A stretch of 64,000 nucleotides of DNA, from contig CAWUHX010000062.1 in the NCBI GenBank assembly GCA_963922205.1, positions 124,001-188,000 of the forward strand, read 5' to 3'. The DNA comes from Romanomermis culicivorax. Its lineage: Eukaryota; Nematoda; Enoplea; Mermithida; Mermithidae. Position numbers and translations under genes: made by a program. The notes under the pieces are model-generated. The model did no database searches, had not been told where the DNA came from, and saw nothing but the letters and a program-made list of their open reading frames with translations. Shown here piece after piece: positions 1-64,000 of this stretch (within the stretch, counting starts at the first letter, position 1; the number at the start of each line of letters is the position of its first letter).

Positions 1-478
1 CCTGATGAAAAATAATCATTATTATACCCGTAACCGGCGCGAAGCGCCCGAAAATTTCGAGATTTTGACCTTTTAAAGTCCACCAAAACGCATCTTTTCG
101 ATTTTGAATTCTCCAAAGTTTTTTCCACAATGAAAACCATACCCAAAATTTTTTTCCTCAAAAGACCCCATTTGAGGAAAAAAACGGTGCCCCCAAATTG
201 AAAAAATTTGGAGAAGAATGGCGTTTTTTGGGGTAAATTTTCGAAATAAGTATTTGGTTTTTTTTTGACTTTTTTGAGATTTTTGGGGACTCCCCAAAAT
301 TGTGGAAATTTCGGGACTCCCACCCTTTTAGCGCCATAGGAAACTGCTTGAGGCGCTATATTATGGAGGAAATTAGGAATGTTGGAAAAAAGCTGCGTTC
401 TTTTCATACGAGTGAAAAAAATCCATTCATCAAGACAAAAAACTAGTATTTTGATGCATTTTAGAATGTCGAAAGTTA
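1..478. other. Unassigned repeat-like AT-rich DNA
   Basis: No gene is supported here. The stretch has long T and A runs and short open frames on both strands without family resemblance. It ends at the 8-bp duplicated target of the first MITE. Confidence 0.4.
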
Positions 479-486
479 CCGGCGCT

Positions 487-672
487 CATACCTGTAATTG
501 GGGAGGGTTTGGGGGTGGGCCCACCAACTTGGCCAATCCTGTACCCAACCCCCCCAGATTTAGAAAAATTAGAAAAAAATTGGCCAAAAAGAGTCTTTTT
601 TGGCTTTTTTGGGAAAATTTTCGACTTTTTTTACCCCCCCCCCCGAAACTGCTCAGAGCTCTTGCAGGTATG
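487..672. mobile_element. MITE copy 1 (hAT-like, 186 bp)
   Basis: Termini are inverted: it begins CATACCTGTAA and ends TTGCAGGTATG. It is flanked on both sides by CCGGCGCT (479-486 and 673-680), an 8-bp direct repeat, which is the target-site size of hAT transposons. The interior has C-runs and A/T-rich text with no transposase, so it is non-autonomous. A relative lies at 1143-1312. The open frames across it on both strands are short and not considered genes. The superfamily call rests only on target-site size and terminal symmetry. Confidence 0.65.
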
Positions 673-680
673 CCGGCGCT

Positions 681-1142
681 CTGCGCTAATTTCAAGCTTC
701 GTTGGCAAAAACCCACTTTTCAAAATTTCGGATTGCGAATTTTCTGGGTTTCGGTTACTTCTGCATACTTGTAAGACCTTAGGTCGGTTGTAGGAGGTAA
801 AAATCAGCCTAGAAGTCTAAAAAACCCTATTTGTTTGCTGCAATCACGAAAATCTTTTTTTAAAGCCAGAATGGCACCTTTTTATCCTATTTTTGATTTT
901 TTTTGCATGCTGAGTCAGTCGGGGCTTAGAGGCTCCTCAATTACAACTGTTTTTTTCTGTTTGATAAGTTGTAATTTAAGTTCTTCACCACATTTTTGAC
1001 AAATTTGGATATATTTATAGCCGTTACTCGTGGGCTTTTCTAGGTATGTTCGGGTTTTCTTTGATTTGATTGCTAAAAATTTTTAAACATAAGATCATTA
1101 AGCCAAGTTAAAAAACCTAAATTTTTTAATTTTCCTACTAAA
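681..1142. other. Intergenic, nothing recognised
   Basis: AT-rich DNA between the two MITEs. No open frame with family resemblance and no RNA gene is seen. Confidence 0.4.
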
Positions 1143-1312
1143 CATACCTGTAATTGGCCCTGTACCCAACCCTCCTCCCAGACTGGGAAAAATTAGAGAA
1201 AATTGGCAAAAAAGTGCCTTTTTTGGGAAAATTTAAGAATTTTTTGGACCCCCCTCCAAAATTTCTGGTTTACCCCCCCCCCCACCGACTGGTCGGACTT
1301 CTTACAGGTATG
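1143..1312. mobile_element. MITE copy 2 (hAT-like, 170 bp)
   Basis: Same family as 487-672: it starts CATACCTGTAATTGG and ends CTTACAGGTATG. The interior shares the order C-rich block, A-rich block, C-run. Flanking octamers CTACTAAA (1135-1142) and ACACTAAA (1313-1320) match at six of eight positions, consistent with an older 8-bp target duplication. Confidence 0.6.
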
Positions 1313-3049
1313 ACACTAAATTCGCATGAATTGAATACTATTTCTGCTATGACGTGCAATCAATGTCACTGGGAATACAAAAGAATGCGAAAGTTTGTTA
1401 CTAGTCGAGGCTCAAAATGTTAAAAAACCGTGGTGAATAGAAGAACGGAATCCTAATGTTCTAATTTTACATACCTGCTACACTATTTAACGCAATTCAA
1501 GTCGCAGTCAGGGCCGTTCTTAATGGTTTAGAGGCCCTCAATTTTTTTCAATAATTATTATACACCATGCCATTTTTAGGTAATAGATGATTCACTAATT
1601 TACGTACTTTGAAATATCTAAAAACTACGTTATTACAAGATTCTAACTATTCAATTATCAAAATACATGTTATTTGACCTTCATAGCCCTCCTCTTCTGT
1701 ATTTGTCAGTTGTGTATCATCCTCCGTTTAACAAGGCTTAATTTAGGATAATATCAGAAAAATTGTCCGAATTTTACTACCCATTAGCGTTACAAAGCGA
1801 TTTATTCAATTGAACGCTATTAAATGATTCACTTACCTCGTGAGATAATCCAGAATCAAATCCTGACTTACTTATACGGGAGCTACTGGATAGGAACATA
1901 CGCTGAAGCTAAAACAGGTAAATGAAATTTTTCGTCTGTATGTTTTCAACTTCCGACTGTCTTTAAAGTCATTAATTATAGATTTTTAATTTTTGTATTA
2001 TTTTCATCCAACTAGATTTGAGTCCAGAGGTGCGTGCCGATTGTCCAGGACCATGGGAATAGTCCGAAGTTTCCTCGTACGCTGCTAATGTCGAGATTTG
2101 AAACGAAACTATAGGTCATTTCACCCTAATCGAAAATATTCTAGTCGATACTTGTCGCAATTTTGATCACTCCGCAAGTTAGTAGAATGATAAACCATAT
2201 CTGATTTATAATCCTCAAGAATTAAATTGTAAAAGATTTATTGTTTCTCAAAAATTTGATTATTGATTATTTTTGAATGTCGAAATCTATTATTTTCCAT
2301 GTCTCACGTCTTAAAAATTCAGAATTTCAACAGAACAAAGTTTTATTTTCAGCTGATCTTGCTCGACGTTTCGACTGGGATCACCTCGACTGGTTTTCTA
2401 GCGCCGATTATTCCCGTGTACATCAAATATGTGATTTTCAGGTGAGGTTAAAATGCTCATCACAGCTTCCTGTAGAAGAATCTAAATTTTCATAGAAAGT
2501 CTTTCTTTTAGCTTGTTTTTCGTTTAGAAAATTAGACTTTTTGAATCATTGTTTGACAAATTGTGAAAAAGCTTATATTTTGTGAAATTTTTCTTCAACA
2601 TTTCCCAAATATAGTAAGTATTCAAAATTCTTCACCTCTGAAAATTTGTTCTCGTATATTTGCATTCAATGAGTTTATCTTCTGTTACCAGAAAGTCTCG
2701 ACAGGGCGAATACGTAATTTGAAATCGCGAAGAAGAAAGATGAATGTGAAATTTTGTGTCACCATTATGTAAAATTTGTTTTCCTTAGTAAATGAATAAA
2801 ACTCAAAAAGCCCATTCCATTTTCATGAGATTTCTCAAAATCCTTTCGAGAAAAGATCGTTAATCATTTAATTTAACGTCAATTCTGCTAATCTCAGTTT
2901 AGTTGAAATGTTTTTGTTTGAAGAGGCGTACTATTTTTGGCTCAAATACTTATGAATTTGCTAGACAAAATTGTAATTTGATTCGCAAGTTTTTGATTGC
3001 GCCATAATTCTTGCGTCCGTTGCGCCACAAAGTCGGAGTATGGATAATC
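1313..3049. other. Intergenic, nothing recognised
   Basis: About 1.7 kb of AT-rich DNA. Small open frames (for example 2263-2495 and 2563-2772) show no recognisable domain and no convincing splice context. The first exon of the downstream DEG/ENaC copy, which should encode TM1 and the FPAITICN motif, was looked for here and not found. Confidence 0.4.
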
Positions 3050-3165
3050 GGCTTGCGTTGCTTACGTCTCCTTACGTTGCTTCCATTGTGTGCGTTGCGT
3101 CAGATTTTTTACGCAACGTAAGCAACGTAACGCAAGCAACGCAACGCACGCAACGCAAGCCTTGC
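3050..3165. repeat. CpG-rich imperfect hairpin made of short repeats
   Basis: A left arm of about 50 nt (GGCTTGCGTTGCTTACG..., from 3053) and a right arm ending in ...CAACGCAAGC (about 3162) are imperfect inverted repeats around a short T-rich loop near 3108-3118. Both arms are built from repeats of GCAACG/CGTTGC. CpG density is far above the surrounding AT-rich DNA. It resembles a short foldback structure; no target duplication could be fixed. Confidence 0.6.
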
Positions 3166-3558
3166 GTCCGAAGTATAGATGAGCCTTAACAGTTAGTTAG
3201 TCTATCAAAAAGTGACTTGTTTATTTTATACGTAAACATTCCTGCAATCTTCCACAAGAGTACTTGGCTCTCCAGTCTCCTTCACCTACACTGCCAGTAA
3301 TTTCAACTAGTTTTTTCCAATGTCTATATGACTCACTCAGTAGAGCTTCTAGTACATGTGGCTTGTACACAGAAGGACAATAGTTTGAAACCTTTTTTTT
3401 CTACTGCATTCAGCATATGACAAGAGACAAGATGGCACCTCTCTATTTCAAAGGTGTAATGATCAAGTAGCATACTGTACAACATCTCTAGGGGCATAAA
3501 GACTCTAACTCACACATACTATGCACCTAATTTTATTATTGTATCTATTTATGTTAAG

Positions 3559-4755
3559 TTTTCCAAATTTTGTCCATGCCCCGATAACTATAAGAAACGG
3601 TCAATGGAGGTGGTGTTGTGAAATTTCAATAGTGCCAACTTCTACAATATCCTAAAAGAATACTGTCCATCTGTTGATGATCAATTCCTCTTTTGCCAAC
3701 TACTCGGTAACCAATTGAACTGCACCGATGTATTCTCCCAAGTTATGTCCGACATTGGATTGTGTGCAAATTTCAATGGAATGAACTTCGCACCAATCAC
3801 AAGCCGCATCTCTAATTTGGGTAAAAATATAAACTCTTCACTTTGACTTAATTTTCATAGATTGCGTAGTTTTCTAGGCAAACTTGGAAGCTTATTCACT
3901 GCTTCTAAAATTGGTGGAATTCAGGTCAATAAGTCCAACATCCATTCGGTATTGAGCATCATTTTAAAGGTGAACAAGAAAGAATATTGCGGCAATTTGC
4001 GGAAATGGACTGGCGATGGATTCCATTACTCAATTCTCCAGCCAACTAAACCCCTATCCTTCTATGTCTTCAGCCACTTTCAGCCGAAATTCCACGCTGG
4101 GTACATCTTCAATGTTGGAATCAAGATAACAAACATCATTCGCCATACAGCCCACTTTGGTCGTTGTGTTAATAGATACGTAATGTTGCCTGGTATAGGT
4201 AGTTCGGGAGTACCTTTTGACCAATCTGCTTGCTTGCTTAGTTGCCTCACAAAACTGATATATGTTCAATGTGGCTGTTTCACCAGAGCCATTGACTCAC
4301 TGGAATTTCTGCTCAGTACTGAAAATGTGGATTTAGATTACATAAACATGTCTACACCTTGGTGTAGAACGAGTGCAGAAATGGATGGCTGTGACTCAAA
4401 GCACCTTATGCTACTGCACACGGATGAATTAATGTCTACAACTTGTCCTAGATGCTTACCTGTATGCATGGAAAGTGAATATTCGACTACAGTAACCAGC
4501 AAGAAGTTAACCAGCATACCACATTACATGAAAACTGACAGCAGTGTTGATGACCTAATTGTGGCGAACTTTTTTGTGGACTCATCCTTAGTTACAACTA
4601 TCTATGAAAATCCAGCTTTTACAACTGAGGATTTCATTGTCTATATTGGGAGTATTTTCAGTTTATTTTTTGGTATATCCTACATTTTTGTTTTGGAAGA
4701 AATTTTTAGATTTGTTTTGTACATCAGAGGGCTTTGTATTTCCAAAATTAAATAG
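3559..4755 (+). pseudogene. DEG/ENaC sodium channel copy A, 5'-truncated with nonsense codon
   Basis: Two exons of a degenerin/epithelial sodium channel subunit are visible: 3559-3820 and 3878-4755 (GT donor at 3821, TAG acceptor before 3878, phase 1). Exon 3 carries the extracellular cysteine cluster (CLLSCLTKLIYVQCGC, about residues 105-120 of the exon) and the pore/TM2 region YIGSIFSLFFGIS followed by a long hydrophobic stretch. This matches the DEG/ENaC GxS selectivity-filter segment. The first exon with TM1 and the FPA-TICN motif seen in copies B and C is absent from the 3.5 kb upstream. The upstream exon has an in-frame TGA soon after its SMEVVL stretch, where copy C has a lysine codon. 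Truncation plus nonsense argue for a pseudogene. It lies head-to-tail with copy B, and both are followed by similar TA-rich DNA. Confidence 0.8.
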
Positions 4756-4799
4756 TCTTTTAAGGAGCATCAAATGTGTCTGGAGTCTATTGAATTATG

Positions 4800-5160
4800 T
4801 ACAAATATTTGTTATTTTTGTGTTGCATTGTATTATTGTATTGTGTATTGTTTTGTATTTAGATAACCTATACAATGTTTATATAAATTGTATCATATGG
4901 GTTGTGTTACGCATATATTGTCAATGTATATTGTACATACATATTTATACATATTGTATATATATTCTGTATACATTGTACATATATTGTATATATATTG
5001 TATATACTCTGTATCTAAGTTGTACACAAATCATATATATATATATATATATATATTGTATACGTATTGTATACGTATTGTATATATATCGCATATACAT
5101 TGTATATATATATTGTATATATGTATTGTATTCTATATACTGTACAACAAATATTGTGTA
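4800..5160. repeat. TA-rich microsatellite (TATATTGTATA-type)
   Basis: Irregular TATATTGTATAC repeats with a pure TA run near 5035-5057. A similar tract follows copy B at about 8440-8930, so it was probably duplicated together with the gene. The tyrosine/isoleucine-rich open frames here are by-products of the repeat. Confidence 0.8.
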
Positions 5161-5683
5161 TTGAGTATCATACGAATAGATTTTCTAAAGTAATACAAGT
5201 AAAGATAGGGAATTTGTGTAATCACAATTATGTGAAAAATGAAAAGCAAGTGCTTCTTTTTTCAGCGATGCCCAGGTAAAAAAATAATTTGAAACATTGC
5301 GTGGTATAAACTAATTAGTCACTGTACGGAAAAGATGATCTACTTACGTAATATGAAAATAAAAGTAATTAAGACAGGACTGTTTGGACAATGATAACTT
5401 TATTTAGATCTTTTTGTGTGAACAACAACATTTAATTTACTACTTAGTCTAATAATAGTCTAATAATGCATTAGGAATTACATGTGTACGTTTCGAATAC
5501 TAGAAATCTATTTCATTCATTAAATATGTTGACATCATTAGCTTATTCTTTGGACATAAAGATGGAATGTAATTTAATTAATTTTGTTGCCCAGCATAGT
5601 TTTAAGTTGCCATGGTTACTTTGGGAGAGAAAGCAGAAGAATGTTGCCAGTAGTTTCAAATATTCAGATATATTTGCAGTGGA
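5161..5683. other. Upstream region of DEG/ENaC copy B
   Basis: AT-rich DNA with small open frames of no recognisable family. TATATTTGCAG at about 5673-5683 resembles a splice acceptor just ahead of the first coding exon of copy B, so a 5' leader exon may lie in this stretch. No clear TATA box was assigned. Confidence 0.35.
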
Positions 5684-5704
5684 AGAATCTATCCTAGTAG
5701 CAAT

Positions 5705-8412
5705 ATGAACATACTCCCAAGTCAACTTTTGAACAAGCATTTAAAGTTGGGCCAGTGCTGCTATTACATGCTGGTATTGGTACTTATTTCATCTAGTCTA
5801 GCCATTGCTGCTGGAACCATCAAGCTCTATTTCAGCAATGCTGTCAAAAATAAAATAATCACAAATTTCGTGAAACATTTAGAATTCCCCGCAATCACTA
5901 TTTGTAACCAGTTGATCGCCAAACGAGTGCCTACATGCGAGATCCCTGCTTCCGGCTTTTATTGGCGGTTATTTTCTCTATTGCCTAAGCTGGAATATGG
6001 CATTTGGACCAAAAAAACCACAGATGAAGTAAGTCGTTTGGATTTTTCTTCGAATTCCTTAGTTACAGCATGTATTCCCTGTGTTGAAGGGCTTCCTGTG
6101 TGGTGCTGGAGCTGTCCCACTACTGGCCAATGTCAGGGTAGGTGTGACCATCTCGACCAGGGTTCAACAAAAATGGCCAAGTTTGGAACTCATGGATTGG
6201 CTGAATTGTCAATGCTATGGGTGGGATGTCATATGTTGCCATACAACATCTCTCACTCCTTAGAGCAACAAAGGGCTCCTGGTACAGTCACCAGTGTTGG
6301 AATGCATCCTGGATGGCACTGCAGCTGTCCCACCACTGACCAATGTTTTGGTAATTGTGACCATCACAGTCAGGGCTCAACAAAAATGTGTGGGTTGAGG
6401 ACCCCCGGATTGGCTGAATCATCAACCCTACAGGTGGAATGTTGTATGTTAAAATACAACACCTGTTCACTATGCATGACACATGAGTCAAAAGATGTCA
6501 CCAGTATAACTAAAGGCTATTTCTTGTACACAACTCTTCAGTCTAGCATAATCGAAAGAATTTCCTACAAGTGAGGGTCAGTACAGTGTAATGGCTGTCC
6601 AGCATGCTAAAATAACCTGGTGGTGCTAGATGACTCTCAACTATTGTTCTAAGTGTAAGCAAAATTTCCCTGTCATAAGTGGCTTCAAAGAGAGTAACAT
6701 CAGAAAAGTGTGTATGCTGTATGGCAACATACAACATTCCACCCATAGCATTGATGTCATAGCCAATCCACGGGTTCCAAAGCTGACCATTTTTATTGAG
6801 CCCTGGTCAGGCTGGTTACACCTACCCCGACATTGGCCAATGATGGGACAGCTACAGCGCCACCCAGGAAGCCCTTCAACATGTATAGACTCAAACTATA
6901 GTTTGCTTTCCAAATGCATTTTTCTTGCAAAATGTTGAAACCAAGTGCTACCTGTACTGCACGAAACAGTATCTTGAGTTACAGTAAAGGGAAGATTTTC
7001 GAGAATATTACAGTGCCTTGAGTGTTGTCATACTGTTGGTCGAATAAAAGTGCATCAACACTACAAATTCTAAGAAATCCCTGATTGACAGTTATTGCAT
7101 CAAAATTAATTAAGGCTTAATGATCAGGTAGCAAACTATATAACACTTGTAAAGACACAAAAATCCTAATTCTTTGATCCAATGTTCTATGATACAAAAT
7201 TTATATGATTTTTGTTAAGTTTTCTAAATTTTGTCCATGCCCTAATAACTACGAAAAACAGTCAATGGAGCAAATGTTTCAAAGTTTCAACAGCGCCAAC
7301 TTCTACAAAATCCTAAAAGAATACTGCCCATCAATTGATGATCAATTTCTCTCCTGCCAAGTATTTGGTAACCTGATGAACTGCAGTGATGTACTCTCGC
7401 AAGTCTTATCCGACATTGGATTGTGTACAAAATTTAATGGAATGGACTTGGCACCACTTGTAAGCCACAGGTCGCATTCAGGTAAAAATATAAATTTTTA
7501 ATCTTGACTTATTTACCCAGTTTGCCAAGTTTTATAGGCAAACTTGGAAGCTTCTTTAGGGCTTCAAAATTTCACGGATTACAGCTCAATCAATCAATTA
7601 TCCATTCGGTAGTGAGCTTTGTGTTAAAAGTTAACAAGAAAGAATATTGTGGAAATTTGCGGAAATGGACTGGTGATGGATTCCATTACTCTGTTCATCA
7701 GCCGACTAAACCCATACCGCTACATGTCTTGAGCCATTTTCAGTTGAAGTTGCATGCTGGATACATCTTTGACGTGGGAATCAAGGTAACGAACATCATA
7801 CGTAATACAGCCCATTTTGGTCGTTGTGTCAATAGGTATGTAATGTTGACGGGAAAAGGTAGTTCGGGAATGGCATTTGATAAATCCATTTGCTTGGTTA
7901 GTTGTCTGGCAAAAAAGATATATATTGAATGTGGCTGTTTCACAAGAGTCATCGACTCACTGGATTTGCTGCTCAGCACTGAAAATTTCGATCTGGATTA
8001 CATAAACATGTCTACACCTTGGTGCAGTACAAGACTGGAACTGGATGCCTGTGACGATGACCACCTTCTTTTAGGCCACACGGATGAATTCATGTCCATA
8101 AATTGCCCTAAATGCTTGCCTGTTTGTGTAGAAAGTGAATATTCCATGACAGTTACCAGCAAGAGGTTGAGGGGTGCACCTCATAACCTGAAAATTGACA
8201 GTTTTGTCAACGACCTAATTGTTGTCAATTTTTTTGTGGATTCATCCTTAGTCACAACTATCTATGAAAATCCAGCATTCACAACTGAAGATTTCATTAT
8301 TTATATTGGTAGCATTTTTAGTTTGTTTTTCGGAATATCATACATTTTTGTTTTGGAAGCAGTGTTCAGATTTGTTTTGTACATCAGAGAGCTTTGTATT
8401 TCCAGAATTTAA
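5705..8412 (+). CDS. DEG/ENaC family sodium channel subunit, copy B (three exons)
   Basis: Exons 5705-6028, 7220-7481 and 7538-8412 join in frame to about 486 residues, near the lower end of the family range. Family members are trimeric plasma-membrane cation channels with two membrane spans and a large cysteine-rich ectodomain. Exon 1 has TM1 (hydrophobic around residues 18-40) followed by the hallmark LEFPAITICNQL. Exon 3 has the CLVSCLAKKIYIECGC cysteine cluster and the pore/TM2 segment YIGSIFSLFFGIS. Donors are GTAAGT (6029) and GTAAAA (7482). The acceptor of intron 1 is TTGTTAAG rather than YAG; the acceptor of intron 2 is TATAG. No stop codon was found in the joined exons. The start is the first ATG of the open frame, but the frame is also open from a TTTGCAG acceptor-like site at 5683, so the N terminus may be longer. 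Intron 1 is filled with R1 repeats. Ligand and exact channel type are unknown. Confidence 0.8.
6075..6900. repeat. R1 dispersed repeats inside intron 1 of DEG/ENaC copy B
   Basis: Two inverted units (about 6081-6260 and 6275-6450) and one direct unit (about 6700-6890) of a roughly 150-200 bp repeat. Its core reads TGGCCAGTGGTGGGACAGC followed by a CCACCCAGGAAGCCCTTCAA-type block. The same repeat recurs at 38100-38640, 58740-59230 and 63300-63660. The long open frame running on from exon 1 to 6574 is read-through into this repeat. Confidence 0.7.
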
Positions 8413-8439
8413 TATTTTTTAAGAGGCATCAATTGTGTA

Positions 8440-8930
8440 GGTATAGTTGGATTTTATTGTACTATTGTATTGTATTGTGTATTGTATTGCATATGTCGTA
8501 TACATATATTGTATACTGTATACAGGGCTGTGCCCAGGATTTTTTCATGAATAGCCCCAGAAAATGTTTATGTTATGCGGATATACTGTGTGCATGCTGC
8601 GTCGTGCATGGCCCCGACTGTATATATATTGCATATGTTTTATATATATATTTTATACTGTGTATATATTGTGTATATATTTTGTATATATTTTGTATAT
8701 ATTTAGTGTGTGTATATTTTATGTATATTTTGTATATATTTAGAATATGTATATTTCATGTTTATTTTGTATATATTTAGTGTATGTATATTTTACATAT
8801 TTTTTGTATATATTTAGTGTATTTACATTTTACGCATATTTTTTAAATTTCTTTTACATATATTTTTATATATTTTCTATATACATTGTTTAAATGTATT
8901 TATTATATATATTATATATAACATATAAAT
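8440..8930. repeat. TA-rich tract downstream of DEG/ENaC copy B
   Basis: Starts with TTGTACTATTGTATTGTATT and becomes TATATTTTGTATATATTTAG-type repeats. It resembles the tract after copy A at 4800-5160, which supports tandem duplication of gene plus 3' flank. A non-TA insert sits at about 8525-8620. Confidence 0.75.
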
Positions 8931-9096
8931 ATATGACGAATAAAATTTACCACCGTCACATTTAGCTTTCATTACATTTACCATTTTGGAATTTTTTGGT
9001 TGCCTGTTTTGCTAATAATAATTAAGGAAGCAAATAACTTTCTGCTTTGGAGTTGACTGGTAAAATTCCTGCAAATGTTTTATTCATGTCAGTCCA

Positions 9097-9896
9097 GTTA
9101 GCTTTGGTGCACCGACAATTGAGCGCCGACAATTGAGTGCCGACAACTGAGCGCCGACTATAATGCATTATAATTGAGCGTTTTTTTTCATTTACTGAGC
9201 GCTACGGAATACTAGCATTTCAGTGATTATCTACCGTAATGTATATATGTCCATACGTCTAATATTATGAATCGAACAAATATGGTCATTTTTGATTCGT
9301 ATGACGAAGCCTAAGCCTAAGCCTAAGCCTAAGCCTAAGCCTAAGCCTAAGCCTAAGCCTAAGCCTAAGCCTAAGCCTAAGCCCAAGCCCAAGCCCAAGC
9401 CCAAGCCTAAGCCCAAGCCTAAGCCTAAGCCTAAGCCTAAGCCTAAGCCTAAGCCTAAGCCTAAGCCTAAGCCTAAGCCTAAGCCTAAGCCTAAGCCCAA
9501 GCCTAAGCCTAAGCCTAAGCCTAAGCCTAAGCCCAAGCCTAAGCCTAAGCCTAAGCTTAAGCCTAAGCCTAAGCCTAAGCCTAAGCCTAAGCCTAAGCCT
9601 AAGCCTAAGCCTAAGCCTAAGCCTAAGCCTAAGCCTAAGCCTAAGCCTAAGCCTAAGCCTAAGCCTAAGCCTAAGCCTAAATGCAAAATAGTTACTTCAA
9701 ACTGATTGGGTTATTTATCTGACATTAAATAGTCGGCGGCCAGTTGTCGGCGCTCAGTTGTCGGCGCTCAGTTATCTGGCGCTCAGTTGTCTGGCGCTCA
9801 GTTGTCTCGGCGCTCAGTTGTCAGCGCTCAGTTGTCGGCGCTCAATTGTCGGCGCTCAATTGTCTGGCGCTCAATTGTCGGGTCACGGTTAGCTTT
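9097..9896. mobile_element. Foldback-like element FB1 with telomere-repeat core
   Basis: A 782 bp unit (9106-9887) is bounded by a 9-bp direct repeat GTTAGCTTT (9097-9105 and 9888-9896). Its ends are inverted: CACCGACAATTGAGCGCC on the left and the reverse complement at the right end. Both arms are tandem arrays of a roughly 14-bp word, GACAATTGAGCGCC on the left (9112-9200) and GGCGCTCAGTTGTC on the right (9735-9880). Between them lies a telomeric TTAGGC array (9304-9680). Inverted arms made of short tandem repeats plus a 9-bp target duplication are features of foldback/Mutator-like elements. No transposase is present. The boundary call is strong; the superfamily is inferred. Confidence 0.8.
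9304..9680 (-). repeat. Interstitial nematode telomere repeat (TTAGGC)n, about 62 units
   Basis: Near-perfect CCTAAG repeats on the plus strand, i.e. TTAGGC on the minus strand, with about eight T-to-C changes giving CCCAAG units and one TTAAG unit. It lies inside the FB1 element and is flanked by non-telomeric DNA, so it is not a chromosome end in this assembly. The lysine/proline and leucine/glycine open frames across it are artefacts of the repeat. Confidence 0.95.
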
Positions 9897-10471
9897 AGAA
9901 TTGGAACAAATTCAGAAATCTGCCTAGAAGCACAGAAAGATCAGACGAGGGCATATGGTCAGAATATCCCAGGCCTGATATTATATTCTTGAAATTTACG
10001 ACCCCCCAGACGTGGACTAGAGACTATCTTAAAATTTTAGACAAAGACCTTGACCTCATATTCTTAAAATTTTGGACGTGATACATTTCTAACAAACATA
10101 TTAGTAACTACAATATGTTTGCCAGTACTATTCACAAACTATTCATAACATCTTTGACTTTTTGCTAACCTTTTTTTCTTTCAAGTTGGCTGTAATTCAT
10201 TCATCAAGCTTTAAAAACATGATATTCTTTTGATCAGAAAATTCTTTCAAAATCAATAATTTTTGATCAACTGTAGCAGCCGTAATGATTTTTTTTTGTT
10301 TTTTATAGTATTGCCATATTTATTCCACTTTTTTCATCGATGGGAGCAGTACATCTGAGTAAAAATTGCACTTTTATAGTGCAAAAGATAAGCCTACCTT
10401 ATGTGTGTAAAAGTATAATTCAAGGAAATGGAACATCACACTTTAAATTCCCTCATACTAAACTCATACTA
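9897..10471. other. Intergenic, nothing recognised
   Basis: AT-rich DNA without a supported gene or repeat boundary. Confidence 0.4.
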
Positions 10472-10475
10472 GTAA

Positions 10476-10740
10476 TGATGTGTTTGCATGCACACATCAT
10501 GCTGGTGCATGTGCATATAAATTTTGGGCATGCGATTTCTGCTTTTACTTTTGGGTAGCATTTTTCGTCCACAATGGACTATGTAAATTTATGTTTGTGT
10601 CATTAGTTGGGCCTTTTGTTCCTTTTTGTCTTCATTTCATACTTTGTTCACCATCCTATTATTAAGCAATAAATTATGTTAACCAGCCAGCATATGTCTG
10701 AACAGCCAGTAGAGGATAAACCTACTGACCCACACAACAG
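10476..10740 (+). mobile_element. Short LTR-like or dispersed repeat (family C), copy 1
   Basis: It begins TGATGTGTTTGCATGCACA and ends CACACAACAG, flanked by GTAA on both sides (10472-10475, 10741-10744). An AATAAATT poly(A)-signal-like word lies near the end. A relative lies at 48159-48477 with the same start and the same GTAGAGGATAAACCT tail. This could be a short solo LTR or another small element; the second copy lacks a clear target duplication. Confidence 0.45.
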
Positions 10741-10941
10741 GTAACAATAGTACTAATGAAATGGGTATCTGGATCCGCATCTGGATCTGGATCCACATTA
10801 CCTGGAATTTCTCAGGGTCCAGATTCAATTCCAGAAAAAGCATTTACTCACCAAAAGTCGTAGGTTGACGACCACCAAGCATCAGAGTTGTATGCTGAAA
10901 ATAGTAGCTGAGAGAAGACCTTAATCTGGGTTCACATCATG

Positions 10942-12019
10942 TTGTGGTGGGGCGTATTCCTAAAACAGCGTTTCCTAAAACAGCGTTTCCCTAAAACAGC
11001 GGATTCCTAAAACAGTGTTTCCTAGAACAGCGGATTCCTAAAACAGCGTTTCCTAAAACAGTGGATTCCTAAAATCTATGTAACCATTGATAATTGGCTA
11101 CAAAATTTAGAAAATCGATTTAATAATGGTGAAATTGATTTGAATCAATATTTACGAGGCGTGGCTTATAATTTGTCCGAACCTGTAGCGTTTTAAAAAT
11201 AATTTTTGTCAATAAAAGAATATTGTAGTAAAAAATTGAATGTTATTGTTATGTGCTCTCATTTTGCGCCGAATTGTTGTAATACAAAATTGAATGTTAT
11301 CGTTATGTGCTCTCATTTTGCGCCGAAAACCATGCACATAGTTTTTTTGGTGTTTATTTTAAACGTTTAAGCATCTACAAACGTTTGCATTTGAAAAAAC
11401 AGTTTTCTTTCAAAAGTCTACAAAAATCTGCATTTTTTGCCCAAAAAAATAAAAAGCTACTAAAATTTTGCTTCGCATCAATTGACACTTTTTCCATTTT
11501 GAATGAAAAATAGCGAATTTCGCAATGATTAAACCCCCATGCATTTGCATACGGATAAGACACATCGTTGGAGAACAATTGCAAAGATAGTGGATATACG
11601 CCAATGACTACATATTTACTAAGTTAATGGTTAGTCAATGTTCGTTTATTATGTAACAAAAACAGATACTTTTCATTTATAAAAGCACGATCTGAGCAAA
11701 ATAAACTTTTTCAACAGGAATCTAGTGTAAAGAAACTGAATGACAAATTGTGCCCATATATCATATACTACGAACCACTGTTTTAGGAAAACGCTGTTTT
11801 AGGAAACGCTGTTTTAAGAAAACGCTGTTTTAGGAAACACTGTTTTAGGAAAACGCTGTTTTAGGAAACGCTGTTTTAAGAAAACGCTGTTTTAGGAAAC
11901 ACTGTTTTAGGAAAACGCTGTTTTAGGAAACGCTGTTTTAGGAATCCGCTGTTTTAGGAAACGCTGTTTTAGGAAATGCTGTTTTAGGAACCCCTGTTTT
12001 AGACCTAAACCTGTGGTGG
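10942..12019. mobile_element. Foldback-like element FB2 (about 1.06 kb)
   Basis: Inverted arms are arrays of a roughly 16-17 bp word, CCTAAAACAGCGTTTC on the left (10957-11073) and its complement GAAACGCTGTTTTAGG on the right (11779-12002). Outermost bases are GG on the left and CC on the right. The element is bounded by TTGTGGTGG (10942-10950) and CTGTGGTGG (12011-12019), eight of nine matching. It interrupts a tRNA-derived SINE whose uninterrupted relatives give the empty site. The core of about 700 bp holds a short coding remnant and a tandem duplicate of a TTATGTGCTCTCATTTTGCG-type segment near 11240-11330. Same architecture as FB1 and FB3, but different arm sequence. Confidence 0.8.
11071..11196 (+). 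pseudogene. Coding remnant inside FB2, possibly the C-terminal end of a transposase
   Basis: An open frame ends in TAA at 11194-11196 and includes NWLQNLENRFNNGEIDL and QYLRGVAYNLSEPVAF. It is followed by AATAAAAG, a poly(A)-signal-like word, at about 11212. The arm sequence meets the open frame directly, so the rest of the gene would have been lost. Its style recalls C-terminal tails of Mutator-like transposases, but this is recall and not a demonstrated match. Confidence 0.35.
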
Positions 12020-12179
12020 TCCAGTGGTAAGGACATCAGCCCGGAATGCTGGTAACCCAGGTCCGACTCCTGGTAACGCCCTATTTTTCAAATTTATTCT
12101 CACTCCAAAAAATTCCATATAATTTTCATTTCTAGAGAGTCAGTACTTCATTGGTCCGCAGTTCAAAGCAGCAGATATG

Positions 12180-12358
12180 CTGCTACTTGCCAAAAGTCGT
12201 AGGTTCACCACCACCAAGCATCAGAGTTGTATGCTAAAAATAGTAGCTGAGGGAAGCACCTTAATTTGGGTTCACATCATGTTGTGCTGGTCTAGTGGTG
12301 AGGACATCAGCCCGGAATGCTGGTAACCCAGGTTCGACTCCTGGCGACGCCCTATTTT
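12180..12358 (+). repeat. tRNA-derived SINE, family A, intact-looking copy
   Basis: The 3' part (12281-12351) folds like a tRNA. It has an A-box-like TGGTCTAGTGGTGAGG, an anticodon stem TCAGC/GCTGG with 7-nt loop CCGGAAT (anticodon position GGA), and a T-arm CCAGG-TTCGACT-CCTGG. The acceptor stem is partly unpaired and position 33 is C, so it is unlikely to be a working tRNA. Relatives lie at 10850-12080 (split), 59850-59960 and 60058-60237, with an inverted piece at 59760-59830. Confidence 0.7.
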
Positions 12359-12777
12359 CAAGGTCAAGAAATGTCTAAAACATGGAATGTTTGGATGGTC
12401 GGATAGTTCGAACATTCAGAAAAATGTTTTTTTTTCGAATTTTTGTTAGAAATGTTTTTTTTTTAAATGTCTTCAGTCGAATATATTTCAGATCTAGGTC
12501 AGGAAAGAAAATCCTTCAACGTCAATATGATTCTCTCACCTAAGCTCCACTATTCCAAGTTTAAGGTGGTCGGCTTGTACAACTAGTCCGCTGTTCGAAT
12601 CTCATCACTCAGCATTCAATTTTCAAAATTTTGTTTGTTATTGTTTGTAATAAGAATTCATTGTTGGCTATAATTGGCCTTACAATCGCATAAAAATGTG
12701 AAACATGTTTATTAGAATAACACAATATGACAGACAATAATACAGTGGTGAGCGACATTTGAGTAGCTTGCCTACTA

Positions 12778-14403
12778 TTTTCTTCGCGCCCATCTCAGCA
12801 TAGCCACGATCACACTATAGCTGCTATATCACTACAGCCACCATCTCACTACAGCTAAAGTATCAGAATAGCCACCAAAATCTCACTAGAGCCACCATGA
12901 CGCATATTAATGATCTCGCTACAGCCACCAGTCTCACATACCAAAAGTGTCACTAAGCCACTGTCTCGGAAGAGTCACTCAACAGATAATGCAGAAAATT
13001 ACTTGTTTTTCTGCACAATAAATATTTTGTGCGTCGTATGTTTTAATTATCCATTTACTTTTGCAAAAATAACTGTTAACCCATCAAATGTGTTACATGG
13101 GGCAAAAAGTGACCTATTCCAAGAACAATTTGATCATTATTTTGGTCATTTATCATAGCATGATGAACATTTTTGCATCTTTCTTTTGTGACATGTAAGT
13201 TAATATTCCCTCAAAGAATTATCACTAAGTCGTTTTTGAGATTTTCGGTGAAATAGACAGTGCAAGTCACCATCATCATTTGTGGAACAAACTAACATTT
13301 TTTGTTCCATGAACTGAATTAATACAAAAATAGCTGCACCGAAATCCATTTTGGTCTTTGTAATGCTTGTACAAAATTTTGAGGTCTTTTAAGTTTTTAT
13401 TCAATGCTTAGTGTTGTAGTGTGTTTTCCGCTGATTTTCGATGTTTTGTCAAAGCGCGCATGAGGCCCACAGGTAGCAAGTGGAGAGAGCAACACGGACC
13501 ATTAGCAGCCGTCTTACTGTAGCACACGTTGGTACGCGTGCGCTGGTCTCTTTTTCATTATTATTATTGTTTTTCGTTTTTATATACCAGTTGTGTGCCT
13601 CGCCGGCCACCACTAGTCACGCCATTTGTGGCCTCCCACCATGCAACTCTTTTCTCTCTTGCCCAGTGCGGGGGAGTTGTTCATTTTCCTGTTATAATTC
13701 TCGCCCGTTATCGTTTTGTACGTAAGTTTTTTGTTTGTTTATTGCGTAAAATATAAAGGTAGAAAACTTTCGCCTTTCAACTTTACGTAATAAGGGAGAC
13801 AATTAAGGAAATTAGACTTTCCTTAATGGTGGGAAATTAGTGTTGGGATTTAAGTACAAGTAATTAAGCTATCAGGTAAACGTGGGTGTGGGAAACACGT
13901 ACATTAAGGACGCAACCTTGGAATCCCAATCCTGCCTGCAATCCATCAACCCCCGACACATTTTAAAATACAACATTAGCAGTTAATTTTTAGCACAAGG
14001 CTTATGCAAATGAGGTGACAAGGCTCTCACCCATGCAACAATAATAATTTTTTAAATGGCATGAAATATGCTGCATCTGTAGTCATTGCCCTATACTGGT
14101 ACTTAAAAGCCCATTATGTAATGCCAATACACATATCACGTACAAGTTGTTTATGACACTGCATTTTACTGGTTGTCCCTAGTGGCCATTATTGAGACAT
14201 TGGCTGTAATGGTACCCTTAAATATGCCACACTAGCGGCTGTAGGGAGATCATTATTATGCATCATGGTGGCTCCAGTGAGATTTTGATGGCTATTCTGA
14301 TACATTAGCTGTAGTGAGATGGTGGCTGTAGTGATATGGTGGCTATAGTGAGACAGCGGCTCTAGTGTGATAGTGGCTATAGTGATGCATAATCTTTTCT
14401 TTG
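12778..14403. mobile_element. Foldback-like element FB3, holding a solo LTR
   Basis: Left arm (about 12790-12970) and right arm (about 14170-14394) are inverted and built of a roughly 16-18 bp word, CACTACAGCCACCATCT and variants. About 150 bp align along both arms in the same unit order. Candidate 9-bp target duplication TTTTCTTCG (12778-12786) and TTTTCTTTG (14395-14403), eight of nine matching. The core includes the solo LTR at 13412-13975. The open frames within are short and unrecognised. Boundaries are less certain than for FB1 and FB2. Confidence 0.65.
13408..13979 (+). mobile_element. Solo LTR 1 (Ty3/Gypsy, family of the 25-38 kb element)
   Basis: 564 bp (13412-13975) starting TGTTGTAGTGTGTTTTCCGC and ending AAAATACAACA, flanked by TTAG on both sides. 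It shares terminal sequence, the ACTGTAGC segment and overall order with the LTRs of the 25244-38093 element in the opposite orientation. No internal retroelement sequence adjoins it, so it is a product of LTR-LTR recombination. Confidence 0.85.
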
Positions 14404-14933
14404 GGCTATGACAATTAGGATGATTTTGTATTCAAGTTGTGATCAAGTAAAAAAGGATATCTGGATTTCTAGAATCTGACTTCATTCCATGTTTTAAACA
14501 GTTTTCAAATTTGTAACAATTTTTGACGACAACCAGTGCACATGAATTCTGTGATTACAGGCAGGCTTTTGTTTAACGTTGCAACCTGAATGTCCAAATC
14601 GTATACAATTGGCTTATGCAAGGTCAAGGGTTCGAACTCCTCACCAAGCATTATTGTTCTCACGTGCTGACAACATGGGCTTTAAGCACAAGTTTTAGCA
14701 ATTCAGCCTAAAATGGATTTATAATATTCAAATTTGAGTTCCATTTTTCATTCAAAATCAAGAATACATGCTCATAAAATCATTGACTATTTGTTAGATT
14801 GGGGCAAATTTTCAAAATTTTTCTGCTCATTAAATATGGAAGAAAAATTTTTGGACCTATCATCTACTTAGTGTTAGCTGAATTATCTCGATGGTGATAA
14901 TATTCTCTTACAAGATTTATAATACTTTTTCAG
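14404..14933 (+). other. Intron-like DNA upstream of the orphan TIL exon
   Basis: From about 14490 this matches the 3' half of the intron of the complete TIL gene (60540-61045), including GGCTTATGCAAGGTCAAGGG and a TTCGAACTCC B-box-like word. It ends in a polypyrimidine stretch and CAG acceptor. Confidence 0.6.
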
Positions 14934-15115
14934 GATTTTGCTCTAAGAACATGTCATGGGAAAGATGTTGGTTTGGAAAACCAAAGTGTGAAATGCGTTG
15001 CACTGACAATAAACCAGTATGTCAAAGAAACTGCATATCAGGATGTTACTGTTCGTCAGGATTTTGTCGAACTGAAGAAGGCGCTTGTATCGAGGAAGCT
15101 GTTTTAGCAAAATGA
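14934..15115 (+). pseudogene. Orphan second exon of a TIL-domain protease inhibitor gene
   Basis: The exon follows a TTTTTCAG acceptor and encodes the ten-cysteine trypsin-inhibitor-like domain (GFCSKNMSWERCW..., ...GCYCSSGFCRTEEGAC) with stop at 15113-15115. It is nearly identical to exon 2 at 61046-61227. The 2.3 kb upstream match the intron of the complete gene in pieces, but no first exon with the signal peptide was found between 9.9 and 14.9 kb, where foldback elements have inserted. The reading frame itself is undamaged, so a distant upstream exon cannot be excluded. Confidence 0.7.
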
Positions 15116-15813
15116 ATTGCATGTTTTTGTTGTTGTTATTTTTTGTTGTTGTTGTTTTTTGTTTGCATGAGTAGATGAAATTCTGATTCTTCTGTTGAAA
15201 AAGAATTTTCTTGTAAATAAGTTGAATATGAAAGCAATGTGTCTTGTCATAATGTATGGGGATGTTTATCACAAAGCAGTCACCACCATCACTGCCACCA
15301 CCATCCACATGGCTCAGTTAGCACAGTTGCTATTGCAACTGCCTTGTGTGCAGAAGGTCATCAGTTGGAGCCCCTCACTGAGTATTTTTTTCTGACATGC
15401 CAGCCATGTGAAATGGGGCATACCATATGAGCAGGTCATTATTGACAAAAGTGAAATTGGGTACTTAGAACTTTTTTTGTATATAAAATGGCAGACCTGA
15501 TTTTGTATTTAAACCTCTGCTTGGGTCCAAGATGTAAGCAATATAACTGGAGACCTCTAATGGCTTGTATCCAACTAATAACCATGGGTCACTCGAACAA
15601 GCTGCCTCCTATTGGTAACCAGCTAAATATAGTGCTGTTGAAATGAGACTTGGGATGAGTTGTCAGAGGGTCAATTTCTCTGACCTTTGGTCCTCTAATT
15701 ACTTCATTTTCATTCTCTAAAGTTTCTTTGTTGTTAAAGTGTTTCCATTTATTATTAAGTAAACAAACCGATAAAATGGTTTGTGTCACACATTTTTGGC
15801 TCTAAAACAAATA
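15116..15813. other. Downstream of TIL exon; tRNA-derived repeat (family B) fragment
   Basis: TTGTTGTT-rich DNA follows the stop codon. At about 15270-15390 lies a relative of the family B repeat (CCACCACCATCCACATGGCTC, then GAGCCCCTCACTGAG) also present at 40150-40260 and 61370-61510. Nothing else is recognised. Confidence 0.45.
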
Positions 15814-16450
15814 AATGGTGAGCGCGGTAGTTTTGCATAATACATGCAAGTTGATTTTAGGCAGGCCGCCGTACATTTATTCATTATTGCAAAAGTTATT
15901 ATTATTGAAACGTCTTCTTTTGCTCTTGTCGTCCTGTCTTGTGGACTGGACGTTTTCGATTTACGCGGTGACTAGGAGAGGAGCGCGGGCGTTCTCGCCG
16001 ATTACAATTATTTTGTATTATTGTTTTTACGTCGCATGGGTATTACATTAGAGAACCGATGCGGCCTGAGGATTTCCGACGTCTCATTTTGCTCAAGAGG
16101 CTTAGTAAGTTATTGTGTGGAGACAGGTAGATCTGTCTCATCTTTGAGGAGAATCAGCTTAGGCTGCGTGTTGAGATATCTTAAAGTCCCTGTGGCTCTG
16201 TGCGCAGGGGCGAAATAAGGGATCTGCAAGGCAGGGAGTAGTTTGGCGGCGGTTTTCTCGTGTTTGGCAATTGCATACTCATTTTCTATTGACCCTCACT
16301 GTTGTATTTCATTGCACTTTTCGTTTTGCTCATAATAAACATCTTCGTACATTCAGTCTCAGCTAGGTACCGTAGGAGCATCATTAGTACCCGGTTAGTG
16401 TCAGGGGCAATACCAGATTGGATCTCCCAAGAACTGCTGCTAGGTAGCTG
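15814..16450. other. GC-richer block, possibly LTR-derived
   Basis: This block has more CpG than its surroundings, an AATAAACAT poly(A)-signal-like word at about 16330, and GCATGGGTATTACATTAG-type unique text. It resembles a retroelement LTR in composition, but no partner LTR, target duplication or coding region was identified. Confidence 0.25.
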
Positions 16451-17326
16451 AGGGCATACGAGCACTTAATATAACAGAGTTAGAGAAATATAATAAAAGA
16501 TTAGAATCAAAATAGACCTAATCAGTCACTCCCTAATTCACCTAATCAGGCCGAATGGGTAGGTAGAATAAGTCTGCAACAGTTGGGTCAGGCTCAAGTT
16601 CATTAAAAGATCACCTGCTTTCGTTCCAAGGAACTGCAGAAGATCAAATAACTCTCTGAGCTCAAGTAACTTCCAATCGGGGACGAACGGAGAAATCAGG
16701 CGGAGAATTGAGTCCCAAATGTAGACTTGCATGCTGGGTGGTTCTCCTGAGATCCAGTGTCTAACCTGCATTCCCTCTGCTGCTAGATCAATAATAAATG
16801 TCTGATTGGGCACGTTGTAATTTGGCGATCAACTCCACAATAAACAATAATAAATCAATATAAATAATAAGGGGTCTGGCCGCCGATTTTTACTTTATAA
16901 AATACACAAAAGGAATGACCAAAAACATAAACACCTACCTTTTTATGCACGATGTCTCTGCAAATCGGCATCGACACAAATTGCGTCAACTTTGGCTATT
17001 TCTTCACAACCTGGAGATAGATTAGTCCATCCTTGTCAGTGCAATGGTTCTTTGGCAGAATAAACACAACCTTCAGTCAATGGTTAGCAACTAGAATGAC
17101 AACTGCTAGCAATGGAAAAGCAATATGCTTGCTGCAGGCTACTACATACCAGAAACTCACTGTAATAGTATCCAGTAAGACTGTGGTCCTGCCTTGGAAT
17201 GGGTCCCAATAACTTGGTGCCCTACTCGGCTTAATGCATGAGTAGTAATAATAAGTAATAATAGCATAGCAAAGTAGGCCTGTGCTGTTGACAGTATATT
17301 TTTATTGGATGAAAATAGAGCGAATA
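16451..17326. other. Intergenic, unassigned open frame on the minus strand
   Basis: A 91-codon minus-strand frame (16813-16538) has no recognised domain. No further feature is supported. Confidence 0.25.
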
Positions 17327-18470
17327 TTGGGTTGGCAAGAAAGTAATGCCAATTTTTGGTTATATGTTATCAATCAACTTTCTTCTTAAAGTTTGGGATA
17401 GTTGATTGTTTGTTTGGAAGAGCAAACATTATTGTTTTGAAAAAACGGGTCCATTTTCAGTTGGATTAAACTATTCATTTTAGTTATACCTGAAGCTAAC
17501 TGTTACCTTCCGCACCATATACATCATTGCATTTTGTTTGAGTATGATTTGGGCAGAACTGCAGTTCAAGCAACGAGAAATATGTGACAGGCATATGGTG
17601 AACCTGTTGTGTCCGAAGGTACAGTTGAACAGTGGTTTTCAAAGTTCAGAACTGGCACTAACAGTGTCAAAGATGAATTTCATAGCGGACAACCAGGTGA
17701 AGTATAAGGAGCAGACATTCAAGGACAGCTGGACCTTGGTCGAAAAGCTACCACTAGGGAAATAGCAGAAGTCCTTATCATTACCCACAATACTATTGAA
17801 AATCGAATGAAGCGGATGAACAAGATTTGCTAGCTCCGAACTTGAGTGCCCCAGCATATTATCATTTCCATGTTGTTACTTTCACCATACAAAATCGAGC
17901 CTTTTCTTTGACTAGAGATGAAAAGTGGGTTGTGTATGTTAAGAGCTGACAATTGGTCAGCAAAGGCTCTAAGCCAGCACAAGTGAAAAGGCCCAATCTA
18001 AAACCACGAAATGTTATGTTATGTGTATGGTGGTTAACCCAAGGAATCGTCCACTTCGAGTTGCTCGGACTTGGTTTGATCATCACTGCTGAAGTCTATG
18101 AAAACCAGTTCGATTGTGTACAAAAGGCCTTGATTCAAAAGCAGCCTGCATTGGTAAATCATAAAAGAGTATTTCTGTTCCATGACAATACCCATCCACA
18201 TACTGCTGCCATTGTCCAGGCAAAAATCTGAGAACTGACTTGGGGGTTGTTATCCCGTTGACCATATTCCCGAGACATCGTACCATCAGATTATTAACTC
18301 TTCCAGTCATTGCAGAATAGCCTTGTCGATATGGAATTTGAAAATGATGACCAGGTCAAAACCTTCATACAGAACTTTTTTGATTCAAAGCCCCAAAGAC
18401 TTTTATTATGCAAGGATTGAAAAACTACCTGCAGAATGGCAAAATGTGATTGATAGTAATAAGGCAAAGA
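17325..18470 (+). pseudogene. Decayed mariner transposon (DD34D), plus strand
   Basis: A TA dinucleotide (17325-17326) is followed by a mariner-type terminal repeat starting TTGGGTTGGCAAGAAAGTAA. Fragments of the transposase follow in shifting frames: VEQWFSKFRTGTNSV (helix-turn-helix region), RKATTREIAE, a degenerate GDEKW-type block (17915-17950) and LFHDNTHPHTA (18175-18210), which keeps the second catalytic aspartate. Many stops and frameshifts make it inactive. The matching right-hand terminal repeat is not seen, so the 3' end is lost. Confidence 0.8.
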
Positions 18471-18539
18471 TGGTGTGAGATGGTGGAGCAGTGATGGAGG
18501 TGGATGGGGACCAGGTTGGACCATGGCTGGGTACGGGGG

Positions 18540-21500
18540 TCGGTAAGCAGGGACGGTGTTAGGGGAAGCACGTGAAAACTAATAATAAATACACCCAGAA
18601 TGCCTGGTGTGGACGGAGACGATTTTCTAGTTTTTATTTTCTAACTAAACACTAAAAAAACTAACAATCAAAATTGCCTTTATGGCCACAACAAAAATTA
18701 CCACAGGTTTATGCGAAAATATATACAAGCCACGTTTTATGTACAAGAACTTTTATTTACGAATGTATTTATTATTGTTTTTTGTTTACTGTAATTAAAT
18801 TTAAAAATAAATGATAATTTCAGTTTAGCTCAGTGTGGTATACTACATCCCTCCCTACCGGGGGAAACATAATGTGACTAAGGCAGAAAAGAGGAACCAA
18901 AATTAAGGATGGAGGTGGAGGTGGGGGAAGAGGAGGAGGAAGGAGGAAGAGGTGGCAACAGGTTCAGAGGGGATGTCAGGAGGATGGATAAAAAATGGAC
19001 TTCGGGGAGTCACCACATGCCAAATACTCAGGCCACGATAACCCCCCCCCCAGGACTCATCACTACTAGGTAGTGACCCCAAATGCCAGCTGCCCTATGG
19101 GCTGCTGGGAGCCCCTTAGTTTGGGCAGAAATAAGAAAGGGAAAAATAAAGAAAAGAAGAGGAATAAGGGAGTGTTAGTCACATTTTGTTGTTATTTTTT
19201 GAAAAGAAAAGGGGAGTATTAAATTAAAAATGTGGTCACCCAGGGGCCTCTTAGAAACCCTAAACCGATACGTTTGGGCAGAAATTTACGTAAACAATTG
19301 GAAGGATACTCTTTCCCACACATTCAATATTAATTAATTTTTTGAAATTTAAATGTTAATTTTGAAAAAGGGTGAAAATTGTGAAAAGATGATTTTTTGA
19401 AATATGGAAAAAAGAAACGAAACAAATAAATGAAATCAAACATACGCTGTTGACGTCCGCGGCAATCAAATAGTGATAACCAAATGTTTGAATACAACAT
19501 TCAAATAAAAGTCCAAAAATGAATAATCGTTTGTCCCATCAAATAATCAACCGTTGATGTGAATTCCAAAGCGTAATGATGCCAAAAGTTTGCGTATTCA
19601 GCATCGTCATAAATCAAGCATGTGGCTGCTTGACCAGAATGAAACAATTAAATTAAAAAAACTTTCGACCACAGCGGTTTCGTTGGCAATAAAGCATTTA
19701 TAAAGTACCAGTACTCCAACCCATAACACAAAGAGAAAATAATAATAATAATACCCAGAGAACGTTTTTCGGCAAGGAAATTAATAATAATAATAATATA
19801 TGCATCAGCGTGGAATGTGACATCAGCAGATCATATTTTATCCCGGCAGGTAGGTAACCATTTGTCATAGACAATTGGTTGAAAATTGGTGTATTGATAA
19901 CCAGAAATCTGTTCGGTGTCCATCGAAATAACCTTGATTCAGCAGAATTGTGATTCCCGTAATTGGTTGATAATTTCCTGAACCATACTGTCGAGCACTC
20001 GAATCGGATTGTAAACTGTTGACACCATATAGTTGAAGGTTGTTTTGAAATAAGGATCAAAGTGTAAAAATTGGGTTATCCATTTTGGATTGATATCTAA
20101 AAATAGAAAAATTGTAGAAATAGTTGGAGGTGTAAGGAGGAGGAGGAAAATGATGTTAAAAAGTGGGTAGGTTATATGTTAAATATAGTTTACACCAGTA
20201 CCCAAAAGCATTAGGTATGAAGATGCATGCACTCGTTTCACCCCACACATAACTTACATAATCAAATAATGTCGACAAATTGTAAACCTAAATAAAAGAA
20301 ATAAGGTACATAAGGAGGTAAAAATAATTTTTCGGTAGTCGAAATGCGAAATATAGGAGGTCAACGAAGGTAAAGGCGTAGTAGGGGATGCCGGGGAATT
20401 TATAATTTATGAATGTTGGCGGAAAATAGCCCAAAGTAGTAATTTTTGGACTCTGAAAACATATTTGGGGACAAAAAACCCGAAGTTGTTCCCTTTGGGG
20501 AAAAATATATTTTATTTTATGAAACCAACCGTCATTATGAAAGTGCCAATTGGTTTGCATGGCACGATTATGTGTAGGCAAAAGTGGATCAATATATGTG
20601 TGTTTGGGACGCATTCCTCTGCGTGAGGCACCTGCTCAGGACTGGTTTTCGATGCTAAACAACTTCAACATATTAAAGGTGAAAAATAAGAGTGGTTTTT
20701 GAGAAGAAAATTTGAGGAGAATTTGGGAAGAAAATAAAATATTTTGGAATAGTAAATGAAATTGAAGTTGTTTGCTAATTATGGCATATGCTTACAAAAA
20801 ACGTTTCACGGCCGAGTAGGGAAAGTAATCGAATGGTTACATGAGAAATATAAACTCCAAATATATCCGAGGAATCGGAAAAGTTGTAAAAGCGGGGTAA
20901 TTGAAATATTGAAATAAAAAACGATGCTACGCCAGAAAATTTTATGAATAGCACTAAATTTACAAAAAGTACGAAAAATTTACATAAAATAGGGTTAAAT
21001 ATTACTTATGCGAGAAAATTAAATCATTGATATATGTAGTAACAAGAGAGAAACAATACACGAGTAAATGCTTGGAAATAACTGAACAAGACGAGAGCAA
21101 ATGAAATGGATGTTTTAAAAATCAATACTGGGTTACTGGAGCGCGGAAAAGCATTTGACGAAGGGTTTGACCCTGCAAATCGTGAGGACAGGGGAATTCA
21201 AAATATTTTTGACATCCACAATAGAAATGACACTTTTATCTTGTTTATCAATTAATGTTACAATAAATGGACTGCTTCAATAAAAACGAGTTTTACTTTT
21301 GCACATTTCACAATGTAATAATACAAGATCACCTACAATATATTTGTGAGCGCGTGCCTTCTCATCAAATCGTTTTTTGATGCTGCTTCTGATGCCTGCA
21401 ACTACTTTGGGACCTCATTGTCAATTGATGTTAGATTTTCAAAAAGTAAGTATTTATAGGTGTCTAAATTGTTAATTAGCAGTCCTTTTTCAGCTGTGGT

Positions 21501-21780
21501 GACGTCGACACCTACGAGAGGCTCATGTCCAAAGAGCAGACAGCAGGGGCTCTTTTTTGTTGTCTTGTGTGGTGTGGCCCTGTAGAAAAATAATGGGAGA
21601 TCTAAAAATTTTGGCCAGTCTTCAGTATTGTTGTAGGCTACTTTGTGTAGGTGGTCAGTTAGAGTGCAATTAAAGCATTCAACCATGCCCTTACACTGCG
21701 GGTGATAGGCTGTCGTCTGATTTTTCCTTACTTTTAGTAACTCACACACTTCTCCTAAGAATGCTGTAATGCAAAACTTT
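18540..21780 (-). pseudogene. Decayed Ty3/Gypsy retrotransposon, minus strand
   Basis: The integrase core end is clear at 21749-21402 ([18 protein letters not shown], with a cysteine beside the catalytic glutamate; then FYRATPHKTT). Downstream on the same strand, 20614-20288 (open, with LGYFPPTFINYKFPGIPYYA) and 20070-19700 (KWITQFLHFDPYFKTTF in a frame with stops) look like once-coding sequence of unknown function between pol and the 3' end. A purine-rich CCGGTAGGGAGGGA followed by TGTAGTATA (minus strand, about 18870-18845) may be the polypurine tract and LTR start. The 5' part (gag, protease, RT) is missing. Confidence 0.6.
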
Positions 21781-22194
21781 CTAGTAGGCTAAAAGAGTTG
21801 GGCTGAAATATTCACAAATTTTGACTGTTGAAAGCCAGATCGCACTCACTTACCGATCTAGTGTTTGTTGCCTTTACTCTAAGATGATGCTCTAATCAAC
21901 TAGACTCAACGTAGAAGAAGCAAAAGAGTTTTATAATTTTTGATGTTTAACCTACCAAAACAAATCGCCCTGCCTGACAATATTAGAATATAGAGGGAAG
22001 GCAAACAACAAACATGACTGCTCAGGAGCACTGCAAAAGACAAAATTGACTTTATGGCAACATTATCAGTTAGTGTAATCTTCGATGTTGTGAACCTTCT
22101 GGAAGCTTCAAACTCCAAATGACATTATCTTGCAAATCGCATCACTCCCATAACTGACAAATTTGACATCAATATTCCAGTTCAGGTTTTCCCA
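21780..22194. repeat. Paralogous segment shared with 57054-58050
   Basis: The stretch from about 21766 (ATGCTGTAATGCAAAACTTT) to 22190 matches 57054-57193 plus 57784-58050. The right-hand copy is interrupted by a solo LTR at the position corresponding to AACTAGACTCAAC here (about 21900), so this is the empty site. No gene is recognised in either copy. Confidence 0.75.
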
Positions 22195-22196
22195 TA

Positions 22197-23978
22197 AGTC
22201 CTTAGCTTTTTTGAAACAATAAATGCTAGAAGCCACCAAACATTTTATTTTTCAATATAATCACCATTCATATTATGACCCTTAAGCCAACGCATCTTAC
22301 ATATTTCTATGCCTAACTTCACCTATCACTTCATCATCACAGGCAAATCTTTTTCCCTTGAGGAACTGTTTCAAATTTCTAAATAGGTACAAGTTGGTGG
22401 GGGCCAGTTCAGGTGAATAGGGTGGATGATTGAGCTCCCTGAAGTTGCACTGAGACAGGGCGTCTTGGGCTACCTTGGATTTGTGAAATAGAGCCTTGTT
22501 ATGCAACAAAAGGACACCTTTGGTCAACTTTCCCATTCTTTTCTTTTTGATGCAGTGGCGTAGTTCGACCAACAAATTAGTGTAGTGATTGTTGTCTTTG
22601 GTGGCAGGAAATTCATCAACAATGGGCCTTTAGCATCCCAGAAAAGGATAACCATGACCTTCCCAGCTGACTTGCAGACCTTTGCATTCAACAGTGGTGG
22701 ACTGCCCTCGGGTATCCACTGCATTGACTGCTGTTTTGTTTCTAGGTCGTAGTAGTAAGCCTATGACTCGTCCCCTGTTACAAATCTATCGATAAAATCT
22801 TCCTCATCATCTTCGAATTGGTGATACAGGGCCAAACTCAAAGTTGCTCAGATGTGCTTGTGCCTTAGAGTTAAAAGTTTTGGGATTCAATGGGCACAAA
22901 CCTCGGACAGCAAAAGTTCTTCCTTCAAAATTCGATTGACAGTAGACGCTGACATGCCTAAAGTCTCACCTATTTGGCACACCTTGATTCACTGATGGGC
23001 TTCCACCAGTTGTCTAATGGCTTCATGGCTTCAATGTTTTCTAGGGTAGGCACGTCTTTTGGGGCACCCTGTCTTGGGTCGTCTTGAAACGATCCCCTCG
23101 CAGTCTTTATTGTATTTGTATTTGAGTCGGGCACTGATGAGTCACAGGCAGGATTGGGATTCCAGGATTCGTCCTTAATGTGCGTGTTTCCCACACCCAC
23201 ATTTACCCGATTAACTTAATAACTTGTACTTGAACCCGACACTAATTATCCCTCCAATTAAGGAAAAGAGTGTTTCCTTAATTGTCTCCCTAATTGCGTA
23301 AAACCGAAAGGAGAGGATTTTCTACCTTTATATTATGCAATAAAAACAAAGAAAACTTACGTACAAAATGAAAACGGGCAAGAAAATAAATGATCAACTC
23401 CCACGCACTCGGACGAGAAAAGAAGGTTGCGTGGTGGGAGGCGGCAAGTTGCAAATATAAAAGTGGCTGGCGGGGCGCACGTTAGTATACAAACATATAA
23501 CAATAATAATGAGATAATAATAAAAGAGAGAGACCAGCCCACGTGTACTGACATGCACTACAGTAAGACGGTTGCTGATGGTCCGCGTTGCTCGCTCCAC
23601 TTGCTACCTGCGGGCCTCATACGCGCTTTGACAAAATAACGAAAATCGGCGGAAAACACACTACAACATCTTGAACAATGCTATCCAGCGCTTAATGGTG
23701 CTGAATCCAAGGGCGTTAGCCCTGTTAACATTCAGCAACTTTCGATGAATTTTGGCCGCTTTGACGTCCTGCCACATCCAATAATGAATGACACAACATT
23801 GTTCAATATTCAAATTTTTGGACATAATTAAGAATAAGGATTATTAAACGTCAAGTTTTCCCTAAAAGATGAAGGCAAAATGAATGAAATTTTATATGTA
23901 CTCATGACTCATGTTGTATAACACAAAATAATATTTAAAAGCATATTATTATCAATCATCTCAAAAAAGCTAAGGACT
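22197..23978 (-). pseudogene. Mariner transposon with mutated catalytic residues, split by a solo LTR
   Basis: Inverted termini AGTCCTTAGCTTTTTTGA (22197 and reversed at 23978) are flanked by TA. Without the inserted LTR the element is about 1.2 kb, normal for mariner. Minus-strand fragments in order: an N-terminal block ending FSTIKRWIALFK (23669-23833), SFQDDPRQGAPKDVPTLEN (23090-23040), a GDES block in which the usual tryptophan codon is TAG (about 22765), WIPEGSPPLLNAK and FWDAKGPLL (22720-22610), then LLLHNKALFH and HPPYSPELAPTNLYLF. The second and third catalytic aspartates are both asparagine (LLHN, APTN), so the transposase is dead even apart from its breaks. Confidence 0.85.
23104..23672 (-). 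mobile_element. Solo LTR 2 inside the mariner
   Basis: 561 bp (23108-23668), minus orientation, ending on the plus strand in AAACACACTACAACA. TCTT flanks both sides (23104-23107, 23669-23672). The mariner frame resumes exactly across the insertion. The LTR begins TA instead of TG at 23108, a point change of the terminal dinucleotide. Confidence 0.85.
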
Positions 23979-24686
23979 TATGGCACAACTGTCGTAGAAT
24001 CAATTCTGAGCAGTTTTGATATATGGAAATTAGCTGCCGAATGTACAAATAAACTGTATGGAATATTTAACAAAAAGCACCAAACATAACCTGTGAATGC
24101 TTGTGAAACTATGTAAATAAGAAAAGCCAGAGTGCTTGGAGCGATTGCTATCTATGTAAAAATAGAAATCGAATAGGAGAAATTAGCAATCTACAACTTA
24201 CAGAGAGAAATTGGTTGTATAGATGATAAAATAAGGCTAGTAGCATAAAAAAGATTTTTCAATTTTATAGAAAGATTGAGATTGGAATTGAGGCTAATAT
24301 TTATGATTGGTTCTATATTTTAAAAAAATTGACTGCAAACTTGTAGTAAAAACAAACAACACAGATTTTAACCTGAAAATCACAAAAATTCAAATTTTCA
24401 GCATAAAATTTTTGCGGAAATAATTTCAGTGTTGTAATTATCAAAATGCAAATGATAAAATTCAAAAACACAAAAAAGATCACATGTCTTTTATAGTAAT
24501 ATACAATATTCCATACATAGGATTGAGTTTTCATTCAATCAACAAGTTTTGAACACATTTCACGAGGCTCAGGTCGAGAGGATCACACCTACCCCGACAA
24601 CTTGTTGGGCCTAGTCGTTTATCGCCCAGAAAGTTGGGTGACCAGATCAGGGCTGCCCCCAGTTGCTCCAAGGAGGAGGGATGTTG
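23979..24686. repeat. Paralogous segment shared with 58070-58700
   Basis: From about 24010 (TTTGATATATGGAAATTAGCTG) the sequence matches 58070 onwards, including AAATAAGAAAAGCC/AAGC and GCGATTGCTAT blocks, through an R1-like fragment at 24540-24680. No gene is recognised. Confidence 0.7.
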
Positions 24687-25206
24687 TGTTGTAGTGTATT
24701 CCAGCCCATTTGTAGAATATTTTCGTACTTGTCATTTTTCGAAAGGGGCACGCAGGTTCAAAGTGGAGTGAGCGACGCAGACCATCAGGAGACGTCTTAC
24801 TGTAGTGCAAATTGGCACGTATGCGTTGGGCTCTCTATTATTATTAGTGTTGCTATTTTTTGTATGTATTAACTCACCTCCCCGTGTGCCAAGCCTATTG
24901 TGTATTTTCCCCAGCACAAGGGAGTTTTATTATTCCTTGCCCGTTCGAATTTTGTATGAGTAAGTGTATTTTGTGTTAGATAAAATTGGAGAAAACTCTC
25001 CCTCATTTCTCATGCCTAATTGGGAGACAGATTAAGGAACTTAGTTTTCTTAGTCTGTGGGTTAATTATTGTTGGGTTTGAGTACTCTAATTAAGTTTTA
25101 ATGGGGTAAGTGTGGGCGTTGGAAATATGTGCATTAGGGACGAATTCTGGAATCCCACTCCTGCCTCCTCTCTCAAAAGTCCCGACCAAATAAAATACAA
25201 CAGTTG
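24683..25206 (+). mobile_element. Solo LTR 4
   Basis: 516 bp (24687-25202) starting TGTTGTAGTGTATTCC and ending AAAATACAACA, flanked by GTTG on both sides. It shares most of its sequence with solo LTR 5 at 41404-41928. The paralogous region at about 58690 (ATGTTGTATTGTAAC) shows the empty site. Confidence 0.85.
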
Positions 25207-25243
25207 TAGTGTAACATGATCATTTCAGCCCTAGGATTGATAT

Positions 25244-25833
25244 TGTTATATCTTTGTTTATCGGGGCGGAGGTGATGCGGCGTGAGCAGGATTGGGATTC
25301 CGAGGTTGCGTCCTTAATGTACGTGCGTCCCACGCCCACGTTTACCCGATTACCTAATTACTAGTACTTAAACCCCGACAATAATTATCCCAACAATTAA
25401 AGAAAACCTAGTTTCTTTAATTGTCTCCCTTCTTTCTCACTAACTAAAAATAAAAGGGCTTTCCTACCTATTTATTACTATACAATAACGTACGAAAACT
25501 TACGTGACAAAACGCTACGGGGGAGACGAAAATAAAGTGACAATAATAAATCTACTCCCACGCACGGGCGAGCAAAGACGAAAAGGCGTGGTGGGAGGCG
25601 GCAAATACGTACTAGTGGTGGCCGGCGGGGCACACAACTAGTAGAGAAAATAAAAACACACGTAAAATATACGTTAACGAATAAGTGAAGAGAGAGACCA
25701 GCGCACGCGTACCGACGTGCGCTACAGTAAGATGGCCACTGGTGGTCCGCGTTGCTCTCTCCACTTGCCACCTGCGGGCCTGTGACGTATTTTGACAAAA
25801 CAATGAAAAATCGGCGGAAAACACACTACAACA
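25244..25833 (-). repeat. 3' LTR of the Ty3/Gypsy element
   Basis: Plus-strand ends are TGTTATATCTTTG and ACACTACAACA. It has the same length as the partner at 37504-38093. At all nine CpG-associated differences this copy keeps the CG. Confidence 0.95.
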
Positions 25834-26239
25834 CCCCTCCCCCCTTGCAGTAGATCGCCCTAAGCGATCGTCAGGAAATACCGGAAAGAACATGCAAGGG
25901 GAAGGGCTCCGCCACTACAGGCCGTCGCCGGGGTTGCCGAAGATTCTTCGGCGTCACACAGCGGGGCCGGCAGAGTAGTTGGGGTAGTTTGAGCCGATTT
26001 TTGGGGCAGCGACCATAAGCCCGGCGGCGGAGTGTACGGACAAAACGGGGCAAGTGGGGGCGTGTAGCAGGCCACCGGCGGTCAACTTACTGTGTGCTTG
26101 CAGCGTCGGCTGCACGTGCGCTGGAAACTAGTACAAAAGTATAAAGCAAAACGAGATTAGAAATGAAACAACCGGATCAAAATGAGGTTAAGAAACGCAA
26201 AAACGAAGAAAAACAATGTTACTGTACAAAAAGCTCTTG

Positions 26240-29200
26240 TCAATGGCAGCGGCGATAACGGGTATCGGATGCGGAGTGGTGATTTCGTTGCGGATCGCGG
26301 CGGTCGCGTTCGTTTCGTCGGTAGCGATTGTTGTAGTAGCCGTGGGGATCATACGGGTCGTCGTGACCATCAAAACGGACGTTACGGGAATAACGGGATC
26401 GACCGTAGTCAGAGGTATCCCGGCGGCGCGACGATGAGGTTGATGTTTGAGGTGGAAGCGGCGATAGCGGGTTCACGCCTGGTGCCGGCAACTGAGTGGC
26501 AATTAACGACAGTTTGTCGGATGGCGTCCCTGTTGGCGGCAACGGTCGCGGTGGCAAAAGATTCCACCGGGCAGAAAAGTCGTGCCGACGCAGCAGGGGC
26601 GCGGGGCGATCCGTCTCGCTGTGGTATTGCAAATAAATTCTTCGGATGTCGGCGATTTCGGGCGGCTGTGGAAACGGTGCGTAGCTCGGATAAGCCATCC
26701 AGCTGTCGATGAGTCCGACAGCGGTGTTATAGGCTTGGAGCAGGCACGAAGGATTGTCCAGGCCGCGGGCTTCGTATAGGAAAAGAGTCAAGTGGGCGGT
26801 GTGAACGGCGTCAACGACACCGAGCTCCTCGGCCCAAAGACTGGCGACCCATTTCAATATCACTGTGGCAACGGCGTGCGAAATCTGGGGTTGCTGTTCT
26901 ACGTATGAGGGGCGGTAGTGGTCGCGGAAATATTGATACAGCGCCAGCGAAGCGTTCGTGGCGCGTATGTGCACGGGCATGGTAATGTGAATGCGAAGGC
27001 GCCCGAAAAAATTGATCAGTACCATTTCGTGCATCGTGCGTGGTGAGAAGAATTCGACGGCCGGGTCAATATGTGGCGGATAACCTAGTGTGACAATCGT
27101 AACGGCGTGCGGCTGATCGGTAGTACGAAATCGTGTGTAATTCGGCAAGTGTGTAGCCTCGCTAGGCAACTGGGGCTTGATGGCTGGTGCGGAACTTGGT
27201 GGCAACGGAGCTCCAAGAACCGGTTTGGTGGCGATGATCATTTGCGGCTGTTTGACCGCAGTAACCGGAGCCGACGTCGGGGCCGTAGGCGGCAGCGACG
27301 TGGTGTGGGTTACCGTGGTTGTTATGGCGGTTGTCGGGGCCGTAGGCGGCTGCGACGTTACCGTAGGGGTAGTCGAGGGTGTTGTGGGCTCCACGTCCAT
27401 AGGAGGCGGCGGAAGCGGAGCTTTGAATTCATCTTTCGGCGGATTCTTTAGAGCTTCCAGGCGGCGCTGGATTTCGGCGTCTCGGTGCAATGGGCTAATG
27501 TAGTCTGTTAGTTTCGATGGTGAACGGCGGAAACCGTGGCGATAGTGTTCTTCGTAAAAACCCGTCGTATGCACCTTACGGGTTTGTTCGCTCTGCGTAC
27601 GATGCGGCGGTGCGTCATCGCGGCGTTCATGCTGGCGGCTTTCTCTGCCGGTCGCTGGAGTTTGTTTCGTTTCTTTACGGTGGCGGTCATCACGAGAATG
27701 AGACTCGTGGTGTGAACGGTGGCTGTCTGGTTTGTGAGCAGGCGGCGGTAACGTCGCCGACGCTGCTGTTTTGGAAGAATCGCGCTTGGGTTTCGGCGTT
27801 GATGTGGCGTGCGAAGGGCGTTCGGCTTCTTCGCGGGTTCTTTGTTTATCGCGTTGTTCACGGCGTCGAGTGGTGCGCTCGCTGGGTGTTCGGCCGCGCT
27901 CAGCACGCGAGGTGCTGGGTGGCGGCGTACGCCGTGTACTCGGTTCGTCCGATGTTTTTGTCTTGTGGGATTTGCGGTACGCTGATTCGTCCTGGAGCTG
28001 TTGTTTTCGTTTTATTGAATGTTCATACCGGCCGGGTCTTCGGATAGGATTACCATAGCGATCTAGAGCCGGCACCGACGTGCTGGATGCCTGTGGGGTT
28101 TGGACATCCACAGGCGCCGTCGGCGGCGGTAGAATCGCTGGTTGCGGCGGTTGCGGAATCGGTTGCCGTTGCGAAGTGACCGGCGGCGGTAATGGGGCCG
28201 GTGTTTGCGCGACGGGTTGGGCCATCGCAGGAGCCATTTGAGCTACTTGCGGGGCAGGAGCGATCAACATCGGTTGCGGCAACAAAATTTGTTGTATTTG
28301 TTCTTTCAACGCTTCGGGGAAATCTTTCCACTGATGTTCGGGAAATAACATACCGGGCGGCGGTGGCGGAAAATGATGCGCGGCTAGTGCTGGGGCCAAA
28401 GCGTCCCATTGCGTAGCTGAAATAATTTGTTGAGAAAAACGTACGGGAGCACTTTACCTGGCTGCGGCAACAGTAGCAATAAGCGGAGGTCCCGGCAAAA
28501 CGGCCGGCGTCGCCAAGTATATTCGTGGATCCACGGCGGGTGCCGTGGTGATTGTCGTGGCGGCTGGTTCCATAGAGGCGACGTCCATAGACCTGGATTG
28601 ATCCACCGTACTTTCTTCGGGTATGTCGGTCAACATTTGTTCTGACGTCATAGTCTCGGAGTCAATCGCGGCGGGTTGGACGGGTGTGGACTCGTCCATC
28701 GGAGCCGGAGCGATGTTGGAAATTTCATCGAGCGTCAATTTCAGAAAATCGTTGATTTGCGTGGCAGTTGCCGATATATCGGAAGGCGCGGGTACCATAG
28801 GAAGGGCCGACACGTCTGTTGACGGCGGCAGCTTCGCTATGTTGAGGTCGAAGATCGGCGTTTCGAGTAGTTCGTCGTCGGCGGGTTCGACTTCGACGTT
28901 GATAGGGCGGTCGAGGAGTTCCTCGGCGGTGAGCGTTTGCACCGAAGCCGTAGTCGGCATGGGGTACGCATACACCGGCGCGGGGAACGAAAGATGATTT
29001 TGATAGTCAATGAGCGCGACGAACGTTGAGTAAAAATGGAAACGGCTGTGTGGATTGGCCGTATAGTCGTTTTCATCAATTTCAATTTCTTCGACCGACG
29101 TTTCCATATGGAAGTCTTCTTTGAACACAATCGGGCGTAACGCAAATCGATTGCAAATGTACGTGCTTGGGTCGCTAGAAAAACTGGGCTCGCGTTCCGG

Positions 29201-29674
29201 GATGCGGTTCATCCAATTCGTGAGAAGCGAATTGGGGTTGCCGTCGCTGCGGTACCACATGCACTCGTAGAACGCGGCGCGGGTGTCTGGCGTCATCGAT
29301 TGCGCGTGGCGGAGGAGGACGTCGTTGACGAAGGCGTATTCCGCGGCGGAACATGGTGAAGCTAGGAGCGCGGCTAACGGCATAAAAGACGTTAGCTTTC
29401 GGAACCATTCTCCGTCAATCTGTAAAAAGTTAAGGAAGATTGAAGGGTGATAACGATAATGGATACCGTTATAAGTGCGCTCGCGTAGGGGTTGGTCGGC
29501 GGCTACGCGTTCGGTCCAAAGATCTTCAACTTCGTGAGGGAGCAGCGGTAAGTTGGGGTCGTTGTAAGGCATACGATCGCGGACGGCCAACTTGTATATC
29601 GGTGAAAGCGGAAAGTTGAGCAGCTCAATGATCCGATGGATGAGATTGCTTTTGAAGGACGATGCAAATGTGAA
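26240..29674 (-). pseudogene. Accessory ORF (ORF3) of the Ty3/Gypsy element, function unknown, one stop codon
   Basis: Two long open stretches, 29590-28454 (378 codons) and 28453-26240 (about 737 codons), are in the same frame and separated only by a TAA at 28456-28454. The frame is open from 29674, with the first ATG at 29572. The N-terminal part has an ordered region (LPHEVEDLWTERVAADQPL, RYHPSIFLNFLQIDGEWF), then an acidic, threonine- and proline-rich tail. After the stop come PPPPP-rich sequence, a strongly basic Arg/Ser/His block, another proline/threonine-rich linker, an ordered region ([60 protein letters not shown]) and a basic RR/SR tail. No signal peptide or membrane span is visible, so an envelope protein is unlikely. 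Position between integrase and 3' LTR marks it as an extra gene of the element. An RNA-binding or gag-like structural role is only a guess from composition. Confidence 0.6.
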
Positions 29675-30135
29675 TCAGGAGGGAGGCGTTGTGGTGTTGT
29701 CAATTCGTTAGAAGGACACATGCTTTGAGGCGGCGTTGGCTTGGGCGGCGATGTCACCTTGATGGGCGCACTTGGACAACTGGATCGGGCTACGATAGCG
29801 GGATAACGAGAGTTGTGGTATGCGGAAATCAAAGCAGCGGCCGGTTGTGGACCGAGGAGGCCACAACTTGACGATGACGGGATCGCGGCGGCTGACCATG
29901 GAACTCTGACCCAAGACTACAGAGGGGGAGAAACTCATGGGGTCCCAAGCAAAAGCATGCAAGTATAAGCAGCAAAAGCATAAAATGAGAAAATACCATC
30001 GCAGGCGAAACTTAGATCATTCTGGTGGGGCTGCTGTTCGGCCCAGCGGACGTAACGTTCGTTTATGTTTATCGATTCACGATACGGCGGAGGGTCGTCG
30101 GCCGTGGAGCTTGATGCGGTCGACGGCGTCGTCAT
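29503..30135 (-). pseudogene. Small accessory frames upstream of ORF3, including a PPPY-containing peptide
   Basis: An ATG at 30135 opens a frame to 29935 containing STADDPPPYRES near its N terminus and INERYVRWAEQQPHQNDL. PPxY motifs in retroviral and retrotransposon structural proteins can recruit NEDD4-type ubiquitin ligases, though four letters alone are weak. A second frame (29832-29503) is proline-rich (PPKPTPPQSMCPSNELTTP) and overlaps the start of ORF3. Whether these are exons spliced to ORF3 or frameshifted parts of it cannot be settled by reading. Confidence 0.35.
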
Positions 30136-30318
30136 TTTGAAAAATAAAATTTTTGAGAGTGGCTTGAAAATGCGACGATTGCTGATGGAAGCGAAAGATG
30201 GAAATGAAATAGTAAAAGAATTAGCCGCTGAAAGGTGAAGAAAGTGTAAAGTAGGAAAATGCAAACACTATCATTACGAAAAGCAACACAAACACCACTA
30301 TGTTAATGGAGAGTAAAA

Positions 30319-30561
30319 TCAACCTTTCCCAATTAGTCTTATGAGAGTGATAGCGGCCAGGGTCGGGCGGAAGTAAACCGAATGGCCTCGCGCCGAACAG
30401 AACCTAATGTTATAGAGGAAACCCCCTCCTATTGCGAAAGTGTGGGAACCGGGGCAAGATGTAAAGTGACATTGTAAAGTCGGCTGAAGGCAAAAAACGA
30501 CGGATTGAGTGGAAGCGTGTTGAAACTGCCGTACATCCTTGCTCGTTATCGAGGTCGCCAT
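30319..30561 (-). CDS. Short ORF between integrase and the accessory region, unknown
   Basis: 80 codons from an ATG, beginning 84 nt after the end of the pol frame. Composition is ordinary and no domain is recognised (FCSARGHSVYFRPTLAAIT near the C terminus). It could be a small accessory gene, an exon, or a chance frame. Confidence 0.25.
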   Translation of the reverse strand: MATSITSKDVRQFQHASTQSVVFCLQPTLQCHFTSCPGSHTFAIGGGFLYNIRFCSARGHSVYFRPTLAAITLIRLIGKG

Positions 30562-30644
30562 GATCTAAATTAAACGAACATAAAGATTATTTACAACGCG
30601 GCGTGATGAGCGCCGTATCACAAAAGAAAAAATTTCAAAGCGAA

Positions 30645-33600
30645 CTATTGCCGGCGAGAAGTGTGGGGCGTGTGTGGTCCACCTTCTTCGTTGTCGAATG
30701 CATTCTTTGCCGGTCGTGGGACAAACGGTTTTAGAGGTGTGATGGAGACTGTCTGCGGGCGGCCGGGCGCGTCGAGTGCGTCAATGGTAACAACGTTTTC
30801 GGCTGCGCGGGAGGCGTCCGTGACGAGGAAAGGCCCGATGAAGTCGGATTGAATCTTGTTGGCTTTGCGCGTGTTGGTCAAAAGAACTAAGTCGTTGAGG
30901 GCGAAGTCGCGTCTTCGAGCTTTGCGGTCAAAATATTCTTTGCTGGCGGCGGCTGCGGCATCGAGGTTAGCTTTGATCTTTTTGTGCATCTTGAGTTGGG
31001 CTTGCGTTAGAATATGTTGATAAGCGTCGTAATTCAACGGTAAGGTGAGGCGGCGGGCGCAGTCGTAGTCGAAGGTGATGCGCGGTTCATATCCTCGTAA
31101 TAAACTGAACGGCGAATGTCATGTGGCTGTATGTGGCGTGGCGTTGTAAGCGAACACGGCGTAGGGTAGGTAACGCTCCCAGTTGTCTGGATCGTCGGCG
31201 GTATACTTTTTGAGTTGAGCGATCAAGGTTTGATTGAAACGTTCGACCATCCCGTTGCACTGGGGGTGGTACGCCGTTGTTTTGACTTTTCGAATTTTGA
31301 GAAGTTCACAAATATCTTGCATGAGTTTTGACGTAAAGCATCCACCTTGATCGGAAAGGAGTACAAGTGGGCTACCGTGCGTGAGGATGACGTTGTTGAT
31401 AAAACATTCCACTATTGTTGAGGCTTTTTGATCTGGTATCGGATGCGCGGACACGAATTTCGTAAAGTAATCCTGAAAAACAATAACGTAGGGGCGCTTC
31501 TCACCTACTGGCGAAATGTTGACGATGTCGGTTGCCACGATTTCGAATGGGTGTTTGGGTTGAATTGGCAACAATGGCGGAGGCGGTGACGTGCGCGGCG
31601 TTGTTAGTTGGCAAATTTTACAGGTTTTGATCCAATCCCGAACATTCTCTTCCATGCGGGGCCACCAAAAGTGAGCTTTAATGGCTGCTAGCGTACGATT
31701 TGTTCCTTGGTGATTCAAAATTTTTGCGCCCTGGAATTGGTGAAGAGTTTGGTCGACCATGGAGGCGGGTACGACTAATTGCTTGACATCTTTAAGTTGA
31801 CGGTATAAAAGTTGATCTTCCAGGAAGAAAATCGGCAGGTGTTTGGCGGCGTTATCCGTTTTGAGGGAGGCAATGATTTTCGTTATGGCCGGATCCGCGG
31901 CTTGCGCTTTCAAAACTTCTTCATGAGCGGCAATCGTAATAACTTCTGCCGGGGGCGGTTGGTGATCGGCATCTTGAGGCATTGAATTAGAGAGTGTGGG
32001 TTGACTGATGGTCTTTCTCGTCATTGCACGAGTGATGGCGTTGATTTCGGCATCGACTTCCGTGGGTAATGAAGCCACTGCTGGGCGTATTTCCGGTACC
32101 GTTAAGTCGGTTTCCGTAGTTGCACCAGCAGGGTGAAAATTTTCACGGAAAATCGTTGCGGTCAAGTTTTCAGCGTTCTGGATCGGGCATTTGTCGCGGT
32201 CATCTTTCCTAGATAGAAAATCGGCGCAAGCTTTATCCTTACCTTTAACATATTCCACCTTGTAATCGTAATCTTGTAGGCTGATCGCGAAGCGCTGAAG
32301 TCGTGAATTGCGGTGTTTCTCGTCTTTGAGCCATTCGAGGGGCTTGTGGTCGGTGCGAACGATAACTTTCTGGCCGTACACATAGTGGCGATACATCCAG
32401 AAGCCGTAGACAATGGCGAGGCATTCACGCTCAGTTGTACTGTAGCGGGTTTGGGCATCGGTGAGTACGCGGCTATTGTAGGCCATGACCCATTGATCGG
32501 TTTCGTTTTCTTGGTACAGAATTGCTCCGATGGCAGTCGTACTGGCATCGGTTTGTATAACGAATTGAGCTTTGCCATCGTAGACCGGGTAGCGGAGAAA
32601 GGGCGACGACGTGAGGGCTGTTTTGATGCCTTTGAATGCGGCGTGGTGTTCATCCGTGGCGAAGTATTGGGCGTCTTTGGGTAAGAGTCCGTACAAAGGA
32701 CTGGACAAGGTCGCCAAATTCGGGATGAATCGCTTGCACCATTGAACTAGACCTAAAAAACTCTGCATACCTTTTTTAGTCTTCGGAAATTCGTATTCGG
32801 CGATCGCTTTGACTTTTTCGGGATCGGCGGCGATTCCGCGGGCGCTAAGAAGATGTCCCAAGAATTTGACTTGCGGCGGCAGGAATTCGCATTTGTCTGG
32901 CCGAAGCGTAAGGTTGGCAGCGCGGAGGGCGTCGAAAATGATTTGTAGATGTTCCAAATGTTCGTGGAACGAATTCGAGAAAATAATAATATCGTCAATA
33001 TAAACGAGACAAATCTTCCAAATGTACGGGCGAAGGATTCTCTCCATTAAACGTTGAAATTCGGCAGGCGCGTTTTTCAGGCTGAAGGGCAAAACTTTGA
33101 ATCGAAACAAACCTTCTTGGCAAACGAAGGTTGTTTTATCACGGGAGTCAGCGTCGAGGGGTACCTGCCAGTACCCGGCTTTGAGGTCGAGCGTGGTGAA
33201 GAATTTTGCGTGTCCCATTGCGTCCAAATAGTCGTCGATGCGCGGAATGGGAAATTTGTCGCTTGGCGTAACGTCGTTTATTCTGCGGTAGTCAACAACG
33301 GGTCTCCACGAGCCGTCTTTTTTCTTTACCAAAAATAGCGGTGCGACCCAGGGCGAGCGGGATGGTTCGATAAAATCGTTGTCAAGCATTTCTTGGATAT
33401 GGCGACGGACAATCGGTCTTTGTTCCATCGCAGCACGGTAGTAATGGCGGGAAACTGGTTTTGCGGTGCCGGTATCGATGCTGACGGTCAACTCGCTAGT
33501 GATGGTTGGTTTATCGCCGGGGAGCCTGAAAACGTCGCGGTGCTGTCGGAGCATCCTGAGGGCTTTTGCTTTTTGCGCGGTAGAAACGTACGTCTTTTCC

Positions 33601-36233
33601 GTCATTTTGTTCAGGGCGTATTCCAGCTTTTGTTGTGCGGTGTTGCCGGGGAATGATTTGTCCAATGCGGCCGGCTCGTGGTCGGTTAAGTCGCGGTCGG
33701 TGGCGGCAGTTGCTATCTGACACTCGGCGTGGGTTTCGGAATACTCCAGCGTGTGCTTTGCCATCGCAATGAGCTGATTTGGTCGGAGTTTGATACTGTT
33801 CGGCGTATTGTTGATGAAAAGGAGCGGACAATGGCCGTTGGTGATGTTGACCACTGCGGTTTCGACTGGGAGCTCTGCGGCAACGTTATCCGTGGCGAGT
33901 GGTTGTACAATTACGTTGGGCACTGTCGCCGATGTTGTGGGAAAAACGCTACTTTCGACCCATTGTTGGCAATGCGGCGAAATCGAAACGGAAACTTGGG
34001 CGACGAGAAAAATCGGTTCGGCGAGCTCAGTAACCTCCAGCCGCCGGGGGGGCGGTTGGTGTGGACTAGGTTGAGCCTGCCGTATCGGTTGTTCAACTTC
34101 GATTTCTTCGGGTTGGCTAAAAATATCGGATTTATCATCATAAAAACTTACTCGTTCGTCCTCTGGTATTTCTTCTAAAACGTTATCGTTAGCGGCGTTG
34201 AGAAACAGTTCCGTTTGCGGGCGGATCGAGGCGATTACCTTGAGCGGCAGTTTAACGTCTTGAATTTCGATATAATTGTCTTTGAAATTTAAAATGGCGT
34301 GGATATCGGGATGCGCGAGGAAATCGGTTCCGATGATGAATTGATCGTTTCCGTCGTCGTCAAGGATTACACATTTGATCATGTGCTCTCCGAACGCGGA
34401 TTCCATCGTGACAACTACCGGGCCGTGAGCGTTGACTACGGCGCCGTCGGCTACTTTAATTTTTCCACAAATCGGGAGTTGAAGCGATTGCTTGTCGAAA
34501 GCGCGTTTGACCAATCCTGATGAGAGGACGGAACATTGGGCACCTGTATCGATGAGCGCGTGTGCTTTGACGGCTCCAATTTTGATTGGGATTTGAAAGG
34601 CTCTCGTAGAAGCGTACTTGCGAACAAACGATTTAGAAGATGGCGTGAGATTATCAATTTGACAAACGGACGAACGAATATGACAAGGGTCTTGAAAAGC
34701 GCGGCCTGTTGCGTTCCAACGGACGATGCCGGGGCTGACAATCGGTGCGGCGGAAGCGATTTCTTTGGATGGAACAACCATATTGGCCGCGGACGTTGAA
34801 TGATTGTTAACGCGTGTTTCGAGCGCAGGTACTGGCGCGGTGTTTGGTGCCGGAAGGGCGGGTAGGGTAATTTGCATTTCTGAAGATTGAGAGCTAGCGC
34901 GCGATGAATCCGTCGGCGTTGTGACGTATGGAGCCGGTACCGCGTTGTAATGGATATGTTGCTCCCACTGCGCCGGAAATTGATGGTTCGGGTAGACGGC
35001 GTAGGTATTCTGAACAAAATCATTTGGGCGTTGTATAGGATTACCTTCATAGAAATGGTTTCGCGCGCCGCGGGCGTAGTTCGCTCCTCGTTGGGGCGGT
35101 CCTCCGCGGCGGGGTCGCCAATCACGTTGTCCGCGGAAGTCGTTTGAATTGTTTCGGAAATCTGCTTGCCGTGGCTGGGCGGCGTAATTTGGGCGGTTTG
35201 GTTCGAGTCGGGTTGATTGTTTAGCGTTTTGCCGTTTGAGCCAGACGCAATCTTCTGTGTTGTGTGTGCGGGATTTGTGAGCGTCGCACCACAGACCTGT
35301 GGGTTGCGTCGTGCGTGCGCGGTCTCTGCTGGCGGATCGGTCAAAGCGGTTTGCGTACGGCTCTCTATTCTGAGATGGATGGCGCGGGCTTTGTTGCCTA
35401 TTGTTGGATATCGTTTCTTCAGGGCGTTGTCGAGATTTTCGTTCTTCATAGACACGGTCGTATCGTTGAATCAATTGTTCCAAAAGCATCTCCGTGCGTG
35501 GCGGTTGCGGCGGCGGTGGTTCAATTGCTAGTGGTTGGAAAGAGACGAATTTAGTGGGTTGCATCGCCGGATTTTGCGTCCTGCGGTCCATTGAGGGAGA
35601 GCGCTCGCGGTAGCGGTTTTGAGGACGGTCCATGCTGCGGCGGCGTTCAAAATGGCGGTCAAACGGTTGCGGCGACTTCGGTGGTGGTGCATCTTGTTCA
35701 GCTTGATTTACCAGAATGGGTCGTTCCGCGGTTCCGATTTCGGCTTTAGTTGCGTTGAGGACACTACGGGCTTTGGCTACGGCGTCGGCCAGTTGTTGAA
35801 CATTTGTGAAACCCTTTGCTTGTTCGCCAATTGTAAGTTGATAGAAAACAGGCATTTTGGTCAGAAAGGTATCAATTACTTGTTTATGCCGAAAAGTTTG
35901 ATCTTCATGCTGATACAATAGTTGTACATAAGTCATTACCTTACTCAGGAATGCGGCGGGTTCCTCTCCAGCTTCTGGCGTGATTGACGCAAGTTCGCGT
36001 TTGAGAGTCATCGGATTGCAATCGGGCGCCAATTGGAACATGAGCAAATGTTTGGGGTCTTCGTACCGCGTCATATCTTGGATCATATCGCTCGGCGTAT
36101 CGCGGGTAAGTCGGGGAAGGGCACTCATCTTTACGTGGTTGGAGGCGTCGTAGCCGAACTCATTTTCCAGTCGTATGAAGAAGCGTAACAGGCGTTTGTT
36201 TGTTGCGGTGCCGTCGATTATCAACGGGTGCAT
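30645..36233 (-). pseudogene. gag-pol of the Ty3/Gypsy element with an in-frame stop in integrase
   Basis: One frame runs 36233-30645, broken only by TGA at 31121-31119. Domains in order: capsid-like region (residues about 1-190), a basic linker, a CX2HX4HX4C zinc knuckle ([15 protein letters not shown], about residue 320), aspartic protease with LIDTGAQCS (about 570), reverse transcriptase ([16 protein letters not shown]; catalytic YIDDIIIFS), RNase H ([28 protein letters not shown]), and integrase with HHCC zinc region (ending CKICQL) and catalytic D, D, E in [16 protein letters not shown] and GMVERFN. The stop lies just after the catalytic core; the remaining C-terminal 158 codons (31118-30645) include LNDLVLLT and GPFLVTDA, an SH3-like integrase C-terminus. 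The stop would remove that tail. The upstream gag ORF overlaps in the 0/-1 relation. Confidence 0.9.
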
Positions 36234-37366
36234 ATTGTCGACGATTGTTTTGATGCGGCTATCTTCTTCACGATGAGACGTGCGGGGTACCGAGGGTGCG
36301 GGTGTTCATAATAATCCTCGGGTGGGTAATCTGAGAAACCAAACTGGTTTGCCGCGGGCGGTGGGCGTCTTTGAAGCGCGGAACGGTGTAAATCTTCGTC
36401 GGCGCGCGTGGTGCGGGCGAATTCGTTATTATATAAGGTATCCGTCGACGGTGCTTTGGGTTTTACTTGGTTTGGTAGCCTGCCAAAGACTGGAGCCTGT
36501 TCAGTTTCACGGAGAGTTTCGTTGGGGATATAAATATCTCTTGTTTCCTCGCCGGGAAACCGTGAGGACACTGGCGGCGGTCTTGGTGTAGGCGGATTAT
36601 GCGCGTGCATCGCGGCGGCGGTTGTGGAAATCAATTGTTGCATTTGCTCGGCGAGAGCGGCGAAACGCGCGTTAGTGGCTTTTGTTTGTTCTTGAATTTC
36701 GCGTTGAATGCGTAATTGCTGGGCTTGGAATTGATCGGAGACGGCGCCGATAATTTGATCGATAGTTTGTACCGTGGGGACATTGTTGGTTATACGCGCG
36801 GCGGCGGTGTTGAGTTGTTCCAGCGCATCGCGTGCTTCAATTGGAAAATTTTGGACTTCGTTGGCGTTTGCGATGGCGAGACTGCTGCGGTGATCGTTTA
36901 CTGAAGCACGGGTGGCGGCTGGGGCTTGCGGTGGTTCGATGTTGACAAAGGATTCGGAAGAGTCGGTTCTGGCGACAATTTGGTCATCATTACTTCGAGC
37001 CGGCGCGGGCGGCGGCGGCATTTGCGATGCGGGCGGCGCGTTGAGGCGATTTTCAGTGGCGGCATGAAGGTTTTGGTTTACAAGCCGCAGAGTTTGGGAA
37101 ATATTCGTCGCCGCAGTTGCGGGAATGAGCGGTGCTTGCGGCTGTGCCGTCCCGTCCAGCGCGGGAGTGCTGAAATTAGACAAGGGCGGATTATGGGGCG
37201 GGAGGTTTACCGTAGGGACCGCTGTCGATTGCGTAATATTTGACGGTCGCGGCAACATCATCTGGTCAAAACTTAAGGCGCGGCGTGCGGCTGTGGCGGC
37301 GTTCGGAGAACTGGAGCGCGACGGAAATCGAGTGAAGTCGGGCGGTGTGTGGCTTACCGTTGGCAT
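36221..37366 (-). CDS. gag N-terminal ORF of the Ty3/Gypsy element
   Basis: About 381 codons from ATG 37366-37364; the frame is open further upstream to 37492 but only with a TTG. Proline/alanine-rich ([18 protein letters not shown]) with a helical stretch ([20 protein letters not shown], about residues 215-235) that could form a coiled coil. It stops at 36221-36223, about 80 nt into the open frame of gag-pol, which lies in the -1 frame. No canonical X-XXY-YYZ slippery heptamer was seen in the overlap, and gag-pol has its own ATG at 36233, so internal initiation, frameshifting and a mutational frameshift remain open. Likely role: matrix-like N-terminal part of Gag. Confidence 0.65.
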
Positions 37367-37484
37367 CTTTTTTCTCAAGGTATAATAACCTCGTTTGTAC
37401 CCTTTGGCGCAGCTACGGCGGGGTCGAATTTTGAACTCTTTGGATTTTTTCGGATGCAACGCAACAGCGGGGAGCGGCAACGTA

Positions 37485-37502
37485 CAATCCAAACGGTCAC
37501 CA
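37485..37502 (-). promoter_or_regulatory. Primer-binding site candidate
   Basis: TGGTGACCGTTTGGATTG on the minus strand starts one base inside the 5' LTR and begins TGG, complementary to the CCA end of tRNAs. The priming tRNA was not identified. Confidence 0.6.
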
Positions 37503-37503
37503 G

Positions 37504-38093
37504 TGTTATATCTTTGTTTATCGGGGTGGAGGTGATGCGGCGTGAGCAGGATTAGGATTCCGAGGTTGCGTCCTTAATGTATGTGCGTCCCACGCCCACA
37601 TTTACCCGATTACCTAATTACTAGTACTTAAACCCCGACAATAATTATCCCAACAATTAAAGAAAACCTAGTTTCTTTAATTGTCTCCCTTCTTTCTCAC
37701 TAACTAAAAATAAAAGGGCTTTCCTACCTATTTATTACTATACAATAACGTACGAAAACTTACATGACAAAACGCTACGGGGGAGACGAAAATAAAGTGA
37801 CAATAATAAATCTACTCCCACGCATGGGCGAGCAAAGACGAAAAGGCGTGGTGGGAGGAGGCAAATACGTACTAGTGGTGGCTGGCGGGGCACACAACTA
37901 GTAGAGAAAATAAAAACACACGTAAAATATATGTTAACGAATAAGTGAAGAGAGAGACCAGCGCACGCGTACCGACGTGCGCTACAGTAAGATGGCCACT
38001 GGTGGTCCGCATTGCTCTCTCCACTTGCCACCTGCGGGCCTGTGACGTATTTTGACAAAACAATGAAAAATCGGCGGAAAACACACTACAACA
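37504..38093 (-). repeat. 5' LTR of the Ty3/Gypsy element
   Basis: 590 bp. It differs from the 3' LTR at ten positions, nine of them where the partner has CG. Transcription would start here on the minus strand. Confidence 0.95.
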
Positions 38094-38097
38094 ATAT

Positions 38098-38640
38098 TTC
38101 ATGGGTTCCGAACCCAGCTATTTTTTTAGCCCTGGTCTTAATGGTCACACCTAGCCTGACATTGGCTAGTGGTGAGATAGCCTGGACACAATCCAGGAAC
38201 CTCTTCAATGCTGGTGATGGTATTGATGACCATTGTTTCTCCGAGGCAGAGTTATGTTGTATGGTAACATAAAAATTCCACCTCTAGGATTGATGTTTCA
38301 TAGATTATGAACCTGGCCATCTTTCTTGATCTATGATCACAATGGTGACACCTGCCCTGACATTTATTAGTCCGGGGACAGCTCGGGCGCCACTCAGGAA
38401 GTCCTTGGAGACTAGTGACTGTATTTGAGCCCCCTTGGTTGCCACAAGTTGTATGGTAACACATAAATTGCAGGTGTATCATGGGATTGATGTTTCACAA
38501 GTTCTGAACCTGGTCATTCTTATTGAGCCCTAGTTGCCATCTTCAAATTTACCTTGACTTAGAAACTCTGGCGCCACTCATGAAGCCCTTCTGGAGCATT
38601 TGAAATTATCTGTCTCTCAAAAAGAACCACGCATAAATTT
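38098..38640 (+). repeat. R1 dispersed repeats, three partial units
   Basis: Units at about 38100-38250, 38285-38420 and 38455-38590 carry GGTTCCGAACCCAGC/GTTCTGAACCTGG, ACATTGGC and GCCACTCAGGAAGTCC-type blocks. Same order as at 58700-59070 in the paralogous block. Confidence 0.7.
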
Positions 38641-38817
38641 TCATTTTCCTCCCCTGCTATAACTTTCCCATTTTTATCAATTAACATCCATATGATAAAT
38701 TTCTCCCAAGTGTATTATAGCTTCCAGGTCAACTTGTTGTTTAATTCTTCTATAATTAGCAACTGTTATCAAAAGCATTCTTCTAGCTTTCAACATTTAC
38801 ATAGCTGCTTTAGATGT

Positions 38818-38824
38818 TATATAA
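38818..38824 (+). promoter_or_regulatory. TATA-box candidate of the orphan TIL exon 1
   Basis: TATATAA lies 107-113 bp ahead of the ATG at 38931. The intact gene has the same word at the same distance (59389-59395). Confidence 0.5.
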
Positions 38825-38930
38825 GTTATTTTTTTCATGGAACATTTCATTAGATAATTGGATAAAGTTGATTCACTTATTAAACTGTCCGATTTCTATT
38901 CATCTAAATTATCGATTCTACAGCATTAAT

Positions 38931-39018
38931 ATGTCAACTAAATTATTAATCCTAAATTGCTGCTTGTTGTTTGTTATGCTTCCACTTGTGCAGTGTCGTG
39001 GTGGAATAGCATATAGAG
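38931..39018 (+). pseudogene. Orphan first exon (signal peptide) of a TIL-domain gene
   Basis: Encodes a signal peptide closely matching the intact gene (MSTKLLILNCCLLFVMLP), ending with a phase-1 donor GTGGTT in place of GTGAGT. The intron start is recognisable at 39060-39335 (matching 60240-60480). The sequence then jumps to DNA matching 61580 onwards, so a deletion has removed the inhibitor-domain exon. Promoter-like TATATAA is retained. Confidence 0.8.
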
Positions 39019-40140
39019 GTGGTTTAAAAAGCGTGAAAGGTTTTGAAAGTACATTGTAGATTTGAATCCATATTTTTGAGTAAGGTTCAGAAATGTCTAA
39101 AACATGGAATGCTAAGATGTCCAGATAGTTCGAAAATTCAGAAAATTTTTTTTTTTAATTTTGGTCCAAAATTATTTTTGGCGGAATTTGAGGCATAGTG
39201 GCCTCAGTTGAACCCATTTCGTCATCTAGGTGATGACGAAAAATCTTCCAATACCAGTATGATTTTTCCATCTCAAGCTTCAATATTCCAAGTTTTAGAT
39301 GGTTAGCTTATACAACTAGTTGCAATGTTTAGAGAATCCTTCTCTCTTTGCTTTCATCCAATGACATCAGCAATATAACTAGAAAGATCTATTGGATTGT
39401 AAGCTACTGTAGGTCACTCAAATGAGCTTCCTATTGGTAAAGGCTATTACAGTGCAACAGTTCTTTAGCTGATCTAAACAATACCTTCAATTGCTATTCA
39501 GCAACTGGAATCCAAGGGCTTGCACCTGAAAAACTACCAGAGTACTCCAGAGGACCTCACACAATGGTTTTCATAAAAGTTGGGAATATAAGATACTGCT
39601 GTAGCAGAATATGTATCCAACATAAATCCCGCCAGTAAACAGTTGAACAGTGGATAAGTAAACACAGCTTCGCCACCCCACTTCACTGGTGCAAAATAAC
39701 AATAACAAAAGATGATGGATGGGTGGCTCGCAGAGAGCACAAAAATTTGTGAGCATGATCACCACATGTCACATATAGCCTTTTAAAGGCAGTCATGCCC
39801 ACATAATGACGCCTTCTCCCCACTTTCACACTTTGCATGGATGGGATGCCTTCTGCCATAAGTGCATCACCAATATAGTTGAATAATCAAATCCAACTAT
39901 GTGGTATTTCAGTCAGCAAAAAGGGTCTCTGTATCAAAAAATCTGACCTGATTCCACATTCCAGTCAGCTTTTGAGTTTTCATATTCTACATTTTCGACA
40001 AAATCACACAAGTCGTTGTGAATTCAGTGTTTTATTCAGACCATTTTTTCCGATGAGATTTTTGTCAAATGTTGTAGTAGTGAATCTAGCAGTTTTTCTC
40101 ACAAGCTACCCTGCTGATATTTTAGTGGCACATCTGGCTG
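39019..40140. other. Deleted-intron remnant and paralogous DNA
   Basis: 39060-39335 matches the TIL intron; 39350-39880 matches 61600-62120 in the other block. No gene is seen; the open frames are short and disrupted in the paralogue. Confidence 0.55.
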
Positions 40141-40765
40141 CTCATCATGTGGCATGCATACACCACTACAAACGCAATTTCCAAACCATCCACGTGGCTC
40201 CATTAGTACACTGGGTAGCAGGTCTTCTGTCTTTGAGCCCCTCGCTGTGCAGTACCTTTCTAATAAGCTGACCATAGGTCAATTTGGACCTATAACACTG
40301 GTGACCATACAGGGCCCCTCCTCCTCAAAGGGAGAAGGGAAGTTGCACTTGGCTCCATTGGTGCGGGTAGGCCATCTGTCTCATACAAAGAATGTCTAGG
40401 GTCTGTGACCCTGACAAGGCATGACTTTTTTGACAGGCCAGATTTTTAGATTTAAGCAAACAACACAGACACCAGCACCACTACAAACACAATTTCCAAA
40501 CCATCCTCATGGCTCCATTAGTGCACTGGGTAGCACATCTGCGTTGTCTTAGAGCCCCTCACTGAGCAGTACCCTTCTAACAAGCCGGCTGAATCAATTT
40601 GGACCTATAACACTGGTGACCATACAGGGTCGTTCCTCCTGAAAGGGAGAAGGGAAGTTGCACTTGACTCCATTGATGCAGTGGGTAGCCCATCTGCCTC
40701 GTACACAGGTCTAGGGCTCGAGGCCCTGAGCAGCCACGATTTTTCTGACATGCTGGATTTATTGA
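40140..40765. repeat. Two tandem copies of a roughly 310 bp tRNA-related repeat (family B)
   Basis: 40160-40315 and 40476-40630 align, both with CACCACTACAAACNCAATTT, then a degenerate A/B-box region (GGCTCCATTAGT, GAGCCCCTC) and TTTGGACCTATAACACTGGT. A third partial unit lies at 40660-40760. Degenerate relatives with a clearer tRNA form are at 41070-41150 and 61420-61490. Confidence 0.6.
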
Positions 40766-41399
40766 TTAAGGCAAACAACACAGACACCAGCACCACTACA
40801 ACCACCATTTCTGAAACATGTTCAACTAGCTCGATTGGAATGCAAATAGCTGAAGGACAATGGTTCAAGCATTTCACCAAGCGTTATTTATCTAATGTGA
40901 TGAAAACATGGATTTTGGGTGTAGTACACAAACTTTGGCAATGCAGGCTGAAAATGGATGTATGACATATAAATTTGTATTCTATTTTTGATTGAATATC
41001 AAAAGTGTATGTCCTTGATAGGTTATCAATGACCATGTGCTGATTTCCCAATTTCCCGATTTCCGACCAATTAGCAGCGCCTCTGACTTATATGCAGAAG
41101 GTCGAAGGTTCGAGCCCCTCACCAAGCCTTATTTTTCTGGCATGCCAGTCACATCGATTTGGGAATAGGACAAGTGCAGGTCCTGGGTTTTATTGAGGAA
41201 AGTAAAATTTTTGTAGTAAGAATTTTGTATATGGAGTGCTTTGTATATAGAGTGCTAAACCTGATAACATAGTCTGATTACAGTAAATCAATATGAGGCC
41301 TTCAACAGTGGTCTATGCAAAATACTTTGAGAAAGTCTATGCCCAGTTGACCAGAAGAGGAGAAACCTCAGCAATGCAAACTGGTACCCTATCCATCCT
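40766..41399. other. Intergenic with a family B repeat piece
   Basis: Includes GGTCGAAGGTTCGAGCCCCT (B-box-like) at about 41098-41118. No gene is recognised. Confidence 0.4.
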
Positions 41400-41932
41400 G
41401 TCATGTTGTAGCATATTTCGGCCAATTTGTTGAACATTCTCATATTTGTCGATTTTCGAAAGAGGTGTGCAGGTTCAAAGTGGAGCGAGTGACGCGGACC
41501 ATCGAGAGATGTCTTACTGTAGCACAAATCGGCACGCATGCTGGGGCTCTCTCTCTCTCTCTCATTATTAGCGTTGTTATATTTTGTGCATAGTAACCTA
41601 CCTCCCTGTGCGCCAAACCTGTTGTGCATTTTTTCCAGCACAAGGGAGCTTATTATTTCGCGCCCACTCAAGTCTTGTATGAGTAAGAATATTTTTGTGA
41701 TAGATAAAATTTGAGAAAACTCTCCTTTTATTTCGATTACATAATTGGGAGACAGATTGAAGAACTAGGTTTTCTTAATCTGTGGGCTAATTATTGTCTG
41801 GTTTAAGTACATTAATTAAGCAGTTAATGGGGTAAGCGTAGGCGTTGGAAATATGTGCATTAAGGACGAATTCTGGAATCCCACTCCTGCCTCTCTCTCA
41901 AAAGACCCGACCAAAATAAAATACAACAGTCA
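41400..41932 (+). mobile_element. Solo LTR 5
   Basis: 525 bp (41404-41928) starting TGTTGTAGCATATTTCGG and ending AAAATACAACA, flanked by GTCA on both sides. The paralogue at about 62295 (ATTCTGTCATGCTTCAC) shows the unoccupied site. It is closely related to solo LTR 4. A CT microsatellite lies at about 41549-41563. Confidence 0.85.
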
Positions 41933-42170
41933 TACTCCACACCAATTTTGAGCCCAATTTAGAAGTGAAATTTCCAGCTATCGACAACTGTCACCAATGC
42001 CTATAATTAAATTGCCCCCAATGGCGACAGTTAATGATTTCAAGGGATGTAAAGCAATCAGTCAAATCCCTGAGTTGTGAAAACTGGGTCATGGAGAGAG
42101 ATTTTATAAAAAAAAACATTTCACCAAACTTATATAAACTCAATACATAATTAATGCTTCTTAGCAAAAA

Positions 42171-44189
42171 CTATTTAATTTCGGAAATAAAAAGCCCTCT
42201 GATGTACAAAACAAGTCTAAAAATTGCTTCCAAAACGAAAATATATGATACACCAAAAAATAAACTGAATACACTCCCAATATAGATAATGAAATCTGTG
42301 GTCGTGAAGGCTGGATTTTCATGGATAGTTGTCACTAATGAGGAATCCACAAAAAAATTGGCGACAATAAGGTCGTCGACACTACTGTCGATGTTCAAGT
42401 GACGTGGTATGCTCCTTAACTTCTTTCTGGTTACTGTTGTGGAATATTCACTTTCCATGCAAACGGGCAAGCATTTGGGACAAGTTGTGGACATGAATTC
42501 ATCAGTATGCAGTAGCATAATGTGCTTTGAGTCGCAGGCATCCATTTCTGTGCTTGCTCTACACCAAGGTGTGGACATGTTTATGTAATCTAAATCCACA
42601 TTTTCAGTGCTGCGCACTGAATCCATTGAGTCAAGGGCTCTTGAAAAACAGCCGCATTCGACATATATGAGTTTTGCAAGGCAACTAACCAAGCAAGCAG
42701 ATTTGTCGAAGGGTATTCCTGAACTACCAATACCAGGTAGCATTACAAATCTAGTGACACAGCGACCAAAGTGGGCTGTATGGCGAATGATGTTTGTTAC
42801 CTTGATTCCTATTTCAAACATGTAGCCGCCATGCAATTTCTGCTCAAAGTGACTTAGAACAAATAGTGGCATGGGTTTGTTTGGCTGATGAATAGCGTAA
42901 TGGAATCCCATGCCAGTCCATTTCCGCAAATTTCCACAATACTGTTTCCTGTTCACCTTCAAGGTGATGGTCAATACCGAACGAATGTTAGATTGATTAA
43001 GCAATACTCCATAAATTTTTGAAGCAGCAAATACACTTCCAAATGTGCCTAGAAAACGTGACAAATGGGGAAAATCAGGTCATGATTCAAAATTCAATTA
43101 TTTACCCAAATCAGAGATGTGGTTCGCGATTGGTGCAAAGTGCATTCCATTGAAATTTGCACACAATCCAATGTCCAACATGAGTGGGGAGAATACATCG
43201 CTGCAGTTCAATGGTTCACCAAATAGTTGGCAGTAGACAAATTGTTCATGAATAGATGGGCAGTATTCTCTGATTACTTTGAAGGAATTGACACTATTAA
43301 AATTCTTCAATACCAATTCCAAGGGACGTTTCTGGTAATCATTGGGGCATTGACAAAATTTGGCATACTTAACAGGAAGATATACTTTTATTGGGATTGT
43401 AAAATTTGATATGACATGAACAATGAGTTAGGATCCTTGTGTCTTTTTGGATTTTATAGAGTATGCTACCTGATCATTATTCCTCAGAAATGGTGAGATG
43501 CCATCTTATCATATTCCTGGATGAAAGGGTCTGCTGCTGTAGAAAAATAACGTTCAATTTGACATATAAGCCACATGTGCCACTGCATTAATCTGATGCT
43601 TGGTCCCTTGACACATTTCTATATGCCACAACCAGTATGCAATAGTATGTGATAGGACTTGCTACTTTTAGGCTATCAAAGCCAAAGAGCCAACTGTGTT
43701 TACATATATCGTATCTATTCTATCTATCATATATACTCTATGTTATATTGTAATTCTATCATATGCATACCCACTCCATAATTCCAAATGGCTTACTTCG
43801 TCTTCTAATTTTTTGTTCCAGATACCACCCTCGAGCCTTGGCAATAGAGAAAAATATCGCCAAAGATAGCCTGAAGCTGGAATCTCGCATGTAGGTACTC
43901 GTTTGGCTATCAATTGGTTACAAATAGTGATTGCCGGGAATTCTAGCTGCTTCACTACATCTGTAATTATTTTATTTTTGATGGCATTGCTGAAATAGAG
44001 CTTGATGGTTCCAGCACTGATGGCTAGACTAAACAAGATAAGCGTCGATACTAGCAGGTAATGACAGCATTGGCCCAACTTTAAATGCTTTTTCAGTAGC
44101 CAATTTCGGAATATATAAGGACAAATTTTTCCATCAGATGATACCATTCCACTGACGTTTTTTACCTTGGTTTTTGAAATTTGCATCAT
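42171..44189 (-). CDS. DEG/ENaC family sodium channel subunit, copy C (three exons)
   Basis: Minus-strand exons 44189-43797, 43367-43106 and 43048-42171 join in frame to about 510 residues with no stop. Exon 1: TM1 (around residues 40-65) and LEFPAITICNQL. Exon 2 is 262 nt, as in copies A and B. Exon 3: CLVSCLAKLIYVECGC and the pore/TM2 segment YIGSVFSLFFGVS followed by a hydrophobic span. Donors GTAAGC and GTAAAT; acceptors CTGTTAAG (unusual AAG) and TTCTAG. The start is the first of two ATGs at 44189; CAAGGTAAAA just inside might instead be a donor, so the N terminus is not firm. Predicted product: a plasma-membrane cation channel subunit with a large extracellular domain. The absence of damage suggests it is functional. 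The methyltransferase lies 0.95 kb upstream on the same strand. Confidence 0.85.
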
Positions 44190-45140
44190 TCTTCTACAGC
44201 CTTACCAATAGTAACTATGAAAGCTTAAAACTATGCTGAGCAACAGAATTAATTAAATAGCATTTTTTATGTTTCGCTATATATGCTGATGATGTCGACA
44301 TATTCAATCGATGAAATTGCTTGCCAGGATTTGGAGAACTTTTTAGAATTTATTTCTGTTACCAGATAAAGTGTATGAAAACATACCTGTATATTCACTA
44401 ATGTGTTGTAAGGCTTATGGTGAGGTTGTGATACCCCTGGGTTATGTTGCTATAGCGGGAATCTTACAATTGGAGAATTTCTACAGTAAGTGTAAGTCCA
44501 AATGGTGAAAAAATCAAGATTAACAGTTGGAAGCTGATTCTATCAGTGTTACTCTATGTGCAGAACATAAAAAGTAAACATGGAATTTCATGATAATCTT
44601 CTTTTTTATCACGTGATGGGTGGTTCTTCTTCTCCTTCCAGGTCGCTTCTGGTTGACATGTGGTCATGTGATGAGTGATTTCAGGATGAACATTGTGTGT
44701 GCAGGGCATACCTATAACACAGAAGCAATTTGTTTTTATACCATTTTTATGAAAATATGATTAATTCGTTTTTATGTCACTTTCGAAGAAATAAAAGTTA
44801 GATAAATTCAAAAGATAATTAAAAAATTTTGTATGTGTAATAAAGGGGATGAAAGATATAGCATGATATGCTAAAGCAAGGAAAATTGAATAGAAACCAA
44901 TAGATTACTGCCAAAAAAGTATGCACGAAGATGAATGTTCTGTATGTTCTGTTATGGAGTTTTTCTTTATATTTGAGTATATTATGCAACTTGTTATTAT
45001 TGTCATGAGTGACTGGCAACGTTGAAAAACTTCTAAAACAATATGATATAAATTATATACTATATAATATGTGTAATATATAATATATATATAATCATAT
45101 AGATAATAATAATAGATATAAACAAAAAAAACATAAAAAA
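44190..45140. other. Intergenic between DEG/ENaC copy C and the methyltransferase
   Basis: AT-rich, with a TA-rich tract at 45040-45110. Nothing is recognised; the minus-strand frame at 45019-44819 has no family resemblance. Confidence 0.4.
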
Positions 45141-46000
45141 TTACAATTTTTTCCTTGCCACGATGTTAATAGACTCCCTGCCATCCAATGAAAAGGCAAA
45201 CTTTTTTTCACACCCGCTTGGCTTCATTGGTATATATTCGCAAGAAACAATGTCCATATTTTCTCTTTTCACCAAATACATAATTGTACATTTGTTGAAC
45301 AATGTCACTGGACCATGACCAATCGCCATATTTGTCATATCTTCTTCTGAAAGGACACTTTGATCTATAATGCATCGAATATTGTCTACGGAACCTGGAA
45401 TTTGCATATCTTCCGTAAAATTCATTTTGGCTTCGAATTCAGCAATCTTGTTTTCTGTATAGCATCGGAATTCAGCTTTCAAAAATCCTGTATAAAGAGT
45501 AGCTGCTGTGATGAATAATTGACCTCCGGGTTTCAAGAGTAAGGCCAATTCATGAAAAGCATGTTTCAATTCCTGTTCGGTCAGAAAATGCAGAACAAAT
45601 TCACATAGTATAGCGTCGAATGTCCCATAATCGAGTTTCTGAACAATATCATCTTCAGGAAACTTGCCAACTAATAATTTCACGCAATCCTTTTTTTGAG
45701 GCATGTCATCTTCAATCTGTTGAATCAAAATTTTTAAATGCCTATCATCCAAATCTACAGCCCAATAGTTGGAGGCACCGCGTTTCAAAGCTTCCAAGCA
45801 TACAATGCCGTAAGCAGGACCAATTTCCAAAACTTTAGAATGTGGTTGGATGGCAATGTCGATGAAAGATTGAGTTTCTGGCCGTACAACCAAGGACATG
45901 CCGAACATTTGATTCATGGTTGGATAACGTCCATCGATGCCCAAAGCAGGCAATTTTAGATTCTGGGTTTCAACAGCGATATGTGCAGTAATACCTTACA
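45141..46000 (-). CDS. Class I SAM-dependent methyltransferase, bacterial-type
   Basis: The open frame runs from about 46000 to the stop at 45141 without interruption. The Rossmann-fold signatures are clear: motif I VLEIGPAYGIVCLEALKRGA, the acidic end of strand 2 (YWAVDLDDRHLKIL), a motif IV-like FDAILCEFVLHFLTEQEL and post-motif LLKPGGQLFITAATLY. These bind S-adenosylmethionine. The substrate is not evident. There is no ATG at the start of the frame (the first ATG is in RYPTMNQMFGM, about 45920), and a pyrimidine tract ending CTGTAAG at about 46001-46010 could be an acceptor, so an upstream exon is likely. The domain resembles bacterial small-molecule methyltransferases, raising the possibility of old lateral transfer; AT-rich codon use is like the host. 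Confidence 0.75.
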
Positions 46001-46010
46001 GAAAAAAAAT

Positions 46011-46097
46011 TTATGAATATAAGCATATGCAATTAAGTACTTATATACATGGTGAAATGTATACAAGTACTTAATTGCAAATGCTTATATTCAAATA
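46011..46097. repeat. Near-perfect 40-bp inverted repeat
   Basis: Arms 46011-46050 and 46057-46097 pair almost completely around a 6-nt spacer; each includes AATTAAGTACTTATATACAT or its complement. It sits directly upstream of the methyltransferase exon, so it lies in its intron or promoter region. Too short for a typical MITE; no target duplication was fixed. Confidence 0.8.
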
Positions 46098-46666
46098 TGA
46101 CCTTCAACATTTAAAAATACATTATCATGAACATAAAAAATAACAAATTTCCCAATTTTTATACATGAAATGACCGCCCATCTATTTATGGAGAAAAATA
46201 TCATGGAACAAAAAAGCATATTGCAAATACTTTTAAAAATAGATAACAAAGTTTTGGTTGATTTACAGAAAGAGGCTTGGGGGCTTATCAATTATGAAAA
46301 TCGATATAATTCCAGTTTCATCTTTCCTAATACTGCAGGTTTTTTACTGATTTTCTTAACTTAATTAACTTTCATTTTAAAAAAAGGGGGAAAAGGCAAA
46401 AAAAGGTTGACCACAGGTGAACAAAAATGCGACAAATACATCCGAAGGTAAAAAACATTCAGCATATATATAAAATAGAATGCGAAAAACTTTGAAATAT
46501 GGGAACATCATTTCATCAAATATTTTTTTTCGATGCAGAAATCCATTGGTGATGAGGCATATAACGCAAATTGGCTGTTGATTTGGATCTGCTGACAAGC
46601 GTTTATCTTCTGAATTTATCAAAAAATTCCTTTCACTTGTCTTTTTTCTACATAAGGGACACGTGC
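46098..46666. other. Intergenic, nothing recognised
   Basis: AT-rich. A minus-strand frame (46676-46377) contains two CXXC-like pairs but no recognised domain. An upstream exon of the methyltransferase could be here but was not identified. Confidence 0.35.
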
Positions 46667-47882
46667 ATAATGTCACATGCCGACCAATTTTCCCAACGTC
46701 ATGTGATTCTCATCATGTTGATTATTTTGATCATCACTTTTTTTGTTTTGTTCATTGTTTTGCACATGCACTTTTCTGTTTCATTCTATTGTATTTTCGT
46801 TTATTTTATTTCTTTGTTGCAGGCAGACTACAGTACGCCCTTTAGCTAAAAACTTACGCCAAAACGTGCTCCACAGGCACATGGCGATTTTAGTTGCATT
46901 CCATGCACCTCTTATCAGCAAAATTAGCATCGTTTTTGTTATGCAAAAACGACTAACTGAGAAGTTTTTGCTGAAGAAGTTTGTATGCTTATCATAGGCA
47001 CTTCAAGTTGGCGTCTAGCTGCAGAAGTTAGCTCGGGCATCGAGAACTCTGCCCACGCCAGTGCTGTAGCTGAAAGAGTCCTTAAAAGGACATGTCGTTT
47101 TTATTTTTCACTCATTTTCAGGTTCACCCAGTTTTCACTTGGTTTTTACCCAAAAATATTAGGCCCTCATGTCCGCCCTCTTCAAATTTACACATTTTTA
47201 TTATACAACATTGCGTCCGCCACCTAATTTACATAAATTTGCCCATCCCGTATTTTGTGCCAGGTCGTTGCCCGCATTACATTTTTAATAAAAACAGTCG
47301 CACGCCGCCTCCAGTGTTTTTCATCAGTTGAGGAATTGAGTCGGAGCATCCCCACCCGTTCATCAACCCAAATCTCCAACCAGGGACCCCATGGCCCTTC
47401 ATCGAAATGCTCCAAGAAACAGGACTAGGTGAGTCTTCTCACTGGGTCATTATTGTTGTGCGTATATTTTGAGGAGCCCTTTCTAAGTCGGTTTTCCCCT
47501 GAGTTTTCCCCAGAAAAGAAGGGCTTCTTTCCCCTCGGGTTTGGGCTAAAAAGGGATAGTCTGGTTCACAATGGGGTCCAGAGTTGGGTCATTTCATGGA
47601 TGACCTTGTCCCCATTCACACTGAGCAGGACCCAGGGATTGTCACCCCTAACCTGGCCGCGTTGTCCATTATTCTACAGCAGTACCCTCAGAGCAACATC
47701 TCCTATAGCCAGTACTAGCCGGGTTAGGTTCTGAACAAGTAAGAAAAGCCATCCAATTGGGGGTCGCAGCCTGTCACTCACTGTGATAGGGTCAATCAGA
47801 CATGGTATCTTCCATCAATGTGACTGGGGAATAACATTTCCACCCAAACCGGACAGGGCTTTTCCACTTGACGTGACAATAA
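46667..47882 (+). mobile_element. Long solo LTR 6 (family with TGTCAC...GTGACA ends)
   Basis: 1,208 bp (46671-47878) starting TGTCACATGCCGACC and ending GACGTGACA, flanked by ATAA on both sides. Relatives are at 49183-50485 and 52333-53759. Internal landmarks: GAAGTTAGCTCGGGC, a CCTTAAAAGGAC block and a GGTTTGGGCTAAAAAGGG block. No retroelement coding region adjoins it. Confidence 0.75.
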
Positions 47883-48158
47883 CATTAGTGATTGATGGGC
47901 TATGGTAGCACAATGTCACTGGAAGAAAAGGCTGCAAGGTTAGTTATAGTGTATGTTTTGGACAGCTTTCCTACAGTATGTCAGAATTTCAGTCATCTCG
48001 GCTGAGTGCAATAAATATTCAACATTGTTCTTGTCCTGTATTCGATCTTCTCAAGTACAATTATATTTCAAATCTGGTGTTTGGATTCAGATGTCGATTT
48101 ACGAGTTAGTTTAAGGTACCCGTTTCAAAATTGGAATCAGTCTTTTGTGGTTGGGGAG
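47883..48158. other. Intergenic, nothing recognised
   Basis: Short AT-rich stretch between two repeats. Confidence 0.35.
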
Positions 48159-48477
48159 TGATGTGTTTGCAAATGCACATCATGCTAGTGCAAGTGCATT
48201 TAGTTTTAGGGCTTGTGTCTTCCACCCACATTTTCACATATTATTTTCCCTGCACTCGCGGACTATGTAAATTTATTATAGCACCATATTTTGTCTACAA
48301 ATATTTGGGCCATTGGCCAACTATTCATTCGTCTCATCTCATTTGTCTTCATTTCATCCTTGTTTACCATTGTTTGTTTATGAATAAATTATGCAAATCG
48401 GCCAGTGTAATGAATACCTCCACTACATCGTATGTGTGGGCCACCTGTAGAGGATAAACCTAGAGACCCTCACAACA
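48159..48477 (+). mobile_element. Short LTR-like or dispersed repeat (family C), copy 2
   Basis: Starts TGATGTGTTTGCAAATGCAC and ends GACCCTCACAACAG, paralleling 10476-10740. It has ATGAATAAATTATGC near the end. No flanking duplication. Confidence 0.45.
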
Positions 48478-48989
48478 GAGAATGCTAGAGTCCAGTCTCT
48501 GTAATGTTAGGCGTGGTTGTCTGTGAGGATGAGATGGGAGTAACGCAGCCTCAAGAATGAGGGCTAGCGGATGCAACACAGTCACAGACATTGGGGTACT
48601 ATAGGTAGAAAATGCTACTCATAACCTCCACCTTTTATGCTACCGAGCCTATCACATAGAGTGACTGCCCATAGATGATGATAGAGACTCCAGCAATCCT
48701 AGTCCTGGAAAGGGCCTGGTGGAGAGCTGGAACCTTAGTCCTACTGGGAAGTCCCTGGGAAGGAAAACCCGATAGAAGACTAATGGCGTAAATTGACGGA
48801 GGAGTAGGAGAGAGGAGCAATTGGGGCCCAAGCCTAATGGTATGGCTCATGGACAAAACTTACCAAAAATATGCAAATTAATTAATTCATTAAAATTTAT
48901 ATCTAAGGATGTTGATGTAAAGCCGCTTCGAGGTTGATCCAGGCTCTTTCGTATCAAAATACGAGTTTGTTGAGATTTTCATGAACTGA
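48478..48989. other. GC-richer unassigned stretch
   Basis: Contains CpG-bearing text and a 73-codon minus-strand frame without recognised domain. Possibly retroelement debris; no family could be named. Confidence 0.25.
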
Positions 48990-51830
48990 AAGTGGGTCTG
49001 TTTGAGCATTTTTTTCATTTGTTTTTTTTATTTTACTAATTTTTTGTTTTGTAGCTTTTCTCTTCTGTTTTACTTTATATTCATTTCTTTACATATTTTT
49101 TGTTTTTTAGCTTGTTTCTTTCCCTTTTTATTTATATTCATTTGTTTACTTATTTTCCGTTTCATATCTTTTTGCTTCTATTTGTCACGTGCCAATCAAT
49201 TTCGCCCAACATCACCTGATTTCCATCATGTTGGTATTTTATGTTTTTGGCCACTTTTTATTTGACAGTTGCTTACTTTTATTTCATGTCGCTTACATGC
49301 TTGTTGTTATTCTTTCCGCACATAGGCTACAGTGTGACCCTTTAATCAGAATTTCTGCCACGTGGTAAGCTCTACGAGCTCATGGCCATAATTGGAGCAT
49401 GAAGTACACGTCTTATCAGTAAAAACTAGCGACGTTTTTGTGATGCAGAATGACTAGTTGAGAAGTTCTCAAAGACCTTCATATGTTTAGCATAGGAATG
49501 AAACTCGTTCCCATTGATAAATGTATTCGAACTGGAAAATGTCTATGTGACCACAGGCATCTTCTGCACTGATTTCCGCTGCAAAAGTTAGCTTGGGCGT
49601 CATAAGCTCCGCCCAGGCCATACTGTAGGTCTACGAGGTCCTTAAAAGGGCCTGTTTTGTTAGTTTTTATGCTCATTCTCTGGGTTCTAGCTCACGTCCG
49701 ACTATATACCTCAGTCCGCGTCCTCCGTTGTCTTATTATTTGACAATAAATTTGAATATTCGCATCTGACTTGCACTCATCCCTGAATTTGCAAATCCAT
49801 TGCACTCACTGCATCCCTCACCCGGCCGGTATATAGAGAATACCCATCCCACTTAGTGCCTGGTTACTCCTGTCAACCATTCGTCAGATACTAAAGCATC
49901 GCCCCAACCTCTGAAATTATCCATCGCCGAACTGAGTGAACCATTCCCCAGTTTACCGACCAATATCCGAAAATCGCCAGGGACCGGTCGCCCTTGCGCT
50001 GAATCGTACTTGAGAAACGGGACTAAGTAAATCTTCTCATGGGATTATTGTTGTTGAGTATGTATTTTAGGGAACCCTTTTCCAAAGTCTGTTTTCCCTT
50101 GAGTCTCCCCTCAGTTAGAAGGGCCCTTGTTTCTCTTGGGTTAGGGCTAAAAAGGGGATTTAGGTTTACAATCAGGTCCCCTATATCAGGTCATTCCTTG
50201 AGTGACCTTGTCCATCTTTTATACTGAATGGGACCAGGGATTGCCACCCCTGACCTGGCGATGTTCTCCATTACTCTACAGCAGAAGCCCAGGACAGCAC
50301 CAAAGTACCCTATAGGCGTTCCTAAAGCCAGTACTAGCCAGGTCAGGTTCCTGAAACAAAAGACCAAATGGAGCCACCCAACGGGGCCACAGCATGTCAC
50401 TCACAGTGACATAGCCATATTTTTCTATCATTATGGTATGGGTTTTCCCATTAATGTGATTGGCCACATTTCACTGAATGTGACATGACTCCACTTTTCG
50501 TCTAATGCAACACACTTTACTTTATATTCATTTGTTTACTTACTTTTGGTTTCATAGCTTTTTTCTCCTGTTTTACTTTATATTGATTTGTTTACTTATT
50601 TATTATTTCATAGCTTTTTCTTCTATTTTACTTCACATTCATTTGTTCACGTATTTTTTGTTTTGTAGCTTTTTTCCTGTTTTACTTTATATTAATTTGT
50701 TTACTTATTTTTTGTTTTGCAGCTTTTTTCTTCTGTTTTACTTTATATTCATTTATTTGCTTATTTTTTGTTTGACAGCTTTTTTCTTCTATTTTATTTT
50801 ATATTCATTTCTTTGCTCATTTTTTGTTTCATAGCTTTTTTCCTCTATGTTACTTCACATTCATTTGTTTACTTATTTTTTGATTCATAGCTTTTTTCTT
50901 CTATTTTATTTTATATTCATTTCTTTGCTAATTTTTTTGTTTGATAGCTTTTTTCTTCTATTTTATTTTATATTCATTTCTTTGCTCATTTTTTATTTTG
51001 TAGCTTTTTTTCTGTTTTACTTTATATTAATTTCTTTGCTTATTTTTTGTTTCGGAACTTTTTTCTTCTGTTTTACTTTATATTCATTTCTTTGCTTATT
51101 TTTTGTTTGATAGCTTTTTTCTTCTATTTTATTTTATATTCATTTCTTTGCTCATTTTTTATTTTGTAGCTTTTTTCTTCTATTTTACTTCTTATTCATT
51201 TGTTTACTTATTTTTTGTTTTGTAGCTTTTTTTCTGTTTTACTTTATATTCATTTCTTTGCCTATTTTTTTGCAACTTTTTTCTTCTATTTTACTTCTTT
51301 TTCATTTGTTTACTTATTTTTTGTTTTGCAGCTTTTTTCTTTTGTTTTACTTTATATTAATTTCTTTCCTTATTTTTTGTTTTGGAACTTTTTTCTTCTG
51401 TTTTACTTTATATTCATTTCTTTGCTTATTTTTTGTTTGATAGCTTTTTTCTTCTATTTTATTTGATATTTATTTCTTTGCTCATTTTTTGTTTTGTAGC
51501 TTTTTTCTTCCATTTTTTATATTCATTTGTTTACTTATTTTTTGTTTTGGAACTTTTTTCTTCTATTTTATTTTATATTCATTTGTTTACTTATTTTTCG
51601 TTTTGTAGCTTTTTTCTTCTGTTTTACTTTATATTCATTTCTTTGCTTATTTTTTGTTTTGGAATTTTTTTCTTCTGTTTTACTTTATATTCATTTCTTT
51701 GCTTGTTTTTTGTTTTGTAGCTTTTTTCTTCCATTTTTTTATATTCATTTCTTTACTTACTTTTTTTGTAACTTTTTTCTTCTCTTTTACTGTATGCTCA
51801 CTCTTTTTCTCGTCTCACCTTAGCGACTAA
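48990..51830 (+). repeat. 57-bp minisatellite interrupted by a solo LTR
   Basis: Tandem units read TTTACTTTATATTCATTTG, then TTTACTTATTTTTTGTTTTG, then TAGCTTTTTTCTTCTATT. They occupy 49010-49182 and about 50515-51790, with a few shortened units. The unit of 57 bp is 19 codons, which keeps several phenylalanine/leucine-rich frames open; these are not genes. Confidence 0.85.
49183..50485 (+). mobile_element. Long solo LTR 8 inside the minisatellite
   Basis: Starts TGTCACGTGCCAATCAATTT within a CTTCTATT unit of the minisatellite and ends near GAATGTGACA (50485). Repeat units resume at about 50515. Same family as 46671-47878 and 52333-53759. No matching target duplication was found, so the right edge is approximate. 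Confidence 0.65.
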
Positions 51831-52328
51831 CCCGACAATTTTCGTGTCTCGTAGATGCAAGAGCAGCATAGGACCTACAGTATGCTTGCACTCTACATGT
51901 CTGGTGAAGGATATGATCCAATACATCCATAATGCTCGCACATGTTGGAAAAATGCGGAAAGTATCCTTTGCATATTTCAATGATCCCAAATGTTTTCGG
52001 TAGAGGTGCCAGAGGCGTTGGTAAAAATCTAAAAAAGAATTAAAGGATATTATTTTTTTTTAATTTTTCTTCCAACATCTACACCCTTTATAATAAATTT
52101 ATAAATTTTTACACATAACATATCATAGAATCGAATTTTATTCTCGAAAAAAGTCAAATCTTCTCCAAAAAATTAAATTTCACGGCATATGTGGCACCAA
52201 ATCAGAAAAAAATCTACCCCCAAATGAATAAAAACAAAGTAACAAGTAAGCAAAATTGTTCAATAGAGATGTATGGGGTAGCATATTTTGGAAATATTGG
52301 GTCCAGGTCCGGATCCAAAATTTCAAGG
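51831..52328. other. Intergenic, nothing recognised
   Basis: AT-rich DNA. At about 52275-52330 lies part of a dispersed word (GGGTCCAGGTCCGGATCC, CAAAATTTCAAG) that recurs at 53780 and 53900. Confidence 0.35.
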
Positions 52329-53763
52329 ATATTGTCACATTAAATGAAGGTGGAGCCATGTCACATTAAATGAAGTGGGAAATCAGTCACATTAATGGGC
52401 AAACCCGTACCATATCCCATAGGTAATATGGTCATGACACTGTAGATGACATGCTGTGACCCCGTGGGGTGGCTCCAGTATGTGTCTTCGTTTCGGGAAC
52501 CCAACCCAGCTGGTACTACCACAGGTAAACCTATGATGTACCTCGGCCTTATCCTGGGGTTAATGCTGTAGAATAATGGACAATGCGGGCGGGTCGGGGA
52601 TGCCAATCCTTAGTCCTCATTCACCGGAATGAGGGACGGTGCCACTCGAAGAATGGCGTACTGTAGGGGACCCGATTGTTAACCTAAATCCCCTTAGTGG
52701 CCCTGACCTTGAGGGTCTGAGGGCTTTCTTAACTGAGGGTACTTCCGGGGGAAAACTAGCTTAGGGGAGACTCCCACAAATATACCCTCAACAACAATAA
52801 CCCCTGAGAAGACTTACGAAAATTCTTCTCAAATTACTCGGCGCTGGGCGACGGGTTCGGGGTCAAATTGGGGTCCTACAGACGGCGATGTACGGGAATG
52901 GGAATCCGGGCAATTCGGCATGGGGTTCAGCGGCTGCTGATCGGCAGGCGGTGGTAACGGACGTTTCCTCGGCAGGGGCGACGGAGTTCTACGATTAATG
53001 GCGACGGGGACGGGTTCCTACGGTCGGGTTACTGTAGTGGTAGCATATATAAAGGTCCGAGGTGAGAATATGCTAATTTTATTCGATGTGCGGCAAGACG
53101 CAGTTGACAATACCAAATATAATAAAAAAATCGGATGACGGTGAAGGCGAACGCAAGGCTAAAGACGAAAACAGTTAGGCCCAATAATGAGTGACAAAAA
53201 GACGAAACATGCCCTTTTAAAGGGCTCCATAAGCTACAGTATGCCTTGGGCGGAGTTAACACTCTCCCAAGCTAACTTCTGCAGCGGAAATCGTTGCAGA
53301 AGATGCCTATGATCACATAGACATTTTCCAGTTCACAACGCTAAGCATTGGGGCGAGTTTTCACTCTCCAGGCTTAACATAGGAACGTCACTAGTGAGAA
53401 TTTCCAACTAGTCGTTTCAGGTTGCGAAACGTCTCTAGTTTTTACTGATAAGAGGTGCACGTTGTGCTCCAATTACAGCGATGAGCTCGGAGAGCTTATC
53501 TCTAACGGAAATTCTTGACTAGCGGGTACATACCGTAGTCTACGTGTATAACAAAATAATAATTCGAAACGGAAATAAAATGTGCGCAAAAGCAACAGAA
53601 ATAAACATAAAAAGTACACACACAAATTGCATGTAAAAATTATAAGAACGAAACGCAAAATTGACGCAAATTGCTGTAACACAAAACGTAATGAAAAACA
53701 TAATGAAAAATTGTGATGTGAATCACGTGACGTTCGACCAAATCCGTCGGCACGTGACAATAT
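52329..53763 (-). mobile_element. Long solo LTR 7, minus orientation
   Basis: 1,427 bp (52333-53759), on the plus strand starting TGTCACATTAAATG and ending GGCACGTGACA, flanked by ATAT on both sides. It is inserted in a CAAAATTTCAAGAATAT-type dispersed repeat. Internal order is the reverse of solo LTRs 6 and 8 (CCCTTTTAAAGGGC, CGAGCTCATCGC-type blocks). Confidence 0.75.
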
Positions 53764-54279
53764 CAAGCTTAGGTTCGGTCCAAAATTTCAAGAATATTGG
53801 GTCCAGGTATGAATCCAACAAAATGATTGGGTAATTTTGGGTCTCAATTGGGTTCTGGGTAGGGGTACCTGATACATCTCAAGTATTCGGTAGCATATCT
53901 GGTTCGGATCCACATCCAAAATTTCAAGAATTTCAATTTACATTTTAATTTCCATCAAAATTTCATCCAACATAATGGTCGGGTAATTTTGGATTCTCGC
54001 AGTCCCGTACATCTCTATTAATCACATTTTTTCTGTGTGCTAAATCCGCAACATATAAAAAACCAAGTTTAGAAAAAAATCCGAAATTGAGGAAGTAAAA
54101 AAAAAGAAAAAAAAACAAAAACAAAAAATATAAATTTTATAATTCGTCCCTTAATAACGTATACCCATTTTGGGACGGTTTCAATTTTTGGAAAATGGAA
54201 GAAGGCGGGCTTGTCTCCGAAATTCCGGGTGGAGTAATAGCTGGTTGCCCAGATATCTGAAAAATTTTTTTTCAATAAA
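53764..54279. other. Dispersed repeat words and AT-rich DNA
   Basis: GGTTCGGATCC and CAAAATTTCAAGAAT words recur at 53780-53950. No gene is recognised. Confidence 0.35.
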
Positions 54280-55170
54280 TAGATAAAAAACTTTCAAAAA
54301 TCATAAAAATTTAAATGAAAATAAAAAGCAAAAAAAAATCAAAAAATTCCAAAATTCAATGCTTTTGAATCAAATTTCAAAATTTAAAATTCGAAAATAA
54401 ACATTCAAAATATAGAAAAAAATCTAGAAATGAATAGAAATAAAAAATCCGAAACTAATAATTCACAACTCAAAATCAGAAAAAGAAAACTTAGAAATTA
54501 AAAATTAATAACAAAATATGAAAATAAAATTCAAAAAACCAATATCAAAAAAATGAAAATTTAAGAAGATTCAAGAGTTCAAAAATTTAAAAATAAATTT
54601 CCAAAAATTAAAAAAAATACTAAAAATTAAAAAACAAAATTCAGGAATTAGAATTCGAAATCAAAAATTAAAAAACTAAAATTCAAAGTTCTGAAACTAT
54701 AGCTCAAAAAATTAGAAAATGAAAATTCAAATCCAAAAATCGAAAATGAAAACTCAAAAACAAAAATTTAAAATTAAAAGATTCAGATTTCAAAAATTCA
54801 AAGTCAAAAATTAAAATTCAAAATTGAAAAAAATAAAATTTAAAATTCAAAATAGAAACAAATAAAATTTAGAATTTAAATTGAATCAAAATTCAAAAGT
54901 AAAAAACTTAGAATTCAAAATTCGGAAACTTAAATCATTCAAATTCAAAAATTAAAAATATTCAAATTCGAACAAAATTTCAAAAATCAAAAAATTAAAT
55001 TTTGAAAAAAATTTCGAAAATCCAAAAATAAAATTTGAAAATTAAAATCCAAAATTCAAAAACTAAAATTCAAAATTCCTAAACTAAATCCAGAAATTAA
55101 TAATTAAAATCAAAAAAAATTCAACATTCAAAAATTAATAATGCAAATTCAAAATTCAAAAATTCAAATT
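54280..55170. repeat. A-rich low-complexity tract (AAAATTCAAAAATT-type)
   Basis: About 900 bp almost without G on the plus strand, built of degenerate AAATTCAAAATT and AAAATTAAAA words. Simple-sequence expansion is the likeliest origin. Confidence 0.8.
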
Positions 55171-55359
55171 GATGAATTGTTTGTAATGGTATCTTTCTAC
55201 TATATTTCACTATATCAATTGTACAGCCTAAATACATATGTTTCTCTAATATCTCCTCATATGATACTTGGTTTTCTGATGTCAGGTTAGGGAAACCTTT
55301 TTTTTGTGATTACAGTATGTGCCACAAATCTTGCATGCACCCCTAACACCTCAGGCTTC
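55171..55359. other. Spacer between low-complexity tracts
   Basis: Ordinary AT-rich DNA; nothing recognised. Confidence 0.3.
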
Positions 55360-57015
55360 AAAAAGGCAACATGCCATACAAATGCCTTGCGCACTTTTGC
55401 ACCACTAATGTCATAAACGACACAAGCATCCCATGCAGCACAAAAGCCAGGCACACCACAAATGCAGCATGTGCCACAAAAGCCTCATGCATCACAAATG
55501 TCACATGCTCTACATGGGCCATAAACACCATTAATGCCACATGTGTCTCAAAGGTCTCATGTAGCACAAACGCCATAAATGCAACCAGCACCGCATGCAT
55601 CACAATGCCATAAACACCACAAACACCTCATGCATCACGGACGCCTGATGCACCACAATCACCACATGCACTACAAATGTTTCATGTGCTATACAGGCTG
55701 CAAACATTATAAACACCACATATTTCACAAACCCCACATGTCCCACAAATGCCCCATGCATGATAATTGCCAAAAACACTATATGTGCCATAAACTGCTC
55801 AGGCACCACAAATGCCACAAAGACCACAAGCACCTCGTGCATCACAAATTCCCTGATCGCCAGAGATGCCAACCCCCCTCCACCATGCCACAAACACTCC
55901 ATGGGCCACAAATATTATAAATAAGTGCCACAAAGACCTCATGACCGACAAATGCCACAAAGGCCTCATATGCCACAAATGCCATGAATGCAACAAATGC
56001 CACATGGGCCACAAATGCCACATGTGGCACGAATGCCAAAAATGCCCAATGCATCACAAATGCCGTATGGGGCACAAACGCCACATGTGCCCAAAATTCC
56101 TTAGGCTCCACAAATGTGACAAATGCCGCATGTGCCACAAGCCCATCATGGGCCATAAAGGTCTCATGCGCTACAAAGGCCACTAATGCCACATACCCCA
56201 CAAATGCTAATGGGCCACAGATGTCATGAACATCACATGTGCTACCAATGCCTCATGTGCCACAAGTGCCACAAATGCCAAAAAAGTTTTATGCTCCACA
56301 AATGTGACAAATGCCACATGTGCCACAAAGGCCTGATGCCCCAGTGCCACATGCCCCACAATCGCTAATGGAACACAAATATCATGAATGCCACATGTGT
56401 CAGAACAGCCTCATGCACCACAAATGCCACAAGTGCCACAAACAACATAAACACCACATGTGCCACAAACGTCTTACGCTCCACAAATGTGACAAATGTC
56501 ACATGTTCCACAAACGCCTCGTGAGCCTCAAATGCAATAAACTCCACATGCGCCAAAAAGGCCTTATGCACCACAAATGATACATGCCCCACAAACCCCT
56601 CATGGGCCCCAAAGGCCAGAAGGACCCCATGTGCTACAAACACCACATGCCTCAAAAACGCTTATGGGCCACAGATATCATGAACACCACATGTGCCACT
56701 AATGCCTCGTGTGCCACAAGTGCAACAAATGCCACAAAAGTTTTATGCTCCACAAATGTGACCAATGCCACATGTGCCACAAACGCCTCATGGGCCACAA
56801 ATGTCCTAAATGCCACATGTGTCACAAAGGCCTCATGCCCCAGAAACGCCACAAATGCAAGATGCCCCACAAATGCTAATTGCGCCACAAAAATCATGAA
56901 CACGACATTTGTCACAAAGGCCTCATGCATCACAAAAGGCACATTTGCCTAATGCACCACAAGTATCTCATGGGCCACAAAGGCCATAAGCACCACATGT
57001 GCTACAAACGCCTCA
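55360..57015. repeat. 9-bp-period satellite (CACAAATGC/CACATGTGC)
   Basis: A 1.6 kb tract of degenerate nonamers such as CACAAATGC, CACATGTGC, CACAAACGC and CTCATGGGC. A period of three codons and few T-start stop words keep frames open on both strands, giving Cys/His/Lys-rich and Val/Ala/Phe-rich pseudo-proteins. Confidence 0.85.
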
Positions 57016-57053
57016 TATGCCATGGATATCCAAAATTATAAACGCTAAATCTG

Positions 57054-58700
57054 AATGCTGTAATTCAAAACTTTGTAGTAGGCTAATAGAGTTGGGCTTA
57101 ACCTTCACGAATTTAAACTGTTGATAGCCAGATTGCCCACACTCACGAATCTAGGATTCGTTACGTTTACTCTAAGCTCTGGTCAACTAGACTTGTAGTG
57201 TGTTTCCGCTGATTTTTCAGGATTTTCTAAGAGTTTTGTCAATTTCGTAGAAACGCCCGCAGGTACAAATGTGTGACCATGCCCAACCCGGCCCAGCGTG
57301 ACAGTTACTGTAGAAGATGGTTTTTAGTAATTAGTCAGTGTATATTATTGATTATTCTCGTGGGTTTCGTCTCTCATATTATAATTATCATTTTCGCCTG
57401 TACATTACTGGCATCATTTTTATATTGGTAAGACGTCATGTTTTTGGAAGGGGCGATTTTTAGGTAAGTTGTACAAATAAATGTTTAGTTAAAAGCGTTT
57501 TATTTGTGTCCAAAAGTGTGTTACCTTGTCCGACTAGTTTTAGTCAGGCATTTCTTGGGAAGGTAGTATTCTTGTACTGGACTTTTGGACTCTGAGTGAG
57601 GAGTCATTCCGAGGTTTAGGGCGGGCCCAGGGAAGCACTGGTGTTAAGGTCGATCCCTGGCTATCTTTCCTGCACATCAATTCCCCTTGCCGATTTTACA
57701 CCCCTTCCTCCGACCCACAGATCAAGGAGGCAAGAAATCGGTCAGAGCCGCCCCAAACGCCCATCTTATTTTAAAATACAGCAGACTCAACATAGTAGGA
57801 GAAACAAGAGTTTTATAATTTTTCTTGTGGAACCTGCGAAAATAAATCGCCCTGCCCGACAATATAGAAATACAAAGCGAAGACAAACAACAAACACAAC
57901 TGCTCAGGAGCATTGCGAAAGACAAGAATTATTTTGTGGCACCTTTATCAGTTAGTGTAATCTTTAACATTGTGAACCTTCCGGAAGCTTTAAATTCCAA
58001 ACAACATTGTCTTGCGAATCACATTACAAAACTGACAAATTTTTCGATGAATATTTCACTCGACATGTAGAATCATGATGAATAGAAATTAGCTATCCAA
58101 GATATGAACGAACTTTATGGAATGTTAAATGAAATGCACCAAAAATAACTCGAAAATGCTAGTGGAGCTATGCAAATAAGAAAAGCAAGGTCGCTTGGAG
58201 CGATTGCTATGTATGTAAAAATAGAAATCGAATAGGGGACATTAGCAATCTATAACCTACATAGAGAAATAGTTTGTATATACAATCAAATAAGGCTAGC
58301 AGCATAGAAATAACTTTTTAATATCATAGATAGATTGAAAGTAATTGCTCATTTTTTTCAAATTGACTACAAAGTTGTAGTAAAAAAATCACTTGAAAAT
58401 CACAAAAATTCAAATTTTCGGTATAAAATTTTTGCAAAAATGATTTCAGTAATTATCAAAATGCAAATTACAAAATTCAAAAACTGAGTTTTCTGCTAAA
58501 AAGGCACATATCACATGTCTTTTGTATTAAGATACAATATTCCACGCATAGGATTAATGGTTCATTCAATCAATAGGTTCAGAACCCTATCCATGGAGCT
58601 CAGGTCCACAGGATCACACCTACCCTCACATGGTGTTGTGAAAAGTCAGTGACCAGATCAGGGCTCCCCAGGTTGCTCCAAGGAGAAGAAATGTTGTATT
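57054..58700. repeat. Paralogous segment shared with 21766-24686, holding solo LTR 3
   Basis: 57054-57193 plus 57784-58050 matches 21766-22190, and 58070-58700 matches 24010-24686. This copy lacks the mariner and solo LTR 4 found in the left copy. The left copy lacks solo LTR 3. Confidence 0.75.
57190..57787 (+). mobile_element. Solo LTR 3
   Basis: 590 bp (57194-57783) starting TGTAGTGTGTTTCCGCTG and ending TTTAAAATACAGCA, flanked by GACT on both sides. The site is unoccupied at about 21900. Termini resemble solo LTRs 1-5, but the middle differs, so it is a separate subfamily. Confidence 0.85.
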
Positions 58701-59240
58701 GTAACATAAAGATTTCACCTGTAGGATTGATGTTTCATGGGTTCTGGACCCAGCTATTTTTGTTGAGCCATGGTCCTGATGGTTAGACATACGCTGACAT
58801 TGGCTAGTGGTAGGATAGCCGCGCCTTCACCCAGGCAGTTCTTCAACACTGATGATTGTATTGAGGAACGTTGTGTCTCGATGGTAGAGTTATATCATAT
58901 GGTAACATAAACATTCTACCCACAGGATTGGTATTTGATGGGTTCCGAACCTGGCTCTTTTTGTTGTACCCTAGTAGCGATGGTCACATCTACCCTGACT
59001 CAGAAAGCTCTGGAGCCACTCAGGAAGCCCTTCTGTTTCTCAGAAAGAAGCATGCATAAATTTGCATTTTTATTCCCAGTTGTTGCTTATGTAGTATGGT
59101 GACATATTCCACCCATAGGATTGATGTTTCTCCCCAATCCACGGGTTCCGAACCCGGTCATTTTTGAGCCCGACATTGGCCAGTCATGGGACAACTCCCG
59201 GGCCACCCAGGAAGCCCTTCAACACTTACCCATTTTTATC
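58701..59240 (+). repeat. R1 dispersed repeats, three units
   Basis: Units at about 58735-58870, 58925-59040 and 59110-59230 with GGTTCCGAACCCGG and GCCACCCAGGAAGCCCTTCA blocks. Confidence 0.7.
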
Positions 59241-59388
59241 AACTGTCACCTAAATGATAAATTTCTCTCCAATGAATTAAAGCTAGCAATATTTCCTGGT
59301 CGACTTTTCGTTTAGTTCTTCTATAATTAGCAACTGTTATAAAAAGCGTTCTTCTAGCTTTCAACATTTACATAGCTGCTTTAGCTGT

Positions 59389-59395
59389 TATATAA
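59389..59395 (+). promoter_or_regulatory. TATA-box candidate of the TIL gene
   Basis: TATATAA, 106-112 bp before the ATG; conserved in the orphan exon-1 copy. Confidence 0.55.
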
Positions 59396-59500
59396 GTTAT
59401 TTTTATAATGGAACATTTCATTAAACTATTCCATAAGTTCATTCCTGCATTGGACCATCCAACTTCTATCAATCTAAATTATTGATTCTAAAGCGTTGAT

Positions 59501-61227
59501 ATGTCGACTAAATTATTAATCTTAATTTGCTGCTCATTGTTCGTTATGCTTCCACTTGTGCAGTGTCGTGGTGGAATAGGGTACAGAGGTGAGTTAAAGT
59601 GTAACAGGCTTTTCAGATACTCCATATTTTTTGGATATGTCCAACTAAAACACAGAATTGATGCTCAGACAATATTTAAAACATGACCACAAGTGGGTTA
59701 GGTTCAGAAATGAAAATTATATGGAATTTTTGGAGTGAAAATACATTTGAAAAATAGGGTATAGCCAGGAGTCGAACCTGGGTCACCAACATTCCCAGCT
59801 GATGTCCTCACCAGAACGACCATCAATCATTGGAGTTGTATCCTAAAAATTGTAGCCAAGGGGAGCACCTTAATCTGGGTTCACCTGCTGGTGTAGTCGT
59901 CTAGTGGGGAGGATATCAGCCCATAATGCTGGTAACCCTTGTTTGACTCCTGGCTACACCCAATTTTCAAAATTTATTTTCACTGAAAAAAATTCCATAT
60001 AATTTTCATTTCATAAAAGTCAGCAACTTTATTGGTCAGCAGTGTAAAGCAGCAGATATGCTGCTACTAACCAAAGGTCGTAGGTTCACAACCACCAAGC
60101 ATCAGAGTTGTATGCTAAAAATAGTAGCCAAGGGAAGCACCTTAATCTGGGTTCACATCATGGTGTGGTGGTCTAGTGGTGAGGACATCAGCCCTGAATG
60201 CTGCTAACCCCATTTCGACTCCTGCTACACCCTATTTTTCAAGGTCAAGAAATGTTTAAAACATGGAAAGTTTGGATGGCCGGATAGTTCAAACATTCAG
60301 AAAAATGTTTTTTTTTCGAATTTTTGTTTGAAATTTTGTTTTTCAAAATGGCTTTAGTCGAATCCATTTCAGAATCTAGGTCAGGAAAGAAAATTCTTCG
60401 ACCACAATATGATTTTCACATCTGAGCTCCAATCTTCCAAGTTTTAGATGGTTGGCTTATATGACTAGTCGGATGTTCAAATCCGACCATTCAGCATTCA
60501 GTTAGCTGCATTTGAGTAAAAAAGACATCTCGATTCCTAGAATATGATCATATTCCATGGTTTTCACAGTTTTCGAGTTTGTAACAATTTTTGACAAAAT
60601 TCTAAAATGCGACTAAAGCACGTGAAATCTGAGTGTTATGAGCAGACTTTTGTCAAATGTCGCAGCCATAATTTCTAAATCATATACAATTGGCTTATGC
60701 AAGGTCAAGGGTTCGAGCTCTTCGCCAAGCATTTTTTCTCTGATGTGCTGACCACATGGACTTTGGGCACAAACTTCAGCAATTTAGCCTAAAATGGGTG
60801 TACAACATTCAAATTTGAGCTCAATTTTTTGGCTTAATATCAAAGGTCTATGCTCTTGATAGACTATCATTGAATATTCGTTGAATTTTGGCTGATTTTC
60901 AAAATTTCTCACATTCAAATTTCAATGACAATTTTCTATAGTTTAAAAACATTAGCAGATTTTGCCACCTATCCTCTAAACAAGGTCAGGTAAATTATAT
61001 CGATGGTGATAATATTCTCTTACAAGATTTATAATACTCTTTCAGGATTTTGCTCTAAGAACATGTCGTGGGAAAGATGTTGGTTTGGGAAACCAAAGTG
61101 TGAAATGCGTTGCACTGACAATAAACCAGTATGTCAAAGAAACTGCATATCCGGATGTTACTGTTCACCAGGATTTTGTCGAACTGAAGAAGGGGCTTGT
61201 GTCGAGGAAGCTGTTCTAGCAAAATGA
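59501..61227 (+). CDS. Secreted TIL-domain (ten-cysteine) protease inhibitor, two exons
   Basis: Exons 59501-59588 and 61046-61227 join in phase 1 (donor GTGAGT, acceptor CTTTCAG) to 89 residues. Residues 1-22 form a signal peptide (MSTKLLILICCSLFVMLPLV...C). The mature part holds ten cysteines spaced as in trypsin-inhibitor-like domains: FCSKNMSWERC, PKCEMRC, PVCQRNC, SGCYCSPGFC and EEGAC. Members usually inhibit serine proteases outside the cell or in secretory compartments; the specificity loop cannot be read with confidence. The 1.46 kb intron holds SINE-like tRNA-derived repeats in both orientations. This is the only complete copy of three in the window. The longer frame 59501-59686 is intron read-through. 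Confidence 0.9.
59750..60240. repeat. tRNA-derived SINE family A copies in the TIL intron
   Basis: An inverted piece at about 59760-59830 (GGAGTCGAACCTGGGTCACC) and two direct copies at 59850-59960 and 60058-60237. The direct copies share CTTAATCTGGGTTCACAT and GTCTAGTGG...GGACATCAGCCC with 12180-12358. Confidence 0.7.
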
Positions 61228-62530
61228 ATGATGTAACATTGTTTTGTTTTTTGTTGTTTTTTGTTGTTGTTGTTGTTGTGTCGGAGAAAATAAAATTCTG
61301 ATTTTTTCTTCATACATAGGTTGAATATGAGAGCATTGTGTGTTGTGCTTTCAGCTGTTCATACCCAGCAGCACTAACCACCATTACAACCACAATTTGT
61401 GAACCATCTGCGTGAAACCAATTAGCATAATTAGTAGTGCATCTGCCTTGTAAGCAGATGGTCGAAGGTTCGAGCCTCTCACCAAGCTTTATTTTTCTGA
61501 CATGCCAGCCACATCGATTTGGGCACATGACAAGTGCAGGTTGTGGGCTTCACTGAGAAAAGTATAATTTGTTATGTTAGAAGTCTTTGCTAAAATCCAA
61601 GAATATCAGCGATATGACTAAAGAATCTCTTGGCTTGTGCCAAACTAGCTACTGTAGGTCACTCAAATGAGCTTCCTATTGGTAAAGGCTGATACAGTGC
61701 AACAGTTCTTTAACAGACCTAAACACAACTTTCAGTCGCTGTTCAGCAACTGGAATCCAACAGCTTGCACCTGAAAAACTACCAGAATACTCCAGAGAAT
61801 CTTACCCAATGCCTCTCGCACAAGTCGGGGATGTGAGATGCTGCTGCAGAAAAATATATGTGGCCCAATATAAAAGTCGATTGCCACTAAACAATTGATA
61901 AACAAACAACGATCAGCTGTCCCACTTTATTGGCGTAACAGAACAAAAACAAAAAATGTCGGTCGGGCGGCTTGCACAATACACATAAATTTATAAGAAT
62001 GATCATAACCTATCACATATTGCCTCATAAAGGCAGTCATGCCCACGTAATGACGCCTTCTCACCATTTTCACAATTTGCATGGATGGGATGCCTGCTAC
62101 TGTAAGTGCATCCCCAACAAATTGAGTTAGTTAGAACTTCTCTTTGAATATGGAGTGGCAGAGCTGACAACAAAGTGCAATTGCAGTAAATCAATATGAG
62201 ACATTGGTCTGCGCAAAATACCTGCAGAAAGTCCACGTGCATATTGACCAGAAGAGGAGATACATCAGCCGGGCAACCTGGAGTCTCATATATTCTGTCA
62301 TGCTTCACTTCCAATTTGAGTCCAATAAGTGAAATTTGACAATTGCCACTGGCTGTAATTGAATTGGCGACAATGGTGGCAGTTGGTGATTTAGAGGAAG
62401 TATCAGCAATCAGTAAAATCGCCGAGGAGAAACTTTTACCAATAATAAGTAGGCGATGGGAAGAGATTTTATTTCAACACAATTCACAAAAATTAAAATA
62501 CACTAGATACACAATTCATGCTTCTTAACA
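61228..62530. other. Paralogous DNA downstream of the TIL gene, with a tRNA-like repeat
   Basis: 61422-61487 resembles a tRNA (anticodon arm CTGC-CTTGTAA-GCAG, anticodon position TGT; B-box GGTTCGAGCC), but the T-stem and acceptor stem pair poorly, so it is scored as family B SINE. 61600-62120 matches 39350-39880, and 62255-62480 matches 41380-41403 plus 41929-42110. No gene is seen. Confidence 0.5.
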
Positions 62531-62537
62531 AAAGCTA

Positions 62538-63118
62538 CTAAATTCTGGAAACATAAAGCCCCCTGATGTGCGAAACAAATCTAAATAAATAAAAAAGTAA
62601 AAACAAACATAAAAGTCCAAAGTGAAAATGTAGAATATACCTTAAAAATAAACTGAATATGCTTCCAATATAGATGATGAAATCCTCAGTGCTGAAAGCT
62701 GGATTTTCGTAGATAGTTGTGACTAATGATGAATCAACAAAAAAATTGGCAACAATTAGGTCTTCAAAACCACCATCAATGTTCAAGTGATGTGGTAAGC
62801 GCCTAGAAAACTTGGCATAGTGGGTCAATCAGGTCAAGATAAAAATTCAAATTTCTACCCAAATCAGACATGTGGCTTGCAATTGGTCTAAAATGCCATC
62901 CATTAAAATTTGAGCACAATCCAATGTCAGCAGGGACTTGGGACAACAAATCGCTGTAGTTCAATGTTATGGAATAGTTGACAGGAGACGAATTGATCTT
63001 CAATAGATGGGCAGTATTCTCTGATGACTTTGAGGGTGTTGACACTATTGAAATTCTGCAACACCAATTCCATGGGACGTTTTTTGTAGTTATTAGGGCA
63101 TGGGCAAAATTTGGCAAA
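62538..63118 (-). pseudogene. DEG/ENaC copy D, internally deleted and frameshifted
   Basis: Exon 2 is recognisable at 63118-62859 but is 260 nt against 262 in the other copies, so the frame is lost. Its acceptor here is a normal TAG. Exon 3 begins at 62802 after TTTTCTAG and jumps at once to the sequence near the pore (PHHLNID, then FFVDSSLVTTIYENPAF and YIGSIFSLF). About 600 nt coding the extracellular cysteine region are deleted. A second frameshift falls inside TM2. No first exon was found up to the window end. Clearly non-functional. Confidence 0.85.
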
Positions 63119-63289
63119 CTAGATATTTTCATCACTATCATATAAATTCATATCATATAAATTGCTAGCCAGGAACGATGAGTTTAGACTTTTGCTGTTT
63201 GTTGATTTTATGCACTATGCTACATAATCATTTTGCCTGTCAAAATGTGAGATTCTATACTGTCATATCTCTGAATAAAAGGGTCTGAT

Positions 63290-63665
63290 ACTGTAGGTAA
63301 CATTCATTCTAAATGTCGGATTGATGTTTCACCCCATCCACAGGTTCCAAACCCAGCCATTTTTGTTTAGCCCTGGTCAAGATGGTCACACCTACCTCAA
63401 CATTAGCCAGTGGTGGGACAGCACAAGAGCCACCCAGGAAGCGCTTCAACACTGGTGACTGTACCAGGAGCTCCCCTGTTGCTCCAAGGAGGGAGTGTTG
63501 TATGGTCACATACATTCTACCCGTAGGATTGATATTTCAGTCCATCCACAGGTTCCAAATGCAGCCATTTTTCTTGAGCTCTGGTTGGGATGGTCACTCT
63601 TATACAAATATTGGCCAGTCATGGGACAGCTCCAGTGCCACCCAGGAAGCGCTTTAACACTTCAT
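63290..63665 (+). repeat. R1 dispersed repeats, two units
   Basis: Units at about 63320-63475 and 63520-63660 with GGTTCCAAACCCAGCCATTT, GTGGGACAGC and CCACCCAGGAAGCGCTTCAA blocks. In copy D this corresponds to the intron-1 position also occupied by R1 in copy B. Confidence 0.75.
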
Positions 63666-64000
63666 GTTTTGTGTGATACTATTAGGACACATTTGAGATG
63701 TAGCATGTACCCAGACCTGAGAAGAGACCTGATATTACCTGACTGTTTTGTTGGACCAATTCCTGGACTTGATATTCTTAATATTTTCGTAGAGGACCTA
63801 GACCTTATATTCTCATGACATACTGCCTGATGCAGCTCTATTTGTATGGCAATCTTTCAAAAAAAATTCTGTATCTTTTTTCTATATGAATGACACTCAT
63901 AATGTGCCAATAATTTTAATTTACAGATATTTTACACACTTACCCAACTAAACTTGTATTGGGACATGGTAGGATGTGGCTGTAGTCTTTTTTCAAATGC
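63666..64000. other. Window end, nothing recognised
   Basis: AT-rich DNA; the expected first exon of DEG/ENaC copy D is not seen before the window ends. Confidence 0.35.

Follow-up and report, generated by a model that had tools for sequence, protein, structure and literature searches.

A 782-bp element in the genome of Romanomermis culicivorax, a roundworm that parasitises mosquitoes, contains a block of the nematode telomere repeat TTAGGC, and this block is inherited transposon cargo. Copies of the element are dispersed through the genome, lie between 9-bp duplications that differ from copy to copy, have in some cases uninterrupted counterparts of their targets, hold the repeat in a constant orientation and share barcodes. 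It is very likely that the element is one copy of a non-autonomous foldback DNA transposon family with an inherited telomere-repeat array as its core, where a Mutator-like (MULE) transposase would act in trans and the array would have originated by healing or capture. The window is the whole 64,000-nucleotide stretch of DNA that was analysed.

Anatomy of the window element

The element occupies positions 9106-9887 of the window, as read directly from its sequence (Table 1). At positions 9307-9680, Tandem Repeats Finder reports 62.3 units of AAGCCT, which is TTAGGC on the minus strand, with 97% matches. The arms on its two sides are built from the word GGCGCTCAGTTGTC, which occurs at up to 2 mismatches three times on the minus strand (9114-9155) and ten times on the plus strand (9735-9879); these 13 matches are all that exist in the 64-kb window, where 0.17 are expected from shuffles. 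Similarly, TTAGGCTTAGGC has 59 matches at up to 1 mismatch, compared to 0.17 expected, and 58 of the 59 are inside the element. The arms of the window copy are complementary at 92-96% over 45-49 nt (two inverted pairs). They are long inverted arms built of tandem direct repeats, which is a foldback feature, and the label 'foldback-like' used in an earlier note on this DNA is correct as to anatomy; its coordinates, unit count, element length and 9-bp target duplication all agree with direct reading. The two termini are unlike in their outermost bases (GGTGCACC versus C[A/G]TGACCC) and form an imperfect terminal inverted repeat.

Table 1. Positions of the window element's parts (window coordinates) and of the second transposon family (contig coordinates or loci).
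Feature	Position	Strand	Basis
Target-site duplication, left copy, GTTAGCTTT	9097..9105	.	direct reading
Target-site duplication, right copy, GTTAGCTTT	9888..9896	.	direct reading
Whole element, 782 bp, type A family member	9106..9887	+	
Left terminus GGTGCACCGAC; in some copies the variant GGTTAACCGAC	9106..9116	+	
Left arm, 3 copies of GGCGCTCA[A/G]TTGTC	9114..9155	-	
Left core flank, conserved among type A copies	9156..9306	+	
Telomere-type array (TTAGGC)n, ~62 units, with TTGGGC and TTAAGC variants	9307..9680	-	
Right core flank ATGCAAAATAGTTACTTC...CATTAAATAG	9681..9731	+	
Right arm, 10 copies of GGCGCTCA[A/G]TTGTC	9735..9879	+	
Right terminus GTCGGGTCACG; in the family mostly GTCGGGTCA[C/T]G	9877..9887	+	
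Second family copies	C5:265205-265765 (L109, L110, L113-L115), L119, L124-L132		

The window has further features of its own. A second foldback-like element at 10951-12003 has inverted GCGTTTCCTAAAACA-type arrays, a core with a 54-bp repeat and an apparent 8-bp duplication, TGTGGTGG; it adjoins a tRNA-like match at 12017. The window also has three long reading frames that resemble one another, at 3847-4755, 7486-8412 and 42171-43079. The frame at 7558-8412 matches an R. culicivorax protein carrying Pfam PF00858, which we take to be the amiloride-sensitive sodium channel family, with 74% identity. The best matches of two window proteins are in R. culicivorax with identities of only 38% and 74%; as these values are below the level of identical proteins, the matches were interpreted as paralogues, or as genes that the older, fragmented annotation lacks.

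Family size and sampling

The genome search covered a 359,112,060-bp assembly with 595 contigs. R. culicivorax v2 (359.1 Mb, 595 scaffolds) is described as PacBio HiFi contigs scaffolded with a HiFi and Nanopore assembly (PMC10879605). Across the genome, exact matches to the arm word number 2,065 (979 + 1,086), and its reversed control pattern has none. The 22-bp left end occurs exactly at 107 places, and there are 223 matches to the inner flank and 148 to the type A core flank (both at up to 2 mismatches), and 142 matches to the type A junction of flank and array (at up to 3 mismatches).

Copies were read from two samples. The arm-word places listed on contigs C1-C5 yielded 14 two-armed elements and the fragment L009, and 45 further loci (L045-L089) among the first 50 of 100 listed inner-flank places (of 223) yielded 42 two-armed elements and three one-armed loci; L040-L044 duplicate loci of the first sample and were omitted from the 45. 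Together with the window copy, this gives 57 two-armed copies, all with opposed 14-bp arrays, the sample having been chosen for two opposed arms. The earlier note made its reading depend on a second copy with a telomeric core; such copies were found, and TTAGGC is present in all 57 two-armed copies read. Inspection of L100 by eye added two further copies, both with TTAGGC. In 55 of the 56 copies oriented by script, the repeat reads GCCTAA in the direction away from the GGTGCACC-type end; no left end could be recognised in the remaining copy, L056. An assembly artefact was rejected on the match of the assembly to a published long-read assembly and on the agreement of many independent loci.

The one-armed loci are outside the 57. 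L009 (about three units) and L058 contain TTAGGC repeats, and L050 and L051 are without an array. These last two (in the regions of C14:897648 and C14:1022920) consist of the element's left half, truncated before the array, and are one duplicated fragment with 94.7% identity over 1.4 kb past the truncation. As a candidate for a telomere-free sister, the fragment was rejected as a truncated copy in a duplicated segment, with a longest frame of 151 codons in the stretch read. At C281:361400-364200, two opposed left ends 2.6 kb apart turned out to belong to two ordinary copies of the family.

Target duplications and uninterrupted targets

Element ends could be placed in all but one of the 57 copies; the exception, L083, has an end that runs into N and was dropped, leaving 56. 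The 9-bp duplications are perfect in 41 of the 56 and have one mismatch in 4, and the remaining 11 copies have no in-register 9-bp match, a few of them with what look like 8-bp or shifted duplications. When left and right sites of different elements were cross-paired, 0 of 3,080 pairs were perfect, which rules out chance duplication. The duplications vary in sequence between copies, and just 1 of the 41 perfect ones is telomere-like. This duplication, AGGCTTAGG at L046 (C8:781293 region), is surrounded by a short stretch of degenerate TTAGGC.

The flanks of the 45 elements whose duplications have at most one mismatch were joined and searched against the loci read. For 10 of the 45 (L033, L034, L035, both copies in L038, L045, L048, L069, L071 and L085), a paralogous target aligns unbroken across the junction, with the homologous 9-bp site present once and with no array. 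Identities range from 73 to 89%, several of them between 73 and 79%; the two sites of L038 are in locally repetitive DNA, and the match of L048 is only 55 bp long. L078 also aligned, with gaps, and was left uncounted. The joined flanks of the window copy gave no span among the loci read. At the 10 loci, therefore, the repeats did not precede insertion, which contradicts the possibility, raised in the earlier note, that TTAGGC had been present before the arms. Insertion into pre-existing TTAGGC was rejected on these empty sites and because no more than one of the 41 perfect duplications is telomere-like. Further, the joined type A core flanks have a median pairwise divergence of 2.7% (31 copies), indicating that the family is fairly young.

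Inheritance of the array

The copies have two main classes of junction between array and element: type A with 33 copies (31 with both sides recognised) and type B with 21 copies, where the array is joined straight to the arm side; there are also two singletons. The arrays carry class-specific barcodes. In particular, an ordered higher-order block of GCCCC-type variants occurs in 18 of 33 type A copies versus 0 of 21 type B copies, and the AAGCCCCT unit in 24 of 33 versus 0 of 21; AAACAT-type units occur in 18 of 21 type B copies versus 0 of 33 type A copies. As barcodes are common to copies at different loci, the arrays descended with the element rather than being freshly added at each site.

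This bears directly on a different account, where TTAGGC was added locus by locus, before or after insertion, through telomerase repair, chromosome fusion or insertion into existing repeats. The genome does contain interstitial TTAGGC arrays without recognised arms, and the duplication AGGCTTAGG of L046 would fit such an origin; against it, the same junctions and shared barcodes recur at different loci, targets are uninterrupted for 10 of 45 copies, and 40 of the 41 perfect duplications are other than telomere-like, making local addition very improbable. The earlier proposal that the telomere block moved as cargo of a transposable element is instead supported by the duplications, the empty sites, the shared barcodes and the constant orientation.

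Across copies, arrays are 3 to about 137 units long, and the 12 type A copies that are within 1% of the majority core flank span 6 to 62 units; array purity, calculated by tenths, has no simple gradient. Overall, of the 76 type A core flanks that match exactly, 75 adjoin a TTAGGC array (71 with an exact array start, 1 with one mismatch and 3 with a more diverged array; 1 with none). Such near-complete retention may reflect a benefit that the element draws from telomere-binding proteins. In L133 (C122:705025-705130), an exact type A core flank gives way to non-telomeric sequence precisely where the array would start; this locus is either a truncated copy or a telomere-free relative.

Candidate transposases

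The family is probably a non-autonomous MULE foldback element. The 9-bp length of the 41 perfect duplications is within the 8-10 bp range described for MULEs (PMC5225508), and all 57 copies have long inverted ends with subterminal tandem repeats, another MULE trait. Moreover, the MULE domain PF10551 has at least 122 matches in the genome (150 of 248 candidates scored). An autonomous partner was sought by the proximity of MULE matches to element ends, and none was found among the matches listed: all of the 100 left ends listed (of 107) lie at least 21.8 kb from the nearest listed match, and among the 100 listed inner flanks (of 223), the match 1.4 kb from the flank at L082 is outside that copy's perfect target duplication.

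Merlin and Galileo elements make 7-9 bp duplications, and Galileo is itself a foldback element. Both facts, and the failure to find an autonomous copy among the listed matches, favor a mover other than a MULE, from a superfamily that duplicates about 7-9 bp of its target (Merlin, P/Galileo-like or hAT-like). We consider such a mover unlikely, as 41 of 56 copies have a perfect duplication of 9 bp, MULE domains are numerous in this genome, and the MULEs of Aedes aegypti have this same anatomy of subterminal 9-15 bp repeats and 8-9 bp duplications (PMC5225508). Based on the element's anatomy (8-9 bp duplications, long inverted ends and 9-15 bp subterminal repeats) and the search for an autonomous copy, a MULE is likely but unproven.

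Non-autonomous helentrons often have a microsatellite core between short inverted repeats, an architecture that would suit a repeat-bearing element such as this one. Helitrons and helentrons are not known to make a target duplication; with a perfect 9-bp duplication in 41 of 56 copies, a helentron or Helitron-type element is hardly conceivable and was rejected.

Other TTAGGC arrays and a second transposon family

Runs of 25 perfect TTAGGC units have 5,055 overlapping matches in the genome. The first 10 distinct listed arrays with at least 25 perfect units (contigs C4-C6) were taken as a sample, and short flanks were read for nine. The window family holds one of the 10 (L035). Two of the other nine adjoin the end of another inverted-repeat element (GGTACTACTGTGCGAGG...), which in one case is present on both sides of the array. 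The stretches read for the remaining seven contain no window-family end or core flank; in three of these (C4:1595168, C4:1664606 and C5:2105012), the array itself still continues through the stretch read on one side or both. Near the six C4 arrays besides L035, the arm-word list, which covers C4 fully, has no exact arm word. The window family is therefore not the sole source of long TTAGGC arrays. The earlier suggestion of a route for seeding telomeric repeats holds in that dispersed copies carry TTAGGC, and is limited in that the family accounts for a single array among the first 10 listed.

On contig C4, a pair of long TTAGGC arrays separated by about 15 kb (C4:1345060-1345666 and C4:1360155-1360756; L101-L104) is flanked by nearly identical sequence and lacks family arms. 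This duplicated array unit is a possible additional vehicle for interstitial telomere repeats.

A second family of inverted-repeat transposons, with ends GGTACTACTGTGCGAGGTGCACACCCACCTTATAGC..., also has TTAGGC cores (Table 1). Its inner end has 43 genome matches at up to 3 mismatches. By eye, TTAGGC was found in 10 of the 11 copies with at least one junction read, and in 8 of the 11 the arrays are opposed, head to head (TTAGGC...GCCTAA). The eleventh copy, on C406 (L122/L123), has no TTAGGC in the stretches read, which cover its ends and not its middle. Copy L129 has a perfect 8-bp duplication, GATGAATT; among the other copies read, duplications are imperfect or absent.

Origin of the telomere repeats

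In the proposed mechanism, a MULE transposase acting in trans would bind the ends with their 14-bp subterminal repeats, move the element and make the 9-bp duplication, and the telomere block would travel as cargo. The core would have gained the block through a break within the element that telomerase healed, or telomeric DNA filled, before the break was rejoined. Such entry would have occurred at least once and perhaps twice, as types A and B differ in both junctions and barcodes. The spread of lengths suggests that arrays later grew and shrank by slippage or unequal exchange. Most nematode chromosomes are described as capped by TTAGGC (PMC9071541). In this genome, the telomerase RNA-binding domain PF12009 has one match (E 1.4e-15) in an open frame of 589 aa; the outermost 400 bases contain a TTAGGC array at 0 of the 10 ends of contigs C1-C5.

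The route of acquisition may have been a telomerase-healed break, telomere capture or microsatellite growth, and a hexamer array born by slippage would look similar to one made by telomerase. The last route implies that the array is an ordinary microsatellite, born in a miniature transposon without telomerase, and that its match to the telomere is coincidental. Microsatellites and satellites that ride on MITEs are known, such as GTCY in insects and Xstir in Xenopus (cited in PMC6947457), and the array lengths of the window family vary widely between nearly constant flanks. We nevertheless judge a microsatellite origin improbable: the repeat unit is identical to the telomere hexamer of nematodes, and a second transposon family with unrelated ends has the same hexamer, in opposed arrays in 8 of 11 copies read, an arrangement that a repeat of single orientation would not predict; moreover, the C406 relative in that family shows none in the end stretches read.

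Breaks that were healed with telomere repeats and then rejoined would explain both the opposed arrays and the different junctions. A broader reading, which we put forward tentatively as a possibility, is that DNA transposons in this genome repeatedly gained telomere repeats through telomerase-healed, rejoined breaks in two or more unrelated families, among them the foldback family with its two junction classes and the GGTACTAC family with its head-to-head arrays, and broadcast them as cargo.

Discussion

Interstitial telomere sequences are abundant in animals, and transposon-carried TTAGGC is one concrete answer to how the repeats come to be far from chromosome ends. Here, the vehicle is visible, together with its ends, target duplications, empty sites and inherited barcodes, and it belongs to a family of more than 200 copies, with 142 matched at the junction of flank and array. 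In C. elegans telomerase mutants, interstitial tracts are described as templates for telomere maintenance and as sites of fusion repair (PMC9071541). As the tracts have these roles, a transposon that seeds them may alter how a genome copes with telomere loss. If true, repeated acquisition would give interstitial telomere sequences a general source that can be tested for; the genomes of other nematodes and animals can be searched for inverted ends and duplications around such tracts.

Several components of this system are already known, namely tandem repeats on small DNA transposons (PMC6947457) and foldback MULEs (PMC5225508, PMC4486113). A multi-copy family with a telomere-repeat core did not appear in the literature searched, which consisted of titles and the starts of abstracts, with subscription papers and repeat databases outside its scope; in the same literature, there was no description of a DNA transposon with a telomeric core.

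The closest anatomical parallel is found in the Muta1-14 families of Aedes aegypti MULEs. As described in PMC5225508, all of them have 8-9 bp duplications; 12 of 14 have terminal inverted repeats longer than 100 bp, and 10 of these 12 have subterminal tandem repeats of 9-15 bp. The duplications of Muta1 have no apparent sequence preference, and the Aedes families have non-autonomous derivatives. The R. culicivorax family resembles them in its duplications, long inverted ends, subterminal repeats and non-autonomous form; unlike the Muta families in that description, it has a telomeric core, and its link to a MULE transposase is a probable one.

Among plant foldback MULEs, FARE1 and MuTAnT are described as Mutator-class elements with modular fold-back inverted arms, with 218 copies of MuTAnT (PMC4486113). 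The window family shares the fold-back inverted arms and is similar in size to the MuTAnT family. However, MuTAnT inserts into microsatellites, whereas the R. culicivorax element carries the repeat inside itself. The GTCY MITEs and Xstir (cited in PMC6947457) likewise have a tandem array inside a small DNA transposon; the R. culicivorax family differs from them in that its array is the telomere repeat and its arms are a second tandem repeat.

Finally, C. elegans also has dispersed internal TTAGGC tracts, of which 1,229 were counted and whose abundance was called a mystery (PMC9071541). The description consulted names no transposon vehicle; in R. culicivorax, by contrast, a vehicle can be seen, complete with ends and target duplications.
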